Assembly (NCBI GenBank): GCA_030019205.1
Contig: JASEFH010000014.1
Coordinates: 1-64,000 of the forward strand
Reading direction: 5' to 3'
Source of the DNA: Methanomicrobiales archaeon
GTDB lineage: Archaea; Halobacteriota; Methanomicrobia; Methanomicrobiales; JACTUA01
Length of the DNA stretch: 64,000 nucleotides
The translations under genes were made by a program, and so were the position numbers. The notes beneath the pieces are model-generated. The model ran no database searches, was not told the DNA's origin, and saw only the letters and a program-made list of their open reading frames with translations. Shown piece by piece: positions 1-64,000 of the stretch. Position 1 is the first letter of the stretch. Every line of letters starts with the position of its first letter.

Positions 1-122
<122 letters not shown>

Positions 123-428
123 GATCCTTCCTCAATGCGAGCTCAAATCCAGACAATACGAGCATAAGAACCCCTTATCCTGCCGCTCCCTCTTCCCGGT
201 CTTGCCGTATCAGGAGTGTGGTAAGGGATGTCCCCCCTATAAATATTCAAACGGAATCGCCCCGGACAAGCGCTCGGTGCAACAGGGTCTGCAGGATCGC
301 GGAAGGATGCCCCGCTGTCGCCGCCCGCACTCCGCGAGAGGCAGAGGGCCCATTGCGTGCGATTCGGCGGAGCGGATGCGCCCGGGGGGTCCACCGCCAT
401 CGAAAAGGATGCGGAGAGAGCCCCGCTG
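123..428. other. Intergenic region
   Basis: This gap lies between the DUF2124 gene and the truncated gene at the window edge. Frames here are short and have no recognisable protein signature. The only candidate signal is an AT-rich box at 238-247, which on the minus strand reads like an archaeal TATA element upstream of the start at 122. Confidence 0.5.
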
Positions 429-938
429 TCAGTACCTTCCGCCCGCGATCGGGTGTTCCTCCCTCCACACGTCCACGGGGGAGATGGTGGCGTCGATGAG
501 CAGGTCGAAGTCGAACGTCTTCAGCCAGCCCGCCTTTTCGAACATCTTCATGAAGCAGACCCCGACGAGCGAGGCCCCGTACTTGGCGATCGTGTCCGCC
601 ACCTGGTCCGCGGAGACGCCGGAGTTGGGCATGGAGAGCCCGCCCATCAGCACGATCACCCTGGGTCCCAGGGTCACGGAGTTCCGGCAGACCTGCATTC
701 CCACGTCGGGGACCAGCTCCAGCCGGAACGCCCTATCCTCCTTCGTCAGCGGCACGAAGACCTGCTCGACGGGGAGTGCGCGGATGGCGAACCCCAGGAG
801 CTCCACGAACGGGGTGCACGTACCCGGCACCCCGTAGTAGACGATCTGATCCCCCTCTTTGAGCCCGAGCCCCTCGATGAACGCCTTGAACGGGCGGAGG
901 ATTCCCGGTACGCTCTCAAACACCTCGTGCTTCTTCAT
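429..938 (-). CDS. DUF2124 family protein (methanogen-conserved)
   Basis: This 169-residue soluble protein has no signal peptide or membrane segment. The N-terminal half, with the GVPGTCTPFVELL stretch near residues 37-49 and a hydrophobic RVIVLMGGLSMP strand, matches my memory of the DUF2124 family, which is found mainly in methanogens and has no established function. The alternating hydrophobic strands and glycine-rich turns suggest a Rossmann-like alpha/beta fold (inference). The start at 938 is supported by a GGAAGGGA ribosome binding site about 6 nt upstream and by a TATA box at 1011-1020. The family assignment is from recall and was not checked by a search. Confidence 0.7.
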   Translation of the reverse strand: MKKHEVFESVPGILRPFKAFIEGLGLKEGDQIVYYGVPGTCTPFVELLGFAIRALPVEQVFVPLTKEDRAFRLELVPDVGMQVCRNSVTLGPRVIVLMGGLSMPNSGVSADQVADTIAKYGASLVGVCFMKMFEKAGWLKTFDFDLLIDATISPVDVWREEHPIAGGRY

Positions 939-1010
939 GGTCAGTCCCTTCCGGTATTCACGCTCGATGCCTGAGCAGACACCGCTGACAGGTAATATCT
1001 GCGGAGGAGA

Positions 1011-1020
1011 ATTTTAAAAT
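1011..1020 (-). promoter_or_regulatory. TATA box for the DUF2124 gene
   Basis: The near-palindromic ATTTTAAAAT lies about 75 nt upstream of the start at 938. With the usual archaeal spacing of about 25 nt to the start of transcription, it would give a leader of roughly 50 nt, consistent with the clear ribosome binding site. Confidence 0.45.
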
Positions 1021-1430
1021 TGCGGGAAATGGAGGGCCGGGCCGTTCTCCCCGGCAGACCGCCGCCCGTGCGCGCACAACGGCGATCGAGCGGGTACAAA
1101 TGGCGACGGTTCTGCCCTGCAAATTGGCAGATGGAGGTTCAGAAATGCATTTATGGCTTATAATTATTCAATAATGCTTTAAAACCCAAAAATATAATAT
1201 AGAAAAGTTTTAATAATATGATGCTGTAAAGACCTCCTAGGGACACGCCGCAGCGGACAGAGATGGCCTGGGCATGCGACGACTGTCCCTTGGCAAGTGG
1301 GGCAAATTGCCATACAGCACCTCAACCGACGCACAACCCCCTCTCAGCACGCCTCCTCCTCCACACGTACCCTCCTGAGGGGGGAAGAATATTTTTTGCG
1401 GGAAGGGCTCTCTCGATACCGGAATTTTTC

Positions 1431-1451
1431 CGCGGACCGGAGCGGTCCGCG
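1431..1451. other. Perfect 8-bp stem hairpin downstream of aEF-2
   Basis: CGCGGACC at 1431-1438 and GGTCCGCG at 1444-1451 form an 8-bp stem with a 5-nt loop, 40-60 nt past the aEF-2 stop. No T run follows it on the minus strand, so it is not a typical terminator. It could still act in RNA 3'-end processing or stability. Confidence 0.4.
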
Positions 1452-1490
1452 CCCGAAAAGGGGGGACAGGTCGCCTTACTGCCGGTGAGA

Positions 1491-3683
1491 TCAGGCGAGA
1501 TAATCGTCCGGGCGGGGCATCTCCGCCTTCAAACCCTTGCGCTTGCGGATGCTCATCACGACATCCTTCACCAGGCTGGAGGGGACCAGCTCGAATCCGC
1601 CGAACTCCGTGCTCCACATCGCTCTCCCCTCGGTCGCCGAGCGGATGTCGCCCGCAAAGCCGAAGAGTTCGGCAACCGGCGCCTTGCCGATGACCGCGAT
1701 GGAGTCCCCTTCGCTGACGATATCGAAGATCTGGCCGCGGCGCCCCTGGATCTGGGACGTCGCGTTGCCCATCTGGTCGGCGGGCACGTTGATCTGGATC
1801 TTCTGCACCGGCTCCATCAGGGAGTCGTTTGCCATCAGCATCCCCGCCTTGATCGCGGCACGCACCGCCGGGATCACCTGGGCGGGGCCGCGGTGGATCG
1901 CGTCCTCGTGCAGCTTGACGTCGACGAGGCGCACCTTGAGGTTCTGGACCGGTTCGTCGGCGAGCGGCCCGCCCGCAATCGCCTCGTGGAACCCCTCCAG
2001 TACCAGCTCCATCGTCTCGTTCAGGTACTGGATACCCTTCGTCATGTCGATGAAGATGTTCGTGCCCTGGATGTCCTTGACGCCCTTGGCCTCCTCCTTG
2101 TCCATGCCGGCCTGGATCAGGGCATTCCTCCGCTCCAGCTCCGGCATGGTCATGGACACGGCGCCGCTCTTGATCAGGTCCACGATGGCGTCCTCGAGCG
2201 GGCTGATCTCCAGGTAGAAGCGGTTGTGGCGGTTCGGGGACTTCCCCTCCACCGGGCCGGCCTTCTCCGTCACCGTCTCGCGGTAGACGACGATCGGCTC
2301 GGAGGTGACGATCTCCACGCCCTTGTCGCGCTTGATCCGCCCGGTGATGATCTCCAGGTGGAGCTCGCCCATGCCGCTGATCAGGTGCTCGCCGGTCTCC
2401 TCGTTGATCGAGACCTTCACGGTGGGATCCTCTTTGCCGACCTGGCGGAGCACCTCCACGAGCTTGGGGAGATCCTTCATGTTCTTCGCCTCGACGGCGA
2501 CCGTCATGACCGGTTCGCTGTAGTGCTTGAGCGACTCAAACGGCGTCATCTCCATCAGGCTGGTGACCGTCGAGCCCACGATCGCGTCCCGCAGCCCGAT
2601 AACGGCCGCGATGTTGCCGGCGGGGAGCTCCTCCACCTCGACCCGCTCCGGACCCATGAAGATGCCCACCTGCTGGATACGGTTCGCCTTGCCGGCGGTC
2701 CCCATCACGTAGAGCTCCATGCCGCGCTTCAGCCTGCCGGAGAAGAGCCTGCCCGTGGCGACCTCGCCGGCGTGGGGGTCGAAGCTGATGTCCGTCACCA
2801 TCAGGGCGACGGGCCCGTTGGGGTCGCAGGCGAGCATCGCCCTGCCCTCCGGTGTCTCCTTGTCGCCGTGCCAGATCACGTGGATACGCCGTTTCTGCGC
2901 CTCGATGGGGTTCGGGAGGTGTTTGACGACCATGTCCAGGATGACTGCGTAGAGCGGGCTCTGCTTGGCGAGCCATTTCATGTCGTTCGCGCGGCACTTC
3001 TGGTAGACGTCTTTGAAGGAGACGCCGCTCTTCTTCATGAAGGGGACCGAGACCGCCCACTTGTAGAGTGCGGAGCCGAAGGCGACGGAGCCGTTCGCGG
3101 CGTCCAGCTTCCAGCCCTGGTTGTAGCGCTCCTCGTTGATCCCCTTGATCAGCTTGTTGACCTTGTCGATTACGCGACCCAGGCGGATCTGCATCTCCTG
3201 CTCGTCCACCTTGAGTTCGTTGATCAGGCGGTCGACCTTGTTGATGAAGAGCACCGGCCGCACCTGCTCCTTCAGGGCCTGGCGCAGCACAGTCTCGGTC
3301 TGGGGCATCGTGCCCTCGACGGCATCGACCACGACGACGGCGCCGTCGACCGCCCGCATCGCGCGTGTCACGTCGCCCCCGAAGTCCACGTGGCCGGGGG
3401 TATCGATCATGTTGATCAGGTACTCCTGACCCCCGTACTCGTGCACCATCGAGACGTTGCTCGCGTCGATGGTGATCCCGCGCGCCTGCTCCTCCTCGTC
3501 CGAGTCCATGAAGAGCTGCCGTCCGGCGAGCTCCTCGCTGATCATCCCCGCACCGGCGAGGAGGTTATCCGAGAGCGTGGTCTTGCCGTGATCGATATGC
3601 GCTACGATCCCGATGTTCCTGATCCGTTCGGGCTGACCCATGAGCTGGGTTACCCGATCTACCATCTTCTTTCCTCGTGCCAT
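1491..3683 (-). CDS. fusA: Translation elongation factor aEF-2
   Basis: This 730-residue GTPase catalyses ribosomal translocation. The G1 motif AHIDHGKTT is at residues 28-36, followed by the switch II DTPGH and the NKVDRL nucleotide-specificity motif. The domain IV loop [12 protein letters not shown], near residues 591-602, carries the histidine that is converted to diphthamide in archaeal and eukaryotic EF-2. The length is normal for the family. The ATG at 3683 has a GGAG ribosome binding site 7 nt upstream. It follows rps7 by 27 bp in the conserved order rps12-rps7-fusA, so it probably shares the ribosomal transcript. Confidence 0.98.
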
Positions 3684-3710
3684 GCTGTAACTCCGAAAAA
3701 AGTATCCGCA

Positions 3711-4328
3711 TTATCGGGAGGCCTTGGCGATGCGCTCCCGCTCTTCCTTCTTGGCGACCGAGTACGCCCTCGAGTCGCCGCGCGCCGCTGCAATCAATTC
3801 GTCTGCGAGGACCTCTGCGACATCCTTCTTGCTGTTCCGGGACCCGCTGTAGACCGCATCGGATATGAACCGGAGCGCCGTGTTGACCCGGCGGGTCGGC
3901 GCGGTGTCCACGGACTTGGGGACGTTGATCCCCCCGTACTTCAGGCGCACCGTCTCCTCGCGGGGTCCGGCGTTGGCGATCGCGTCCACGAGCACCTGCA
4001 CCGGGTTCTTCTTGGTCCTCTGGTGGATGATCTCGAACGCGTCTTTCGTGATGCGGAGCGCCCGCTCCTTGGCGCCGGTGTTCATCTCGCTCTGCATCAG
4101 GCGGTTGATGAGACGCTCGACGATGAGCATCTCGGCTTTTGCGAACTGCTGACGGGTCAGCTTGCCCCCGGAGTGGGGGACGATCATGGACTGCAGGTTG
4201 ATGTAGCGCTTGAGGCCCGGGTCCTTGATCTCGACCTCGCTCATGTCCCAGCGGTTGAAGAGCAGCCGGGGCGGACCCTGCTGCTCACCCTCTCTCCTCT
4301 CTCCGACTGCTTCGATTGCCTCTGCCAT
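3711..4328 (-). CDS. rps7: 30S ribosomal protein S7
   Basis: This 205-residue protein binds the 3' domain of 16S rRNA in the small-subunit head. Recognisable stretches are LLFNRWDMSEVEIKDPGLKR, SMIVPHSGGK, the basic segment ERALRITKDAFEIIHQRTKK, and the C-terminal SKKDVAEVLADELIAAARGD. I chose the ATG at 4328, which has AGGTGATC just upstream, over an in-frame GTG at 4337. With this start the gene begins 5 bp after the rps12 stop, as expected for a tight operon with rps12 and fusA. Confidence 0.97.
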   Translation of the reverse strand: MAEAIEAVGERREGEQQGPPRLLFNRWDMSEVEIKDPGLKRYINLQSMIVPHSGGKLTRQQFAKAEMLIVERLINRLMQSEMNTGAKERALRITKDAFEIIHQRTKKNPVQVLVDAIANAGPREETVRLKYGGINVPKSVDTAPTRRVNTALRFISDAVYSGSRNSKKDVAEVLADELIAAARGDSRAYSVAKKEERERIAKASR

Positions 4329-4333
4329 GCCGA

Positions 4334-4762
4334 TCACCTGCGCGGCTTCTCCTTCCTCCCGATCACCAGCTCGCGGAGGCTGACGTTGTTCACGCTCGTG
4401 ACGACGTAGCGGACGCCGGGAATGTCGCCCATGGAGCGTCCCAGCCGCCCGCCGATTCCGGCGATCTCGACCTCGTCGTGCTCGTCGATGAAGTTGATGG
4501 CGCCGTCACCGACCGCAAATGCCGTCACCTGGCGCCCGTTCTTGATCAGCTGGACGCGCACCGCCTTGCGGATGGCGGAGTTCGGCTGCTTGGCCTCGAT
4601 GCCGATCTTCTCGAGCACGATCCCCCGCGCCTGCGGAGCGCCCTCCAGGGGATCGGCCTTCTCGTCGAGATGGAGCATGCGCCGTGCGAAGTTCTTGTTG
4701 CTCCAGCGGAACTTCTTGGAGTCCCTCTTGAGTTTCCTCGCTGCGAATTTACCCTGTCCCAT
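4334..4762 (-). CDS. rps12: 30S ribosomal protein S12
   Basis: This 142-residue decoding-centre protein starts [12 protein letters not shown], the usual archaeal/eukaryotic S12 (S23) N-terminus, so the ATG at 4762 is preferred over an upstream in-frame ATG at 4804. The signature [19 protein letters not shown] is present in the middle. A GAGGG ribosome binding site lies about 8 nt upstream. It is the first gene of the minus-strand run rps12-rps7-fusA and is divergent from queD. Confidence 0.97.
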
Positions 4763-4920
4763 ATGGATAACCCTCGTTATTTTCGCAAAATGCGGACCTC
4801 TCATCGTTGCGATGCAGTGCCACGCGCGGAATGAATGTTTTGTATTGCGACAATTCTTCCGGTTGCTTATATCAATGAGACGTTCCTAATTATAATATTA
4901 TACCTTGCGGAGTTTCTAGC
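4763..4920. promoter_or_regulatory. Divergent promoter region rps12 / queD
   Basis: This AT-rich intergenic stretch contains an AATTATAATATTATACC segment near 4888-4905, placed to direct a very short leader to the queD GTG at 4921. A TGATATAAGC box near 4868-4877 in the opposite sense could drive rps12. A GGAG ribosome binding site precedes queD. Confidence 0.5.
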
Positions 4921-5334
4921 GTGAAGACCCGGATCTACAAGGAAGTATCCTTCGACGCGACCCACCGCCTCCTCCACTACGAGGGGAAGTGCTACAACCT
5001 GCACGGGCACCGCTGGAGGGTCGAGGTCTGGATCGAGGGGGATGTCGACGAGGAGACCATGATCCTGGTCGACTATAATACGATCAAGGGGATCATCGAA
5101 CGGTTCGACCACCAGGTGATCCTGAACGAGGAGGACCCGATGGTCCCCTGCATCCGGGCGTTCCAGGAGGTGGTGACCACCCCGGGGGACCCGACGAGCG
5201 AGCTCCTGGCGGGTGTCATGGTCGACCTTCTCAACCGCGAGTGCCGGTTGAACGGGAGCACCGCACAGGTGGTGCGGATCCGCGTGTGGGAGTCCCCCAC
5301 CTGCTACGCCGAGATCTCCTATGCAGATCAGTGA
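4921..5334 (+). CDS. queD: 6-carboxy-5,6,7,8-tetrahydropterin synthase
   Basis: This 137-residue PTPS-family enzyme converts 7,8-dihydroneopterin triphosphate to 6-carboxytetrahydropterin, the second step toward preQ0 and hence archaeosine in tRNA. The zinc and catalytic motif CYNLHGH is near residues 27-33, with the upstream histidine in FDATHRL also conserved. The start codon is GTG, directly behind a TATA-rich promoter and a GGAG site. The 3' end overlaps queE by 14 bp, so the two are co-transcribed. It is distinguished from eukaryotic-type PTPS by the CxxxHGH motif and the queE neighbour. Confidence 0.93.
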   Translation: MKTRIYKEVSFDATHRLLHYEGKCYNLHGHRWRVEVWIEGDVDEETMILVDYNTIKGIIERFDHQVILNEEDPMVPCIRAFQEVVTTPGDPTSELLAGVMVDLLNRECRLNGSTAQVVRIRVWESPTCYAEISYADQ

Positions 5335-5926
5335 GATATTCCGGAGCATCCAGGGCGAGGGGAGGGAGCAGGGCAGAATAACCACATTTATCCGCTCCGC
5401 CGGCTGCAACCTCCGCTGCCGCTGGTGCGACACCCGCTACGCCTGGGACGGCGGCACCGAGATGGATATACCCGGGATCCTGGAGCGGGTCGAGGCGCTG
5501 GGGTGCCGGCGGATATGCGTAACCGGCGGGGAGCCCCTGCTCCAGGACGATCTGCCGCTGCTGGTGGAAACGCTCTTTAAAGGGGGCTACGCTGTCGGGA
5601 TCGAGACGAACGGCACGCTGGATTTTGCGCACCTGCAGCCGTACGCCGCGATCTGCATGGACGTGAAGTGCCCGTCCTCCGGCGAGGAGAGCGATCTCTC
5701 CCTGCTCGCGCGGATCACGGCGCGGGACAGCGTGAAGTTCGTCGTCGGCGGACGGGCGGATCTGGCGTACGCGGAGGGTGTCATCGCCCGGTACCCCATC
5801 GCGGGGGAGGTGTTCGTCTCCCCGGTCTTCGGGTCCGACTATGCGGAGATCGCGGCGTACATCCTGGAGCACGACCTGCCGGTGCGGCTCCAGCTCCAGC
5901 TGCACCGCATCATCGGGGTGCGGTAA
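5321..5926 (+). CDS. queE: 7-carboxy-7-deazaguanine synthase (radical SAM)
   Basis: This 201-residue radical SAM enzyme rearranges carboxytetrahydropterin to 7-carboxy-7-deazaguanine. The [4Fe-4S] motif CNLRCRWC has C29, C33 and C36. It is preceded by the QueE-typical SIQGEG and followed by CVTGGEPLLQ, which supplies the SAM-binding GGE. The start lies inside queD (14-bp overlap). The usual partner queC is not in this window. The DNA immediately downstream is degenerate transposase sequence, so an insertion may have disrupted the operon's 3' side. Confidence 0.95.
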   Translation: MQISEIFRSIQGEGREQGRITTFIRSAGCNLRCRWCDTRYAWDGGTEMDIPGILERVEALGCRRICVTGGEPLLQDDLPLLVETLFKGGYAVGIETNGTLDFAHLQPYAAICMDVKCPSSGEESDLSLLARITARDSVKFVVGGRADLAYAEGVIARYPIAGEVFVSPVFGSDYAEIAAYILEHDLPVRLQLQLHRIIGVR

Positions 5927-6485
5927 CAGGTAAAGATTACATCGTACTGCTCTGCATCCCCTATGAGATCTCAGGGATAGGACCCGCAGTCTCTCGGGAT
6001 CGAACACCCATCGCCACCCATGCCGGGGAGTTCTCTCTCCTCGAGGGAGGGGCCCTCCTCTCCTACGTCCTGGAGGTGAAGACAATCCAGGGCAGTTCTC
6101 CGGACGCCCTCAAGAACCACTATCACGACCTCTTCACCACCACGAAGGCCCTGCACGCCATCGGTGGGCGGCCGGACACCATGACCTTCCTGCAAAGCCT
6201 TCCGCACCCCGAAGAACGACCTCCAGGTGCTGCCGCTCCCGGTGAAGAAGGAGTCCGCCCTGAAGGGACTATTGTTCGTGACCTTCCTCTCCCTGATCGT
6301 GCGGATGCGGCCGCTCAAACGGATGCAGGAGACCGGGCTGCTGGAGGAGTACCCCTTGGAAGGGATGCTGCGGGAACTGGCGAAGATCAAGAAGGTCCGG
6401 CTGGCCACCGGTGAGATCCTCCCCACGGAAGTATCGAAGCGGCAGCGGATGATCCTGGATGCATCGGGATTATGTGCTTAAAGAT
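5927..6485 (+). pseudogene. Degenerate IS1634/IS4-like transposase remnant
   Basis: The frame at about 6190-6481 encodes KNDLQVLPLPVKKESALKG, then a hydrophobic LLFVTFLSLIVRMRPL and a C-terminus ending TEVSKRQRMILDASGL. This pattern is typical of the C-terminal end of IS1634/IS4-type DDE transposases. There is no start codon or catalytic core in frame. The preceding stretch (5990-6190) reads open in a different frame, so at least one frameshift has occurred. It begins immediately after the queE stop. The family name is from recall, and no terminal repeats were found. Confidence 0.55.
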
Positions 6486-6811
6486 CTGGAGATCAGGTAC
6501 CGAGTGTAGGGGGTGAACGTGAATTTCACTGCCCGAGAACCGCTGAATCCATATGGTCCGGCGCCCTGTAGAACCGCCCACCCAGACCGCTGGCGGTCCA
6601 AATCCTGACCGATCCACTTACCTGGAGGGCAAGAGGGAGATCGGAACTTCTGATGGAGATCCGCCCAGGTCATTGGTTGATTGTAATACTGCTCTTTGCA
6701 TTCCTCTGTCAGATTGTTAAAATAATCTGGGGAGACATTCTCCAAATATTCACCGAGGGATATGTTGTTGTTCCATAATATCGCGGCCATTTCTTCGTTC
6801 ACCTCGCCCAT
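6470..6811 (-). CDS. Hypothetical protein, possibly a fragment
   Basis: An ATG at 6811, directly behind a GAGGGGG site, opens a frame whose first 56 residues look like a genuine soluble protein: acidic and asparagine-rich, with MAAILWNNNISLGEYLENVS and EECKEQYYNQPMTW. The remainder, read from GC-rich sequence, is Pro/Gly/Ser-rich and unconvincing, so the 3' end may have been lost and replaced by unrelated DNA. It lies between two pieces of transposase debris. I do not recognise a family. Confidence 0.3.
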   Translation of the reverse strand: MGEVNEEMAAILWNNNISLGEYLENVSPDYFNNLTEECKEQYYNQPMTWADLHQKFRSPSCPPGKWIGQDLDRQRSGWAVLQGAGPYGFSGSRAVKFTFTPYTRYLISRSLST

Positions 6812-6923
6812 CCCCCTCGGTTGGGAGGTTCTGCGGCATACTGCAGCCACATCCACTGTTGATGATATTAGCGCTGTAATAAGCCTGAACCTTTAAACGA
6901 ATACGGATGCAATGATAACGAGC

Positions 6924-7883
6924 TTAATTGTAAAAAGGATGTGTATTTTTGGCCCTGTAGAAACTCCCGGGGATGACAATAATGAGAGTTTTCTCAATCC
7001 ACCTATCCAGATTGTAGACAAGGATCTTGACCCTGATCTCCTTGAGCGGGTGCCCGTATTTCCGCGCCTTCGGGCTCTCTCCGAACCGCCTCTTCAGGAC
7101 GGAGAGTGCAGTTTCCACGAGGTTTCTCCGATGATAGAGCGTTCCATCAAAGGACCGGGCGATCTCGCGTCGATACCTCCCGTAGATCCATTTCCGCTTT
7201 CTCGCACGGACGCGGATCCGGGAGTCAGCCTGCAACTGCTCCCGGATCAGAACATGGAGATCCTCGGCATCGTATCCCTCGTCCAGGACGTAGCAGGCCG
7301 ATCGCCGTAGGCGGTGACAGGACTTCAGGAGGTTCTCGGCATGGAGCACATCGTGGACCGGCTGCTGCGAGAACGTGAACCCGGTGACGATCTGCCGCTC
7401 GGTATCCACGGCAATCGATGTCCTGATGAACCGTTTCCGCGTTTTTCCCGTCCTCCCGGAACAGTAGGAACTGGCATAAGAGGTGGTGAATCCGGAGGAA
7501 TCGATGGCCGTGATGGGGATGATCTCTCCCCAACGGTACACGAGGTGAAGAATCCGTTTCAGGAGGATATTCAGGGACATGGACCGGATCCGAGCCATGA
7601 ACTTCGGGAGCGTGGTGAAATGCGGAACCCGGGCAAGATCCAGGTGTTCCTGAAGGGGAGTCATCAATTCCAGGATCTCCGTCATATCCCGATAATCCTC
7701 TCCGGGATATTCCTTCAACAGGAGAAGGACGGGGAGTTGATGCTGGGTGTAGGTCCTTCGGGACTACTTGCCGGAGTACAGGGGAATGCGGGAGCTCTGT
7801 ACGATGGGATAGGCTGCTTCAAGAAACCTGATATCCTCGTTGGATGCCCTGAATAGTGGCTCCTTGTGGCTTATTATTGGCAT
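6924..7883 (-). pseudogene. IS5-like DDE transposase interrupted by in-frame TAG
   Basis: The full frame runs from an ATG at 7883 (MPIISHKEPLFRASNED) to a TAA at 6924, 320 codons. Codon 40 (7766-7764 on the minus strand) is TAG, in the context YSGK-stop-SRRTYTQ where related transposases, as I recall them, carry tyrosine. Downstream the protein is intact: AIDSSGF carries a DDE aspartate, then RFIRTSIAVDTERQIVTG, DEGYDAEDLH and a C-terminal RRNLVETALSVLKRRFGE containing the glutamate region. An internal TTG at 7718 could give a 264-residue N-truncated protein. No convincing terminal inverted repeats were found. Confidence 0.75.
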
Positions 7884-8258
7884 ATACGGATAGGGGGGCC
7901 GCTCGTACTTAAGATCTTTCGGTCGAGAGGGGATACTCTATCGTTTGTGAATGAATTCTACAGAGCCGAAAAAATCAAGGAGGTCCTCGAGAGTTATGAT
8001 TCATCTCAGGCAGTCTTGATCCCCTCATGGTTCGTAGAATACATTGCCCTCGATCTTTTCTTGAGCATCTGATCCACCTGAGGATAATAGACTCCGACCG
8101 GGAATGGAAAAGTCCAGGGCTGGGACTACGACTGACCAGGTTGAGGTCTTTACCCCGGACAGCCCCATCAACTTTAGGTATCTGCAGGCACCATCCTCTT
8201 CTATGTGTGTAGAGAGCCCCTCGACTATGATGCGCTTTTTAAACATCATCGGGGTGAG
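7884..8258. other. Gene-poor region with a possible decayed gene
   Basis: On the minus strand, 8249-8025 encodes a 74-residue frame (MMFKKRIIVEGLSTHIEEDG and onward) that looks more protein-like than chance, but it ends abruptly and overlaps the nudix promoter. A plus-strand frame at 7866-8072 has similar quality. Neither has a recognised family. I read the region as insertion-sequence debris next to the broken transposase. Confidence 0.3.
8234..8241 (+). promoter_or_regulatory. TATA box for the nudix gene
   Basis: A TTTTTAAA element lies about 22-25 nt before the ATG pair at 8259 and 8262. This is the spacing expected for a leaderless or near-leaderless archaeal transcript, and it supports a start at 8259 over the upstream in-frame ATG at 8205. 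Confidence 0.45.
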
Positions 8259-8756
8259 ATGATGGAGATATTCCGATCGAACCGGCTTTCCATCGAGAAG
8301 AACCTCTACACCCTGCCCGACGGCACGGAGAAGGAGCGGGTGGTGGTGCGCCCCGGGGACGCCGTCGCCATTCTTCCCCGGGACGGGGCGTACTGCTACC
8401 TGATCCGACAGTACCGCTTTGCCATCGACCGCTACATCCTGGAGGCGCCCGCGGGAACGATGAATGCAGGGGAGAGACCGGAGGAGACGGCCCGCCGCGA
8501 ACTGATCGAAGAGACCGGGTTCAGCGCTGGAGAGCTGCTGCCGCGGGGCTGCATCTACACCACCCCGGGCTACACGACGGAGAGGATCTACCTCTTCGAG
8601 GCGCGGGATCTCGCCGCCTCCCGCGAGTTCGAGAAGGACGAGGACGAGATCATCGAGGTGGTGCCGCTGCGGATGGATGCGGTGCACGCGATGATCCGCG
8701 AGGGGGCGATCTGCGATGCCAAGACGATCTGCCTGGCATACCAGTGCCTGCGGTAA
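8259..8756 (+). CDS. Nudix hydrolase, ADP-ribose pyrophosphatase type
   Basis: This 165-residue protein has a complete Nudix box (G-x5-E-x7-REUxEExGU): GTMNAGERPEETARR then ELIEETGF. The box is followed by TTPGYTTERIYLF, typical of ADP-ribose/ADP-sugar pyrophosphatases. It would hydrolyse a nucleoside diphosphate linked to another moiety, most likely ADP-ribose (family-level inference). GGGGTGAG precedes the ATG at 8259, and a TATA box at 8234 fits a leaderless start. The stop falls inside the predicted start of the lipoprotein gene downstream (41-bp overlap), so the two are probably co-transcribed. Confidence 0.88.
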   Translation: MMEIFRSNRLSIEKNLYTLPDGTEKERVVVRPGDAVAILPRDGAYCYLIRQYRFAIDRYILEAPAGTMNAGERPEETARRELIEETGFSAGELLPRGCIYTTPGYTTERIYLFEARDLAASREFEKDEDEIIEVVPLRMDAVHAMIREGAICDAKTICLAYQCLR

Positions 8757-9615
8757 GGCGGGAGCGGTTCTGGCCGCGGTCCTCTCCCTTGCCCTGCTCG
8801 CGTTCGTCCTTCTCCCGGGTTGCACCTCCCCGTCCGACCGCCCCTCCTATCAGGTGGACGCCGGCGGCAACCTCTCGCTGCACTGCACCGCTCCGCGGGC
8901 GACCGCAACGATTCTCGCAGAGAATGCATCCTACACGCTCGAAAAGTTACGATTCTGGAATATCGACGAAGAGATCTACGCCCTTCTCGCTGTGCCGCAG
9001 AACCCGAGAGCGGCAATCGTCTTTGCCGAAGGTGCCGGGGTGAAAAAAGAGGCCCACCGCGATCGGGCCGCATGGTATGCGGAGCGCGGCATCGCCTTCC
9101 TGGTCCTGGACATCCGCGGGAACGGCGGCGAGACCGCGGGCCGCCCGCTGGACTTCGAGGACGACTACCGCCGCTACGTCCGCGGAGAGTGGCCGGAGTA
9201 CTACAAGATCGTCTGCGATCTCTGTAGCGCACGGATGCTGCTCGATGAACGGTTCCAGGTTCCCGTGTATGCGATGGGCTCCAGCAACGGCGGCCGGTAC
9301 GCGGCGATTGCCGCCAGCCTCGACGAACGGTTTGCCGGCTACATCGGCGTCTCCACCTCCGGGTTCGGCCTGGCCGGTACCGGCTATAGCGGGGATGCCC
9401 GCTCGTTCCTGCTGTCCGTGGATCCGGACCACGCCATCCGCCGGATCTCCCCCCGCCCGGTCCGCCTCTACCATGACCCGGCGGACTCCATCATACCCAT
9501 CGATGCGGCGCTGGCAACCTACCGGTATGCGGGAGATCCGAAGACCTTCTGCAACTTCAGCGGCGGGCACGGGCTCAACCTCGAGGTGGACAATCGCATC
9601 GCGGAGTCCATCTGA
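8716..9615 (+). CDS. Alpha/beta-hydrolase lipoprotein
   Basis: This 299-residue predicted exported hydrolase has a basic N-terminus, then a hydrophobic segment ending in a lipobox (LLPGC near residues 32-36), so it is probably anchored to the outer face of the membrane. The nucleophile elbow is GSSNGG, an acidic residue lies in YHDPADSIIP, and the histidine is in SGGHGLN, giving a Ser-Asp-His triad in the expected order. RGIAFLVLDIRGNGGE precedes the elbow as in dienelactone-hydrolase-like esterases. The substrate is unknown. The start overlaps the nudix gene, and no better start was found. Confidence 0.75.
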   Translation: MPRRSAWHTSACGKAGAVLAAVLSLALLAFVLLPGCTSPSDRPSYQVDAGGNLSLHCTAPRATATILAENASYTLEKLRFWNIDEEIYALLAVPQNPRAAIVFAEGAGVKKEAHRDRAAWYAERGIAFLVLDIRGNGGETAGRPLDFEDDYRRYVRGEWPEYYKIVCDLCSARMLLDERFQVPVYAMGSSNGGRYAAIAASLDERFAGYIGVSTSGFGLAGTGYSGDARSFLLSVDPDHAIRRISPRPVRLYHDPADSIIPIDAALATYRYAGDPKTFCNFSGGHGLNLEVDNRIAESI

Positions 9616-9728
9616 GTCCGCACCGGAGGAGTTGCCCCCCTGTTTGCGGCCGTACCTGCACCCGTTTTCACAATTACGGGAGCGTATGCGGTTTGCGACC
9701 ACCGATTAGTTTTATGTTCTTGCTTCTC

Positions 9729-9761
9729 CAGTATATATGGGAATCTTACGGAGTAAGGAGG
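9729..9761 (+). promoter_or_regulatory. Promoter and ribosome binding site of prf1
   Basis: GTATATATGG at 9731-9740 is a good archaeal TATA box, followed by AAGGAGG at 9755-9761, four bases before the ATG at 9766. This probably drives the whole prf1-argS-twy1-sepS run. Confidence 0.6.
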
Positions 9762-9765
9762 CCAG

Positions 9766-11049
9766 ATGGCGGAGCAGGAACCCGAAGTCGTGGAGATGGA
9801 CGAAGGACGGAGGCGTTACGAGTTCAAGAAGATGCTCGAGAGGCTGGAGGCGAAGGAGGGGAGCGGGACGGAGCTGATCACCCTCTACATCCCGCCGGAC
9901 AAGCAGATATCCGACGTGACCGCCCAGCTGCGGGACGAGTACGGCCAGTGCTCGAACATCAAGAGCAAACAGACCCGCACCAACGTGCAGAGCGCGCTCT
10001 CCTCCATCCTGGCGCGGCTCAAGTACTACAAACGCCCTCCGGAGCACGGCATGGCGGTCTTCTGCGGCACCATACTCCTCGGCGGGGACCGCTCGGACCT
10101 GGAGTGCACCATCATCGAGCCCCCCGAGCCCCTCAACCTCTACATGTACCGCTGCAGCTCCAAGTTCGAGCTCGAACCCCTCAAGCAGATGCTGGAGGAG
10201 AAGGCGGTCTACGGGCTGATCGTCATCGATCGCCGCGAGGCCTACATCGGGTTCCTCCGGGGGAACCGCATCGAGCCGGTCTCCGGGGTCACCTCGACGG
10301 TGCCCGGCAAGCAGCGGAAGGGCGGCCAGTCCAGCGTGCGGTTCCAGCGGCTCCGCCTGATCGCGATCAACGAGTTCTACCAGAAGGTGGGGGAGCGGGC
10401 GAGCAACATCTTCCTGGCGGAGAAGGACTTCTTCGAGCGGTTCAAGGGGGTCCTGATCGGCGGGCCGAGCCCCACGAAGGAGGAGTTCGCGGACGGCGGA
10501 TACCTCCACCACGAGCTCCAGAAGCGCATTCTGGGCCTCTTCGACGTCGCCTACACGAACGAGAGCGGCCTGGCAGAGCTGGTGGACGCCGCCCAGGACG
10601 TCCTGAAGGGGATGGCGGTGGTGAAGGAGAAGGAGCTCATGAACCGCTTCCTGCAGGAACTCGTCAAAGACGACGGGAACGCCGCCTACGGGGAGGAGAG
10701 CGTGCGGAAGAACCTGGAGCTGGGAGCGGTGGACGTCGTCCTCCTCTCCTCCAAGCTCCGCAGGAGCCGGCTCTCCATCCGCTGCGCCGCCTGCGACTAC
10801 GCCGAGGAGAGGACGATCCGCACCGAGCCCGGGCGGACCGCCGCGGATATCGACCTCGGCGCCTGCCCGCGCTGCACCTCGCCGCTCGCCATCGGAAAGG
10901 AGGTGGACATCGTCGAGGAGCTGACGCAGCTCGCCGACCAGAGCGGGGCGACTGTCGAGATCATCTCGGACGACTTCGAGGAGGGGGCGATCCTTCTGAA
11001 CGCTTTCGGCGGGATCGCCGCGATCCTCCGCTACAGGACGGGGATGTGA
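9766..11049 (+). CDS. prf1: Peptide chain release factor aRF1
   Basis: This 427-residue archaeal/eukaryotic-type release factor reads all three stop codons and triggers peptide release. The N-terminal stop-recognition motif NIKS lies in CSNIKSKQTRTN near residue 65. The catalytic GGQ is in KGGQSSVRFQRLR near residue 185. A zinc-ribbon-like C-terminal insert has the pairs CAAC and CPRC. The length is slightly above the usual 415 or so. A strong Shine-Dalgarno sequence and TATA box mark it as the first gene of an operon. Its TGA overlaps the argS ATG by one base. Confidence 0.97.
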   Translation: MAEQEPEVVEMDEGRRRYEFKKMLERLEAKEGSGTELITLYIPPDKQISDVTAQLRDEYGQCSNIKSKQTRTNVQSALSSILARLKYYKRPPEHGMAVFCGTILLGGDRSDLECTIIEPPEPLNLYMYRCSSKFELEPLKQMLEEKAVYGLIVIDRREAYIGFLRGNRIEPVSGVTSTVPGKQRKGGQSSVRFQRLRLIAINEFYQKVGERASNIFLAEKDFFERFKGVLIGGPSPTKEEFADGGYLHHELQKRILGLFDVAYTNESGLAELVDAAQDVLKGMAVVKEKELMNRFLQELVKDDGNAAYGEESVRKNLELGAVDVVLLSSKLRRSRLSIRCAACDYAEERTIRTEPGRTAADIDLGACPRCTSPLAIGKEVDIVEELTQLADQSGATVEIISDDFEEGAILLNAFGGIAAILRYRTGM

Positions 11050-12710
11050 TGTACCGGGAGACCCGCGAACGCATCCGGCGCGCCCTCCAGCTCGCGAGCG
11101 GCGAGAAGGACGTGGGGCTCGTGGAGGGCGGGGAGCACGCCGATCTCGCCTCCACCGTGGCGTTTTGCCTGGCGAAGAAGTGGCGCCGCCCCCCGCTGCA
11201 GATCGCAGCGGAGATTGCCGCGAAGGTGTCCGAAGCGCTGAAGGGCAGCGATATCCGGGTGGAGACGGTGGGGCCGTACATCAACTTCCACTTCGGGAAG
11301 GCGTACCTGGCCGGAGCGATCCGGGCGGCGCTCTCCCCGGACTTCGGCTCGGCGCCCCGCCGCGCGGAGCGGGTGGTGATCGAGCATACGAGCGCCAACC
11401 CGAACGGCCCCCTCCACGTCGGCCACATCCGCAACTCGATCATCGGGGACACGCTCGCCCGCGCCTTCCGGAAGGCGGGATATCCTCTCGACGTCCAGTA
11501 CTATGTCAACGACATGGGGAGGCAGATCGCGATCGTGGTCTGGGGCATCGAGCACGAGTCCGCCGGCGGGGACGACGGGAAGCCCGACCACCGCATCGCC
11601 CGCCTCTACATCGCTGCGAACCGATCGCTCGAGAGGGATCCGGCGCTCACCGCCGAGATCGACGCCCTCATGCAGCGCGTGGAGGCGGGCGATCCCGATA
11701 CGTCCAGGCGGTTCCGCGCGGCGGTGGAGGAGTGCCTCGCGGGGATCAGAGATACCCTCGCCGCCCTCAACGTCTCCCACAACCGCTTCGTCTGGGAAGG
11801 GGATTTCGTCCGCAACGGCGACGTCGACCGCACGCTGGGGAGAATCCGCCGCCTGCCGGAGGCGCACGAGGACGACATCCTCTACCTGGATCTCTCCCGC
11901 TGCGGGTTCGAGAACCGCTACGTCCTGCGCAGGAGCGACGGGACCACCGTGTACGCCGCGCGGGATCTGGCCTACCATACCTGGAAGGGGAGGAACTTCG
12001 ACCGCGTGATCGACGTGCTCGGGGCCGACCACAAGCTGATCGGCGCCCAGCTGACCTGCACCCTGCAGCTCCTGGGCGAACGGCCCCCGGAGATCGTCTA
12101 CTTCGAGTTCGTCTCCCTGCCGGAGGGATCCATGAGCACCCGCGCCGGCAAGTTCGTCTCGGCGGACGAGCTGATCGAGGAGGTGAGCCGGCGGGCGCTC
12201 GAGGAGGTGACCCGCCGCCGCCCGGACCTCTCGGAGGAGGAGCGGACGCGGATCGCCCGATCCGTGGCCGTAGGGGCGATCCGCTACGATATCGTGAAGG
12301 TATCGGCCGAGAAGAGCACGGTGTTCGACTGGAAGGAGGCGCTCGACTTCGAGCGGCAGAGCGGCCCCTACATCCAGTACGCCCACGCCCGGGCCTGCAG
12401 CATCCTGGACAAGGGCGGGGAGTTCACGGAGGCGTTCACCTTCGAGAGCGAGTTCGAGGTGAAGCTGGCCCGCCACATAGCCCGTTTCCCCGCCGTGCTG
12501 GATGAGGCGGTGACCCTCCTCCGCCCGAACATCCTGGCCGCCTACACCCGCGATCTCGCCGATCTCTTCAACGCCTTCTACCGGGACAATCCGGTGCTGA
12601 AGAGCGAGGGGGAGACCCGGGCGAGCCGCCTCACCCTGGTGCGGGCGGCGCAGAACACGCTCTCGCAGGCGCTCGGGGTGCTGGGGATCGATGCGCTCCG
12701 CTCCATGTGA
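11049..12710 (+). CDS. argS: Arginyl-tRNA synthetase
   Basis: This 553-residue class I synthetase charges tRNA-Arg. The HIGH-type signature is in SANPNGPLHVGHIRNSIIG, the KMSKS-equivalent in GSMSTRAGKFV, and the C-terminal DALR anticodon-binding domain ends LTLVRAAQNTLSQALGVLGI. The length is normal for archaeal ArgS. The ATG at 11049 overlaps the prf1 stop (TGATG). The 3' end overlaps twy1 by 20 bp, indicating translational coupling. Confidence 0.97.
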   Translation: MYRETRERIRRALQLASGEKDVGLVEGGEHADLASTVAFCLAKKWRRPPLQIAAEIAAKVSEALKGSDIRVETVGPYINFHFGKAYLAGAIRAALSPDFGSAPRRAERVVIEHTSANPNGPLHVGHIRNSIIGDTLARAFRKAGYPLDVQYYVNDMGRQIAIVVWGIEHESAGGDDGKPDHRIARLYIAANRSLERDPALTAEIDALMQRVEAGDPDTSRRFRAAVEECLAGIRDTLAALNVSHNRFVWEGDFVRNGDVDRTLGRIRRLPEAHEDDILYLDLSRCGFENRYVLRRSDGTTVYAARDLAYHTWKGRNFDRVIDVLGADHKLIGAQLTCTLQLLGERPPEIVYFEFVSLPEGSMSTRAGKFVSADELIEEVSRRALEEVTRRRPDLSEEERTRIARSVAVGAIRYDIVKVSAEKSTVFDWKEALDFERQSGPYIQYAHARACSILDKGGEFTEAFTFESEFEVKLARHIARFPAVLDEAVTLLRPNILAAYTRDLADLFNAFYRDNPVLKSEGETRASRLTLVRAAQNTLSQALGVLGIDALRSM

Positions 12711-13584
12711 TCCGCTGCGGCGGCAGGGCTACCAGTTCCTCTCCCCCGGCTCGTCCGCTGCGGTCAAACCCTGCCTCTGGTGCAAGCGCGCCCTGAAAGG
12801 CGGGGACTTCTGCTACAAACACCAGTTCTACGGCATCGAGAGCCACCGCTGCATCCAGATGACGCCGACGCTCCGCTGCACGCAGCGGTGCCTCTTCTGC
12901 TGGCGCTCCTTCGAGCACGAGCCGCAGGAGGAGGTGGAGTGCCCGCCGCAGGCGATCGCGGACGGGGTGGTGCACCTCCAGCGGCGCGCCCTCTCGGGCT
13001 ACAAACCCTCCCCCTACGTCACGGAGGAGCGGTTCCGCCAGGCGATGGAGCCCCGCCACGTGGCCATATCGCTGGCGGGGGAGCCCACCTGCTACTCCCG
13101 GCTGCCGGAGCTCGTCGACCTCTTCAACGCGCGGGGGTATACGACGTTCCTGGTCTCGAACGGCACCCGACCGCAGGTGCTGGCCGAGTGCAGACCGTTC
13201 CAGCTCTACGTCTCCCTGGACGCTCCCGACCGGGAGACCTACCTGCGGCTCTGCCGTCCGCGGGAGGACTGCTGGGACGCGGTGCAGGAGAGCCTCGGGC
13301 TGCTCTCCGGCCGCCGCTCGGCGGTTCGCATCACCCTGGTGCGGGGCTGGAACGACCGCCTGCCGGAGCGGTATGCGGCGATGCTGGATGAATCGGGCCC
13401 GACATACGCGGAAGTGAAAGGATATATGTATCTCGGATCCAGTAGAAATCGTCTGAACAGGGATACCATGCCGGATCACCACCATGTGCGTGCCTTCGCG
13501 GACGCGATCGCCGAGCACTCGGAGTACCAGGTGCAGGACGAGAACCCTCTCTCCCGGGTCGTCCTGATGGGGCGGTCGCGATGA
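12691..13584 (+). CDS. twy1: tRNA 4-demethylwyosine synthase (radical SAM)
   Basis: This 297-residue enzyme condenses N1-methylguanosine-37 of tRNA-Phe with pyruvate to form 4-demethylwyosine, the first tricyclic step of wyosine synthesis. The radical SAM motif is CTQRCLFC. The extra N-terminal cysteines in [16 protein letters not shown] and SHRC bind the second cluster as in archaeal Taw1/TYW1. AGEPTCYS and FLVSNGTRP follow as in the family. The start lies within argS, and the end overlaps sepS by 4 bp (ATGA). Confidence 0.95.
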
Positions 13585-15188
13585 GATTCGACGTGAACGC
13601 CTGGCGGAGCCGCTCGAGGGACAACTTCGAGGCGGCCTGGCACGAGGGCCCCTCGGTGATGACTCCGCCCGCCATGAACGAGCGCTACCCCCGCCGGAAG
13701 TACCGCCGCGGGATCGAGCACCCCGTCTTCGGGACGGTGCGGCGCCTGCGGGAGTGCTACCTCTCGATGGGGTTCGACGAGGCGGCGAATCCCGTCATGG
13801 TCGAGGAGCAGGACGTCTACCGCCAGTTCGGCCCGGAGGCGATGGCGGTGCTCGACCGGGTCTTCTACCTGGGCGGCCTGCCCCGCCCCAACGTCGGGAT
13901 CTCGCGCGCCAGGCTGGATAGGATCGAGGCCATCCTGGAGCGGAAGGTCGGGGAGAGCGCCGAGAACGCGCTCCGCGAGACTCTGCATGCCTACAAGAAG
14001 GCGGAGATCGACGGGGACGATCTGGTCCATGCGATCGCGGGTGTCCTCGCGTCGGACGACGCCACCGTCGTGCGCATCCTGGACGAGGTCTTCCCCGAGT
14101 TCCGCGAGCTCGCGCCCGAACCTTCCCGCATGACGCTGCGCAGCCACATGACGAGCGGCTGGTTCATCACGCTCGGGCAGATCTGGGAGCGCCAGCCGCA
14201 CCCGATCCGCCTCTTCTCGGTGGACCGCTGCTTCCGGCGGGAGCAGCAGGAGGGTCCGACCCGCCTCATGACCTACCACTCCGCCTCCTGCGTGGTCGCG
14301 GGGGAGGATGTGACGAACGAGGAGGGGAAAGCGGTCTCCGAGGCGCTCCTCTCGGCGTTCGGGTTCACCGGCTTCCGCTTCCGCCCCGACGAGAAGCGCT
14401 CCAAGTACTACATGCCGGACACCCAGACCGAGGTGTACGCACGCCACCCCGCCCTGGACTGGGTGGAGGTGGCGACGTTCGGGATGTACTCCCCCTCCGC
14501 GCTCGCGGAGTACGGCATCGGTGTCCCCGTGATGAACCTCGGTCTCGGGGTGGAGCGGCTCGCCATGATCATCCACGGCGCGAACGATATGCGGAAGCTC
14601 TCCTACCCCCAGTTCTTCCCGCCGGAACTCTCCGACCGCGATCTCGCCGAGGCGGTGCGGCTCCGCGAGGAGCCGCGGACGATCCCGGGGCGGGAACTCG
14701 CCGCCGCGATCGCGGCGGCGGCCGCCGCCCACGGTGCCGAACCGGGGCCCTGCAGCATCTCCGCCTGGAGCGGCATCCTGGGGGACCATCAGGTCGAGGT
14801 CTTCGTGGAGGAGCCGGAGTCCAACGCGAAGCTCTGCGGGCCGGCATGCCAGAACGAGATCTTCGTGCACCAGGGGAGCATCCTCGGTGTACCGGACACC
14901 GAGAAGTGGGCTGCCGTGCGGCGGGAGGGGACGCCGACGGGCATCACCTACCTGGACGCGGTGGCGTGGCTCGCCGCCGCCCGCATCGAGGCGATGGCCC
15001 GCTGCGGGGCGTCCACGACGGTGCAGGTGAAGATGGCCCGCACGCCGGCGGACATCAACCTGCTCGTCGCCGAGCACGCGGTGCGGTTCATCACCGACCA
15101 CAAGAAGAAGATCGACGTGCGGGGCCCTGTCTTCCTGACGGTCCGCTCCAGCGTGCAGGACCTGGAGGTCGAGACCCGAGGAGCCTGA
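13581..15188 (+). CDS. sepS: O-phosphoseryl-tRNA(Cys) synthetase
   Basis: This 535-residue class II synthetase charges tRNA-Cys with O-phosphoserine, which SepCysS then converts to Cys-tRNA. This route is characteristic of methanogens. Family features include the N-terminal [11 protein letters not shown], the class II motif 2 region [33 protein letters not shown], and motif 3 [16 protein letters not shown]. The length matches known SepRS proteins of about 540 residues. No pscS or cysS is visible in the window. As the last gene of the prf1 operon it is followed at once by a T6 stretch. Confidence 0.96.
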
Positions 15189-15196
15189 ATTTTTTA
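15189..15196 (+). terminator. Oligo-T terminator after sepS
   Basis: A run of six T (15190-15195) begins one base after the sepS TGA. Short T tracts without an obligatory hairpin are the usual archaeal termination signal, and this is the first one after the four-gene operon. Confidence 0.5.
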
Positions 15197-15540
15197 TCCT
15201 TGTTCAAGGATGCCTGCCCTCTTTCACGTCCATTGTACGGGCGACCGACAGCGCATCGGGGTATGAACTGCTCCGGTATCGCCGGAGCGGTCCATGGGCT
15301 GGACTTGAAACCCGGTGGGGGACTGCACGCATCTCCCGGGCGGGGCACTCATGGGAGGCATGGATTTTCCCGGGGCGACCATCGGGCCATTGCGCGAGAG
15401 CGGCGGAACCGCCGGGATACCCTGCCTCCTCCTGACGGTTCGCAGCCATGAGGCGTGGAGGGGGGCCAGCCCTCCCAGCGTGTTCTGGACCGGGCGGGAA
15501 CGGGAAGTCGGGCCGGGCAGGCCTTTTCGGCCCCGGTCGA

Positions 15541-15589
15541 GATCCCTTCAATATTCCCGACAGAGCCCTATCGCAAGCGGGGTCGGGGA
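15541..15589 (+). repeat. Left arm of dispersed palindromic repeat
   Basis: GAGCCCTATCGCAAGCGGGG with flanking GAGATCCCT and CCCGACAG matches the left arm and left flank of the complete repeat at 55571-55650. The matching right arm is not adjacent but lies about 850 bp away at 16439-16465, on the other side of an AT-rich segment. Confidence 0.5.
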
Positions 15590-15641
15590 ATAGGTGTAGT
15601 GCAAAGTGACATCATAACCTTATGACAATTAAATATCAAAG

Positions 15642-15647
15642 AAAAAA
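15642..15647 (-). terminator. Oligo-T stretch downstream of the zinc-ribbon gene
   Basis: Six A on the plus strand read as T6 on the minus strand, 30 nt past the stop of the minus-strand zinc-ribbon gene at 15677. This is a candidate archaeal terminator. Confidence 0.35.
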
Positions 15648-15676
15648 GGTGATCTTTAGTATAAGCAAAATAGAGA

Positions 15677-16075
15677 TTATTCTTTCTTTTTTGGTCTGTG
15701 TTTTGCAGATCCTTCCTTTATATCCTCATGGATGGTTTTATAAAAAATCCCGTGCTCGTCCAATCCCTCAACTTTATGAGTAACCTTTGTTACATCTGGA
15801 TCTCTTCTATCTACATTAATTGTAGTTTTTACAGGTCTTCCTGTCTTCTCAGATTTACTGCTTTTTGTTCGTTCTTCCTGTTTAACAAATCCTGAGGGAT
15901 CTATGACTTTTGAAGATACATCTACAGAGAGGTGTAATTGGGCTTCAATAGTTGAGAAATGATTCTTTGTTCTTGATCCACAATCAGGGCAGGATGTCTT
16001 TGGGTTAACTTTAATCTCTTCTGATAAATCCCGCCCACATTCCGCGCATTTTACAGCATAAGATTCTGATGACAT
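15677..16075 (-). CDS. Zinc-ribbon hypothetical protein
   Basis: This 132-residue protein starts with a four-cysteine ribbon: CAECGRDL near residues 10-17 and CPDCGSRT near residues 29-36. The remainder is charged, rich in Lys/Glu/Ser, and ends HRPKKKE. It has no membrane segment. The gene is far more AT-rich than its neighbours, a sign of recent acquisition. It sits in an islet of about 850 bp bounded by two arms of a dispersed repeat. A frameshifted small membrane-protein gene lies 33 bp upstream. The function is unknown. A nucleic-acid-binding or adaptor role is only a guess from the ribbon. Confidence 0.65.
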   Translation of the reverse strand: MSSESYAVKCAECGRDLSEEIKVNPKTSCPDCGSRTKNHFSTIEAQLHLSVDVSSKVIDPSGFVKQEERTKSSKSEKTGRPVKTTINVDRRDPDVTKVTHKVEGLDEHGIFYKTIHEDIKEGSAKHRPKKKE

Positions 16076-16108
16076 GTTATCCTTCTTATGCGTTGTTTAT
16101 CGTAAAAA

Positions 16109-16251
16109 TTAGTAATGTGAGGGTCTATCAATTGCATAGACCTTTAAGAGGAATAATCCAGCAATAATTAGCACAACCATAAACAAGCCGACTAGAAGTG
16201 AGTTCCCCAGTTGCGAAAAAAAGCCCCTAATTCGGAAAGAGGGGGCGGCAT
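16109..16251 (-). pseudogene. Small single-pass membrane protein gene with frameshift
   Basis: From an ATG at 16251 the frame reads MPPPLSELGAFF. After a run of seven T it continues, one base out of frame, as SQLGNSLLVGLFMVVLIIAG and then LFLLKVYAIDRPSHY to a TAA at 16109. With one extra T the product would be 47 residues with a single transmembrane helix. An AT-rich box (TTTATTTTTAAATA) lies just upstream, and the zinc-ribbon gene starts 33 bp downstream. The indel is in a homopolymer, so a sequencing error is possible. Confidence 0.4.
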
Positions 16252-16438
16252 ATTTAAAAATAAACCACATACTTCAAAAACCTTGTACTTGAATCGTTTG
16301 AGGTTAATGATTCCAAAATCTTCCCTCCTGATTACTTCTTTAAAAGTTAAATCTTCTCCCGCAGTGTGGGGGCGAAAGTGATTTTTTAGCTTCCCGCGCT
16401 GGCCAAAAAGGACACGATGTCATTTTACATCACATCCA

Positions 16439-16465
16439 ACCCCCCCCTTGGTGCGATTCGCCCGG
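16439..16465 (+). repeat. Right arm of dispersed palindromic repeat
   Basis: CCCCCCCTTGGTGCGATTCG matches right arms at 23081-23108 and 23829-23849. Its TGCGAT is complementary to the ATCGCA of the isolated left arm at 15541-15589, so the two could be halves of one interrupted copy or inverted ends of one element. Confidence 0.5.
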
Positions 16466-16574
16466 CCCGGCGGGCACGAGGCCGATGCGAAGGAGATCCT
16501 GGCCGAGACGGTCTACTCCGGCATCCCCGAATGGACTGGCATCGGATGCAGGAGCGGAGGCATTCCGGGAAGAG

Positions 16575-16612
16575 ATCCCCTGCCCCCCAGCGGTAGCGAT
16601 AGGACCTGTGCA
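16575..16612 (+). repeat. Partial copy of dispersed repeat (right arm)
   Basis: AGAGATCCCCTGCCCCCCAG followed by CGGTAGCGATAGGACCTGTG combines the usual left-flank AGATCCC with the right-arm consensus GGTGCGATAGGNCCTG. The left arm and centre are missing. Confidence 0.4.
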
Positions 16613-16879
16613 GGGAAACAGGGGTAGGCGATCGATCCACGCGGTCTCTTCGGCGTGCATGCGGGAGGCGGTCGCATTCCAAGCCTCAATCGCATCGCCG
16701 GAACGGGACGGGCCTGGGCGCAAATGGCGAGGGCTTGTACGGGGATCCCCCGTCGTGCGATACACCCGGGCCTCGCCCCACAATTCTCCGTCGTCTGTTC
16801 GCAGCAGGGCCGGGGGCGGCACGGCCGGAACGGCCCTTCCGCCTCCCGGTGCGGGCTCTGCGAGGGGGCGCCAATAAGC

Positions 16880-16925
16880 GGATCCTTTATAAATCCTCGA
16901 TAGAGGCCGATTTTCGATACGTTTT
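16880..16925 (+). promoter_or_regulatory. Candidate kup promoter
   Basis: CCTTTATAAATCC near 16886-16898 and CGTTTTATACC near 16919-16929 are both acceptable TATA boxes, giving leaders of about 75 or 45 nt to the ATG at 16996. A GAAGGTGGA site precedes the start. Confidence 0.4.
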
Positions 16926-16995
16926 ATACCATCGACAACGCCTTTTCTATTGATGCCTTCCCGGATTTTTGCGGCGTTGAAGGTGGACTGTAGCA

Positions 16996-18813
16996 ATGCC
17001 CGCTAATTCCCCCTGGCGGGGTGTACTGAAATCGATGGGCCTCGTCTTCGGGGACATCGGCACGAGCCCCATCTACACGCTGGCCGTGATCTTCCTGCTG
17101 CTGGAGCCCACGCCCTCGAACGTGATGGGCATCCTCTCCCTTCTCATCTGGACGCTGATCGTGCTGATCACGGTCGAATACACCTGGCTGGCGATGAGCC
17201 TGGGGATGAAGGGCGAGGGCGGGACGATCGTGCTCCGCGAACTGCTGCTCTCCCACCTCAAGTCCCGCACGGCGATCGCCATCGTCTCTTCGATGAGCAT
17301 CATCGGCGTCGCGCTCCTGATCGGCGACGGGGTGATCACGCCGGCGATCAGCATCCTCTCGGCGGTGGAGGGGATCGTGCTGATCCCGGGCTTCGAGACC
17401 ACCGGCGAGACGATGCTCATCCTGATCGCCGCCATCATCGCGATCGCCCTCTTCTCCATCCAGCGGAGCGGCACCGAACGGGTGGCCTGGACGTTCGGCC
17501 CCATCGTGGCGGTCTGGTTCCTGGCGCTCGCCGTCTCGGGCGTGATCGCGATCCTGCAGGCGCCTGCGGTGATCCTGGCCATCAACCCCTACTACGCCAT
17601 CCAGTTCCTGCTGAATGGCGGCTGGCCGGCGTTTTTCATTCTTTCCGCCGTCATCCTGGTCGCGACGGGGGGCGAGGCCCTCTACGCGGACATGGGACAC
17701 CTGGGGCGGGCTCCGATCGTCCGCGCCTGGTACCTGGTCTTCTTCGCCCTGGTCCTGAACTACCTGGGGCAGGGGGCGTTCCTGCTCGCACATCCCGATG
17801 TCCACCTCGTCCTCTTCGAGATGATCTACAGCATCTCCCCCCTGATCTACGTGCCGTTCCTGATCCTCTCCATTGCCGCGACCGTGATCGCCTCGCAGGC
17901 GATGATCAGCGGCATCTTCTCCATCGTCTACCAGGGCATCACCACCCGCATGCTGCCCATGCTCAAGATCGACTACTTGTCCGCCGAACTCCGCTCCCAG
18001 ATCTACATCGACTCGGTGAACTGGCTTCTCCTCTTCTCGGTGCTGATCGTCATGTTCCAGTTCCGCTCCTCGGCCAGCCTGGCCGCCGCCTACGGCCTGG
18101 CCGTCACGGGGACGATGACGATCACCGGCATCATGCTCACCTGCATCTTCTTCCTGCGGCGGCAGATCGTCCTCGGGCTCGTGGGCATCGGGGTGACCCT
18201 GGTGGACCTCGGCTTCTTCCTGGCCGCCACCTCCAAGATCCCGACGGGTGCGTACTTCGCCCTCATCATCGCCACGGTGCCCCTCGGGATCATCCTGATC
18301 TACCTCGCCGGTCAGAAGAGGATCTTCCGGGCGCTCCGCCCCATGGAACTGCCGCGGTTCCTGGAAACCTACTGCAAACTCTACCGCGACCCGGACGTCC
18401 CGAAGATCCGGGGCACCGCGCTCTTCTTCGCACGGAACACCCAGCAGCTGCCGCCCTACATCCCGCTGACGATGTTCACGAACAACATCATCTACGAGGA
18501 CAACATCATCATCTCCGTCCGCATCCTGGACAATCCCTTCGGCCTGAAGAGCGGCTTTAGAGAGATCCTGGCCCCCGGGCTCCGCGTCTTCGAGATCCAG
18601 ATAGGCTACATGGAAGTGGCGGAGATCATGCAGATACTGCACAAAGCGGGGATCCAGGAGAAGACCATCTTCTACGGGCTCGAGGATATCGTCACGAACA
18701 ACCTGGTCTGGAAGATCTTCTCGGCCATCAAGCGGCTGACGCCCTCCTTCGTCCAGTTCTACAAGCTGCCGGCCGACAAGATCCATGGCGTGGTCACGCG
18801 GGTGGAGATGTGA
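16996..18813 (+). CDS. kup: KUP-family potassium transporter
   Basis: This 605-residue proton/potassium symporter has the N-terminal signature GLVFGDIGTSPIYTL near residues 15-29, the GMKGEGGTIVL loop, and IGDGVITPAISILSAVEG. About twelve hydrophobic helices end near residue 440. A C-terminal cytoplasmic domain of about 160 residues follows, containing RGTALFFARN and MTFTNNIIY-like segments as in bacterial Kup. The length is typical. The gene is monocistronic, with about 900 bp of gene-poor DNA upstream and 480 bp downstream. Confidence 0.96.
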   Translation: MPANSPWRGVLKSMGLVFGDIGTSPIYTLAVIFLLLEPTPSNVMGILSLLIWTLIVLITVEYTWLAMSLGMKGEGGTIVLRELLLSHLKSRTAIAIVSSMSIIGVALLIGDGVITPAISILSAVEGIVLIPGFETTGETMLILIAAIIAIALFSIQRSGTERVAWTFGPIVAVWFLALAVSGVIAILQAPAVILAINPYYAIQFLLNGGWPAFFILSAVILVATGGEALYADMGHLGRAPIVRAWYLVFFALVLNYLGQGAFLLAHPDVHLVLFEMIYSISPLIYVPFLILSIAATVIASQAMISGIFSIVYQGITTRMLPMLKIDYLSAELRSQIYIDSVNWLLLFSVLIVMFQFRSSASLAAAYGLAVTGTMTITGIMLTCIFFLRRQIVLGLVGIGVTLVDLGFFLAATSKIPTGAYFALIIATVPLGIILIYLAGQKRIFRALRPMELPRFLETYCKLYRDPDVPKIRGTALFFARNTQQLPPYIPLTMFTNNIIYEDNIIISVRILDNPFGLKSGFREILAPGLRVFEIQIGYMEVAEIMQILHKAGIQEKTIFYGLEDIVTNNLVWKIFSAIKRLTPSFVQFYKLPADKIHGVVTRVEM

Positions 18814-19291
18814 GCGGGACGGGGAGACGCCTCCGGGTTCACGGAGGGCCGGACCCTGAGTCCGATACGCGGAGCTGAAGCCACCATCTCGCCTGCAACC
18901 CGATTCCGCCGATACGGTTGGCCTGATATCCGGGAGCAGCGGCGCAAGAGACCCGGTGGCAGGCAGGAACCCTTCTGATTGCGGTTCTGGATGAAAACCA
19001 TTTCACACGGGGAGTGTGGAAATGCGGTCACGCACAGATGCCATACTCTGCAGGGTATCGCAACGATCGGGGGAGAGGGGTGCGCCCCCCACCAGGTGCG
19101 ACAGGACCTGGTGGGCGGACCGGGGATCGGATGCATCTTGCAGCCGGGGATCCGACGTGAACTGCTCCGCTCCTGGCGTTGCAGGAGAGGTGTGGGATTT
19201 CCCTCTTCAACGCCCTGTGGTCGAACGTCGGAGATCTGTCGCGAAGGGGTTGTGCAAGGGCGGGCTCGCGGTTTCCCTCGCGATCGCAGCC
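18814..19291. other. Intergenic region with a repeat copy
   Basis: No gene is supported between kup and the convergent THEP1 gene. The notable content is a complete palindromic repeat copy at 19053-19109. The other short frames lack ribosome binding sites and protein-like composition. Confidence 0.5.
19053..19109 (+). repeat. Dispersed palindromic repeat, complete copy
   Basis: The left arm is GGGTATCGCAACGATCG, the centre GAGGGGTGCGCCCCCC, and the right arm CCAGGTGCGACAGGACC. The arms TATCGCA and TGCGACA are near inverted complements around a central GGGGTGCGCCCC palindrome. Equivalent copies lie at 23665-23719 and 55590-55650. Confidence 0.6.
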
Positions 19292-19831
19292 CTATGCCGG
19301 GGGCTCGCCCAGCAGCGCGACGGCATCCGCGCGGATCTCGGCGAGGAGACGGCTGCGGTTCTCCCGGGTCATCTCATAGATGCGGACGTCGGGGCGCTGC
19401 TTGATCCCGTCGATGAAGCGGTCCCCGCGGTACGCCGCCGTCGCGATGCAGACGGGCGGCGCGTCGAGCACCTTCTCGACGGTCCGCCGGAACACCCAGG
19501 AGAGGATCTCCATCGGTCCGATCTCGTCGATGACGATCACCCGCACGTCCGGGTCGGAGAGGGGTATGCCGCCGACGAACTGCTCCAGCGCCAGGGTGTC
19601 CACCCGGTACTTCCCGACGTGGTAGCGGCTCTCGAGATCGGTATGGGCGAGGAGACCTCTCTCCCCCGAGAGGCTCACCAGCTCGAACCCCTTCCGCATC
19701 CCCCCTTCCCGGATCTCCTCGGTGTAGAACCCGATCGGGCGCCAGGGGCGCAGCTCCCCGGCGAGCCTGCGGATGAGTGTGGTCTTGCCGATGCCGGGCC
19801 TCCCCGTGACGAGCAGGTTCTTCCTCCTCAT
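19292..19831 (-). CDS. THEP1-family nucleoside-triphosphatase
   Basis: This 179-residue P-loop NTPase has Walker A GRPGIGKTT at residues 10-18 and Walker B VIVIDEIGPMEIL near residue 95. GFYTEEIREGG is typical of the THEP1/NTPCR family, which hydrolyses NTPs in vitro and has no settled cellular role. The length fits the family. The ATG overlaps the stop of the archaemetzincin gene by 4 bp (ATGA), so the two are translationally coupled. Confidence 0.9.
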   Translation of the reverse strand: MRRKNLLVTGRPGIGKTTLIRRLAGELRPWRPIGFYTEEIREGGMRKGFELVSLSGERGLLAHTDLESRYHVGKYRVDTLALEQFVGGIPLSDPDVRVIVIDEIGPMEILSWVFRRTVEKVLDAPPVCIATAAYRGDRFIDGIKQRPDVRIYEMTRENRSRLLAEIRADAVALLGEPPA

Positions 19832-20361
19832 CGGATGACCCCCAGCCGCACCAGGCGCTTCCGATCCTCCTCGCAGAACTCCGCCCCCTTGCGGTCGGTA
19901 TCCGCGATGGTGTTGGAGAAGTACATCACGCAGTGCAGATCCGGAGAGTGGGGGAGGCCGTAGGTGTGCCCGAGTTCGTGGACCGCCTCTGTGAGGGCTC
20001 TCCTGTGGAAGAGATCGCGGTCCTCCGCGCGGCCGTAGAAGGACTGGCGCAGGCGGTGGAGGGAGAAGAGCGCCGTTCTGCGGGCGGCGAGCCCGAACAC
20101 GAAGTTGAGATCCGGCACGTACAGGTCGACGTCCGCGACCGCGAGGGTGCGGTCCAGGTCCGCGGCAGGGCTCCTCTCCGCTGCCGCGTTCAGGAGGATC
20201 CCGGCCGCGTACTGCCCTCTCCGGGGATCGAAGGCGCCGTCCGGGAGGGGGACGGGCGTTCCGATCGTCACCTCCTGGCCGAATCTCCTGCCCAGCTCCG
20301 CCTGCAGCATGCGGAGAACGCCGGGATCGACGGATCCGATCGGCACGATCCGGATAGCCAC
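19828..20361 (-). CDS. amzA: Archaemetzincin-type metalloprotease, atypical
   Basis: This 177-residue predicted zinc peptidase has the catalytic motif HELGHTYGLPH at residues 128-138 (H128, E129, H132, H138) and the Met-turn in CVMYFSN at 144-150. The family motif continues with four cysteines binding a second zinc. Here the first is serine (S139) and the last aspartate (D166), leaving only C144 and C163. The catalytic site is intact, so activity is plausible but the structural site is probably altered. It precedes and overlaps the THEP1 gene. Substrate unknown. Confidence 0.9.
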   Translation of the reverse strand: MAIRIVPIGSVDPGVLRMLQAELGRRFGQEVTIGTPVPLPDGAFDPRRGQYAAGILLNAAAERSPAADLDRTLAVADVDLYVPDLNFVFGLAARRTALFSLHRLRQSFYGRAEDRDLFHRRALTEAVHELGHTYGLPHSPDLHCVMYFSNTIADTDRKGAEFCEEDRKRLVRLGVIR

Positions 20362-20427
20362 GTCTCCTCTCCTGCCGCCCCGTTACTTATACCTTTCCCG
20401 AATCGCTCCCCCGCGACCCGCTGCCGT

Positions 20428-22959
20428 CTAACCGGCGGCCTCCCCGCGCTGCACCTGCTCCTCGCTGACGTCGAACTCCCGATCCGTGCCGATGATCCGG
20501 TATCTGCCGTCCGCCTTCACGGGGTAGGGGTTGCCCAGCGTCGAGTAGGGGAGGACGAACTCACCGTTGCGGCTCTCCTGGCGGTAGGTGAAGGTCCGCC
20601 CCGCGGGGGTGGTGAGGTTGAGCTCCACGATCCCTTCCCCGGCGACGCGGGCGCCGGGCACGTACTCGAACACCTTCACCGCGGGCCCGCCGTCCGACGA
20701 AGACTCGTGAACCAGGCGGAAGTGCGCGAGTGCCGGAATCTCCGAGAGAGGTTTCACGAGCGAACTGCTGCGCACGGCCGCATGGTAGCCGGCGGGCGCA
20801 TGGTCGTTGTAGCGCCGGGCCGCCTCTTCCGCTTCGCGCAGGGGCATGGAGGCGGATCGGACGATGACGGGGCGGTTCTCCGCCATCCCGTACTCGATGT
20901 AGAGGGCATCGGCGGGCTCCGCCATCGATCCGTCGAAGTTGTGGAGACGGGCGACCATGGTGGCGTAGTAGCGCTCCGTCCCGAGCGATGTCACCCTGTA
21001 CGAGCCCGAGGGATCCTGCACCAGGAACTCCTGGACGTAGGGGGACATCCCGGCCGAGGGGTTGTACCAGGCGGCGATGGAGGCGAACCGCAGAGGGTTC
21101 GCCATCGACGTATCGGTGATCACGTACTTCGAGCCCAGGCGGTGCAGCACCTCCTCCGCCCGATCCTCGGATTCGGCCATGAGAAATCCGGCCACGCCCG
21201 ACGGTCCTGCGGCGTTGTCCTGGAACGGATTCGTGTTGGGCATCCGCCGTGCGAGGAAGGTGATCCAGTGGCCGTAGTCCCACCAGGAGAGGATGCCGTA
21301 GGACCCTTCGGGATAGCGGAACGCGTCGCGGTCGTAGAGAGCGAGGTACTCGACGCCGGGGTCGGGTGTATGGTTCTGCACCCAGACGAGCGTCTCGTAC
21401 CAGGGTTCGCTGATGGAGGTGGTGTGGGCGCGCGTCGCGCTCTGGAAGTCGTACTGGACGGCGTGCGCGCAGAAGAGGGCGAGCAGGACGATGGCGCCGC
21501 CCATCGCCAGCGCCTTTCCGGGGTCCGCTCTGCGGCTCGAAGATGGGTGAGCCTTTCTGCGCTTCTCCTTCCGATCCTTCGGTGCGGGATTCCGGGCCGC
21601 ATCCTCCGCCCTGCGGGAGACGAGAATGTGCAGGTCCTCCCAGCAGTGCCTGGCGACCCCGCCCACCAGAACGGCCGAGAGGAGGGCGACGTTCACGCTC
21701 AGGTAGTACTCGTACCGCCAGTGCGCCCAGGTCGCGAGGAGGATCAGGAGCGACCAGACGATGACGAACAGCCCTTCTGCGCGCCGCTCCCTGTAGACCC
21801 GGACCGCGAGGAGCCCGAGCCCCCCCGCCATGAGGATCAGCCCCGTCTGGAAGCTGAACCACGCCTGCCCGATCGTCCACGGGCGCGCCTCGACGATGGT
21901 CAGGACCTCTGCCGTCGAGCTGAAGAAGGCGCCGCCGCCGGCAGCGAACGCCTCGAACACCGCGGGGGCGGCAAGAGCGATGACACCGGCGCCCGCCGCG
22001 CCGATGCCCCCCAGGGCGAGGATGTAGTGGACCGCCCGCCCCCGGAAATACCGCGAGAGGAGCACGACCGCAGCGGTTCCCAGGATGAGGAGCATATAGG
22101 CGATCGGGTGCCCCAGCGAGTACCGGGAGAGGGACAGCCCGTCGTGCGGGGTGCCGAAGGCGAGCAGCCCGGCGATCCCGATCCCGAACGCGATCCCGTT
22201 CAGCAGGAGGAGGTAGCCGCTGGATCGGCGGGAAGCCGCATCCATCGCGCCCTGGACGGGGGTGTACAGCATCACCAGCAGCCCGAAGAGGATCATGGTG
22301 GGCATGGTGAGGAGCCCGAGGAGGTAGAGGACACCGGTCGCCGCGGCGAGGAGCGCCGGCGTCCGCAGGGTCTCCACCCGCCGGAAGTCCACGGGGGACT
22401 GACGGGAGCAGCGCAGGGCCGCGATGTAGCCCAGACAGAACAGCGTCGAGAAGAACACCTCGGCGACGTGGTGATCCACGTAGCCGAACAGCGACTTGTA
22501 GAAGAACTGGCCGGGGACGATGGCGACCAGGGCGGCGGCGAGGAGACCGGTCTTCCCGTCGGCGAGGCTCTTCCCGAGAAGGTACATCGCCGGCACCAGG
22601 AGCGCGGCAAGAAGGGGGGGGATCCAGGAGGCGACCATCATGATCTCCGCCCGCGTGGCGGCGCCGCAGATCAGGCAGGCGGTGGCGGCGACGAAGGGGA
22701 AGAGCGGGCCCCAGTCCACCACTTTGCCGGAGGGATAGGCGGTCAGGGGATCGTACCAGGTGTAGCCGGGATAGTTCGCCACCACGATCTCGATCTGGCG
22801 GAGGGTGTACCAGGGATCGTTCTCGTACACCGCCACGCCCCAGGCGTGAACGATCGCGGGCATCGGGATGAGGCGGATGCCTGCGGAGACGGCAAAAAAG
22901 AGCAGAATGAGACCAATTATGACGTACTTCCTGTTTTTATCGAAAAATTCTCTATCCAT
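20428..22959 (-). CDS. aglB: Oligosaccharyltransferase AglB (first copy)
   Basis: This 843-residue STT3-family protein transfers a lipid-linked glycan to Asn-X-Ser/Thr of secreted proteins. It has about 12 N-terminal membrane helices. The first external loop has YENDPWYTLRQIE (metal-binding DxD-type region), a later loop has KSLFGYVDHHVAEV, and the soluble domain holds the acceptor-binding motif SWWDYGHWITF. The ATG at 22959 has a GAGGT site and an upstream TTTATCACA box. Convergent spacing of 66 bp separates it from amzA. The second AglB at 51768 shares the same layout, so the genome has at least two. Confidence 0.95.
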   Translation of the reverse strand: MDREFFDKNRKYVIIGLILLFFAVSAGIRLIPMPAIVHAWGVAVYENDPWYTLRQIEIVVANYPGYTWYDPLTAYPSGKVVDWGPLFPFVAATACLICGAATRAEIMMVASWIPPLLAALLVPAMYLLGKSLADGKTGLLAAALVAIVPGQFFYKSLFGYVDHHVAEVFFSTLFCLGYIAALRCSRQSPVDFRRVETLRTPALLAAATGVLYLLGLLTMPTMILFGLLVMLYTPVQGAMDAASRRSSGYLLLLNGIAFGIGIAGLLAFGTPHDGLSLSRYSLGHPIAYMLLILGTAAVVLLSRYFRGRAVHYILALGGIGAAGAGVIALAAPAVFEAFAAGGGAFFSSTAEVLTIVEARPWTIGQAWFSFQTGLILMAGGLGLLAVRVYRERRAEGLFVIVWSLLILLATWAHWRYEYYLSVNVALLSAVLVGGVARHCWEDLHILVSRRAEDAARNPAPKDRKEKRRKAHPSSSRRADPGKALAMGGAIVLLALFCAHAVQYDFQSATRAHTTSISEPWYETLVWVQNHTPDPGVEYLALYDRDAFRYPEGSYGILSWWDYGHWITFLARRMPNTNPFQDNAAGPSGVAGFLMAESEDRAEEVLHRLGSKYVITDTSMANPLRFASIAAWYNPSAGMSPYVQEFLVQDPSGSYRVTSLGTERYYATMVARLHNFDGSMAEPADALYIEYGMAENRPVIVRSASMPLREAEEAARRYNDHAPAGYHAAVRSSSLVKPLSEIPALAHFRLVHESSSDGGPAVKVFEYVPGARVAGEGIVELNLTTPAGRTFTYRQESRNGEFVLPYSTLGNPYPVKADGRYRIIGTDREFDVSEEQVQRGEAAG

Positions 22960-23079
22960 ACCTCAGAATGAACAATGTGAATCGGATGTGATAAACTGAT
23001 TGATTTTTTTGCTTTGTTAGGATCCCTGGGCGGGGAGGAGGATCTCTGTTCGGGACGGGGTCGTCTTGCCCGGGAGGAT

Positions 23080-23110
23080 TTCCCCCCTTCTTGCGATTCT
23101 GCCCGGTCCG
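23080..23110 (+). repeat. Partial dispersed repeat (right arm)
   Basis: TCCCCCCTTCTTGCGATTCT followed by GCCCGGTCC matches the right arm at 16439-16465 in order and spacing. A GATCCCTGGGCGGGGAGG stretch about 50 bp upstream may be a decayed left flank. Confidence 0.4.
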
Positions 23111-23664
23111 AAAAGCCCTTCTCCGACGACGCGGGATGCAGCTGCGAGGAACGGTCAGGCATGCTGGCGATCTGGAACAGGAGGGCCAATGCATGAAAAT
23201 ACAGCCGCGGGATTCGAATGCCGTCGCCCTGCAGGAAATCCCGAGCACGTTGCGATAAGTGGGAAAGCCCGCCCTTTACGATCCGGTATTCCCACGAGCG
23301 ATAAGGCTGCATCGGGATTTGGTGGGAGCGGATTGCTGACTCCCTCCTCTCAAGAACTGCAGGGTGATGGATTTCATACCGGGCATCGATTCCACAGAAG
23401 GCTTGAGCATGGCGATATTCTCCTTCTCCCGGCTATTGCGTTTGGAGATAGAGCGCGGTGTAGATATCGCAGACTCTCCCTCCCGTCTCTCGTGCTGCAG
23501 GGGGGGAATTGATGAATCCCCTCTTTCCGTTCGATAGTCCCGTGCATGGGGGTTAAGAGGGGAATACAGTCTGGCGATGCCGGACAGTCGGACTGAAATG
23601 GAACAGGGGGGGAGGTCATCTCCCCGGGGCCGGGAAGAAGGAGACCTCGAGGGGGTCCGGGGTG

Positions 23665-23719
23665 AGGCCCTATCGTACGGCAGGGGTGGGGGCGCGCCCC
23701 CTCAAGGTGCGATAGGCCT
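23665..23719 (+). repeat. Dispersed palindromic repeat, complete copy
   Basis: The left arm AGGCCCTATCGTAC and right arm GGTGCGATAGGCCT are near-perfect inverted complements, flanking a centre with GGGGGCGCGCCCCC. The RNA or cruciform would form a long hairpin. Confidence 0.65.
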
Positions 23720-23790
23720 GGATTGGAGGGAGCCCGATATGGATGTTCCCCGGGTCCGAGCTCGGAATGCGCTGGCTTGGCATCTTGGAG

Positions 23791-23865
23791 TGTGTACCTG
23801 TCATGCGGGCAGGAATTGGTTGCCCCTCCCGCCACCTTGGTGCGATTGGGCCTGTTGGGAGAACA
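23791..23865 (+). repeat. Dispersed repeat, divergent copy
   Basis: The right arm CTTGGTGCGATTGGGCCTGT is well conserved, while the left half (around GCGGGCAGGAATTGG) has drifted. It lies 70 bp from the preceding copy in the same orientation. Confidence 0.45.
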
Positions 23866-23960
23866 GGTGTCGGATCGTGGTTCTTTGCCATCGGACTTCG
23901 ATCCCGCCCGCCCCCCTTCGCCCGGGACCGGCCGGATTCCCGCATAGAGAGGTGCAGGGA

Positions 23961-25103
23961 CTATCGGTTCAGGTCCGCTGCGGCGATCCCGTTGTACACG
24001 GACTCCAGCTTCCCGACGATTGCGTCCCAGTCGTACTTCTGCGCCGTCTCCCGGCACGCTGCCCGGACGGCCGCGGGGGCATCCAGCGCCATGCGGATCT
24101 TCTCGCCCAGATCCTCCGGAGAGAGCGAGGAGAGCAGCCCGTTCCGTCCGTCGACGAGCATCCGCGCCGCATTCTGCGGATGATCGACCGTGACCACCGG
24201 AAGACCGCACGCCATCGCCTCCAGCGCGGACATGCCGAACCCCTCCCGCGTGGAGGGGAGCACGAAGACCTTCGAGGCCTTCATCGCCCCCATCACCGCG
24301 TCCGAACTGTCCAGGAAACCGCTGAAGCTGACGGATCCCGAGAGCCCCAGATCGCGGGAGAGCCGGATCAGGCGCTCCCTCTCCGGTCCGTCCCCCACGA
24401 TCGCGCAGCGGATGTCCGGCAGCGCCTCGCGGAGGATGGCGAGGGCCTGCAGGAGCAGATCGACGTGCTTCTCCGGGATGAGCCTCCCCACGAAGATCAC
24501 GTCCGAGGGGGAGTCGGCGGCGGGGATCCCCTGGATGCGGCGTACGTCGATGCCGTTGGGCACGACCTCGATCTTCCGCCGCACCCCCAGATCGTAGAGG
24601 TCCCACTGCGTCGCGGGGGAGACCGCGATGTGGTGCGTCGAGAGCGACGCCACCCACGACTCTATCCACCTTCCCAGGAAGCCCTTCCAGCCGAGGTACT
24701 CGTGCCAGTAGTCGCCCCAGACCTCGTGCCAGGTGATGACGAAGGGCGTCGCCCTGAGGAACGAGTGCGCCTTGACCGGAAAACTGGAGAAGTAGGGGAA
24801 CGCCTGGCAGTCGACCAGGTCGAACCGATCGGAGAGCAGGGGTGGAAGGAGATGCGATCCGAAGAAGATCGCCCCGGAGATCGACCGCTTTCCCCGCGTG
24901 TAGAGGGGGCGCGGGGGGCAGACACCGTGCAGGCTCACACCTTCCCGCTCGATCCGCCGCGCCCCCTTCCAGTACTTCATTCCGTAGACGTGCACCTCGT
25001 GGCCCCGCTCCGCCAGCCGCCGAGAGACCTCCCAGATCCTCCGCTCGACGCCCCCCTTGACGTAGGGGTAGACGCAGTCGTAGACGTAGGCGATCTTCAT
25101 CAT
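23961..25103 (-). CDS. Glycosyltransferase family 4 (GT-B fold)
   Basis: This 380-residue enzyme has no membrane segments. The N-terminal acceptor domain opens with KIAYVYDCVYPYVKGGVERR, the glycine-rich start typical of GT4. The donor half has VVPNGIDVRRI, then DVIFVGRLIPEKHVDLLLQA, and the ExxxxxxxE region LPSTREGFGMSALEAMACGL. It would transfer a nucleotide-activated sugar to a lipid-linked or surface glycan. The start codon overlaps the stop of the upstream GT2 gene (TGATG). With AglB on the same strand 1 kb further on, a role in N-glycan assembly is likely but inferred. Confidence 0.9.
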   Translation of the reverse strand: MMKIAYVYDCVYPYVKGGVERRIWEVSRRLAERGHEVHVYGMKYWKGARRIEREGVSLHGVCPPRPLYTRGKRSISGAIFFGSHLLPPLLSDRFDLVDCQAFPYFSSFPVKAHSFLRATPFVITWHEVWGDYWHEYLGWKGFLGRWIESWVASLSTHHIAVSPATQWDLYDLGVRRKIEVVPNGIDVRRIQGIPAADSPSDVIFVGRLIPEKHVDLLLQALAILREALPDIRCAIVGDGPERERLIRLSRDLGLSGSVSFSGFLDSSDAVMGAMKASKVFVLPSTREGFGMSALEAMACGLPVVTVDHPQNAARMLVDGRNGLLSSLSPEDLGEKIRMALDAPAAVRAACRETAQKYDWDAIVGKLESVYNGIAAADLNR

Positions 25104-26251
25104 CAGGGGTTCTCACGGTCGTTCAGCAGCATCATGCTCTGGAGCACGGCGAAGAAGAGCACCTGCACCCCGGAGAGGATCAGCACGAGGGCGATGATGG
25201 CGTTTGCCACCTCGTCGAGCGGGCCGAACCCCAGGGCAACCCAATGCTGCACGATGAGCATTCCGATGGCGATACCGGCGAGCATGAGGGCGGCGCTCAG
25301 GACCAGCAGCCATTCCAGGCTGTAGTAGTCCATGAACCGGGAAGCGAGGCGGCTCCGGTCCCCGTAGCCGTGGACGATCGAGTAGACCTTGATGTTGATG
25401 CCCATCAGGAGGGCCTGAAGTCCGCCCACGAGTGCGATCACGCCGAGGATGAAGGAGTGCAGGTGATGACTCTCCGCCTCTCCGCCCAGGTAGAACCGCA
25501 GCATGAGCAGCAGCCCGGCGAGGGCGAAGACCGCGCCCGGACCGGCCAGGAACGGGAGGGGGCGGTAGAGGAGGAGGAACCGCAGGTGCCTCCAGCCGTC
25601 CGTGAAGCTGCGCAGCTTGGAGGGCGTCCTGCGGGGGTAGTAGGCGATGGGAACCTCTGTTATGCGGATGCCCGCCCGCGCCGCCTCGATCAGCATCTCC
25701 GACGCGAACTCCATGCCGCCGGTCTTCAGGGGAAGCCGGTCCAGGGCGTCCTTTCGGATTGCGCGGAATCCCGTATGCACGTCGGTGAACTGTGTGCCGA
25801 ACATCGCGTTCACCAGCCATACGAAGAGCGGATTCCCCACGTAGCGGTGGAGCGGGCGCATGGCCCCCGCCTTGATCTCGCCCGAGAATCGGGAGCCCAG
25901 CACGAGATCGTAGCCGTTGCGCAGCGGCTCGAGCAGCCGGGGGATCTCCAGGAAGTCGTAGGTGTTGTCGGCATCCCCGATCACGACGAAGCGCCCCCTC
26001 ACCGCGCGGAACGCCTCCAGATAGGCGTTGCCGTAACCCCGCCTGTCCATGCGGACGATCCGTGCGCCCATGGCAGCGGCGATCTCGGTCGTGCGATCGC
26101 TGGAGGAGTCGGAGACGACGATCTCGCCGTCGATGCCGTTGTCCCGGAAGACCCGCCGGATCTTTCCGATGCACTCGCCGATCGTCTCCTCTTCGTTGAG
26201 GGCCGGCAGTACAACAGACACCTCCGGGCTGTCACGGGCGCTGTCGGGCAT
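25103..26251 (-). CDS. GT2 polyprenyl-phosphate glycosyltransferase with membrane domain
   Basis: This 382-residue protein has a GT-A catalytic domain: VSVVLPALNEEETIGECIG, then the metal-binding GDADNTYDF, then VHTGFRAIRKDAL. These are typical of dolichol-phosphate mannose/glucose synthases. Four or so membrane helices follow after residue 235. It probably loads a sugar onto dolichyl phosphate for later use in glycan assembly. I chose the ATG at 26251 (GCGGGAGAG 6 nt upstream) over an in-frame TTG at 26269. A TATATAGTA-like box near 26330 may be the promoter. It is coupled to the GT4 gene. Confidence 0.9.
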   Translation of the reverse strand: MPDSARDSPEVSVVLPALNEEETIGECIGKIRRVFRDNGIDGEIVVSDSSSDRTTEIAAAMGARIVRMDRRGYGNAYLEAFRAVRGRFVVIGDADNTYDFLEIPRLLEPLRNGYDLVLGSRFSGEIKAGAMRPLHRYVGNPLFVWLVNAMFGTQFTDVHTGFRAIRKDALDRLPLKTGGMEFASEMLIEAARAGIRITEVPIAYYPRRTPSKLRSFTDGWRHLRFLLLYRPLPFLAGPGAVFALAGLLLMLRFYLGGEAESHHLHSFILGVIALVGGLQALLMGINIKVYSIVHGYGDRSRLASRFMDYYSLEWLLVLSAALMLAGIAIGMLIVQHWVALGFGPLDEVANAIIALVLILSGVQVLFFAVLQSMMLLNDRENP

Positions 26252-26413
26252 CTTCGAACTCTCCCGCAAACGGGGCTGCTGCAGGCGGAACTGTCCAGTA
26301 AAATGCGGAATTCCGCTTCTCCCCTGCGATACTATATGAATTGTCCCTAGATAAACCCGTGGGAATTCGTCGCGGGAATCGGCACCCGAACCGGAAACGG
26401 CGTCCGGGGAGGA

Positions 26414-28678
26414 TCAGGTGCCGGCGGATCGCCCCTCCAGGCTCACGGTCAGCCCCTCGAGGAGCCGCACGGTCGCCGGTTTGTCAAGGGGCTGGTTGTC
26501 GTTGCCGCACTTGGGGGAGTAGATGCAGGACGGGCAGCCCCGTTCGCAGCGGCAGTCCAGCACGAGCTCCGCTGACATGCGGGCGATCTCGCCCAGGATC
26601 TCGTAGGCCTTCTCGGCGAGCCCGATGCCCCCCTCGACGCCGTCGTAGACGAAGACCGTCGGCTGACCCGTCCCGGGGTGGAACGTCGTCGAGACCCCGC
26701 CGATATCCCGGCGGTCGCACATCACGTGGAAGGGCAGCATCCCGATCAGGGCGTGCTCGATCCCGTGCAGTCCGCCCGCGAAGTCCATCCCCGCGGCGGC
26801 GAGTTCGAGACCTCTCTCCGCGGGGACGGTGAACCAGACCGCCGCCGTCTCGAAGCGCAGCGGCGGGAGGTCGAGCGGCTCCATCCCCACCACCTCGTCG
26901 TGGCGCATGATCTTGTAGCCCGTGTACTGCTCGGTGACTTCCACGAATCCGAACGAGAGGGAGGTGCCGTCCAGGTCCTCCCTCCTCTCCTCCCGCAGGA
27001 TGACCAGATCGACCGACTTCATCGGACGCGTGTAGTAATCGGCATCCGTCTCCCGCACCTGGATGTTGCGCCCCTCCCGGTCGAACTCCCGCACGATGTA
27101 GGAGTCGCCCTGGTGCAGAAGGATCGCTCCCGGATGGGCCTCGCGGAACGCCTGCGCCGTCCCCAGCGTCTCGAGCAGCCGCCCGTCGCAGCTCACGCGG
27201 AAGGTGTCCGCCGACACGCTGTCCAGCTTCACCGCGTCGACCGCCCTCCCCCGCCCGGCGTACACCCATCCGCGGGGGGTCTTCCGAAGCAGCCCGCAGC
27301 CTTCGAGCGCGGCGAGCGTCTCCTCGCCGCAGCCCGGGAAGAACTCCGCGTCCCGCTCGGGGCGGAGAGGGAGCTCCGACGCGGCGCAGAGTAGATGCCC
27401 GGCGACGATGTGGGGGTTCTTATCGTCCACGATCGCATGTTCGTGCGGCCGCCCGAAGAAGGACGCCGGGTGCCGCATGAAGTACTGGTCGAGAGGGTTC
27501 TCGAAGGCGACGAGCATCGCGATCGAGTCGTCCTGTCGGCGCCCGCCCCGCCCCGCCTGCTGCCAGACCGACATCATCGTGCCCGGATACCCCGAGATGA
27601 TCACCGCATCCAGCGAGCCGATATCGATCCCCAGCTCGAGTGCGTTGGTCGCCACCACCCCGCGGAGCTGGCCCGTCTTCAGGCGGTTCTCGATCTCCCG
27701 CCGCTCCGCGGGGAGGTAGCCCGCCCGGTACGCCGTCACCCAGCCGCTGCGGTCCCGGGGGAGCTCGTCCCGCGTCCACCGCGCGATCAGCTCCGCCATG
27801 CGGCGGGAGGTGGAGAAACAGAGCGTCTGGAGACCGGCGTGCATGCACGCCAGCAGGAGATCCCGCGTATGCAGGTGGGTGGAGCGCCCCCCGCCACCAT
27901 CGCTGCAGGGGTTGTAGAGGATGAACCGCTTCCGTCCCCGGGGCGCCCCGTCCCCGGAGACGGGGGAGAAGCGGAGGCCCGTCAGCCTCCCGGCGAACTC
28001 GACCGCGTTGGCCAGGGTGGCGGTGGAGAGGACGAACTGGGGATTGGAGCCGTAGAAGCGGCAGATCCGGCGGAGGCGGCGGATGAGGAGTGCGATGTTG
28101 GACCCGAAGACCCCGCGGTAGCGGTGCGCCTCGTCAACCACGACGTACTGCAGGTTCGAGAGGAAGCGGCTCCACTTGTGGTGCCAGGGGAGGATCTGAT
28201 GGAGCTCGTAGGGGTTGCTGATCACGATGCGGGCGATCTCCCGGATCCTCGGCCGCCGGGCGGCGGGGGTGTCCCCGTCGTAGACGGCAGCCCCCACGGG
28301 GATGCCCGAGAACTTCTCCAGCTCCTGGATCGCCTTGAGCTGGTCGTTTGCCAGCGCCTTGGTGGGGTAGAGGTAGAGGGCGGTCGCCTGCGGATCGGTG
28401 GCGAAGCGCTCCAGAATGGGCAGGCTGAAGGCCAGGGTCTTCCCCGAGGCGGTCGGCGTGGTGATGACGATGCTGGCCCCCTGGCGGATCAGGCGGATCG
28501 CCTGGCACTGGTGGCTGTAGAGGCGGATCCCCCGGCGGTCGAGGTAGGCCTGGAGCTCGGCGGGGAGATCAAGGGTTCCATACTCCCCCTCGCGCCCCGG
28601 CAGAACCTCGACGTGGGCGACGTGCCCCCGGAACCGCCGATCCCGCTGGAGCGTGCGGATGAGATCGTCAGTCGTCAT
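26414..28678 (-). CDS. DEAD/DEAH-box helicase with C-terminal zinc domain (MrfA/Hrq1-like)
   Basis: This 754-residue superfamily 2 helicase has motif I TPTASGKTLAF, motif II VVDEAHRYRG, motif III LSTATLAN and motif VI QQAGRGGRRQDD. The C-terminal DUF1998-type domain has four cysteines in CRCERGCPSC and SPKCGN. This architecture is that of YprA/MrfA in Bacillus and Hrq1 in fungi, DNA-repair helicases. The ATG at 28678 lies inside the upstream exonuclease gene (11-bp overlap). That pairing is the same as mrfA-mrfB of Bacillus, so a joint role in excising DNA damage is likely by analogy. Confidence 0.92.
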   Translation of the reverse strand: MTTDDLIRTLQRDRRFRGHVAHVEVLPGREGEYGTLDLPAELQAYLDRRGIRLYSHQCQAIRLIRQGASIVITTPTASGKTLAFSLPILERFATDPQATALYLYPTKALANDQLKAIQELEKFSGIPVGAAVYDGDTPAARRPRIREIARIVISNPYELHQILPWHHKWSRFLSNLQYVVVDEAHRYRGVFGSNIALLIRRLRRICRFYGSNPQFVLSTATLANAVEFAGRLTGLRFSPVSGDGAPRGRKRFILYNPCSDGGGGRSTHLHTRDLLLACMHAGLQTLCFSTSRRMAELIARWTRDELPRDRSGWVTAYRAGYLPAERREIENRLKTGQLRGVVATNALELGIDIGSLDAVIISGYPGTMMSVWQQAGRGGRRQDDSIAMLVAFENPLDQYFMRHPASFFGRPHEHAIVDDKNPHIVAGHLLCAASELPLRPERDAEFFPGCGEETLAALEGCGLLRKTPRGWVYAGRGRAVDAVKLDSVSADTFRVSCDGRLLETLGTAQAFREAHPGAILLHQGDSYIVREFDREGRNIQVRETDADYYTRPMKSVDLVILREERREDLDGTSLSFGFVEVTEQYTGYKIMRHDEVVGMEPLDLPPLRFETAAVWFTVPAERGLELAAAGMDFAGGLHGIEHALIGMLPFHVMCDRRDIGGVSTTFHPGTGQPTVFVYDGVEGGIGLAEKAYEILGEIARMSAELVLDCRCERGCPSCIYSPKCGNDNQPLDKPATVRLLEGLTVSLEGRSAGT

Positions 28679-29744
28679 GCATCGCCTCCAGGAGCCGCGC
28701 GTAGAGGCGGGCGAGGGTGACGACATCCTGGCGGTTGTGCTCGACGATCGGGATCAGCGGACCCGGGCTGCCCGTGCGGCGGTAGGCGTCGTAGAACTCC
28801 GGCACCATCTGGCTGGGCACGTCGTCTCCGCGCTGGTGGTTGAAGAGGTTCCGCTCCAGCGTCGCGAGGCGGCAGTCGGGCAGGCGGCCCTTCCACTGGC
28901 GGCGGGAGAAGTGGAGCATGTCGAAGTGCGGTCCGCAGGCGTCCATCGGGATCCCGTAGTACGCCGCCCGCTCCTGCAGGTAGGGGAGGTCGAAGGTCTT
29001 TCCGTTGAAGGTGACCAGCGCCCGGGCGCCGCCGTTCAGGTGGGCGAGCGCGGCGGCGAGGGCCGCCGGCTCCTCGGCGACGTCGCGGATCAGGTACTGG
29101 TGCACCGTCAGCCGCTCGCCCTCCAGCGCCCCCATCCCGATCAGGATGATCGGCCGCGAGAAGAGCCCGAGGGTCTCCAGGTCCAGGAAGACCATCTCCT
29201 CCGGGTCCAGCAGGCGGGACGTGTCCAGCATGCGGGGATGCGTGCGCCTCCGGGCCATCCACTGCACCAGGCCGCGCACGTCCCCGCCATCCAGCCGCTG
29301 CAGGAACGCCCGCGCGTCGCCGCGGAAGCGCGGGTGGCGCAGGAGATCCTCGATCGTGCGGTAGCCCCGCCCCTGCAACCGCCGGGCGGTGACGGGCCCG
29401 ATGCCGTGGATGAGCGTGAGATCGGAGAGGAGGCGTCTCCTGGGATCGCCCCGCCCGGGGAGCGAAAGCGGCGCGGTGTCCCGGGTCTGCAGGTGGTAGC
29501 ACCTCCCCGCCCCGTTCTCCACTTCATCCCCCGGCAGCGCATCCTCGAGTGATCCTCCGGCCCATTCCCGGATCAGGTCGTCCCTCAGGCGACGGGCCGC
29601 GTTGTAGCTGCTCTCGTAGAGGAACGAGTCCGAGAGACTGGTGCGGAATACGCTCCCGTCACGGACCACCGCGTACTCCTGCAGAGCTTCGATCCTCTCC
29701 TGCCACCGCCGGCTGATGCGATCGGGGGACGGGAAGCTCCGCAT
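28668..29744 (-). CDS. Ribonuclease H-like 3'-5' exonuclease (MrfB/YprB-like) with HhH motif
   Basis: This is a 358-residue protein. The middle has a helix-hairpin-helix DNA-binding segment, LIHGIGPVTARRLQGRGYRT. The C-terminal half is a DnaQ-like fold: DxE in MVFLDLETLGLFS, the second acidic residue in VTFNGKTFDLPYL, and EHNRQDVVTLARL with the last aspartate. YprB/MrfB has this domain. I chose the ATG at 29744 over a GTG at 29750, but neither has a good ribosome binding site. It overlaps the helicase gene and is transcribed first. Confidence 0.9.
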   Translation of the reverse strand: MRSFPSPDRISRRWQERIEALQEYAVVRDGSVFRTSLSDSFLYESSYNAARRLRDDLIREWAGGSLEDALPGDEVENGAGRCYHLQTRDTAPLSLPGRGDPRRRLLSDLTLIHGIGPVTARRLQGRGYRTIEDLLRHPRFRGDARAFLQRLDGGDVRGLVQWMARRRTHPRMLDTSRLLDPEEMVFLDLETLGLFSRPIILIGMGALEGERLTVHQYLIRDVAEEPAALAAALAHLNGGARALVTFNGKTFDLPYLQERAAYYGIPMDACGPHFDMLHFSRRQWKGRLPDCRLATLERNLFNHQRGDDVPSQMVPEFYDAYRRTGSPGPLIPIVEHNRQDVVTLARLYARLLEAMHDD

Positions 29745-29876
29745 GGCCACAGGTTCCGGTGCTACCCGCTCCCTACTTGTAGGTGCGGGCTGTGGAGCGA
29801 AAGTATCGGATCGGTCACCGCGGATACTGCCGTGCGAGGGGCTGTGTCAGCGTGGAGGCGTGAGGATCCCGCGCGA

Positions 29877-30374
29877 TCAGGCGCTCCTGCGCGCGATGTT
29901 CATCTGGCAGTGATCCTCGCCCAGGCACATCCCGCTCCGGAACTGGAGCGCATACGCCGGGTTCATGCCTTCCACCGCCGCCGAAGCGAAGGCCCTGCAG
30001 GACGTGCATGCCCGTTCCGGCTCCCCGCCCATCTCCCGCGTGCAGTTCAGGAGCGGGCACTCCAGCGTGTATACCACCGCCACGTCGTCGGACGACCGCA
30101 TGAGCCGGGTCTCGAATTCCGGGCCGTAGACGACGCGGGATATGGCTCTCAGCGCCTCGGCGATCTCCCGCGCGTTCCTGACGGGCATGCCAAAGGCGCT
30201 GGCGTAGACTCCCGCGTCCGCCCCCCGCTCCCGCCATATCCGCTCCACGATGCCCGCGTACTGCTCGCCGAGCGCCGTCTCGAGGGCCATCTCGTAGCCC
30301 ATGGTCAGCGCGGAGACGGATCTGGTCGCGATCCTCCAGCGGGCCTCGATCGGTATCCTTTCGGTATCTGCCAT
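29877..30374 (-). CDS. Cys-rich protein, possibly a methanogen output-type or ATC-hydrolase-like domain
   Basis: This 165-residue soluble protein has six cysteines in its C-terminal half (C106, C111, C123, C126, C150, C156), arranged as CPLLNC, CTSC and CLGEDHC. This resembles domains I recall as L-2-amino-thiazoline-4-carboxylate hydrolase-like and the methanogen output domain MetOD1, both with Cys near a C-terminal strand. Neither assignment is certain. The spacing suggests bound metal. GAGGAGG precedes the ATG at 30374. It stands alone, 132 bp after the exonuclease gene's start. Confidence 0.6.
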   Translation of the reverse strand: MADTERIPIEARWRIATRSVSALTMGYEMALETALGEQYAGIVERIWRERGADAGVYASAFGMPVRNAREIAEALRAISRVVYGPEFETRLMRSSDDVAVVYTLECPLLNCTREMGGEPERACTSCRAFASAAVEGMNPAYALQFRSGMCLGEDHCQMNIARRSA

Positions 30375-30710
30375 TCTCCTCCTCTCCAGAAGCGACGCAG
30401 TCTCCCTGCCCTTCCCGCAGATCCGGCGGCTCCCTGCTGCAGCCCGATGCGAGTCCTGCGGCAGAAGAGTCGCCCGGCCCCTCCTGTTCGGGGCAGAGGG
30501 GTCTGCACCGCAAGTACCTCCTCCATGGTTATATACATTCCCTATGCATTCCCCGCGGCGGGAACCCTCCGCGGACAGCAGCGTTTCCCCGTCGCTGCCG
30601 GGAACCCGTCCTGCCGCTGGCGACAGGGAACAGGGTCATGGAAAACACTCTTAAATGAGAAGTGCAATTGTGGCCTGACTCCGCCGCAGCAGTGCGGACG
30701 AGGGATGCGG
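30375..30710. other. Divergent intergenic region
   Basis: This separates the Cys-rich protein gene (minus) from the transglutaminase-like lipoprotein gene (plus). GGTTATATACATT near 30526-30538 is a good TATA box in either direction. CTCTTAAATGAG near 30648-30659, about 55 nt before the lipoprotein ATG, is the closer candidate for the plus gene. No gene is supported. Confidence 0.45.
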
Positions 30711-31712
30711 ATGGCAGAGAGCGTGCAGACACTCGCGGTACTGGCGTTTCTGGTCCTGATCGCCGCTGCTGGCTGCACCCTGGCTGTTCCGTATCCCGCG
30801 CAGCGGGTCGTCTACCCGGCGGTCGTTCCGCTCGAGACGGGCAGCATCCAGGTCCCGCCGTTCTCCTTCTCCTACGGCGATTCGATCGAGAGCATCGTCC
30901 TTCCCATCGACGCGTCCGTGTACTTCGGGGCGAAGTACACGGACAAGAATGCGACCCTCTACGGTTCGGTGGAGAAGCAGGACTGGCTGCCGGGCTACTA
31001 CGCGGCGTTCATGTTCGATCCAGCCCAGGAGGAGTTCTTCTCGGGCATGATCGGCCAGATGCGCGGGATCCGGGATCGGAAGGCCCTGGACGGGGACGAG
31101 TACCTGGAGGTGATGACGGCGTTCGCCCAGTCGATACCCTACAGGACCGACAACCAGGACAGCCCGCCCCGCTACCCCATCGAGACGTTCGCGGACAGGG
31201 GCGGGGACTGCGACGACAAGAGCCTGCTGCTCGCCGGGCTGCTGGCCCGGGAGGGCTACAACGTCTCGCTCTTCTACTTCGAGCCTGAAGAGCATATGGC
31301 GGTGGGGGTCGCCGGGCCCGGCTGCAGCTACCGGGGCATCCCCTATGCCTACATCGAGACGACCCAGAGTTCTCCTGTCGGCGTCTCCCCGCGGACGCTG
31401 GCGGGAGGCATCCCGCTGGACTCGGAACCCCTCGTCATCCGCGTGGGGAACGGGAGCGCCGTCTACGGGAGGTGCGGGGAGATCCGGCATATCGAGGCCG
31501 GCCTTTCGGCATCCCGGGACCGTCTCGACGCGCTGGCATCGGAGATCGCACTCGCGGAGGCGGAGCTGCCCTCCCTCCTCGCGGGCGGCAACCTGAGCGG
31601 GTATCTCTCCGGCATCTCCCGGTACAACGCCCTCCTCGGCGAATACAGCGAACTCGTGAAGGGACAGGCGGGTATTTGGCGCCGCGGCACGGAGGGGGGC
31701 GCCCCTCGGTGA
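30711..31712 (+). CDS. Transglutaminase-like lipoprotein
   Basis: This 333-residue exported protein has an N-terminal hydrophobic segment ending in AAAGC (residues about 19-23), a lipobox. The middle has FADRGGDCDDKSLLLAGLL, in which the Cys after GGD is the nucleophile position of transglutaminase/papain-like folds, and then PEEHMAVGV carries the histidine. The C-terminal 70 residues look like a coiled coil (SRDRLDALASEIALAEAELP). It may be a surface-anchored peptidase or cross-linking enzyme. The ATG at 30711 has GAGGG 5 nt upstream, better than the ATG at 30705. Confidence 0.75.
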   Translation: MAESVQTLAVLAFLVLIAAAGCTLAVPYPAQRVVYPAVVPLETGSIQVPPFSFSYGDSIESIVLPIDASVYFGAKYTDKNATLYGSVEKQDWLPGYYAAFMFDPAQEEFFSGMIGQMRGIRDRKALDGDEYLEVMTAFAQSIPYRTDNQDSPPRYPIETFADRGGDCDDKSLLLAGLLAREGYNVSLFYFEPEEHMAVGVAGPGCSYRGIPYAYIETTQSSPVGVSPRTLAGGIPLDSEPLVIRVGNGSAVYGRCGEIRHIEAGLSASRDRLDALASEIALAEAELPSLLAGGNLSGYLSGISRYNALLGEYSELVKGQAGIWRRGTEGGAPR

Positions 31713-31814
31713 GACAAAGGCAGCCAGCCGCCTTCATGTCTCAGAGACCAGGTCCATCCTGGCGTTTCCGGGGGTGTGCAGCCCCCCCTCTCCGCCATCA
31801 GAGGGAGGATCCCC

Positions 31815-32717
31815 TCACCCCACCACCAGAAGGTTCGCGAGACATACCAGGCTGCCGAACCAGATGAACTGACCGTCGGCCATCAGGTCGCATACGACCT
31901 TGGTGAGGTTGATCCTCTCAAAGGAGAAGATGTAGACCTGGGCGTAGAGCATGGCGATGACCAGCAGGATGGTATGCATGATCGGCATGACAGCCAGACT
32001 GATCCAGAGGATGACGATGCCGAAGAGGGCATTCAGGAGCGTGAGCAGCAGCCGGGTCCTCTGCAACCCGAGCAGGACGGCGACTGTCCTGACACCGGAT
32101 GCCGCATCGCCATCGATATCACGCATATCGAAGAGAGTTGTGTTGATGAACACGAGGGAGAAGAAGAACATGCCCACGACGAGGGTCACGAGCGTGGGTT
32201 CGGCGCCGAAGGCATAGACGGGCAGGAGTGTCGGCGGGGCTGACCAGGCGATCGCCACCGTGAGATTCTTGACAAGCGGTATCTCCTTCAGTCTCCGGTA
32301 CGGCAGCGACTTCGGCAGGACAGGAACGCTGTAGAGAATGCCGCTCATCAGGGGGATGGCCGCAACCGCCGCCGTCAGCAGCCCGTGGAATCCGGCAAGA
32401 ACGCAGGCGAGAAGGTATCCGAGCAGCGAGGTCCAGAAGAGGGGCTTCTCGTACTTCTTCGTGAAGGCATACCGCTGCAGGTGGTTGATCGAATCCTCCT
32501 GCTCGTCCGTTTTGCGGTTCATGTTGTAGACCGAAAACGTTATAATGAACCCGATGCCAAATAGGGTGAAACTGAACGGCATTCCCTGGAACATAGACGA
32601 GACGTATACCATCGCCCCGGCGGCGATGGACAGGTATACGGAGCTGTACATCAGAAGATCCAGGACATCCCAGAGAGCGAAGGAGGTCCTGGGTGTAGAG
32701 TACGCTTCGACAGGCAT
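31815..32717 (-). CDS. UbiA-family prenyltransferase
   Basis: This 300-residue membrane protein has about eight helices. The first Asp-rich loop is NMNRKTDEQED and the second DMRDIDGDAASGVRTVAVLLG, the two metal-diphosphate motifs of the UbiA superfamily. The first lacks the usual Asp after Asn (NM rather than ND). The substrate cannot be told from sequence. Archaeal members make digeranylgeranylglyceryl phosphate or prenylate quinone-like or heme-type compounds. The longer linker and lack of lipid-synthesis neighbours argue against the core DGGGP synthase. Monocistronic. Confidence 0.85.
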   Translation of the reverse strand: MPVEAYSTPRTSFALWDVLDLLMYSSVYLSIAAGAMVYVSSMFQGMPFSFTLFGIGFIITFSVYNMNRKTDEQEDSINHLQRYAFTKKYEKPLFWTSLLGYLLACVLAGFHGLLTAAVAAIPLMSGILYSVPVLPKSLPYRRLKEIPLVKNLTVAIAWSAPPTLLPVYAFGAEPTLVTLVVGMFFFSLVFINTTLFDMRDIDGDAASGVRTVAVLLGLQRTRLLLTLLNALFGIVILWISLAVMPIMHTILLVIAMLYAQVYIFSFERINLTKVVCDLMADGQFIWFGSLVCLANLLVVG

Positions 32718-32923
32718 GCATGTATTTTAAACTATGGGAATAACATTCATTCCGATCAATAATATTCATCGGAGCGATGAATCTTCGTTATCGTGAAAAA
32801 TTTACACCGAGACTCCGTACAATTCTTCTGTACGTTAAAAATTGCCTCCCGAGTGAAGATGCATCTGTCCGGTGGTGCGAAACCGAAAAATATCCAGTTC
32901 ACATGATGCAGCGAGGATCGTGC

Positions 32924-33433
32924 ATGGAAGAGTGCAGCCCGAGCCGCATGGGAGAACTCCTCATGGAGATGCTCCTGGTTCATATGGCCTGCAGTTCACG
33001 GGCAAACAGAAAGACAGGCATAGCACCGCTCTACAAGAGGTTGCTGGAAACCTATGGGATAACGGTGAACGTGCTGGAAGTGGACCTGCTGGAGCTCAGA
33101 AGGGAAGGGAACAAGATACAGCATCAGGGTACATTCAAAATCGATCTCGTCAGGAACGTCGGCGTAGAGGGGAGAGTTCGATCGGAAGGCCGTTTCACGG
33201 CGATATTCAACGAGGGCGGCGCAATCCGAATAGAATACGAGGGAGACAACTTCAGGATGGTATCCTCCATTGCGAACGTTGGTACAGAAACCGGCAATAT
33301 CGTCTACCAGATCAGCGAAGTGACCTCCGCCTACGGAAAGTCGCCATTTGACTCGCTTGCGCTCGAGAGAGCGGATGCATGCCCGGAATGCGATGCCGGA
33401 GGGGACAGCGTCCTCCATCCGGATCGTGCCTAG
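32924..33433 (+). CDS. Hypothetical protein
   Basis: This 169-residue soluble protein from the ATG at 32924 is preceded by GAGG 7 nt upstream. The open frame extends back to 32777, but that extension has poor protein character. A GTTAAAAATTG box near 32836 would fit transcription starting before 32924. The N-terminal half is helical (GELLMEMLLVHMACSSRANR) and the C-terminal half is predicted mostly strand. No family recognised. It converges on the broken regulator gene, overlapping its far end by 4 bp. A CPEC pair sits near the C-terminus. Confidence 0.6.
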   Translation: MEECSPSRMGELLMEMLLVHMACSSRANRKTGIAPLYKRLLETYGITVNVLEVDLLELRREGNKIQHQGTFKIDLVRNVGVEGRVRSEGRFTAIFNEGGAIRIEYEGDNFRMVSSIANVGTETGNIVYQISEVTSAYGKSPFDSLALERADACPECDAGGDSVLHPDRA

Positions 33434-34242
33434 GCCGAGAACCGACGGGACCTCTCCTTGAAATAGTTGAACAGATCCTGTGCCCAGCGAATGGCATCCG
33501 GATCGAAGCTGAAGAGGTCCGTCGTCGTATCGTAGGCAATGCCATCCGGTTTGTAGAGACCCAGGGACAGCCCCTTATCCGTCACCGTAAGCCCCACCTT
33601 CAGGGGACTCTCCAGGATATAGAGTCTTCCGTTCGGATACTTCTGGAACTCCTGCATGCTTTCTGCATACGGTTCCTAGAGGAACTTGTTTGCCAGATCC
33701 GCACTGACGATGATCTCCACGGGGATGCCTGCCCTCACCTTGGCGGCGATCGCCTCGAAATGGCCCGCGCTCGTCACGGGGGAGAGGATCGATATGCGGC
33801 TGCCCTCCGTTACCAGCTGAATGAAATGTGCATAGACGTTGAACAGGTCCACGTTGGTATCTGCAATCACCTGTGCATTGTACAAGTCCCCGAGCCTCTG
33901 GAGAAACGGCAGGGGGATCCCCTCCAGGTGGTGGGAGGTCCAGAAGTCGCGGTGCCGTTTGATCGCCGCACCGGAAAGGATCAGGCTCTGCATCTTGCCC
34001 TCTACGATCCGCCCCAGAGGCGTCAGCCGGTACTCGTGCTCCACGGCTTCGATAAAGCGGCTGGACTCCAGTTTGCGGATCTTGGGAAGAAGAGCCTGCG
34101 ACGTGCTCCCCGTTATGGTTCGGAGGTCGGCAAGGGTCTTGTTCCCCTCCCCGAGTGAGAGCATGATCTGGATCTGCAGACGAGAGCGGAATACCGACTG
34201 GATCTCGCTTCCTGTTCTGTTGTAGATCTCAACGGGGTTCAT
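33430..34242 (-). pseudogene. FilR1/DUF1724-type winged-helix regulator with in-frame TAG
   Basis: The full frame is 271 codons and resembles the HTH-plus-DUF1724 regulators common in methanogens. The N-terminal winged helix has LGEGNKTLADLRTITGSTSQ and LLPKIRKLESSRFIEAVEHE, followed by an alpha/beta domain with GSRISILSPVTSAGHFEAI. Codon 189 (33678-33676 on the minus strand) is TAG. The same frame continues 81 codons through YPNGRLYILES, VGLTVTDKGLSLGLY and a typical end, FNYFKERSRRFSA. Either the gene is inactivated, or a 188-residue protein lacking the last domain strands is made. The ATG at 34242 has GGGAGAG upstream. Confidence 0.75.
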
Positions 34243-34420
34243 CGGACTCTCCCTGACCCTCTGGTCTTCAGTGTAGTATTGCTCAATAAGGTAATTAATA
34301 TTAATCAATCCAGCGAATCGCAGCGGTTGCTCTGAACCGGTCAGGCTCTTTCGCGTTCTCCGTCCCGGTTCCTGCCGGCGACGATCAGGTTCATCCTCCC
34401 GGGCGGCCTAACTCTCCTGC

Positions 34421-35068
34421 ATGATCGCCATCCTCCAGCACGGGCCGGAAGAGCCTCCCGCTCTCATCCAGGAGATCCTGCGGGAGCGGGGAGAACTGCA
34501 TGCGTGCATCCCGCTCTACGATACGAACGAGGTTCCCGCCCTCGATGCCGGCGGCGTGATCGTCCTGGGCGGGCAGATGAGCGCGAACGACGAGCAGGAT
34601 CATCCCTTCCTGAAGCCGGAGAAGGAGCTCATCCGGGACTGCGTCCGCAGCGGCAGGGCGGTGCTCGGGGTATGCCTGGGTGCCCAGCTGATTGCAGGCG
34701 CCGCGGGAGCACGGGTGTACGGCGGAACACGGGAGGCGGGGTGGAGAGCGGTGGAGCGGGTCGGGGCGGACGCCTTCGCCGTCCCGGAGCGCTGCATGGT
34801 CTTCGAATGGCATTGCGAGACCTTCGATCTTCCGCAGGGTGCACGCCTGCTCTACCGCGGCAGTGCCGTCGGGAACCAGGCGTTCACCCTTGGATCCGCG
34901 ATCGGGGTTCAGTTCCACATGGAGGTGACGGGAGACCTCATCCGGCGGTGGATCCGTGATCTCAAGCCGGGCGAGCGCGATGCCATCCTGCGAGAGACGG
35001 AGCGGTACCTGCAGCAGAGCCAGGATCTCTGCAGGAAGTTCGTGGATGCGTTCATACGGAGGTGTTGA
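34421..35068 (+). CDS. Class I glutamine amidotransferase
   Basis: This 215-residue GATase has the nucleophile Cys in GVCLGAQLIAG and the catalytic His in GVQFHMEVTGDL. VIVLGGQMSANDEQDHPFL near residues 45-63 matches stand-alone GMP-synthase-like amidotransferases. It would release ammonia from glutamine or act as a gamma-glutamyl hydrolase. No synthase partner is adjacent, so the substrate is unknown. The 3' end overlaps the HAD gene by 7 bp, suggesting an operon of two. Confidence 0.88.
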   Translation: MIAILQHGPEEPPALIQEILRERGELHACIPLYDTNEVPALDAGGVIVLGGQMSANDEQDHPFLKPEKELIRDCVRSGRAVLGVCLGAQLIAGAAGARVYGGTREAGWRAVERVGADAFAVPERCMVFEWHCETFDLPQGARLLYRGSAVGNQAFTLGSAIGVQFHMEVTGDLIRRWIRDLKPGERDAILRETERYLQQSQDLCRKFVDAFIRRC

Positions 35069-35838
35069 GTACGGGGATCCGGGCGTTGTTGATCGATCTC
35101 GATGGAGTGCTGTACGTGGGCCGGGATCCCGTGCCAGGGGCTCGGGAGGCCATCGGATTTTTGCAGGAGAACGGCTACCGCTATCGGTTCGTCTCCAACA
35201 CCACGCGGAAGTGCCGGGCGGCCATCGCGAGGCACCTTCAGGGGATGGGTTTTCCCGTGGACGAGCGCCAGATTCTCACCCCGGCCGTGGCGGCCGCGGA
35301 TCGCCTGCGGCGGCAGGGTGTTCGGGAGTGCTTCTTCCTCACCGCCGGCGACGTCGTCCGGGACTTCGAGAGTGCCGGGATCGCAGCCGGGGAGGGTGCG
35401 GACGTCGTGGTCGTCGGGGACGCAGGGGACAACTTCACCTACGGGAGCATGAACAGAGCGTTCCGCAGGATCCTGGACGGCGCAGAGATCCTCGCCCTCG
35501 AGAAGGACCGCTACTGGATGAGCCCGGAGGGGCTGGCGCTCTCCGCCGGGCCGTTTGTGGCCGCACTCGAGTACGCGAGCGGGAGAGAGGCAACCCTGAT
35601 CGGGAAACCCTCGGAGGCGTTCTTCTCCGAGGCGCTGCGGCAGATCTCCGCCCGTGCGGAGGAGACCTCCATGATCGGGGACGACATCGTAACGGACGTG
35701 GGGGGAGCCCAGCGGTGCGGCATGCAGGGCATCCTGGTGCAGACCGGCAAGTACCGGCGGGAGGCGGCGGAGAAGTGCGGCATCGTGCCGGAGGCGGTCC
35801 TCCCCTCTATCGCGAGTCTTCCCGCGTATCTGCGGTGA
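35062..35838 (+). CDS. HAD-IIA family phosphatase (NagD-like)
   Basis: This 258-residue hydrolase has motif I LLIDLDGVLYVG with the nucleophile Asp, motif II in FVSNTTRKCRAAI, motif III lysine in LIGKPSEAFF and motif IV MIGDDIVTDVGGAQ. The cap between motifs II and III is of the C2 (NagD/HDHD2-like) type. The likely substrates are small sugar or nucleotide phosphates. The start is a GTG at 35062 within the end of the GATase gene. A TTG at 35065 is an alternative. The 3' end overlaps the convergent methyltransferase gene by 32 bp. Confidence 0.9.
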   Translation: MLSTGIRALLIDLDGVLYVGRDPVPGAREAIGFLQENGYRYRFVSNTTRKCRAAIARHLQGMGFPVDERQILTPAVAAADRLRRQGVRECFFLTAGDVVRDFESAGIAAGEGADVVVVGDAGDNFTYGSMNRAFRRILDGAEILALEKDRYWMSPEGLALSAGPFVAALEYASGREATLIGKPSEAFFSEALRQISARAEETSMIGDDIVTDVGGAQRCGMQGILVQTGKYRREAAEKCGIVPEAVLPSIASLPAYLR

Positions 35839-36748
35839 TCCCACCGCCGTCCTCCCAGCGGAACATCCGCGGCGGCGGGGCGGCGGTGTCCGCGGGATCG
35901 TCCGCAGCGTGCAGCCGCCGCAGCGCCGTCTCGCAGTACTCCGGAGAGAGATCGATGCCGATGAACCGCCGACCCAGGCGGCGGGCCACCGCCGTCGTGG
36001 TACCGGCTCCGTTGAAAGGATCCAGGACGATGTCGCCGCGGTAGGAGAAGAGCTTCATGAGCCGGCGGGGCAGCTCCTCCGGGAACATGGCCGGATGCCC
36101 GTAGTGCTTCATGCGGATCTCGGGAGGGAAGGACCAGCGGGCGATCACCCATTCCTTGAACTCGGCGTCCGTGATGTCGATATCCTCCCGGCGACCGCTC
36201 TTCTTGTGCGTCTCCTTGTCGAAGACCTCGATGAACTCCCAGGTGTACTTCAGGTAGGGCATGGAGGGGGACCTCCAGCTCCCCCAGGCGGTGTACTTGG
36301 CGTTGTAGTTGTGCTTCTCCCAGAGGATCTCGGCCTTCCAGAGAAAGCCCCGGTCGAGCAGCTGCCGTGAGAGGATATGGTGCGTCGGGATATAGTCGGA
36401 GAAGAGCGGCTGGACGTTGACCGCGAGCCGCCCGCCCGGTCTCAGGATGCGGTAGCACTCCGTCCATACGGCGCCCAGCTTCTCGAAGTACTCGTTCCAC
36501 TCCCTCGTATCGCTGTGGGGATCCTGGGCGTAGGCGTGCCCGAAGTTGTAGGGCGGGGAGGTGATGATGAGGTCGACACATCCGCCGGGGAGGGCGGAGA
36601 GAACAGTTACTGCGTCCCCGCAGACGATGGCGTTGACGAAGGGCAGGATGTCGCGGGATTCCGGGCTCGGCACTGCCTGGTTGGCTCCCTTGGTGCCCTT
36701 CCGGATCCGCTCTTTGGCGGGTTTGTCCCTCACCTTCTCGGGCCGCAT
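35807..36748 (-). CDS. DNA methyltransferase, probable N4-cytosine type (beta class)
   Basis: This 313-residue SAM-dependent DNA methylase has the catalytic motif IV TSPPYNF, which precedes the SAM-binding motif I FNGAGTTTAVARRLGRRFIG. This order defines the beta class, and SPPY rather than DPPY favours m4C over m6A. No restriction endonuclease or specificity subunit is adjacent, so it appears to be an orphan. The ATG at 36748 is the first Met, and the N-terminus is basic (KERIRKGTKG). Its stop lies inside the convergent HAD gene. The recognition site cannot be told from sequence. Confidence 0.88.
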   Translation of the reverse strand: MRPEKVRDKPAKERIRKGTKGANQAVPSPESRDILPFVNAIVCGDAVTVLSALPGGCVDLIITSPPYNFGHAYAQDPHSDTREWNEYFEKLGAVWTECYRILRPGGRLAVNVQPLFSDYIPTHHILSRQLLDRGFLWKAEILWEKHNYNAKYTAWGSWRSPSMPYLKYTWEFIEVFDKETHKKSGRREDIDITDAEFKEWVIARWSFPPEIRMKHYGHPAMFPEELPRRLMKLFSYRGDIVLDPFNGAGTTTAVARRLGRRFIGIDLSPEYCETALRRLHAADDPADTAAPPPRMFRWEDGGGITADTREDSR

Positions 36749-36786
36749 CCCGGTACTACCCCGGATCCGGTAGGGCGCGGAACCGT

Positions 36787-36924
36787 TTAAGAATAGCCAT
36801 CGGGATTCCGGCAGGCGAGTTCGCGGCTTTTCAGGTAACTGATCTTGCTCATCTGGCTCCGGCGGCGGACCGGGCGGTACTGTGCGGCTCTCTCCTTCAG
36901 GTAGACAAATGTTGCTCCGTTCAT
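36787..36924 (-). CDS. Possible 45-residue small basic protein
   Basis: A short frame from the ATG at 36924 to the TAA at 36787 encodes MNGATFVYLKERAAQYRPVR and then SQMSKISYLKSRELACRNPD, ending GYS. It has no family match that I know. Its support is positional: a TTATACC TATA box at 36948-36954 on the minus strand lies about 25 nt before the ATG, the spacing of a leaderless archaeal gene. It lies 38 bp upstream of the methyltransferase ATG, so it could instead be part of that gene's leader. Confidence 0.4.
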   Translation of the reverse strand: MNGATFVYLKERAAQYRPVRRRSQMSKISYLKSRELACRNPDGYS

Positions 36925-37078
36925 GCCATACAGACGGGGGAAGGAAGGTATAAGTCCTTTCAGGGCGTGCGGCGCGAAAGTGTCGGGGTGCGGCTGCTCC
37001 GCGCGCCCCTCCGCCCCCTTTCGGGGAAAGGGATAAAACGTTTAATCTTTCAGGGGGCATGTACATCCAGAGTTCCAT
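36925..37078. promoter_or_regulatory. Divergent promoter region for small ORF/methyltransferase and sufC
   Basis: It carries the minus-strand TATA box at 36948-36954 and, nearer sufC, an AAAACGTTTAATCTTTC stretch at 37036-37052, about 27-40 nt before the sufC ATG, that could be its TATA element. A GC-rich block separates the two. Confidence 0.4.
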
Positions 37079-37813
37079 ATGCTCGACATCGAAGACCTGC
37101 GGGTTCACGTGGGGGAGAGAGAGGTACTCCACGACATCGACCTGCATATCGGGAAGGGAGAGACCCACGTGCTGATGGGCCCCAACGGCTCCGGGAAGAC
37201 CACGCTTCTGTTTGCCATCATGGGATTCTCCGGTCCCCGCGTGACCCGGGGACGGATCCTCTTCAAAGGCGAGGATATCACCCATATGCCCATCCACGAA
37301 CGGGCGCAGCGGGGCCTCGGCATGCTCTTCCAGCGCCCGCCCACCATCGACGGCCTCAAGCTCGGCAAGCTCCTCTCCGTCACATCGCACATGCCCGCGG
37401 ACGCGATCCAGGAGCACGCCCGCGAGCTCAACATGGAGAATTTCCTGGAGCGGGACATCAACAAGGGGTTCTCGGGGGGCGAGATCAAGCGGAGCGAGGT
37501 GCTGCAGCTGACGGTCCAGCACCCCGACTGCCTCCTCCTGGACGAGCCGGAGAGCGGGGTGGATCTCGAGAACATCTCCCTGATGGGGAGCGCCATCGCC
37601 CGCCTCCTGGACAAGGACAAGCACATCCTGCACCGCACCAAGAGCGGGCTCATCATCACCCACACCGGCTACATCCTGGACTACATCGAGGCCGACGTGG
37701 GGCACGTCCTCTGCGAGGGCGAGATCCGCTGCCACGGCAACCCCCGCGAGATCCTGAAGATGATAAAAGAGCACGGCTACAAGGAGTGTATGGTATGCCA
37801 GCAGATGCTGTAG
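37079..37813 (+). CDS. sufC: Fe-S cluster assembly ATPase SufC
   Basis: This 244-residue ABC-type ATPase is a soluble partner of SufB. Walker A is GPNGSGKTTLL near residues 35-45, the signature is FSGGEIKRSEVLQ, and Walker B is CLLLDEPESGVDLENI, where the ESGVD wording is typical of SufC. It powers conformational changes in the SufB scaffold during [4Fe-4S] assembly. It overlaps sufB by 19 bp. Methanogens usually have only sufCB, as here. Confidence 0.95.
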   Translation: MLDIEDLRVHVGEREVLHDIDLHIGKGETHVLMGPNGSGKTTLLFAIMGFSGPRVTRGRILFKGEDITHMPIHERAQRGLGMLFQRPPTIDGLKLGKLLSVTSHMPADAIQEHARELNMENFLERDINKGFSGGEIKRSEVLQLTVQHPDCLLLDEPESGVDLENISLMGSAIARLLDKDKHILHRTKSGLIITHTGYILDYIEADVGHVLCEGEIRCHGNPREILKMIKEHGYKECMVCQQML

Positions 37814-38910
37814 GGGAGAGGCTGCCCCTCACGGAGGAGGACAGAAGACGGCTGGAGCAGACGGGGCTCGATATCTCGATGGAGAGCCGCTGCGGAAGTT
37901 ACTTCCAGCTGGATCAGGAGATCCTGCAGACGACCTGCGAGAACGAGGGGATCGAGATGATCCCCCTTGCGGCGGCCCTGAAGAAGTACGACTGGCTGCA
38001 GGACTACTACTTCAGGGCGGTGCCGCGCGACAGGGACAAGTACACCGAACTCGTGGCAAAGCAGGAGACCCCGCAGGGTCTCGTGGTGATTGCCAGTGCC
38101 GGGGCGAAGACCATCCTCCCCCTCCAGGCCTGCCTGCTCCTCTCGAAGTCCCCGGTGCAGACCGTCCACAACATCGTCATCGCCCGCGAAGGGGCCGAGA
38201 TCCACCTCATCTCAGGGTGTGCGAGCTCGACGCAGGCGGTGTACGGCTCCCACCTGGGTGTGACCGAGTTCTACGTGGGGAAGGGCGCCCGCGTGACCTC
38301 GACGATGATCCACAACTGGGCGAAGAACATCAGCGTCTTCCCGCGGAGTGCGGCGATCGTTCAGGAGAACGGCAGCTTCACCTCCAACTACGTCTGCATG
38401 CAGCCCGTGCGGACCATCCAGATGTACCCGGCCGCCTCCCTGGAGGGGGAGAATGCGAGCGGGCGGTTCAACAGCCTGGTCATCGCCGCTCCCGGCTCCC
38501 GGCTGGACCTGGGCTCGCGGGCAGTGCTCGCCGCGCGGGGGACGAGCGCGGACCTGATCACCCGGGCGATCACAACCGGGGGCACGATCATCTCCCGCGG
38601 GCACATCCTCGGATCCGTGGAAGGCTCCCGGGGCCACCTGGAGTGCAAGGGCCTGATCCTAAAAGACGGCCGCATCCACGCCATCCCCGAGATCGAGGGG
38701 CTGGTCGTCGGCACGGACCTCTCGCACGAGGCCTCGGTGGGCAAGATCGCGCAGGAGGACATCGAGTACCTGATGGCCCGCGGGCTGACCGAGGAGGAGG
38801 CCACGGCAACCATTATCCGGGGTTTCCTCGACGTGAAGATCTCCGGTCTCCCCGATCTGCTGCAGAAGCAGATCGACGCGGCCATCGATGCCGCGGAGGC
38901 GGGGTTCTAG
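37795..38910 (+). CDS. sufB: Fe-S cluster scaffold SufB/SufD family
   Basis: This 371-residue protein has the SufBD core of right-handed beta helix: HNIVIAREGAEIHLISGCAS, then SHLGVTEFYVGKGARVTSTM, and the C-terminal HEASVGKIAQEDIEYLMARG with the conserved His and Glu. The start is the ATG at 37795, inside sufC. It is shorter than bacterial SufB (about 480-495 residues), as is usual for archaea. The N-terminal third contains few cysteines. It probably forms a SufB2C2-type complex with the preceding gene's product. Confidence 0.94.
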   Translation: MPADAVGERLPLTEEDRRRLEQTGLDISMESRCGSYFQLDQEILQTTCENEGIEMIPLAAALKKYDWLQDYYFRAVPRDRDKYTELVAKQETPQGLVVIASAGAKTILPLQACLLLSKSPVQTVHNIVIAREGAEIHLISGCASSTQAVYGSHLGVTEFYVGKGARVTSTMIHNWAKNISVFPRSAAIVQENGSFTSNYVCMQPVRTIQMYPAASLEGENASGRFNSLVIAAPGSRLDLGSRAVLAARGTSADLITRAITTGGTIISRGHILGSVEGSRGHLECKGLILKDGRIHAIPEIEGLVVGTDLSHEASVGKIAQEDIEYLMARGLTEEEATATIIRGFLDVKISGLPDLLQKQIDAAIDAAEAGF

Positions 38911-38926
38911 GGGGGGAGGCGGTCCC

Positions 38927-39589
38927 GTGGCGGGAGACGATCCGTACCGGCAGGAGCGGGAGAGGATGGTGGCATCCCAGATCGAGGCGCGGGGGGTCAG
39001 GGACCCGCGGGTGCTCGAGGCGATGCGCACCGTCCCGCGCCACCTCTTCGTCCCCGCCGGCTTCGTGGATGCCGCCTACCAGGACAGGCCGCTCCCCATC
39101 GGGGAGGGCCAGACGATCTCCCAGCCCTACATCGTGGCGCGCATGACCGAGCTCCTGGAGGTGCAGCCCACGGATCGCGTCCTCGAGATCGGGGCGGGCA
39201 GCGGCTACCAGGCGGCGATCCTCGGCTGCCTCGTCGAGCGCGTGATCACGGTCGAGCGGATCGCGAAGGTGGCGGAGATGGCCCGCCGCAACCTCGAACG
39301 GCTCGGCATCCGCAACGCCGTCGTGGTCGTGGGCGACGGCACCCTGGGCTACCCCGCGGAGCAGCCGTACGACGCCATCATCGTCACCGCCGCCACGCCC
39401 GAGGTCCCGGGACCCCTCCTCGAGCAGCTGGCGGAGGGCGGGCGGCTGGTCGCGCCGGTGGGGGGGAGGGACTACCAGGAGCTCCTGAAGGTGGTGAAAA
39501 GGGACGGCAGGCTGCTGCGGGAGAGCCACGGTGCCGTGATGTTTGTCCCGCTGATCGGCGAGTTCGGCTGGGAGCGGGATTACCTATGA
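38927..39589 (+). CDS. pcm: Protein-L-isoaspartate O-methyltransferase
   Basis: This 220-residue repair enzyme methylates isoaspartyl residues in damaged proteins using SAM. Motif I is VLEIGAGSGYQAAIL, preceded by the Pcm-specific GQTISQPYIVARM, which carries the catalytic serine. The C-terminus has LVAPVGGRDYQELLKVVK. The start is a GTG at 38927 behind GGGGGGAGGCGG, chosen over in-frame codons inside sufB. It follows sufB by 16 bp and overlaps the cyclase gene by 4 bp (ATGA). Confidence 0.95.
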   Translation: MAGDDPYRQERERMVASQIEARGVRDPRVLEAMRTVPRHLFVPAGFVDAAYQDRPLPIGEGQTISQPYIVARMTELLEVQPTDRVLEIGAGSGYQAAILGCLVERVITVERIAKVAEMARRNLERLGIRNAVVVVGDGTLGYPAEQPYDAIIVTAATPEVPGPLLEQLAEGGRLVAPVGGRDYQELLKVVKRDGRLLRESHGAVMFVPLIGEFGWERDYL

Positions 39590-40227
39590 GGTTCTTCGAC
39601 GCGACGCGCCCTCTCGCCGGGGATACGGCGGTCTTCCCCGGCGATCCGGAGATCCGCTTCGCGGTGCACGATTCGGGCGCCAGCCGGATCACGGAGCTGC
39701 ACCTGTCCACGCACTCCGGCACCCACATCGACGCCCCGCTCCACTTCCTGGAGGGCGGGGCGCCCATCGACCGTGTGCCCTTCTCCTCGCTCGTCGGGCC
39801 CTGCCGGGTGCTCGATCTCCGCCACGTCGAACGCCGCATCGGCCCCGAAGATCTCGAGGGGCGGCTGGCGGGTGCGCGGAAGGTTCTCCTGAAGACATGG
39901 TACTCGGAACGGCGCTGGTTCACGCCGGAATACCCTCACCTCGCCCCGGCAGCCGCTTCCTGCGCGGTCCAGGCGGGCATCGACTGCCTGGGGATCGACT
40001 CGCCCTCCGTCGAGGGGATGGACGGCAGCGGACGGGTGCACCGCACGCTCCTCTCCCGCGGGGTCGCGATTATCGAGATGCTGGACCTGAGCGGGATCGC
40101 GGAGGGCGACTACTGGCTGATCGCCCTCCCCCTCCGCCTGACGGGCCTGGACGGCTCGCCCGCCCGCGTGGTGCTCGTTCAGGGGGCTCCGGGCGGGGAG
40201 GAGGCGCGGCATGCCGCTGCTGAATGA
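39586..40227 (+). CDS. Cyclase/kynurenine-formamidase-like metal hydrolase
   Basis: This 213-residue protein is of the family of arylformamidase KynB and putative cyclases. The metal motif HxGTHxDxP appears as HSGTHIDAPLHF with H43, H47 and D49. GIDSPSVEGMDGSG follows as in the family. It would hydrolyse an amide or lactone, but the physiological substrate in methanogens is not established. It overlaps pcm by 4 bp and the next gene by 17 bp, so it is part of the same transcript. Confidence 0.88.
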   Translation: MRFFDATRPLAGDTAVFPGDPEIRFAVHDSGASRITELHLSTHSGTHIDAPLHFLEGGAPIDRVPFSSLVGPCRVLDLRHVERRIGPEDLEGRLAGARKVLLKTWYSERRWFTPEYPHLAPAAASCAVQAGIDCLGIDSPSVEGMDGSGRVHRTLLSRGVAIIEMLDLSGIAEGDYWLIALPLRLTGLDGSPARVVLVQGAPGGEEARHAAAE

Positions 40228-40816
40228 CGCCGTGGAGCGCCTGCGGGAGTCTCTGGAGGGGACCGGTTTCGAGGATCAGTCCGTCACCCTGGCGCGGGCG
40301 CCGGATGCAGCCCGCTGCCAGTACAACCGCGGCGTCTGCATCCAGGCGACGTTCGGGGGAAAGACGGGGCACGTCACGACGGACGCCCCCGTGGAGGGCA
40401 CGACCCGGGTGAGCTTCCTCTTCGGGGCGGCTCTCGCCGCCCCCCGCCAGCGGACCGCGGCCATCGCCGTCCTGAACGCGGTCAGCGGCTTCCTGATGCT
40501 GGCGCGGAGGCTCTCCGCCTGCCGCGAGGAGTGCCATGCGCCCTGCCTGGCCCGGCTGCGGGACGAGCTCGCGGGGAGTCCGCTCTACGCGGTCGGGCGT
40601 GTCGAGGCGCTCGATCGGGATCTGGCGGTGCAGCTTGTGCCGGATCCCGCACGGGCCGACGTTCTCCTGGTCGGCGCCGACGGCCTCCTCTCGGACGCGG
40701 GGCTCCGCGTCCTCGGGGAGCACCGGGAGCAGAAGCGCATCCTCTACCTGGGCCCCTCCACGGCCGGGCTGTCCGCGCTGCTCTCCGCGGAGCACTGGTG
40801 CCCCTACGGCAGATGA
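40211..40816 (+). CDS. Uncharacterised Cys-containing protein
   Basis: This 201-residue protein has no recognised family. C36 and C43 lie in CQYNRGVC, and C104, C108 and C112 in CREECHAPC, a pattern that could hold a metal or Fe-S cluster. The segment DVLLVGADGLLSDAG followed by KRILYLGPSTAGLSALL looks like a C-terminal Rossmann-type strand-turn pair. Its position after sufCB, pcm and the cyclase gene, with overlap, suggests co-transcription. A link to Fe-S biogenesis is only a guess. Confidence 0.65.
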   Translation: MPLLNDAVERLRESLEGTGFEDQSVTLARAPDAARCQYNRGVCIQATFGGKTGHVTTDAPVEGTTRVSFLFGAALAAPRQRTAAIAVLNAVSGFLMLARRLSACREECHAPCLARLRDELAGSPLYAVGRVEALDRDLAVQLVPDPARADVLLVGADGLLSDAGLRVLGEHREQKRILYLGPSTAGLSALLSAEHWCPYGR

Positions 40817-40822
40817 GAGAGC

Positions 40823-40830
40823 CTATTAAT
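40823..40830 (+). promoter_or_regulatory. TATA box of the glycan cluster (glmM)
   Basis: TATTAATA lies 25-32 nt before the ATG at 40855, the spacing expected for leaderless or near-leaderless transcription. No Shine-Dalgarno sequence precedes the ATG, which agrees with this. Confidence 0.5.
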
Positions 40831-40854
40831 ACGGGAACGTCTTACTCCCCTTCT

Positions 40855-42105
40855 ATGCTCTTCGGCTCATCCGGAATCCGGCGGGAGTACGACTTCGGGC
40901 TGGCCGAATTGGCGGTCCGCGTGGGCTCGGCGCTAGCCCGGGGGCGGGAGCGGATCGTGGTGGGGCGGGATACGCGCACCAGCGGTCCGGTCCTCGCCAG
41001 CGCGGCGATCGGCGGCATCCTCTCCTCGGGGGCATCGGTGGGGGACGCCGGCATCGCGCCGACACCGGCGATCGCCTTCGCGGCGCGGAACGCGGATGCA
41101 GGCTGCATGATCACCGCCTCCCACAACCCGGAGCCCTACAACGGGCTGAAGCTCCTGAACCCGGACGGCTCCTCCTTCGGGCAGAGCCAGCAGGAGGAGA
41201 TGGAGCGGCTGCTCTCCGGGCAGCACCTGCAGGGCTGGGACGGGCAGGGGAGCCTGCACCCCCTGGACGCGATCACGCCCTACCGGGACGCCATCCTCGG
41301 GGCCGCCTCCCTCGCGCGGGAGATCACGGCGGTGCTGGACTGCGGCAACGGGGCCGGCAGCGTGGTCACGCCGCATCTGCTGGGGGACGCCGGGGTCGCC
41401 GTCCGCAGCCTGAACTGCAACCCGAGCGGGCGGTTCGCCCGCCCCTCCGAACCCCTCGAGCAGCACCTGCCCTACCTAGGCGGCATGGTGCGGAGGCTGG
41501 GGGCCGACTGCGCCGTGGTGCACGACGGGGATGCCGACCGCATGATGGCCTTCGACAACCGCGGGCGCTACATCGACGGTGACCGCATGCTCATGCTCTT
41601 CGCGGGCTACCTGGAGTGCCGCCGCGTTGTGACCACGGTCGACGCCTCCATGGCGATCGAGGATCTCGCCGAGGTCCGCCGCACCCCGGTCGGCGACACC
41701 TACGTCTCCGAGGAGCTGCGGCGCTGGGGCGAGTTCGGCGGGGAGCCTTCGGGCGCCTGGATATTTCCCGGGCACTCCTACTGCCCCGACGGCCCCTACG
41801 CGGCGGCGCTCTTCTGCGAGATCGCATCCGAACGGGACGTCGCCGCGGAGATCGACAGCATGCCCCGCTACCCGATCCTCCGGGACTCCTTCCGCTGCCC
41901 CGCGCCGGCGGACGTGCTCCGCGCCCTGGGCGCCGAGAAGCCCACCGACGGCATCCGGCTGGAGGAGGAGGGGGGATGGCTCCTGATCCGGGCGAGCGGG
42001 ACCGAACCGAAGGTGCGGCTGACCGCCGAGGGGACGACGGCGGAGAAGGCTAGAGACCTCCTCCAGAAGGGGAAGAAACTCCTCAAATCTGCGAAATCTT
42101 CTTAA
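40855..42105 (+). CDS. glmM: Phosphoglucosamine mutase / phosphomannomutase family
   Basis: This 416-residue alpha-D-phosphohexomutase has the catalytic serine in MITASHNPEPYNGLKL, the metal loop VHDGDADRMMAFD, the sugar-binding GEFGGEPSGAWIF and the phosphate-binding RASGTEPKVRLTAEG. All four domain landmarks are present. The length is a little under the usual 445 or so. The position beside glmU-like and glmS genes favours glucosamine-6-phosphate to glucosamine-1-phosphate, though archaeal members can be promiscuous. Probably the first gene of the cluster. Confidence 0.92.
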   Translation: MLFGSSGIRREYDFGLAELAVRVGSALARGRERIVVGRDTRTSGPVLASAAIGGILSSGASVGDAGIAPTPAIAFAARNADAGCMITASHNPEPYNGLKLLNPDGSSFGQSQQEEMERLLSGQHLQGWDGQGSLHPLDAITPYRDAILGAASLAREITAVLDCGNGAGSVVTPHLLGDAGVAVRSLNCNPSGRFARPSEPLEQHLPYLGGMVRRLGADCAVVHDGDADRMMAFDNRGRYIDGDRMLMLFAGYLECRRVVTTVDASMAIEDLAEVRRTPVGDTYVSEELRRWGEFGGEPSGAWIFPGHSYCPDGPYAAALFCEIASERDVAAEIDSMPRYPILRDSFRCPAPADVLRALGAEKPTDGIRLEEEGGWLLIRASGTEPKVRLTAEGTTAEKARDLLQKGKKLLKSAKSS

Positions 42106-42151
42106 AGTAATGATCATAGTATAGAGTTCTAGAGCACAGGAGCAATCGGGT

Positions 42152-43351
42152 ATGGAGTGTATCGTGCTGGCGGCCGGGGAGGGTAAACGGATGCGGCCGC
42201 TCACCGCCAACCGCCCCAAAGTGATGCTGCCCATCGCCAACCGCCCCATGGTGGAGCACCTGGTGCTGGCAGCCCGGGATGCGGGGATCGCGGAGTTCGT
42301 CTTCGTGGTCGGCTACGGCGAACGGGAGATCCGGTCCTACTTCGGCGGCGGCGAGCGCCTGGGAATCCGAATCCGCTACGTGACGCAGCGACGCCAGCTG
42401 GGGACGGCAGACGCCCTGAAGGCGGCATCGGGGTTCGTCGACGACCGCTTCCTCATGCTGAACGGGGACATGATCCTGAAAAGCGAGGACATCGCCGCGC
42501 TCTCCCGATGCGAGCCGCCCTGCATCGCCGTCTGCCCCACGGATCACCCGCAGGACTACGGCGTGGTGACTCTCGAGGGGGATCGGATCGTCAGCCTGGA
42601 GGAGAAGTCCTCCGCACCGAAGAGCAATCTCGTCAATGCGGGTGCGTACCTCCTCGACCCGGACGTCTTCGAGCACCTCGAGCAGGTGCGGCTCTCCGGG
42701 CGGGGGGAGTTCGAGCTGACGGACGCGATGGAGATCTACATCCGGGAGGAGCGCCTCCGGGCACACCTCCTCTCGTTCTGGCTCGATGTCGGGCACCCCT
42801 GGGATCTGCTGGGCGCGAACGCCTCGCTCCTCGCCTCCCTGCCGGGCGATCGGGAGGGGACCGTCGAAGAGGGCGTGGTCCTGAAGGGGAACGTGAGCAT
42901 CGGGAAGGGCAGCGTGATCGCCGCCGGGACCTACATAGAGGGCCCCTGCATCATCGGCGAGAACTGCCGCATCGGACCCCACGCCTACATCCGGGGGGCG
43001 ACGTCCATCGGGGACGGCTGCCACATCGGCCACGCCACCGAGATCAAGAACTCAATCGTCATGGCCCGCACGAAGATCCCCCACTTCAACTACGTGGGCG
43101 ACAGCATCGTGGGCAGCGGCTGCAACTTCGGGGCCGGCACCAAGATCGCCAACCTGCGGCACGACCGCCGCACGGTGCAGGTCTGCGGGACGGACAGCGG
43201 CAGGATCAAGTTCGGGGCGATCGTCGGCGACGACGTCCAGTTCGGCATCAACTGCTCGATCAACGTGGGGAGCGTGATCGGTTCCGGAGTGCTCGTCGCG
43301 CCGCACTCCCGGGTCGAGGGCTGCATCGAGAGCGGGACACAGATACGGTAG
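42152..43351 (+). CDS. glmU: Bifunctional GlcN-1-P acetyltransferase / UDP-GlcNAc pyrophosphorylase
   Basis: This 399-residue protein pairs an N-terminal nucleotidyltransferase with a C-terminal left-handed beta helix. The first domain has CIVLAAGEGKRMRPLTANRP and LNGDMILK. The helix has hexapeptide repeats and the GlmU-type signature FNYVGDSIVGSGCNFGAGT followed by KIANLRHD, consistent with acetyltransferase activity as in archaeal homologues such as MJ1101. It would make UDP-GlcNAc from GlcN-1-P. GGAGC precedes the ATG by about 7 nt. It is followed 7 bp later by a paralogue. Confidence 0.9.
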   Translation: MECIVLAAGEGKRMRPLTANRPKVMLPIANRPMVEHLVLAARDAGIAEFVFVVGYGEREIRSYFGGGERLGIRIRYVTQRRQLGTADALKAASGFVDDRFLMLNGDMILKSEDIAALSRCEPPCIAVCPTDHPQDYGVVTLEGDRIVSLEEKSSAPKSNLVNAGAYLLDPDVFEHLEQVRLSGRGEFELTDAMEIYIREERLRAHLLSFWLDVGHPWDLLGANASLLASLPGDREGTVEEGVVLKGNVSIGKGSVIAAGTYIEGPCIIGENCRIGPHAYIRGATSIGDGCHIGHATEIKNSIVMARTKIPHFNYVGDSIVGSGCNFGAGTKIANLRHDRRTVQVCGTDSGRIKFGAIVGDDVQFGINCSINVGSVIGSGVLVAPHSRVEGCIESGTQIR

Positions 43352-43358
43352 GGAAACG

Positions 43359-44510
43359 ATGCAAGCGGTTATACTGGCTGCCGGGGAAGGAACCCGTCTG
43401 CGCCCCCTCACGGGCAGCAGACCCAAGGCGATGATCCCCATCGCCAACCGTCCGATCATCGGCTACGTGATCGACTCCCTGGTGAAAAACGGGATCCGGG
43501 ACATCATCATCGTCATCGGATACAGGAAAGAGCAGGTGAGCACGTACCTGAACCAGCTGGACATCCCGGTGACGGTGGTGGTGCAGGACCGCCAGCTGGG
43601 CACCGCCCATGCCCTGAAGGCGGCGGAAAAGGAGATCCGCGAGGACTTCCTGCTGCTCCCCGGCGACAACTACATCGACCCGAAGTCCATCGCCCGCATC
43701 AAAGACGAGACGAACGCGATGCTGGTGAAGGAGCACCCGAACCCCTCGAACTTTGGAGTCGTCGTCATCAGCGGGGACCGGATCGTCGACATCGTGGAGA
43801 AGCCCGAACTCGCGCCCACGCATACGGTCAGCACCGGCATCTTCTCTCTCCAGAAAGATTTTATCCAGCACCTGAATAGAACGGAGATTCCGGATGTCGT
43901 CGGCTGCATGCTCAAAGAGGGGTTCCGCATGAAGGCGGTGTACGCCGAAGACTGGCAGGATGCGATCTATCCCTGGGACATCCTGAAGCTGAACGCGCAG
44001 CTGCTCAAAGGCGTGGCCTCCCGGCGGGGCGGCACCCTGCACGGGAGCGTCACCCTGCAGGGCCCGGTCAGCATCGGGAACGGCACGGTTATCGGCCCCA
44101 ACACCGTCGTCTACGGTCCGGTCGTCATCGGCGATGACTGCCGCATCGGTCCGAACTGCTGCATCATGCCCCAGTCCAGCATCGGGTCGCGGGTGGAGAT
44201 CGAGCCGTTCAGCCTTCTCGGCAACGCGCTCCTGATGGACGATACCCGGATCGGCTCCCATTCCCGCATCTGCGACATGGTCGTGGGCAGCGGCTGCGTG
44301 CTGTCGGACCACACCACGAGCCGCCAGGACGAGACGATCTTCAAGATCGACAGCGGACTGCACAGGGCCCGCTTCGGCGCCATCCTGGGCGACCGGGTGC
44401 GTGCCGCCCCCTTCACGGTCTTCCGGAACTGCATCGTGGGCAACAACGTCGCGATTCGGGAGGGGCGCACCATCACGGGGCAGGTCCCCGAGGGAGTCGT
44501 GGTGATCTAG
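43359..44510 (+). CDS. Sugar-1-phosphate nucleotidyltransferase with beta-helix domain (GlmU paralogue)
   Basis: This 383-residue protein has the same overall plan: VILAAGEGTRLRPLTGSRPK, LLLPGDNYIDP, and the family EKPELAPTHTVSTGIF. Its beta helix has lost the NYVGDS/GAGT acetyltransferase signature. At the equivalent point it reads SHSRICDMVVGSGCVLSDHT. It may therefore be a pyrophosphorylase only, for a second sugar such as Glc-1-P or GlcNAc-1-P, or have a changed acyl specificity. It lies between glmU and glmS with tight spacing. Confidence 0.88.
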   Translation: MQAVILAAGEGTRLRPLTGSRPKAMIPIANRPIIGYVIDSLVKNGIRDIIIVIGYRKEQVSTYLNQLDIPVTVVVQDRQLGTAHALKAAEKEIREDFLLLPGDNYIDPKSIARIKDETNAMLVKEHPNPSNFGVVVISGDRIVDIVEKPELAPTHTVSTGIFSLQKDFIQHLNRTEIPDVVGCMLKEGFRMKAVYAEDWQDAIYPWDILKLNAQLLKGVASRRGGTLHGSVTLQGPVSIGNGTVIGPNTVVYGPVVIGDDCRIGPNCCIMPQSSIGSRVEIEPFSLLGNALLMDDTRIGSHSRICDMVVGSGCVLSDHTTSRQDETIFKIDSGLHRARFGAILGDRVRAAPFTVFRNCIVGNNVAIREGRTITGQVPEGVVVI

Positions 44511-46250
44511 GTGTGCGGGATCATCGGGTATATCGGGCGGCGGGACGCGGCTCCGGTGCTGATCCAGGGCCTCCGGAAGCTGGAGTACCGGGGCTACGAC
44601 TCCTTCGGCATCGCCACGGTCGGGTCGAGTCTCGAGGTGGTGAAGCGCGCGGGCAAGATCTCCGATGCGGCGCTCTCCGGCAATCGCCTGCACGGCAGGG
44701 TGGGCATCGGGCACACCCGCTGGGCCACCCACGGCGAGCCGAACGACAGGAACGCCCATCCCCACGTGGACTGCACAGCCTCCATCGCCGTGGTCCATAA
44801 CGGCATCATCGAGAACTTCATCGAACTGCGGAAGGAGCTCGCTGCCCGCGGCCACACCTTCCGCTCCGAGACCGACACCGAGGTGATCGCCCACCTCGTC
44901 GAGGAGAACTTCGAGGGCGACCTGCTCTCGGCCGTCGAGGCGGCGATCGGCAGGCTGCACGGTTCGTACGCGCTGCTCGCCATCGCCCGGGACGACCCCC
45001 GCATCGTCGCCGCCCGGGAGAAGAGCCCCCTCGTTCTCGGGATCGGCGACGGGGAGCTCCTCGCCGCCTCGGACATGACCCCGCTCCTGGAGTACACCGA
45101 GCGGGTGATCTTCCTCGAGGATGGCGATGTCGCCACGATCGAGGCGGAGAGAGTCGAGATCCGGAACCGGGGGAGGGTCGTCGAGCGGCCCCTGGAGACG
45201 GTGAACTGGGGCATGGAGGACGTCAAACTGGGCGCCTTCGAGCATTACATGCTGAAAGAGATCTACGAGCAGCCGCAGGTCTTCTACGAGACGTTCCGTT
45301 CCGCGGCGGACCCGGAGATCAGCGGGATGTTCCGGGGCAGCTCCTCCGTGACCGTGGTCGCCTGCGGGACGTCGCTCCACGCAGGGCTGATCTTCAAGTA
45401 TCTTCTGGAGGGGCTCTGCGGCATCCCCGTGCGCGTGGAGTTCGCCTCCGAGTTCAAGTACTTCACCCCGCCGCTGCGGGAGCTGGTGATCGGCGTGACG
45501 CAGTCCGGCGAGACCGCGGATACGCTGGCGGCCCTGCGGAAGGCCAAGACATACAACTGCCCGACGCTCGCCATCACCAACGTGCAGGGCAGCACCGTGA
45601 CCCGGATCGCCGACCGCACACTGCTCATGCGGGCCGGCCCGGAGATCGGGGTGGCGGCGACGAAGTCGTTCATCGCCCAGATCGCGGTGTTCATGCAGAT
45701 AGCGAACGCGCTCTGCGACGGCGAGCTCACCGACGCGCTCTCCCGCGCGCACCTGGCGATCAGCGAGGCGCTGTCTCTCGACGTGACGGAGGGGGTCGAG
45801 CTCTGCAGGCGTGCCGATCATATCTTCTTCGTGGGGCGGGGCCCCTTCTACCCCGTCTCCCTGGAGGGCGCGCTGAAGATGAAGGAGATCTCCTACATCC
45901 CGGCCGAAGGTTACGCCGCCGGGGAGCTGAAGCACGGGCCGTTCGCCCTGCTGACGCCGAAGACGACGGTCGTCGCCGTCTGCCTTCCCGGGAACACCTA
46001 CGGGGTGATGCTCTCGAACATCAAGGAGATGAAGGCGCGGGGGGCGCCGGTGATCGCGCTCGGCGAGCGGGGGGACACCCAGCTTGCCGAGGTGGTGGAC
46101 ATCTTCATCCCCCTGCCGAAGACCTCCTACCTGGTCGGGCTGCTCACGTCGAGCGTCGTCTTCCAGCTGCTCTCCTACCACACCGCACGAGCGCTCGACC
46201 GTGACATCGATAAACCGAGAAATCTTGCCAAGAGTGTGACTGTCGAATGA
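44511..46250 (+). CDS. glmS: Glutamine--fructose-6-phosphate aminotransferase
   Basis: This 579-residue enzyme makes glucosamine-6-phosphate. The N-terminal nucleophile is Cys2 (MCGIIGYIG), with GHTRWATHGEPNDRNAHPH as in GlmS. Two SIS domains follow, with VACGTSLHAGLIFK and GVTQSGETADTLAALRKAK, and the protein ends in KPRNLAKSVTVE, the usual C-tail. The start is a GTG immediately after the TAG of the preceding gene. It overlaps the acyltransferase gene by 4 bp. Confidence 0.97.
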   Translation: MCGIIGYIGRRDAAPVLIQGLRKLEYRGYDSFGIATVGSSLEVVKRAGKISDAALSGNRLHGRVGIGHTRWATHGEPNDRNAHPHVDCTASIAVVHNGIIENFIELRKELAARGHTFRSETDTEVIAHLVEENFEGDLLSAVEAAIGRLHGSYALLAIARDDPRIVAAREKSPLVLGIGDGELLAASDMTPLLEYTERVIFLEDGDVATIEAERVEIRNRGRVVERPLETVNWGMEDVKLGAFEHYMLKEIYEQPQVFYETFRSAADPEISGMFRGSSSVTVVACGTSLHAGLIFKYLLEGLCGIPVRVEFASEFKYFTPPLRELVIGVTQSGETADTLAALRKAKTYNCPTLAITNVQGSTVTRIADRTLLMRAGPEIGVAATKSFIAQIAVFMQIANALCDGELTDALSRAHLAISEALSLDVTEGVELCRRADHIFFVGRGPFYPVSLEGALKMKEISYIPAEGYAAGELKHGPFALLTPKTTVVAVCLPGNTYGVMLSNIKEMKARGAPVIALGERGDTQLAEVVDIFIPLPKTSYLVGLLTSSVVFQLLSYHTARALDRDIDKPRNLAKSVTVE

Positions 46251-46837
46251 TGGAGTACGGCACGAACCGCCTCGGAGAAGGGGCGACAATCTTCGAACCG
46301 GTAACGCTGGGGTTCCCCTCCCGCTCGCGGATGGGCAGCGAAGGGTATCCGGGCACTACCGTCGGCAGGAACGCGGTGCTGCGTTCCGGAACGATCCTCT
46401 ACTGCGACGTGACGATCGGCGACGACTTCTCGACCGGCCACAACGTGCTGGTGCGGGAGATGACGCGCATCGGCGACCGGGTCGCTCTGGGGACCGCCAC
46501 GATCGTGGAGGGCCACTGCACCATCGGATCCGACGTGCGGGTCCAGAGCATGGTGTTCATCCCGACGCACACCACGATCGGGGACCGGGTCTTCATCGGG
46601 CCGAACGTGGTGCTGACGAACGATCGATATCCCCCGCACGGGCGGCCGGAACTGCGGGGACCGACGCTGGAGGCCGGCGCGACCATCGGCGCGAACGCCA
46701 CCATCCTGCCGGGGCTGACCGTCGGGGAAGGCGCGCTGGTCGCCGCCGGTGCCGTCGTGACACGGGACGTCCCGCCCCGCATGCTCGCGATAGGCGCTCC
46801 CGCCCGGATCCGCGCACTTCCCGAAGGGGTGCAGTGA
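46247..46837 (+). CDS. Left-handed beta-helix N-acetyltransferase (WbpD-like)
   Basis: This 196-residue acyltransferase is built almost entirely of hexapeptide repeats, for example VGRNAVLRSGTILYCDVTIG and TIGANATILPGLTVGEG, and ends with the VVTRDVPPRMLAIGAPARI typical of WbbJ/WbpD-type enzymes. The length matches WbpD (about 190). Next to DegT, Gfo/Idh and UDP-sugar dehydrogenase genes, it is best read as the enzyme that acetylates the 3-amino group of a UDP-diamino-uronic acid. This is inference from context. It overlaps both neighbours by 4 bp. Confidence 0.88.
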   Translation: MMEYGTNRLGEGATIFEPVTLGFPSRSRMGSEGYPGTTVGRNAVLRSGTILYCDVTIGDDFSTGHNVLVREMTRIGDRVALGTATIVEGHCTIGSDVRVQSMVFIPTHTTIGDRVFIGPNVVLTNDRYPPHGRPELRGPTLEAGATIGANATILPGLTVGEGALVAAGAVVTRDVPPRMLAIGAPARIRALPEGVQ

Positions 46838-47928
46838 TGCAGATTCCTATCGCCCGCCCCGCCCTCGGGCAGGAGGAGGCGGAGGGGGTGCTGCAGGTGC
46901 TCCAGTCGGGCATGCTGGTGCAGGGGAAGCTGGTCGCCGAGTTCGAGCAGCGGTTCGCCGACTACTGCGGCACCCGCGGCGCGGTGGCCACGAACTCCGG
47001 CACCGCCGCCCTCCACGCGGCGCTCCACGCCGCGGGCATCGGCCCCGGGGACGAGGTGCTCGTGCCGTCGTTCACCTTCTTCGCCACCGCGAGCAGCGTC
47101 TCGATGTGCGGCGCGACGCCGGTCTTCGTGGACGTGGACCGCTCCACGTTCAACATCGATCCCGCGAGCCTGGCAGAGCACGTCACGCCCCGGACGAAGG
47201 CGGTCGTCGGGGTCCACCTCTTCGGTCAGCCCTTCGATCTGGCGGCGGTGCAGGAGATCTGCGAGGATCGCGCCCTCCTCCTCGTCGAGGATGCAGCGCA
47301 GGCGCACGGGGCGACGTACGGCGGCAGGAAGGTGGGGAGTTTCGGGATCGCCGGCTGCTTCTCCTTCTACGCGACGAAGAACATGATCACCGGCGAGGGG
47401 GGCATGGTCACCGCGGACGACCCCGCGTTCCTGGAGCGGGTCCGCCTCTTCATCAACCACGGGCAGAGCCAGAAGTACCTGCACACCACACTCGGCTACA
47501 ACCTCCGCATGACGGACCTGGAGGCGGCGATCGGGCTGGTGCAGCTCCAGAAGCTGGAGGGGTTCAACGAGCGCCGCCGCCACAACGCCGATTACTACGA
47601 TCGCCATATCCGCACACGGGGGCTATCCCTGCCGTTCTGCATGCCCGGCGTGCGGCACGTCTACCACCAGTACGTGGTGCGGGTGGAGGAGTCCTGCCCC
47701 CTGGCGCGCGATGCCCTGTCGCAGTACCTGAACGGGCGGGGCGTGGGGAACGCTGTCCACTACCCGATCCCCCTCCACATGCAGCCGCTCTACCGCTCTC
47801 CGTCCTCCAACGGGCTGTGTCCCGTCGCGGAGAGGCTGGCGGCGCAGGTGCTCTCCCTCCCCGTCCATCCCGGGGTGACGGACGAGCAGCTGGACTACGT
47901 CTGTTCGGTCCTGAACGAGGTCGGCTAG
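46834..47928 (+). CDS. DegT/DnrJ/EryC1/StrS aminotransferase (WbpE-like)
   Basis: This 364-residue PLP-dependent sugar aminotransferase has the N-terminal motif GQEEAEGVLQVLQSGMLVQG, then ATNSGTAALHAAL, VEDAAQAHGATYGG, and the Schiff-base lysine in FYATKNMITGEGGM. The family aminates keto-sugars on nucleotide carriers. With the flanking acetyltransferase and Gfo/Idh dehydrogenase, the likely reaction is 3-amination of a UDP-3-keto-GlcNAcA. It starts in the acyltransferase stop (ATGA) and ends 2 bp before the Gfo/Idh gene. Confidence 0.92.
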   Translation: MMQIPIARPALGQEEAEGVLQVLQSGMLVQGKLVAEFEQRFADYCGTRGAVATNSGTAALHAALHAAGIGPGDEVLVPSFTFFATASSVSMCGATPVFVDVDRSTFNIDPASLAEHVTPRTKAVVGVHLFGQPFDLAAVQEICEDRALLLVEDAAQAHGATYGGRKVGSFGIAGCFSFYATKNMITGEGGMVTADDPAFLERVRLFINHGQSQKYLHTTLGYNLRMTDLEAAIGLVQLQKLEGFNERRRHNADYYDRHIRTRGLSLPFCMPGVRHVYHQYVVRVEESCPLARDALSQYLNGRGVGNAVHYPIPLHMQPLYRSPSSNGLCPVAERLAAQVLSLPVHPGVTDEQLDYVCSVLNEVG

Positions 47929-47930
47929 CC

Positions 47931-48878
47931 ATGGATGTCGGTGTCATCGGCGTGGGGGCGATGGGGCGCAACCACGTGCGCGTCCTCTCCGAGCTCAAAG
48001 ACGTGGACCGGCTCTACGTCCACGATCCGGACGCCCGGGCGGCAGAGTCCGCCGCAGCCGCCTGCGGGGCGATCCCCTGCAGATCGTCGGAAGAACTGCT
48101 CGAACGGGTGGACGCCGTGAGCATCTGCGTCCCCACGCCCCACCACCACACCGTGGCGCTGGAGGCGTTCCGGCGGGGGGTGCACACGCTCATCGAGAAG
48201 CCGCTCTGCGCCAGCACCGCGGACGGCGCCGATCTGATCGCGGCGATACCGGAGCACCTGGTCGTGGGCGTGGGCCACATCGAGCGGTTCAACCCGATCG
48301 TCGAGGAGATCCGGCGCATCAACCGCAACCCCCTCTACGTGGAGCTGAAACGGCACAATCCCGCATCCGCCCGCATGACGGGCACATCGGTCGTGGAGGA
48401 CCTGATGATCCACGACATCGACATCGTGTTCCACCGCCTCTTCGGCGGGCCCTACCAGCTCTCGAGTGTCGGGAACGACGACTTCTGTTCGGCGCTGCTG
48501 AAGTTCGGCCCGACTCCCGTCTACCTGTCCGCGAGCCGGAAAGCCTCCAAGAAGATCCGCATGATCTACGTGGAGGACGAGGAGTGCTCGGTGGAGGGCG
48601 ACTTCATGACCCAGGAGGTCTTCGTCTACCGCAAGCCCGAGAAGTACAGCCTGCGGGACGGGCGCTACATCCAGGAGAACATCATCGAGAAGGTGCTGGT
48701 GAACAAGGTGGAGCCCCTGAAGCTGGAGCTGGGAACGTTCGTCCAGTGCATCCGCCGGGGGAGCGAGTTCCCCGTGACGCCGCAGCAGGCGCTCCACAAC
48801 CTGCGGATCTGCGAGGAGATCCGGGCGGGCAACTTCGGAATCCGCGATGCGGCCGCGACTGCCGCCGCATCCGGATAG
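47931..48878 (+). CDS. Gfo/Idh/MocA-family oxidoreductase (WbpB-like)
   Basis: This 315-residue NAD-dependent enzyme has the Rossmann motif GVIGVGAMGRNHVRVL at the N-terminus, AVSICVPTPHH, and the family motif EKPLCAS. DLMIHDIDIVFH carries the catalytic-region histidine and aspartate. In the WbpABDE pathway this family oxidises C3 of UDP-GlcNAcA. The gene lies 2 bp after the aminotransferase and 34 bp before a UDP-sugar dehydrogenase, which supports that role. GTT start alternatives were rejected. Confidence 0.9.
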   Translation: MDVGVIGVGAMGRNHVRVLSELKDVDRLYVHDPDARAAESAAAACGAIPCRSSEELLERVDAVSICVPTPHHHTVALEAFRRGVHTLIEKPLCASTADGADLIAAIPEHLVVGVGHIERFNPIVEEIRRINRNPLYVELKRHNPASARMTGTSVVEDLMIHDIDIVFHRLFGGPYQLSSVGNDDFCSALLKFGPTPVYLSASRKASKKIRMIYVEDEECSVEGDFMTQEVFVYRKPEKYSLRDGRYIQENIIEKVLVNKVEPLKLELGTFVQCIRRGSEFPVTPQQALHNLRICEEIRAGNFGIRDAAATAAASG

Positions 48879-48912
48879 CTTGAAATATTCACGGGATACA
48901 GGTCTTGGCAGA

Positions 48913-50385
48913 ATGAGCGAGAGACTGGCTGCACTGCTCAGGGAGCGCGGTCCCATACGGAGGATCGGTGTCGTCGGCATGGGATACGTGGGGATCCCGG
49001 CCGCTGCGCTTTTTGCGGACTCGAAGGCATTCGATTTCGTGTACGGGTTCCAGCGGGCATCGTCCACCTCCGGGTACAAGGTGGAGATGCTGAACCGCGG
49101 GGAGAGTCCGCTCCGGGGAGAGGAGCCCGGCCTGGCGGATCTCATCGCGAAGGTGGTCCGCGCCGGGCGGTTCCGCTGCACCTCGGACTTCTCGAAGGTC
49201 GGCGATCTCGACGCGGTCACGCTCGCCATCCAGACGCCGTTTGCGAACCCGAAAGACCTGGAACCGGACTTCAGCGCGCTCTTCGAGGGGCTGAAGACGG
49301 TCGGGCGGCACATCACGCCCGGCACCCTGGTGGTGCTGGAGTCGACGGTCACCCCCGGCACCACGGCGGGGGCGGCGCGGGAGGTCCTGGAGTCGGAGTC
49401 CGGTCTCCGCGCCGGGGAGGAGTTCGCCCTCGCCCATGCGCCCGAGCGGGTGATGGTCGGGCGGCTGCTGCGCAACCTCCGCGAGCACGATCGCATCGTG
49501 GGAGGGATCGATCCGGTCAGCACGCAGAGGGCGGTCGAGCTCTACTCCCCCATCCTCACCGCGGGGAGGGTCATCCCCATGACGGCGACGGCCGCCGAGG
49601 TGACCAAGACCGCCGAGAACACGTTCCGCGACCTCCAGATCGCCGCCATCAACGAACTGGCCCTCTACTGCGAGGCGATGGGCATCAACGTCTACGACGT
49701 GCGGGCGGGCATCGACAGCCTGAAGGGCGACGGGATCACCCGCGCCGTCCTCCACCCGGGCGCGGGCGTGGGCGGGCACTGCCTGACCAAGGACACCTAC
49801 CACCTGGAGCGGGGCGCCCGCACCAGCGGGGGCCCGCTGGACTACCCCGAGGGGCGGGAGTCCCTCTTCACCCTGGCGCGGGCGATCAACGACTTCATGC
49901 CCCGCCACATGTTCACCCTCACGGCGGAGGCTCTCGCACGGATTGGCAAGCGGCCTGCCACCTCCCGGGTCGCCCTCCTGGGCTGGGCCTTCATCCGCAA
50001 CTCGGACGATGCACGGAACACGCCGGCCGAGCCGTACCGGGACCTGCTGCTCGATGCCGGTGCCGAGGTCCGTGTCCACGATCCCTACGTGGAGCACTAC
50101 CCCGATGTTCCGATCCTCCGCGACATCCGCGAGGCGCTGGACGGCGCGGACGCCGTCGCCATCTTCACCGACCACCGTGAGTACGCCGCCCTCTCTCCGT
50201 CCGCTCTGCGGCAGGCGATGGGGACGGAGCACCCCGTCATCGTCGACGGGCGGAACGTCGTGGATCCGGATCTCTTCATCGGTGCGGGGTTCGTCTACAA
50301 GGGCATCGGGCGGGGCGACAAGAACAGCCATCCCCTCCCGCTTCGATCCCGTGCCGGAATCGAAGTGCGGCAGACCAACTGCTAA
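48913..50385 (+). CDS. UDP-N-acetyl-hexosamine 6-dehydrogenase (WbpA/WecC family)
   Basis: This 490-residue NAD-dependent enzyme oxidises a UDP-HexNAc to the uronic acid. The N-terminal Rossmann motif is GVVGMGYVGIPAAALFAD, with VLESTVTPGTT and the catalytic cysteine in GVGGHCLTKDTY. A C-terminal UDP-binding domain has LGWAFIRNSDDARNTPAEPY. UDP-GlcNAc (WbpA) and UDP-ManNAc (WecC) enzymes look alike. No epimerase gene is present here, which favours UDP-GlcNAc. The ATG at 48913 follows a short gap with CTTGAAATATTC upstream, a weak TATA candidate. Confidence 0.92.
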   Translation: MSERLAALLRERGPIRRIGVVGMGYVGIPAAALFADSKAFDFVYGFQRASSTSGYKVEMLNRGESPLRGEEPGLADLIAKVVRAGRFRCTSDFSKVGDLDAVTLAIQTPFANPKDLEPDFSALFEGLKTVGRHITPGTLVVLESTVTPGTTAGAAREVLESESGLRAGEEFALAHAPERVMVGRLLRNLREHDRIVGGIDPVSTQRAVELYSPILTAGRVIPMTATAAEVTKTAENTFRDLQIAAINELALYCEAMGINVYDVRAGIDSLKGDGITRAVLHPGAGVGGHCLTKDTYHLERGARTSGGPLDYPEGRESLFTLARAINDFMPRHMFTLTAEALARIGKRPATSRVALLGWAFIRNSDDARNTPAEPYRDLLLDAGAEVRVHDPYVEHYPDVPILRDIREALDGADAVAIFTDHREYAALSPSALRQAMGTEHPVIVDGRNVVDPDLFIGAGFVYKGIGRGDKNSHPLPLRSRAGIEVRQTNC

Positions 50386-50410
50386 ATAGCATCCCGATAG
50401 AGATCTAACC

Positions 50411-51526
50411 ATGCTGCTGGAGCTGGGGGCATCGCTCCTGATCCTTGCCATTCTCCCCTATGCGGTGTATCTCCTGGGCGTCACGGCGGGCAGGAAGCTC
50501 CCGGCAGCCCCGATCCCGTCCTCCCTCCCTCCCGTCAGCATCGTCATCGCCGCCTACAACGAGGCGGCGGTTCTGGAGCGGCGTCTCGCAAACCTCTCGC
50601 GGTCCTCCTACCCGCGGGACCTCTACGAGGTGATCCTGGTGGACGACTGCTCCACCGATGGCACGCGGGATATCGCTGAGGCGACCCTGGAACGGCTCGG
50701 CATCCGCCACAGGGTCGTCGCCAATACCGAACGCCTGGGGCCCGCCCGCTCCTACAACCGTGCGATCTCGCTCGCCTCCCACGATATCGTCGTCACTACG
50801 GATGCCGACGTCTTCTTCGAACAGGATGCCCTCCTCCTCTTGATCGCGCGGCTCGTGAGCGACCATGCAATCGTCGCGGTGTGCGGGGACCTGCGCCCCC
50901 TCCCGGATCGGACCTCCACGCGGGCGATGGAGAGCGTCTACCGGGGGTACTATGGGCGGATGTGCGACTGGGAGAGCGCGATTGACGCCTGCTACACGTT
51001 CAACGGCGCTCTCGTGGCCTTCAAGCGCTCCGAGATCCAGCGGATCGAGGATCGGCGGGGTGCGGACGACGCCAACACGGCGTTCGAGGCGATACGCCGG
51101 GGCCGCCGGGCGGTGTACGAGATCCGTGCGGTGGTGTTCGAGGAGATCCCGGAGGGCATCCCGAAGCAGTACCGCCAGAAGGTGCGGCGGGCGACAGGGC
51201 TGATCGAGGCGACCCTGAACAACCTGGACCTGCTCCGGTCGGACCGCCCGTTCTCGCGGTTCGTCTACCCCCTCCGCATCTGGATGTTCCTGTTCACGCC
51301 GGCGATCTTCTCGGCGGGCAGTATCCTGGCGCTCCTGGGGCTGCTCCTGATCGCCCCGCTCTTCGCCGCCGTTCTGGTCGCGGGTCTCGCCGCGACCATG
51401 GCGCTCTTCCGGACTGCTTTCCTGAACGCCTTCGTCTTCAACCAGATCTGCCTGCTGATGGGTCTGCTGAAGCTCGGGACCGACGTGCGGGCATGGGAGA
51501 GCACCTCGAGAAAGAGCCCGAACTGA
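50411..51526 (+). CDS. Membrane glycosyltransferase family 2
   Basis: This 371-residue processive-type GT2 has an N-terminal membrane helix (residues 5-27), then the GT-A domain with VSIVIAAYNEAAVLERRL, VILVDDCSTDGTRD, TTDADVFFEQDALL and YRQKVRRATGLIEA at the Q/RxxRW position. Two or more C-terminal helices follow (residues 290-355). It would add a sugar to a lipid-linked glycan at the inner face. It is the last gene before aglB, 241 bp away. Confidence 0.88.
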   Translation: MLLELGASLLILAILPYAVYLLGVTAGRKLPAAPIPSSLPPVSIVIAAYNEAAVLERRLANLSRSSYPRDLYEVILVDDCSTDGTRDIAEATLERLGIRHRVVANTERLGPARSYNRAISLASHDIVVTTDADVFFEQDALLLLIARLVSDHAIVAVCGDLRPLPDRTSTRAMESVYRGYYGRMCDWESAIDACYTFNGALVAFKRSEIQRIEDRRGADDANTAFEAIRRGRRAVYEIRAVVFEEIPEGIPKQYRQKVRRATGLIEATLNNLDLLRSDRPFSRFVYPLRIWMFLFTPAIFSAGSILALLGLLLIAPLFAAVLVAGLAATMALFRTAFLNAFVFNQICLLMGLLKLGTDVRAWESTSRKSPN

Positions 51527-51726
51527 CGCCAGCCCCTTCGCCCCCCGCGGATGCCCCGGGACGGAACGCCATGCCTCAAAAGGGCGGGTGCCGGGCGCGG
51601 GATCGGGAGTACCGTATGCGGCGTCTCCGCCGTGGCCGTTCGCCCGCACCCTTCTGTCGGATGGGTTGCGATGACCGGCATCGCAGCGGCAAATCGGCAG
51701 AATTCGCCGCTGCAATCCCAACCAAA

Positions 51727-51763
51727 TTTATTAATATCTCCAATCGAGACATTAAAAGGAGAC
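51727..51763 (+). promoter_or_regulatory. Promoter and ribosome binding site of the second aglB
   Basis: TTTATTAATATC at 51727-51738 is a strong archaeal TATA box, and AAAGGAGA lies just before the ATG at 51768. It shows that aglB can be transcribed separately from the upstream sugar genes. Confidence 0.6.
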
Positions 51764-51767
51764 TCTA

Positions 51768-54368
51768 ATGACGCGCGTTGAGCTGAGCAACTACAGGAGC
51801 TACATCATCGCGATCTCTCTCGTCCTGATCTCCCTTTTCACCTTCTGGATCCGGGTGCTGCCGTCGTTCGCGGTCGGGAATCAGGATATCCTGAATTTTG
51901 TCGCGATGGACGATCCCTTCTACAACCTCCGCCAGGTGGAGCACATGCTCCGGAATTTCCCGACATACTCCTGGTTCGATCCGATGTCCCAGTACCCCTA
52001 CGGGTCGCCGGTGAACTGGGGGCCCGTGATGACGTATATCGCATCGTTCGTGGCGATTCTGCTGGGCGCCAGCACCCGCCCCGAGATCGCCTTCGCCGGG
52101 CTCATCACGCCACCCCTGCTGGCGGCGGCGATGGTGCCGGTGATGTACGCCATCGGCCGTATCGTCGCCGACTGGAAGACCGGTCTCATCGCGTCCCTGC
52201 TGATCGCGGTAGTCTCCGGCCAGTACTTCTACCGCTCCCTCTTCGGGTACTTCGACCACCACATCGCCGAAGCGCTCTTCTCCGCGCTCTTCGCCCTGGG
52301 ATACATCTACACCCTGAACTACGTGCGGCGTCATCCGGTGGACTTCAAACGTCTCGACACCCTGAAGGTGCCGGCAGCCCTCTCCGTCGCGAGCGGCATC
52401 CTCTACCTCCTGGGGCTCTTCACGATGCCCACGATGATCCTCTTCGCCCTGATCGTCGCGGTGTTCACCGTCGTCCAGTTCGTCGTCGACTTCTGGAAGG
52501 GGAGGTCCGGCGACTATCTCCTCCTGACGAACCTGCTCGTGTTCTCGATCGCGTCTATCGGGCTCGCCGCCTATGGCTTCAGGGCGAGCGGACTCTCCCT
52601 CATCTCCTACTCCTTCGGGCACATCGTCGCCTATGGGGCCCTGATGGCGGCGACCGTCGTGCTGTATGCGCTGGCGCGGTTCCTGCAGGGGCGGCCGAAG
52701 ATCTACTATCCCGCGGCGGTTGCCGCCATCGGCGTCATCGGGGCGGCGGGCATCGCCGTTCTGGCTCCGGCGATCTCCGCCACTCTGCTCGGCGGACTCT
52801 TCCAGTTCTTCGGCCAGCCGGCGACCGCCCTCACGGTGCAGGAGGCGCAGCCCTGGTCGTTTGCGGGCGCATGGTACGCGTTCAACTACGGGCTCATCCT
52901 GATGGTCGCCGGCATCGGCGCCCTGCTCTACTGGAACGTGAAAGAGGAGCGGTCCGATGCGATGTTCGCCCTGGTCTGGTCTCTTGTGATCCTCGTCTCC
53001 ACCATCCAGCACGTCCGCTACGAGTACTACATGGCGGTGAACGTGGTGCTGCTCTCCGCGGTCGCGATCGGCTGGATTCTGGACATGGGATGGAAAGACA
53101 CGCTCTCCTTCGTCCGCAGGGGTGTCTCCGCCGCCTCCCCCGAGGGGAAGGAGACGGAGACGACGCCCGCTGCACATGCGGCCAAACGGCGGAAGAAGGA
53201 GCCAAAGGAGGCGAAGAGCAGCCGGACCGCCCCCAGCGCGGTGAAGGTCGGGATGTTCTTCGGGGTGGCGGCCCTCGCGCTGCTCTTCATCTCCACCTCC
53301 TTTGCATCGGGCTACAGCGTGGCCTCCTCGGGCGGGATCCGCCTGAACCCGGAGTGGAAGGAGACACTGGAGTGGATGCATTCCAGCACGCCGGACCCCG
53401 GCGTGGACTACTACGGGGTATACGACAGGGATGGCTACCAGTATCCTCCCGGGTCCTACGGGGTCATGTCCTGGTGGGACTACGGGCACATCATCACCTA
53501 CATCGCCAAACGCATACCGAATGCCAATCCGTTCCAGGCGGGGGTGGCGGGGCCCACCGGTGCTTCGACCTTCTTCATCACGCAGTCCGAGGATACGGCG
53601 ACCGGTATCCTGGATACGCTCGGGACCCGCTACGTGATCACGGATATCGAGATGGACATCCAGAAGTTCTGGGCGATGGCGACCTGGTACAACAGCACGC
53701 TCGGGGACTCCCCCTACCGCACGAGTTTCCTCGCCACGAACCCGGAGAATCCCTCGACGTACCAGGTGGTGAGCTTCTACACCCCGGCTTACTACAGCAC
53801 GATGATCTCCCGCCTCCACAACTTCGACGGCTCCCTGGTGAACGGCTCCCGGGCGTACTACGTCGAGTACCAGATTCGTGAAGGCATCGCGCTGCCGGTC
53901 CTGACGAACGCCCGGGAGATGCCCCAGGCGGAGGCGCAGGCGGCAGCCGACGCCTACAACCAGAAGGCCCCGGCCGGTTACCGCGCTGCGGTGCTGAACA
54001 CCTACCCGTACACGATCTACGATCCGCTGGGCCAGGTGCCGGCGCTCCGCCACTTCCGCCTGGTGCACGAGTCCCCGACGAACATCTTCCGCGGGACCTC
54101 GCCGGACATCAAGTACGTCAAGGTATTCGAGTACGTTCCCGGGGCGCACATCAGAGGGGAAGGCATCATCGAGATCGATCTCGTCTCCAACACCGGGCGG
54201 AACTTCACCTACCGGCAGCAGAGCCAGAACGGGGAGTTCGTCGTCCCCTACTCCACCAGCGGCAGCCCCTACGACGTGAGAGCGGTGAGCAAGTACCGCC
54301 TGGCAGGTACGGGCGTGCAGTTCGACGTGCCGGAAGAGGCGGTGATGCAGGGGACCTACATCAACTGA
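51768..54368 (+). CDS. aglB: Oligosaccharyltransferase AglB (second copy)
   Basis: This 866-residue STT3-family enzyme has about 12 membrane helices, then a soluble domain. The first loop has FVAMDDPFYNLRQVEHML, a later loop SLFGYFDHHIAEALFSALFA, and the catalytic motif is MSWWDYGHIITYIAKRIP. It differs widely from the copy at 20428 though the order of motifs is the same. A Lys/Glu-rich linker (ETTPAAHAAKRRKKEPKEAK) precedes the last helix. As the final step of the adjacent sugar cluster, it probably transfers that glycan to S-layer or archaellin proteins (inference). Confidence 0.95.
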   Translation: MTRVELSNYRSYIIAISLVLISLFTFWIRVLPSFAVGNQDILNFVAMDDPFYNLRQVEHMLRNFPTYSWFDPMSQYPYGSPVNWGPVMTYIASFVAILLGASTRPEIAFAGLITPPLLAAAMVPVMYAIGRIVADWKTGLIASLLIAVVSGQYFYRSLFGYFDHHIAEALFSALFALGYIYTLNYVRRHPVDFKRLDTLKVPAALSVASGILYLLGLFTMPTMILFALIVAVFTVVQFVVDFWKGRSGDYLLLTNLLVFSIASIGLAAYGFRASGLSLISYSFGHIVAYGALMAATVVLYALARFLQGRPKIYYPAAVAAIGVIGAAGIAVLAPAISATLLGGLFQFFGQPATALTVQEAQPWSFAGAWYAFNYGLILMVAGIGALLYWNVKEERSDAMFALVWSLVILVSTIQHVRYEYYMAVNVVLLSAVAIGWILDMGWKDTLSFVRRGVSAASPEGKETETTPAAHAAKRRKKEPKEAKSSRTAPSAVKVGMFFGVAALALLFISTSFASGYSVASSGGIRLNPEWKETLEWMHSSTPDPGVDYYGVYDRDGYQYPPGSYGVMSWWDYGHIITYIAKRIPNANPFQAGVAGPTGASTFFITQSEDTATGILDTLGTRYVITDIEMDIQKFWAMATWYNSTLGDSPYRTSFLATNPENPSTYQVVSFYTPAYYSTMISRLHNFDGSLVNGSRAYYVEYQIREGIALPVLTNAREMPQAEAQAAADAYNQKAPAGYRAAVLNTYPYTIYDPLGQVPALRHFRLVHESPTNIFRGTSPDIKYVKVFEYVPGAHIRGEGIIEIDLVSNTGRNFTYRQQSQNGEFVVPYSTSGSPYDVRAVSKYRLAGTGVQFDVPEEAVMQGTYIN

Positions 54369-54371
54369 TCC

Positions 54372-55343
54372 ATGACGCGGTGCTCGGCAATCTGCGGGGA
54401 TGTCTTTGCAGAACACGATATCGAGACGCATACCGAGTCCGGCGCACGGATCCGCCAGGTGCTGGGCGGCGCACCCGCCGGGATCACCTGGCGGGAACCG
54501 AGAAAGGCGTCCCGCCGGGACCTGGAGCGGGTCCACCACCCCGGCTATCTCCGCTGGCTGCAGGAGATCTCCAGCGGTGCCCACTTCATCGATCCGAACA
54601 CCTACGTCACGGCCCACTCGTTCGAAGTGGCTGCCTGCGCCGCAGGCTCGGCGATCGCGGCTGTTGAGCGGGCGATGGACGGCGAGCACTGCTTTGCGCT
54701 CGTCCGCCCGCCCGGGCACCACGCCGAGGCCGATCAGGCGATGGGATTCTGTCTCCTGAACAACGCCGCGATTGCCGCGGCAAACGCGCTCACATCCGTC
54801 GAGCGGGTGGCGATCGTCGACTGGGATCTGCACCACGGCAACGGCACGCAGAACATCTTTTACGGGTCCGACCGGGTGCTCTACTGCTCGGTCCACCAGG
54901 AGGGCGCCTTCCCGCGGACGGGATGGGTGGACGAGATCGGGAGCGGCAGCGGGCGGGGCTACTCGCTGAACGTCCCCCTCAAGAAGGGGGCGACGATCTC
55001 GGATTACCGCGCGGTCTTCACCGAACTGTTCGTGCCGGCGCTGGAGCGGTTCCGCCCCGATCTGCTGATCGTCTCGGCCGGCCAGGATCCGCTCGCCGAC
55101 GACCGGCACGGCAGCATGTGCCTGCAACCCGCGGACTTCGGGGTGCTCACCCGCATCCTGATGGGGGCGAGCGATCTCCCCCTGGCGCTGGTGCTGGAGG
55201 GGGGCTACGGCCCCTCCCACGGGGCGGCGGTCTCCCATATCTTCCAGGCGCTCCAGGGAAAGCGGATCGCCGGGGGGGAGGCTGGCGAGCCCCGCAGGAG
55301 CACGCGGGCCCTGATAGGAACGCTGAAGAAAGTGTGGTTCTAG
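54372..55343 (+). CDS. Histone-deacetylase-family amidohydrolase
   Basis: This 323-residue arginase-fold protein has the paired histidines in RPPGHHAEADQAMGFC, the metal-binding VDWDLHHGNGTQNIF and SAGQDPLADDRHG, and the tyrosine region LVLEGGYG. All catalytic positions of class II HDAC/acetylpolyamine amidohydrolases appear to be present. The archaeal substrate is unknown. It might be acetyl-lysine, acetylpolyamine or an acetamido sugar. The location 4 bp after aglB makes deacetylation of a cluster product possible, but this is speculative. Confidence 0.88.
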   Translation: MTRCSAICGDVFAEHDIETHTESGARIRQVLGGAPAGITWREPRKASRRDLERVHHPGYLRWLQEISSGAHFIDPNTYVTAHSFEVAACAAGSAIAAVERAMDGEHCFALVRPPGHHAEADQAMGFCLLNNAAIAAANALTSVERVAIVDWDLHHGNGTQNIFYGSDRVLYCSVHQEGAFPRTGWVDEIGSGSGRGYSLNVPLKKGATISDYRAVFTELFVPALERFRPDLLIVSAGQDPLADDRHGSMCLQPADFGVLTRILMGASDLPLALVLEGGYGPSHGAAVSHIFQALQGKRIAGGEAGEPRRSTRALIGTLKKVWF

Positions 55344-55971
55344 GGCACTGTCAGGGATCATTCCCATCACCTCAACAGCCTTTCCGCGGACCAGGCTGGC
55401 GGCGGGGACGAGGGGGGGACCCCGGTCCAGCAGGAGAGCACGGAAGACCTGCGCGATTTTGAGAGATTCCTCCTCTCCCTATCCGCTCGTCCCTGCGAAC
55501 AACCGCCTGCACATGCCGAATTCTCTATCGACCCTGGCGAGATGGCAGGTCAAACCGGGTTGGAGTGGAAAAGAGATCCCTCCCGGAACAGGCCCTATCG
55601 CACCATGGGGGGGAGGGGGTGCGCCCCTTCCCCGCCGCTGCGATACCTCCCGAGATTGGTAGAGCCGATTGGCGTGAGTTCCCCTCTGTATCCTCCGGGC
55701 TGTCGCATTCGCCGGGGCGGGGCTCGGGGGAGGGGGCAAGAGAGCCCCCCAGCATGCTCTGGAACTGCGATACAGGGATACGTGTGGATCAGGCCCGATC
55801 CGCGTTCGCCTCCCTGAAATCGCACTGCGTCTGCCTGTTCTGTTGCATCTCCCCCCTCCGGTCGCAGACGGGAACATGCCCGGGAATGGGGGTGCACCTT
55901 CGCGAGAGTGCCGCACCTGCCCGGAGACGTATTCCGGTTATCCGGTCCTCGCCAGGTCCGATTGGCACATT
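55344..55971. other. Intergenic region with a repeat copy
   Basis: About 630 bp between two convergent genes. The main feature is the complete palindromic repeat at 55571-55650. The downstream part (55670-55800) shares short stretches with 15420-15490, such as CCCAGCATGCTCTGGA against CCCAGCGTGTTCTGGA, suggesting the repeat belongs to a longer element. No gene is supported. Confidence 0.45.
55571..55650 (+). repeat. Dispersed palindromic repeat, complete copy with left flank
   Basis: The left flank is AGAGATCCCTCCCGGAACAG, the left arm GGCCCTATCGCACC, the centre GGGGGTGCGCCCC, and the right arm GCTGCGATACC. It is the best-preserved copy, with clear inverted arms around the GGGTGCGCCC core. 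Confidence 0.65.
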
Positions 55972-57144
55972 TCAGACGGATCTGCCGCCCCGCTCCTGAT
56001 CCGCATGGGAGAGCTCGAACCCCGGGACGACGATCCGCACGACCGGAACCGCCGTGCGGGTGAGGTCCACCATGCAGACACGGTCCGCATGCTCGCCGAC
56101 CTGCCGAAGCGCCGCATCGATGTCCTCGTCGAACCAGGGAGTACTGACGTCCTCCACGTCCTCGATCCGCACCTCCTCGGCCGGGGCGAACCAGACCTTG
56201 TTGATGCGCTTCAGCCGCTCGTAGCCCGCCCGGCGGGCCATCTCGATGCGGTATTCCTCCTTCACCATCCCGTGCAGCATGAGCGAGCGGGTCTCCGCCA
56301 CTTCCAGCAGGGCGTTCACCGCGGCGATCTCGGGACTGGTGTGGGTGCCGACGCCCATCACCAGCATGGCGGGATCCCGCGTCTGCGTATCGTCCGCCGC
56401 GGCAGCGACGGTGGGAAGGGCGGTGCGCCCTTCGACGAGCCAGAGGTGGATCTCGATCCCTGCCGCCTGGAAGCGGTCGAGAAGATTCCGCGCATCCCCT
56501 CCCCCGTCGATGCGCAGCCGCCGCCCCAGGGATTTCTTCCGCTCGGCGACGCTCAGGGCATCCCACTCCACCACCTCCATCAGGGCGTGCAGGATCGCCT
56601 CCTCCATGGCGCACCCGGCGGCGAGCCCGGTGGTATCGCTGCGGAAGAGACGTTCGGTCTCCCCCAGCGAGATGTAGGGGTGGAAGACGGCGTTGCTCGG
56701 CACCATCACCGCCTCGTCGTTCAGGATGTCCCAGCCCGGGCTCCAGTGGATCTTCTCGCCCACGCCCAGGGGGCGGGCGAGCATCAGATCCCGGGGATCC
56801 AGAGCCCGCGTCAGCCCGATCTCCTCGTAGCTGGCGAGCTCCATGCGGTCCCCGTGGTACTCCGCCGAGTAGCGTTCGATCGCCTCCATCCCCGCCGCCA
56901 CCTCCGCCTGGCGGGGCTCGATCCCCTTTCCGGAGAAGAATCGGGTCGCCCCGACCGCCGTCCGGGGTCGGACCGCAGCAAAGACGGGGATGTCGAGCCG
57001 CTCGGTCTCGGTGATATCCACGACCTCCGCGACCCCGATGGCGGGCATCAGGGGCGCGATCGCGCCGTGTACATCCTCCGGGGGGCGTGCGCGGTGAGTG
57101 CCCCGAAAAAAACGCTTCTCCACACGCCGGATGGTATAACCCAT
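55972..57144 (-). CDS. ycaO: YcaO-domain protein, methanogenesis marker 1 (McrA thioamidation)
   Basis: This 390-residue ATP-dependent cyclodehydratase-like enzyme has the YcaO ATP-site residues in GMEAIERYSAEYHGDR and EEAILHALMEVVEWDA, with RAVGATRFFSGKG-type sequence earlier. In methanogens this family installs the thioglycine in the methyl-coenzyme M reductase alpha subunit, often with TfuA. No tfuA gene is in this window. The ATG at 57144 has AAGGT before it and a TATA box at 57163-57175 shared with the divergent DUF2098 gene. Confidence 0.9.
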   Translation of the reverse strand: MGYTIRRVEKRFFRGTHRARPPEDVHGAIAPLMPAIGVAEVVDITETERLDIPVFAAVRPRTAVGATRFFSGKGIEPRQAEVAAGMEAIERYSAEYHGDRMELASYEEIGLTRALDPRDLMLARPLGVGEKIHWSPGWDILNDEAVMVPSNAVFHPYISLGETERLFRSDTTGLAAGCAMEEAILHALMEVVEWDALSVAERKKSLGRRLRIDGGGDARNLLDRFQAAGIEIHLWLVEGRTALPTVAAAADDTQTRDPAMLVMGVGTHTSPEIAAVNALLEVAETRSLMLHGMVKEEYRIEMARRAGYERLKRINKVWFAPAEEVRIEDVEDVSTPWFDEDIDAALRQVGEHADRVCMVDLTRTAVPVVRIVVPGFELSHADQERGGRSV

Positions 57145-57162
57145 ACCTTAGCATGGCGCAAG

Positions 57163-57175
57163 GATATTTTTATAC
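57163..57175. promoter_or_regulatory. Shared divergent TATA element
   Basis: GATATTTTTATAC is AT-rich in both senses and lies 19-31 nt from the ycaO ATG (57144, minus) and 26-38 nt from the DUF2098 ATG (57201, plus). Both genes could be transcribed from overlapping boxes with almost no leader. Confidence 0.45.
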
Positions 57176-57200
57176 TTTGGCCGGACCATTCGTACGTGTC

Positions 57201-57485
57201 ATGAACGCGGACGAAGTCGTTGTTGGCATGCAGGTGCGCTATCCCCGCACGGGAACCATCGGGCGGGTGGAGAGGCTGGAGCGGGTCGGGGCGGACACCT
57301 ACGCCCAGCTGGACTGCACGCACCTCCTCTACCGGGTGGACTACCTGGTGAGCGCTGCCGGGGAGGAGCAGAAGCGGGAGACCATCACGGAGGACATCAA
57401 GAAAAGGCTCGAAGAGGAGAGGGACTTTGCCAGGATGCAGGACGCCTGGCAGCACACGGACCAGAGCTGCGAGGGCGGAGGCTAG
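57201..57485 (+). CDS. DUF2098 family protein
   Basis: This is a 94-residue protein. VVGMQVRYPRTGTIGRVERL followed by YAQLDCTHLLYRVDYL matches the small methanogen-conserved DUF2098 family as I remember it, an SH3-like beta barrel by appearance. The C-terminal 30 residues are charged and helical. The start at 57201 is chosen over upstream in-frame codons because of the TATA box at 57163-57175. The end overlaps the convergent nikR gene by 4 bp. Confidence 0.7.
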   Translation: MNADEVVVGMQVRYPRTGTIGRVERLERVGADTYAQLDCTHLLYRVDYLVSAAGEEQKRETITEDIKKRLEEERDFARMQDAWQHTDQSCEGGG

Positions 57486-57904
57486 TCCCGCAGGGGGATC
57501 GTGATCAGCTTCACCGACTCCACCCCTTTCTGCGACATCAGCCGCTCCGCGATGTTCTTCAAGTCCGAGCCTTCGCCCCGGAGCAGGATCACCTCGAGGC
57601 AGCGGTCGTGGGTCACGTGGGCGTGCATGGATGCCTGGATGACGTCCATGTACTCGTGCTGGATGTCGAGGAGCGTCTGGAGCAGCCCCCTCTGGTCGTG
57701 GTCGTAGATCATGGTGATGACACCCTGCCGTTCGCCCTTCACGTCGGACATCCACTGGTAGTGGGTGATGTAGCTGCGGATCGCGTCCCGGATGCCCTCG
57801 GATCGGGACGAGTAGCCGCGGTAATCGATGATCTCGTCGAACTTGTCCAGGAGATGTTTGGGAAGGGAGATTCCGATGCGGGAGAGTTCGTTATCCGGTG
57901 TCAT
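57482..57904 (-). CDS. nikR: Nickel-responsive regulator NikR
   Basis: This 140-residue ribbon-helix-helix repressor has an N-terminal DNA-binding part, SRIGISLPKHLLDKFDEII with GYSSRSEGIRDAIRSYI. The C-terminal ACT-like domain has the nickel ligands H83, H94, H96 and C102 (HAHVTHDRC), offset by 7 from E. coli NikR H76, H87, H89 and C95. Nickel control is important in methanogens because of F430 and hydrogenases. No nickel transporter gene is adjacent, so its targets are elsewhere. Confidence 0.95.
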   Translation of the reverse strand: MTPDNELSRIGISLPKHLLDKFDEIIDYRGYSSRSEGIRDAIRSYITHYQWMSDVKGERQGVITMIYDHDQRGLLQTLLDIQHEYMDVIQASMHAHVTHDRCLEVILLRGEGSDLKNIAERLMSQKGVESVKLITIPLRD

Positions 57905-57990
57905 GGCGCCTCAGACAGATTTAGGTACTCCAGCCATAATTTTTGTCATCCTATGCGATATAGTTGATCGCTGCATCCGGGCGGCCATCG

Positions 57991-58055
57991 GGACGGAGGG
58001 AGTACCTCCGTGCCCCGCAGGGTGAACGGAGAGGGCGGATACCCGCGCCATCCGC
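57991..58055. other. Cluster of short hairpins
   Basis: ACGGAGG (57993-57999) pairs with CCTCCGT (58005-58011), and GCGGAT (58035-58040) pairs with ATCCGC (58050-58055). Both are perfect stems in the 240-bp gap between nikR and the gene at 58145. They may be part of that gene's leader or a structured RNA, but no known RNA family is recognised. Confidence 0.35.
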
Positions 58056-58144
58056 ACCCCGGCGGATACGGGGACGCTGCCGCATCGGAGAGGCGGCACT
58101 CCGCATGCCGGGCTCCCGGACCTGGCAACCAACGGAGGCGGTGT

Positions 58145-58537
58145 ATGCCTGCACCGGAAGAGGGCCCCGAAGCGGGGCGGGAGTGGCGGCGGGCGGCGGC
58201 TTCGGCCGTCTACCATGCCACGGTCATGGAGGGTCTCCGCGACGAGGCCGAGAGGAGAGTGCGGAGGGCGTTGAAGAGAGGGCGATCGTCCGATCCCGGG
58301 GAGTGCCGCCGGGCGGTGTCGGAGCTGGAGCAGATCTTCCTGTGGTACAGCGGCCACATCGAGAGGCATCGCGAGGGGATCCTGCAGGCGATCCCCGAGT
58401 CGGAGGAGAAGCGGAGAGCCGAGACGCGGGGGCGGGACCACATCCGCTCGTTGCAGGGGATCCACTGGTCGCCGGGGGGGACCGTGCCCGATCGGGCGGG
58501 CTTCCAGCCGGGCGGGCGGAGAGGGGAGAAAGAGTAG
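58145..58537 (+). CDS. Hypothetical basic helical protein
   Basis: This 130-residue protein from the ATG at 58145 has GGAGGCGGTGT directly upstream. The sequence is rich in Arg/Glu/Ala and predicted almost wholly helical (GLRDEAERRVRRALKRG, AVSELEQIFLWYSGHIERHR). The last 20 residues are Gly/Arg-rich and disordered. I do not recognise a family. The upstream part of the open frame (58010-58144) has no protein character. Confidence 0.55.
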   Translation: MPAPEEGPEAGREWRRAAASAVYHATVMEGLRDEAERRVRRALKRGRSSDPGECRRAVSELEQIFLWYSGHIERHREGILQAIPESEEKRRAETRGRDHIRSLQGIHWSPGGTVPDRAGFQPGGRRGEKE

Positions 58538-58581
58538 GCGGAGGCGGCGGCGAACTGCCGCCGATCGATCGGGGATCTGCA

Positions 58582-58640
58582 CAGCCTATATATGGGACGT
58601 ATATACCATTATTTAATACCCGGCAGGAACCAATATATAC
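58582..58640 (+). promoter_or_regulatory. Promoter region of the aif2g operon
   Basis: Several TATA-like boxes lie in this short AT-rich stretch: CCTATATATGG near 58584-58594, CGTATATACC near 58599-58608, and CAATATATACAG near 58631-58642. AGGAGGTT precedes the TTG start at 58718. A strong or multiply initiated promoter is likely for this housekeeping operon. Confidence 0.5.
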
Positions 58641-58717
58641 AGGACTCTTGAAGGAAACGTTCAGGATTATCGGGTTGCGAGCCGCAATCTCATCTGAATC
58701 AGGAGGTTCGAACATAT

Positions 58718-59953
58718 TTGCATGATGTAACCATACCCGACGTGAACATCGGCGTGGTGGGGCACGTGGACCACGGCAAGACGACGCTCGTCAAGGCCCT
58801 GACCGGCACCTGGACGGATCGTCACAGCGAGGAGATCAAACGCGGGATCTCCATCCGCCTCGGCTACGCGGATGCGACGTTCTACCGCTGCGCCAACCAC
58901 GAGGGGCCCGAATCCTACTCGCATACCGCCGTATGCCCGATAGACGGCTCGAAGGCGGCCCCCTTCCGCTCCGTCTCGTTCGTGGACTCGCCGGGGCACG
59001 AGACCCTGATGGCGACGATGCTCTCGGGCTCCGCGATCATGGACGGGGCGATGCTCGTCATCGCGGCCAACGAACCCTGCCCGCAGCCGCAGACTAAGGA
59101 GCACCTGATGGCGCTCTCCCTGGTGGGGATCCGGAACATCGTGATCGTCCAGAACAAGATCGACGTGGTCTCCCCGGCGGACGCCCTGAAGCACTACCAG
59201 CAGATCCGGGCCTTCATCAGGGGGACGATCGCGGAGAACGCCCCGATCATCCCCGTCTCGGCGCAGCAGGGGATCAACCTGGGGGATCTCATCCAGGCCC
59301 TGGACCAGACCATCCCCGTGCCGGAGCGCGACCCGAACGCTGCGGCGGTGATGCTGATCGCCCGCTCCTTCGACATCAACCGCCCCGGGGTCGGCTGGAA
59401 GGACATCCGCGGCGGCGTCGTCGGCGGCTCTCTCGTGCGCGGCGTCCTGCGAGAGGGCGACGACCTCGAGATCCGTCCCGGTCTCCAGGTGCAGGTGGAG
59501 AACCGCGTGCGCTGGGAGCCGATCGTCACCAAGATCACCTCCATCTCCAAGGGGTCGAAGAAGCTGTCCGAGGCGACGCCGGGCGGGCTGGTCGGTGTCG
59601 GCACCAAGCTCGATCCCGCGCTCACCAAGAGCGATGCCCTGGCGGGGCAGGTGGCCGGCCATGCGGGAGAACTGCCACCGGTCTGGGACCGCCTGACGTT
59701 TCGGGTCTCCCTGATGGAGCGCGTGGTGGGCTCCGAGAGCGAGGTCGACGTCCAGCCCGTGCGGCACAAGGAGCCCCTGATGCTCTCCGTGGGGACGGCG
59801 GTGACCGTGGGTGTGGTGACGAACACCAAGAAGGACATCGTGGAGGTGGCCCTGAAACGGCCGGTCTGCGCGGACGTGGGCGCCCGGATCGCGATCAGCC
59901 GGCAGGTGGGCGCCCGATGGCGTCTGATCGGGATGGGCGTCCTGACCGCGTGA
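58718..59953 (+). CDS. eif2g: Translation initiation factor aIF2 subunit gamma
   Basis: This 411-residue GTPase carries Met-tRNAi to the small ribosomal subunit with aIF2 alpha and beta. G1 is GHVDHGKTTLVKAL near residues 15-28, G3 DSPGHETLMATM, G4 QNKIDVV. Between G1 and G3 is a zinc-binding insert; only the C in YRCANH and VCPIDG remain of the usual four cysteines. The start is TTG at 58718, about 10 nt from AGGAGGTT. It overlaps the PIN gene by 4 bp. Confidence 0.97.
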   Translation: MHDVTIPDVNIGVVGHVDHGKTTLVKALTGTWTDRHSEEIKRGISIRLGYADATFYRCANHEGPESYSHTAVCPIDGSKAAPFRSVSFVDSPGHETLMATMLSGSAIMDGAMLVIAANEPCPQPQTKEHLMALSLVGIRNIVIVQNKIDVVSPADALKHYQQIRAFIRGTIAENAPIIPVSAQQGINLGDLIQALDQTIPVPERDPNAAAVMLIARSFDINRPGVGWKDIRGGVVGGSLVRGVLREGDDLEIRPGLQVQVENRVRWEPIVTKITSISKGSKKLSEATPGGLVGVGTKLDPALTKSDALAGQVAGHAGELPPVWDRLTFRVSLMERVVGSESEVDVQPVRHKEPLMLSVGTAVTVGVVTNTKKDIVEVALKRPVCADVGARIAISRQVGARWRLIGMGVLTA

Positions 59954-60330
59954 GGATCCTGCTGGACACGAACGCGCTCATGCTGCCCGGCCAGTTCGGG
60001 ATCGACCTCTTCGACGAGCTCCTCCGTCTCTGCGGCCGCTACGAACCCATGACCCTCACCGACGTGCTCCGCGAGCTGGAAGGGATCGCCCGGGGGCGGG
60101 GGCGGGACGCCGCCGCCGCCCGGCTGGGGCTGCAGCTCTGCGAGCGCTGCCGCCTCGTGGAGAGCGAGGGCATGGGCGGCACGGTGGACGAGAAGGTGAT
60201 GCAGGCGGCGGAGGCGTCGGGGAGCGTCGTCGTCACGAACGATCGCGGGCTCCGCGACGCCCTGCTGGAGCGGGGTGTGGATGTGATCGTGATGCGGGGG
60301 CAGAAGAAGCTGGAACTGATTCGGGGATAG
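59950..60330 (+). CDS. PIN-domain ribonuclease (FCF1/VapC9-like)
   Basis: This 126-residue PIN-fold protein has the acidic residues in VRILLDTNALMLP, TDVLRELEGIA and VVTNDRGLRDAL in the expected order. In archaea this gene is usually found next to aif2g and is related to the rRNA-processing FCF1 nucleases as well as VapC toxins. No antitoxin gene is paired with it, which favours an RNA-processing role. The start is GTG at 59950, overlapping the aif2g stop (GTGA). Confidence 0.88.
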   Translation: MRILLDTNALMLPGQFGIDLFDELLRLCGRYEPMTLTDVLRELEGIARGRGRDAAAARLGLQLCERCRLVESEGMGGTVDEKVMQAAEASGSVVVTNDRGLRDALLERGVDVIVMRGQKKLELIRG

Positions 60331-60333
60331 GAT

Positions 60334-60906
60334 ATGTACTACAAAATGACGTTGGTTGACAAGGTGCGGGTGCCGCCTCACCGTATGGGCGAGCCGCTGC
60401 ATGCCGTGGTGCTCAGCCTGCTGGAGGAGCAGCTCGAAGGAAGCATCGACAATGATATCGGCATCTTCATCGCGGTGACGCGGGTCCTGGAGACGGGAGA
60501 AGGGGAGATGATCCCCGGCGACGGCGCCGTCTTCTACGACGTGACGTTCGAGGCGCTGGTGCTGCGGCTGAGCCTGCAGGAGGTGATCGAGGGGGAGGTG
60601 GTCGAGACGACGACGTTCGGCGCCTTCGTCAGCCTGGGCCCCATCGACGCGATGCTGCACATGTCCCAGATCTCCGATGAGTTCATCAACTACGACGAGA
60701 AGAACGGGCGGCTCATCTGCCAGGAGTCGAAGCGGTTCATCGAGGTGGGGGACCTCGTCCGCGTGCGGGTGGTGACTCTCTCGCTCTCCGAACGGGAGCC
60801 GCGGGAGAGCAAGATCGGGCTGACGATGCGGCAGGCGGGGCTGGGAACGCAGCGCTGGCTCACAGAAGAGTACGAGAAGGAGAAGAAGGAGCATGGTGGT
60901 CCATAG
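60334..60906 (+). CDS. rpo7: RNA polymerase subunit Rpo7 (E')
   Basis: This 190-residue subunit forms the stalk of archaeal RNA polymerase with Rpo4. The N-terminal RNP-like domain starts MYYKMTLVDKVRVPPHRMG, and the C-terminal S1 domain has VETTTFGAFVSLGPIDAMLH and SQISDEFINYDE. The length and order are typical. It starts 3 bp after the PIN gene and overlaps spt4 by 14 bp. Confidence 0.97.
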   Translation: MYYKMTLVDKVRVPPHRMGEPLHAVVLSLLEEQLEGSIDNDIGIFIAVTRVLETGEGEMIPGDGAVFYDVTFEALVLRLSLQEVIEGEVVETTTFGAFVSLGPIDAMLHMSQISDEFINYDEKNGRLICQESKRFIEVGDLVRVRVVTLSLSEREPRESKIGLTMRQAGLGTQRWLTEEYEKEKKEHGGP

Positions 60907-61093
60907 GAAACAGGCGACGGTCTGCCGCGAGTGCCACCGTGTCGTCGAGGGGGAGGGCTGCACCGTCTGCGGGACCACGAATCTCAGCACGGACTGGGCA
61001 GGTTACCTCATCATCATCGATCCGGAGCATTCCGACATCGCCAAGCGGATGAACATCAAGCTGCCCGGCAAGTACGCCCTGAAGGTCCGCTGA
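60893..61093 (+). CDS. spt4: Transcription elongation factor Spt4 (RpoE'')
   Basis: This 66-residue zinc-ribbon protein has CRECHRVV and CTVCGTTN, the two zinc-binding pairs, followed by the DWAGYLIIIDPEHSDIAKRM typical of archaeal Spt4. It binds Spt5 to increase polymerase processivity. It overlaps rpo7 at its start and its TGA shares a base with the ATG of the next gene. Confidence 0.96.
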   Translation: MVVHRKQATVCRECHRVVEGEGCTVCGTTNLSTDWAGYLIIIDPEHSDIAKRMNIKLPGKYALKVR

Positions 61094-61578
61094 TGTACCG
61101 GCTGCCCGATGCGCACCGGTCCCGATTCCAGAGACCGTTCGGCACCCTGTATTCAGGCATCCCGGAGGTCCTGCCCCTTCTCCGGGGGCGGGTCGTCTAC
61201 GCCGTGGGCGATGTGGTCACCCACAACCTGACGCGCCGGGGTGTCGTACCGGATGTGGCGGTCATCGACGGCCACACCATGCGGGCGCCCTGCAGCCGCA
61301 CCCCCGACCTGAAGTCGCGCCGCCTGCGGGCGCACAATCCTCCGGGCGCGATCTCCGACGACCTGATCCAGAAGGTGCGGGAGGCGATCCTGCACCCCCC
61401 GGCGGTCGTGGTGGTGGAGGGGGAAGAGGACCTGGCGGTGATACCGATGGTGCTGCAGGCCCCGATCGGTGCGATCGTCCTCTACGGTCAGCCGGGGGAG
61501 GGGGTCGTGGTCCGGGAAGTGAGCGAGGAGGCAAAAGCAGAAGCAGAAGCGCTGCTGGCCCTCTTCGAGCGGGAGTGA
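61093..61578 (+). CDS. GTP-dependent dephospho-CoA kinase (DUF359)
   Basis: This 161-residue enzyme phosphorylates dephospho-CoA in the last step of archaeal CoA synthesis. VYAVGDVVTHNLTRRGVVPD and VAVIDGHTMR lie in the N-terminal half, and VVVVEGEEDLAVIPMVL followed by VLYGQPGEGVVV are the family landmarks. The ATG at 61093 overlaps the spt4 stop by one base. The protein family (PF04019) was shown to be a GTP-dependent DPCK in Thermococcus; the assignment here is by similarity. Confidence 0.92.
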   Translation: MYRLPDAHRSRFQRPFGTLYSGIPEVLPLLRGRVVYAVGDVVTHNLTRRGVVPDVAVIDGHTMRAPCSRTPDLKSRRLRAHNPPGAISDDLIQKVREAILHPPAVVVVEGEEDLAVIPMVLQAPIGAIVLYGQPGEGVVVREVSEEAKAEAEALLALFERE

Positions 61579-61628
61579 CTCCTCCTGCAGGGCCGTCTCG
61601 CGGGCGGGTCTCTGCCGCGATGGAATGC

Positions 61629-61660
61629 TTTATTAGAACACGTCTACAATAGTACGAGGA
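61629..61660 (+). promoter_or_regulatory. Internal promoter before rps24e
   Basis: CTTTATTAGAAC near 61628-61639 lies about 28-35 nt before the rps24e ATG, and CGAGGATATCG follows. It may give an additional transcript for the ribosomal protein and KEOPS part of the operon. Confidence 0.45.
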
Positions 61661-61665
61661 TATCG

Positions 61666-61962
61666 ATGGATTTTGAGATACAAAGCGACGTTCGGAATGA
61701 GCTGCTGAACCGCAGGGAGATAGAGTACGTCCTGACCTACGCGGGTGCCACCCCGTCCCGCGCCCAGGTGCGGGGCAAGCTGGCGGCGATCCTGAACCTG
61801 AACGAGAACCTGGTGGTCATCGACTCCCTGAAGACCCGCTTCGGGGCGATGGAGCTCGAGGGCACGGCGCGGATCTACGACTCCGAGATGAGCCGGGACA
61901 GGACGGAGCCGAAGTACCTGATGGCACGCGGTGTTCCCAAGAAGGCCGAAGAGGGTGCATGA
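61666..61962 (+). CDS. rps24e: 30S ribosomal protein S24e
   Basis: This 98-residue protein has [20 protein letters not shown], then [20 protein letters not shown] and a conserved ending [11 protein letters not shown]. It is an archaeal/eukaryotic-specific small-subunit protein. It overlaps the S27ae start by 4 bp (ATGA). Confidence 0.96.
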
Positions 61963-62117
61963 TGGCGGCGAAGCGTTCGGGGTACTACACGATCAAGGAC
62001 GGGAAGGCTCAACTGTCCCGGAAACACTGCCCCCGCTGCGGTGCCGGGGTGCTGCTGGCAGAGCACGAGGATCGCGCCGCCTGCGGCAAGTGCGGCTATA
62101 CGGAATTCAAGAAATAA
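61959..62117 (+). CDS. rps27ae: 30S ribosomal protein S27ae
   Basis: This 52-residue zinc-ribbon protein starts [17 protein letters not shown]. Zinc pairs are HCPRCGAG and [10 protein letters not shown], and it ends EFKK. Archaeal S27ae is a short stand-alone protein, unlike the ubiquitin fusion of eukaryotes. ATGs at 61959 and 61962 are both possible starts. It lies between rps24e and kae1 as in other archaea. Confidence 0.95.
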
Positions 62118-62123
62118 GGTTGG

Positions 62124-63689
62124 ATGCCTGTACAGGGCCAGGTGCTGGGTATCGAAGGCACGGCATGGAACATCAGTGCCGCTCTTTTTGACAGAGACCT
62201 GGTATCGATCCACTCCCGCCCCTACCAGCCTCCGACGGGCGGCATCCATCCCCGCGAGGCGGCCCAGCATCATGCCGCGGTGATGAAGGATCTGATCTGC
62301 CGCGTGCTGAAGGACGCGGATACCATCGCCGCCGTGGCGTTCTCGCAGGGGCCGGGGCTGGGCCCCTGCCTGCGGACCGCCGCCACCGCCGCCCGCTCGC
62401 TCGCCCTCGCGCTGGACGTGCCCCTGGTCGGGGTGAACCACTGTGTCGCGCACGTGGAGATCGGCTGCTGGGCGACCGGCTGCCGCGATCCCGTCACCCT
62501 CTACGTCAGCGGGGCCAACACCCAGGTGCTCGGGTTCCTGAACGGCCGTTACCGCATCTTCGGGGAGACGCTGGACATCGGGCTCGGGAACGCTCTCGAC
62601 AAGTTCGCCCGGAGCAAGGGTCTCCGCCATCCCGGGGGGCCGGCGATCGAGGCGTGCGCACGGGAGGGGCGTTACGTCGAGCTGCCCTATACGGTGAAGG
62701 GGATGGATCTCGCCTTCTCGGGGCTCGTGAGCGCCGCCAAGGAGTGCCGGGCCCCGCTCCCGGACGTCTGCGCCGGGCTCCAGGAGACGGCGTTCGCGAT
62801 GTGCGTCGAGGTGACGGAGCGGGCCCTGGCTCATGCGGGCAAGGACGAGGTGCTGCTGGTGGGCGGCGTGGGGGCGAACGCCCGCCTGCAGGAGATGCTC
62901 GCGATCATGTGCGAAGAGCGGGGAGCCTCCTTCCACGTCCCCGAACGGCTCTACCTGGGGGACAACGGGGCGATGATCGCCTATACCGGGCGGATCATGC
63001 TCGAGCACGGGAACGTGCTCCCGATCGAGCGCTCCCACGTCAACCCGGGGTACCGCGCCGACGAGGTGGAGGTGAACTGGAAGGAGGAGGCGGGCGTCTT
63101 CGCCCCCCGGAAGGAGGTGGACCGTGCCCGAGGCGCCGAGGCGGTCGTGGAGATCGGGGAGACGGCCGTCGCCAAGCGGCGGGTGGGCAAGACCTACCGC
63201 GTTCCGGCGCTGGACCGGCGGCTCATCGCGGAGCGGACGCGGGCGGAGGCCCGGACCATCTCGGCCGCCCGCCGCAGCGGCGTGCCCACGCCGATCCTGC
63301 GGGACATCACGGAGGACACGATCTGGATGGAGCGGGTGGAGGGCGACCTCCTGAAGTACGCCCTCTCCCCGCACGCCGTGTGGGAGGCCGGGCGGATCGT
63401 CGGGCGTCTGCACGCTGCCGGCATCGTCCACGGCGACCTGACCACGAGCAACATGATCCTCCGCGACGGGCAGATCGTCCTGATCGACTTCGGGCTGGCC
63501 CAGGTCACCTCCGAGATCGAGAGCCGCGGGGTGGATATCCACGTCTTCTTCCAGACGCTGGAGAGCACGGCGCCGGATGCCGGGGACCTCAAGCGGGCGT
63601 TCGCGGAGGGCTACGCGGAGACGTTTGCGGGTGCGGCGGAGGTGGTCCGCCGCGAGCAGGAGATCGAGCGGCGGGGGCGCTACCTGTGA
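62124..63689 (+). CDS. kae1-bud32: Fused Kae1-Bud32 KEOPS subunit
   Basis: This 521-residue protein fuses two KEOPS subunits needed for t6A37 modification of ANN-decoding tRNAs. Residues 1-325 are Kae1, the threonylcarbamoyl transferase: the metal ligands H106 and H110 are in VNHCVAHVEIG, with YVSGANTQVLGF and GLGNALDKFARSKGL. Residues from about 345 are Bud32, a small atypical kinase/ATPase: TAVAKRRVGKTYR, HGDLTTSNMIL and VLIDFGLA. Such fusions are common in euryarchaea. It overlaps the next gene by 4 bp (GTGA). Confidence 0.97.
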   Translation: MPVQGQVLGIEGTAWNISAALFDRDLVSIHSRPYQPPTGGIHPREAAQHHAAVMKDLICRVLKDADTIAAVAFSQGPGLGPCLRTAATAARSLALALDVPLVGVNHCVAHVEIGCWATGCRDPVTLYVSGANTQVLGFLNGRYRIFGETLDIGLGNALDKFARSKGLRHPGGPAIEACAREGRYVELPYTVKGMDLAFSGLVSAAKECRAPLPDVCAGLQETAFAMCVEVTERALAHAGKDEVLLVGGVGANARLQEMLAIMCEERGASFHVPERLYLGDNGAMIAYTGRIMLEHGNVLPIERSHVNPGYRADEVEVNWKEEAGVFAPRKEVDRARGAEAVVEIGETAVAKRRVGKTYRVPALDRRLIAERTRAEARTISAARRSGVPTPILRDITEDTIWMERVEGDLLKYALSPHAVWEAGRIVGRLHAAGIVHGDLTTSNMILRDGQIVLIDFGLAQVTSEIESRGVDIHVFFQTLESTAPDAGDLKRAFAEGYAETFAGAAEVVRREQEIERRGRYL

Positions 63690-64000
63690 GGCTCGCCGTT
63701 GTGACGAGCAACGCCCACAAGGCGCGGGAGGTGGCGGCGTACTTCGAGGGTATCCTGGAGGTGGAGCATATCCCGCTGGAGTGCCCCGAGTTCCGGGACG
63801 ACGATGTGGGCGAGATCGCGCGGGGGAAGGCGCGGTTTGCGTATTCCGCCCTCTCGCGGCCGCTGATCGTGGACGATACCGCATTCTATGTCCGCGCCCT
63901 GAAGGGGTTTCCCGGCCCCTACGCCGCCTACGTCCTGGACACCATCGGGAAAGAGGGGATCCTGAAGCTCCTGGAGGGTGTGGACGACCGGGACGCCCGC
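63686..64000 (+). CDS. rdgB: XTP/dITP diphosphatase (RdgB/HAM1), partial
   Basis: The first 105 codons of a Maf/HAM1-type NTP pyrophosphatase run off the window end. The GTG start is inside the kae1-bud32 stop. VTSNAHKAREVAAYF is the N-terminal NTP-binding motif (T/SxNxxK), and LIVDDTAFYVRALKGFPGPY holds the family's aspartate and substrate loop. It hydrolyses non-canonical purine triphosphates. It forms the last seen gene of this operon. Confidence 0.94.
   Translation, partial: MRLAVVTSNAHKAREVAAYFEGILEVEHIPLECPEFRDDDVGEIARGKARFAYSALSRPLIVDDTAFYVRALKGFPGPYAAYVLDTIGKEGILKLLEGVDDRDAR

Follow-up and report, generated by a model that had tools for sequence, protein, structure and literature searches.

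An AT-rich islet in a Methanomicrobiales genome is probably a transposase-less cargo cassette with IS481-like ends lodged in a G-rich palindromic repeat

The 64,000-nt stretch of DNA analysed here (the window) belongs to G000, a draft Methanomicrobiales genome of 2.73 Mb in 73 contigs and the sole member of its genus in our sequence set, and it raises the question of how an AT-rich islet came to lie between two arms of a dispersed, G-rich repeat. The GC profile of the window falls from 0.65–0.70 to 0.33–0.42 between approximately positions 15590 and 16440, in the interval separating a SepRS-domain gene (13581-15188, plus strand) from a KUP potassium transporter gene (16996-18813, plus strand). 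An earlier note had described an abrupt islet holding a zinc-ribbon gene and a small membrane-protein gene, and had proposed either that a copy of the repeat had received an insertion of foreign DNA or that the arms are themselves the terminal inverted repeats of a mobile unit, with the short palindromes elsewhere as its cargo-less derivatives. The compositional change was borne out by measurement (a drop from about 0.67 to about 0.36), and both open reading frames (ORFs) were present within the insert. The element as delimited below has a GC content of 0.37 against 0.66 in its 1.5-kb flanks and is single-copy in the genome; no Rfam family was matched in an Rfam search. The features of the locus are as follows.

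15567-15594, plus strand: left half of the interrupted G-rich palindromic repeat copy, CCTATCGCAAGCGGGGTCGGGGAATAGG
15595-15621, plus strand: left terminal inverted repeat (TIR), TGTAGTGCAAAGTGACATCATAACCTT, 32.3 bits against the family matrix
15595-16434: transposase-less cargo element, 840 bp, TG...CA ends, 37% GC
15677-16075, minus strand: cargo gene for a 132-aa protein, a CxxC...CxxC zinc ribbon followed by a predicted β-strand-rich domain
16109-16270, minus strand: probable cargo gene, an ORF of 53 aa with a single hydrophobic segment, located 33 nt upstream of the zinc-ribbon gene
16408-16434, minus strand: right TIR, TGTGATGTAAAATGACATCGTGTCCTT (minus-strand reading), 44.6 bits against the family matrix
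16435-16460, plus strand: right half of the interrupted repeat copy, TCCAACCCCCCCCTTGGTGCGATTCG

In our assessment, the insert at 15595-16434 is very probably a non-autonomous transposable cassette that was mobilised in trans and landed in the centre of one copy of the repeat. Its imperfect 27-bp TIRs, of the form TG...CA, directly adjoin the inner sides of the arms and coincide exactly with the change in composition. When the window was scored with a family weight matrix built from 23 ends, all of them from other genomes, the two ends of the islet were the only matches of at least 9 bits, and the maximum obtained from 60 simulated 64-kb sequences with the composition of the islet was 15.9 bits. 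The right end is up to 96% identical over 25–31 bp to the ends of several other elements (taken as a 29-bp end, up to 93% identical to those of elements in other genera), and the left end is 96% identical over 25 bp to the end of a 388-bp element. A degenerate version of the end pattern gave about 50 matches in 34 of the 232 genomes of the order (4 matches for the reversed control) and none in the sampled genomes of the phylum outside the order, and the exact pattern was absent from the viral contigs searched. Within its own genome, the islet is the sole match to the pattern TGTRRTG...GACATC.

Paired inverted ends of this kind bound AT-rich elements at ten other places, giving 11 complete elements with the islet, which range from 388 bp to 5.9 kb and have a GC content of 0.30–0.42 whatever the host. 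Four carry an rve/HTH transposase gene, interrupted in one of them, and the ten are listed here by genome.

G054: transposase-bearing, 3.0 kb, Fic protein
G195: transposase-bearing, 3.0 kb, two small proteins with no assigned family
G134 (L082 1573-7459): transposase-bearing, 5.9 kb, XRE-peptidase similar to PADLOC RmrA, DUF4411, MmeI-type restriction-modification
G136: interrupted transposase, 4.4 kb, SDH-type protease and two genes without assigned family
G137: transposase-less, class I methyltransferase
G173: transposase-less, class I methyltransferase, perfect CTCAGG duplication
G168: transposase-less, 200-aa protein with no assigned family
G187: transposase-less, proteasome-like protein
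G219 (L097 1753-4956): transposase-less, 3.2 kb, four genes (403, 190, 184 and 62 aa), perfect CGTACT duplication
G134b: transposase-less, 388 bp

The transposases contain rve, rve_3 and HTH domains, and the best NCBIfam model for the three intact proteins was IS481 (160–186 bits), with IS3 second (145–155 bits); because these scores fall below the curated IS481 cut-off of 224 bits, the family is labelled ‘IS481-like’ here. An affiliation with IS21, suggested by the end motif, was rejected on the grounds that the transposases score higher with IS481. A small DUF2080 ‘transposon-encoded’ protein accompanies the transposase, as a profile match in G195, by eye in G134 and G136, and as the same motif in G054. 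Perfect 6-bp target-site duplications flank six of the 11 complete elements (chance about 1e-19), the transposase-less elements G173, G219 and G134b among them. The family serves as a vehicle for accessory genes that can be exchanged, several of which resemble defence or toxin-antitoxin genes. In G134 a single IS-type element combines the XRE-peptidase/DUF4411 pair with a complete MmeI-type restriction-modification gene, and one protein of the four-gene G219 cassette, which had no match in Pfam, matches a PADLOC candidate defence family.

Because the islet is single-copy in its genome, its own movement has to be judged from its relatives. The methyltransferase elements of G137 and G173 share 83.6% identity across 924 bp that run from one TIR to the other, with no identity outside, and they occupy unrelated sites; related methyltransferase units were found at about four distinct sites, with copies bearing decayed ends at another, common site in G176, G177 and G187, and the G003 copy at yet another. 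The occurrence of this unit at differing sites in relatives lends indirect support to transposition in trans. Close relatives of the methyltransferase cargo gene (L128-L139) were present in 22 genomes of the order, and in several of these the ends were decayed or could not be recognised, which would fit genes kept after loss of mobility or a source of the cargo.

The site of insertion was examined through the repeat. The arms lie at 15563-15582 (GAGCCCTATCGCAAGCGGGG) and 16446-16460 (CCTTGGTGCGATTCG); the earlier note had set the end of the left one near 15589, slightly too far inward. The repeat is dispersed through the genome (CCTATCGCACCNNGGGGG occurs in seven exact copies, and in 21 with at most one mismatch), and its halves differ, being of the form CCTATCGCACC(AA)GGGGG on one side and of the CCCCTACCCCCGC-GTACGATAGG type on the other. 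The flanks of the islet are these two different, asymmetric halves in the correct order. In intact copies the arms are approximately 26–67 nt apart, a spacing somewhat larger than the 20–30 bp given in the earlier note. When the insert was removed in silico, the 54-nt joined copy aligned through the junction with intact copies, namely at 55578-55645 of the window and in L002 (both E 0.007) and, more weakly, in L026 and L015. Together with the 60 nt downstream of it, the right arm showed 80% identity across 75 nt with a copy on contig C4 (E 7e-12), and the likeness of the right half to another copy extends to about 16514. The presence of both halves in order, together with the joined-site alignment, therefore indicates that the insert interrupts a single repeat copy. 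The folding energy of the joined palindrome was no better than that of mononucleotide shuffles, and short arm matches alone showed no excess in the window (25 against 26.6 expected by chance), for which reason the argument from the arms is placed on the alignment of the joined site with other copies.

Three further observations concern repeats in the window. An additional half-arm of the same type (CCCCCCAGCGGTAGCGATAGG, 16570-16604) lies about 110 nt to the right of the islet, and repeat halves therefore cluster here. The window opens with a run of 55 C residues (within 1-83) inside a repeat-like copy, CCCCCACCCCCACAGGTACGATAGC, which may be either a length-variable G-tract or a sequencing or assembly artefact. 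The longest inverted repeats of the window are accounted for by two oppositely oriented AglB/STT3 oligosaccharyltransferase paralogues (20428-22959, minus strand, and 51768-54368, plus strand), about 30 kb apart.

No target-site duplication was found directly outside the ends of the islet (AATAGG against TCCAAC). An orthologous empty site could not be read in the related genera that were examined, where a different gene follows SepRS. Across the family, the five complete elements that have a G/C run of 6 or more within 40 nt all lack a perfect duplication, and the six without such a run all have one (Fisher p 0.002), a contrast that rests on 11 elements and a run threshold chosen after the data had been seen. 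Proximity to G/C runs was itself above the intergenic background (5/11 against 10%, p 0.003). The flanks of G137, G168 and G187 also contain dispersed repeats, none of which spans the junction. Loss of the duplication near G/C runs may reflect a targeting preference, age, adjacent deletion or recombination between repeats.

The last two of these causes give a modified form of the preferred explanation, not exclusive of it, in which simple transposition alone does not account for the elements within G-rich palindromes, and recombination between repeats or adjacent deletion brought them there or rearranged them. We regard this as possible, if short of probable. It would explain the lack of a duplication at the islet, and it fits the division of the family by G/C runs; intact copies such as that in L006, which are longer in the centre than the joined site, would agree with a small deletion. 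On the other hand, the sample is small and its threshold post hoc, other intact copies are no longer than the joined site, and two of the five elements near G/C runs (G136 and G168) keep 4 or 5 of 6 matching bases. A wider proposal, which we consider somewhat unlikely, is that the IS481-like family maintains within the order a pool of cassettes that lack a transposase and whose cargo is interchangeable and often related to defence, with G-rich palindromic intergenic repeats as preferred docking sites entered without target duplication. Some IS elements insert into REP/BIME palindromes. As far as can be compared by description, the present family resembles these in inserting into short dispersed palindromes, and differs in that only about half of its members lie near G-rich runs.

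The second proposal of the earlier note, that the arms are the ends of the mobile unit, now appears very unlikely. The arms are indeed inverted and directly abut the insert, and an alignment of arm plus TIR spans 52 nt. However, the same 27-bp ends occur elsewhere with unrelated flanks and with the 6-bp duplications directly outside them, palindrome copies elsewhere in the genome lack the TGTRRTG...GACATC ends, and the arms taken alone are ordinary short palindromes, here the asymmetric halves of a normal repeat copy. Its first proposal, an insertion of foreign DNA into a copy of the repeat, is supported by the TIRs, which belong to the insert and which elsewhere in the order enclose other cargo and lack these arms. 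An assembly artefact, in which an AT-rich contig was joined at G-rich repeats, would suit a draft genome of many contigs, with both junctions in repeats and no duplication, but is scarcely plausible, since repeat halves in the right order and two correct inverted ends would demand two coordinated errors.

As to the cargo, the conserved residues of the zinc ribbon are C10, C13, C29 and C32, and the region that follows was modelled as five β-strands (mean pLDDT 72, from two sequences only); a fold search with this model gave no match at E ≤0.001. No homologues were found in the phage, plasmid and genome-contig collections searched. One close relative exists in the order, in G163 (53% identity), where it immediately follows an Eco57I/TaqI-like methyltransferase gene and an unassigned gene for a 264-aa protein and has no element ends; the three genes in a row (L040 2815-5435) possibly form a restriction-type system. 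Weak N-terminal zinc-ribbon matches occur elsewhere in the phylum, a distant one in G455 being fused to an Mrr-type nuclease domain. Given the methyltransferase neighbour in G163 and the Mrr fusion in G455, an accessory, DNA-related role is a reasonable guess, and the protein would most likely have come from a restriction-type locus, as an accessory protein associated with DNA. For the 53-aa ORF no credible homologue was found. The earlier note had thought a relative with the zinc-ribbon gene in the same place but no arms to be telling; G163 has the gene without the arms, at a different locus, so that it has no bearing on the insertion. That the islet is an ordinary, horizontally acquired AT-rich gene pair whose end similarity is coincidental, as the end-less relative in G163 might suggest, has a negligible probability when its ends, inverted and exactly at the composition boundary, score 32.3 and 44.6 bits against a simulated maximum of 15.9.

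On the preferred explanation, insertion of a trans-mobilised cassette, an IS481-like transposase supplied in trans would have cut at the TG...CA ends, and the cut ends would have been joined into the centre of the G-rich palindromic repeat between the SepRS and KUP genes, parting its arms. The cassette would have entered from another methanogen and would now be stranded and immobile, since no family transposase was found in genome G000 at E ≤1e-40. The islet itself contains neither a transposase gene nor a remnant of one, and only its ends match the transposase-bearing elements.

Among known systems, the mobile insertion cassettes MIC231 of Bacillus cereus, mic-qnrD and mic-qnrS2 consist of a passenger gene between IS-type inverted repeats, lack a transposase, are presumed or shown to be mobilised in trans, and usually generate a target-site duplication (PMC3913671). 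The islet likewise has IS-type inverted repeats at both ends, passenger genes and presumed mobilisation in trans; it differs in its archaeal host, in having IS481-like instead of IS231 ends, and in belonging to a family that combines many cargoes with one set of ends. As the duplication is absent at the islet and present in cargo-only relatives, we describe it as cassette-like, claiming likeness to mobile insertion cassettes and not proven membership. It is not a MITE (short, non-coding, multicopy and non-autonomous), having ORFs and being single-copy. The IS481 family, found in bacteria and archaea, mostly produces 6-bp target duplications (PMC10045372). The transposase-bearing helper elements agree with it in the best model for their rve/HTH transposase, their TGT...ACA ends and the 6-bp duplications of six elements, and depart from it in scores below the curated cut-off, in the extra DUF2080-type gene and in the cargo present in every transposase-bearing copy examined. 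Transporter IS are insertion sequences that carry passenger genes. The transposase-bearing members resemble them in carrying Fic, MmeI-type restriction-modification and XRE-peptidase genes, whereas the family also includes cargo-only members with only the ends in common. A description of this archaeal family was not found in the literature searched, and one may exist elsewhere; the kind of element is known, and what may be new is the archaeal family, along with the preference of target that it appears to show.

These findings suggest that small accessory genes, defence genes included, can move between methanogen genomes on transposase-less units, and a pattern search for the 27-bp end signature that these units share can locate such cargo, as it did in 34 of 232 genomes. 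The bias towards G-rich repeats, where the duplication is lost, poses a testable question about transposon targeting, and the zinc-ribbon protein, together with the other uncharacterised cargo, becomes a candidate for defence-related functions.
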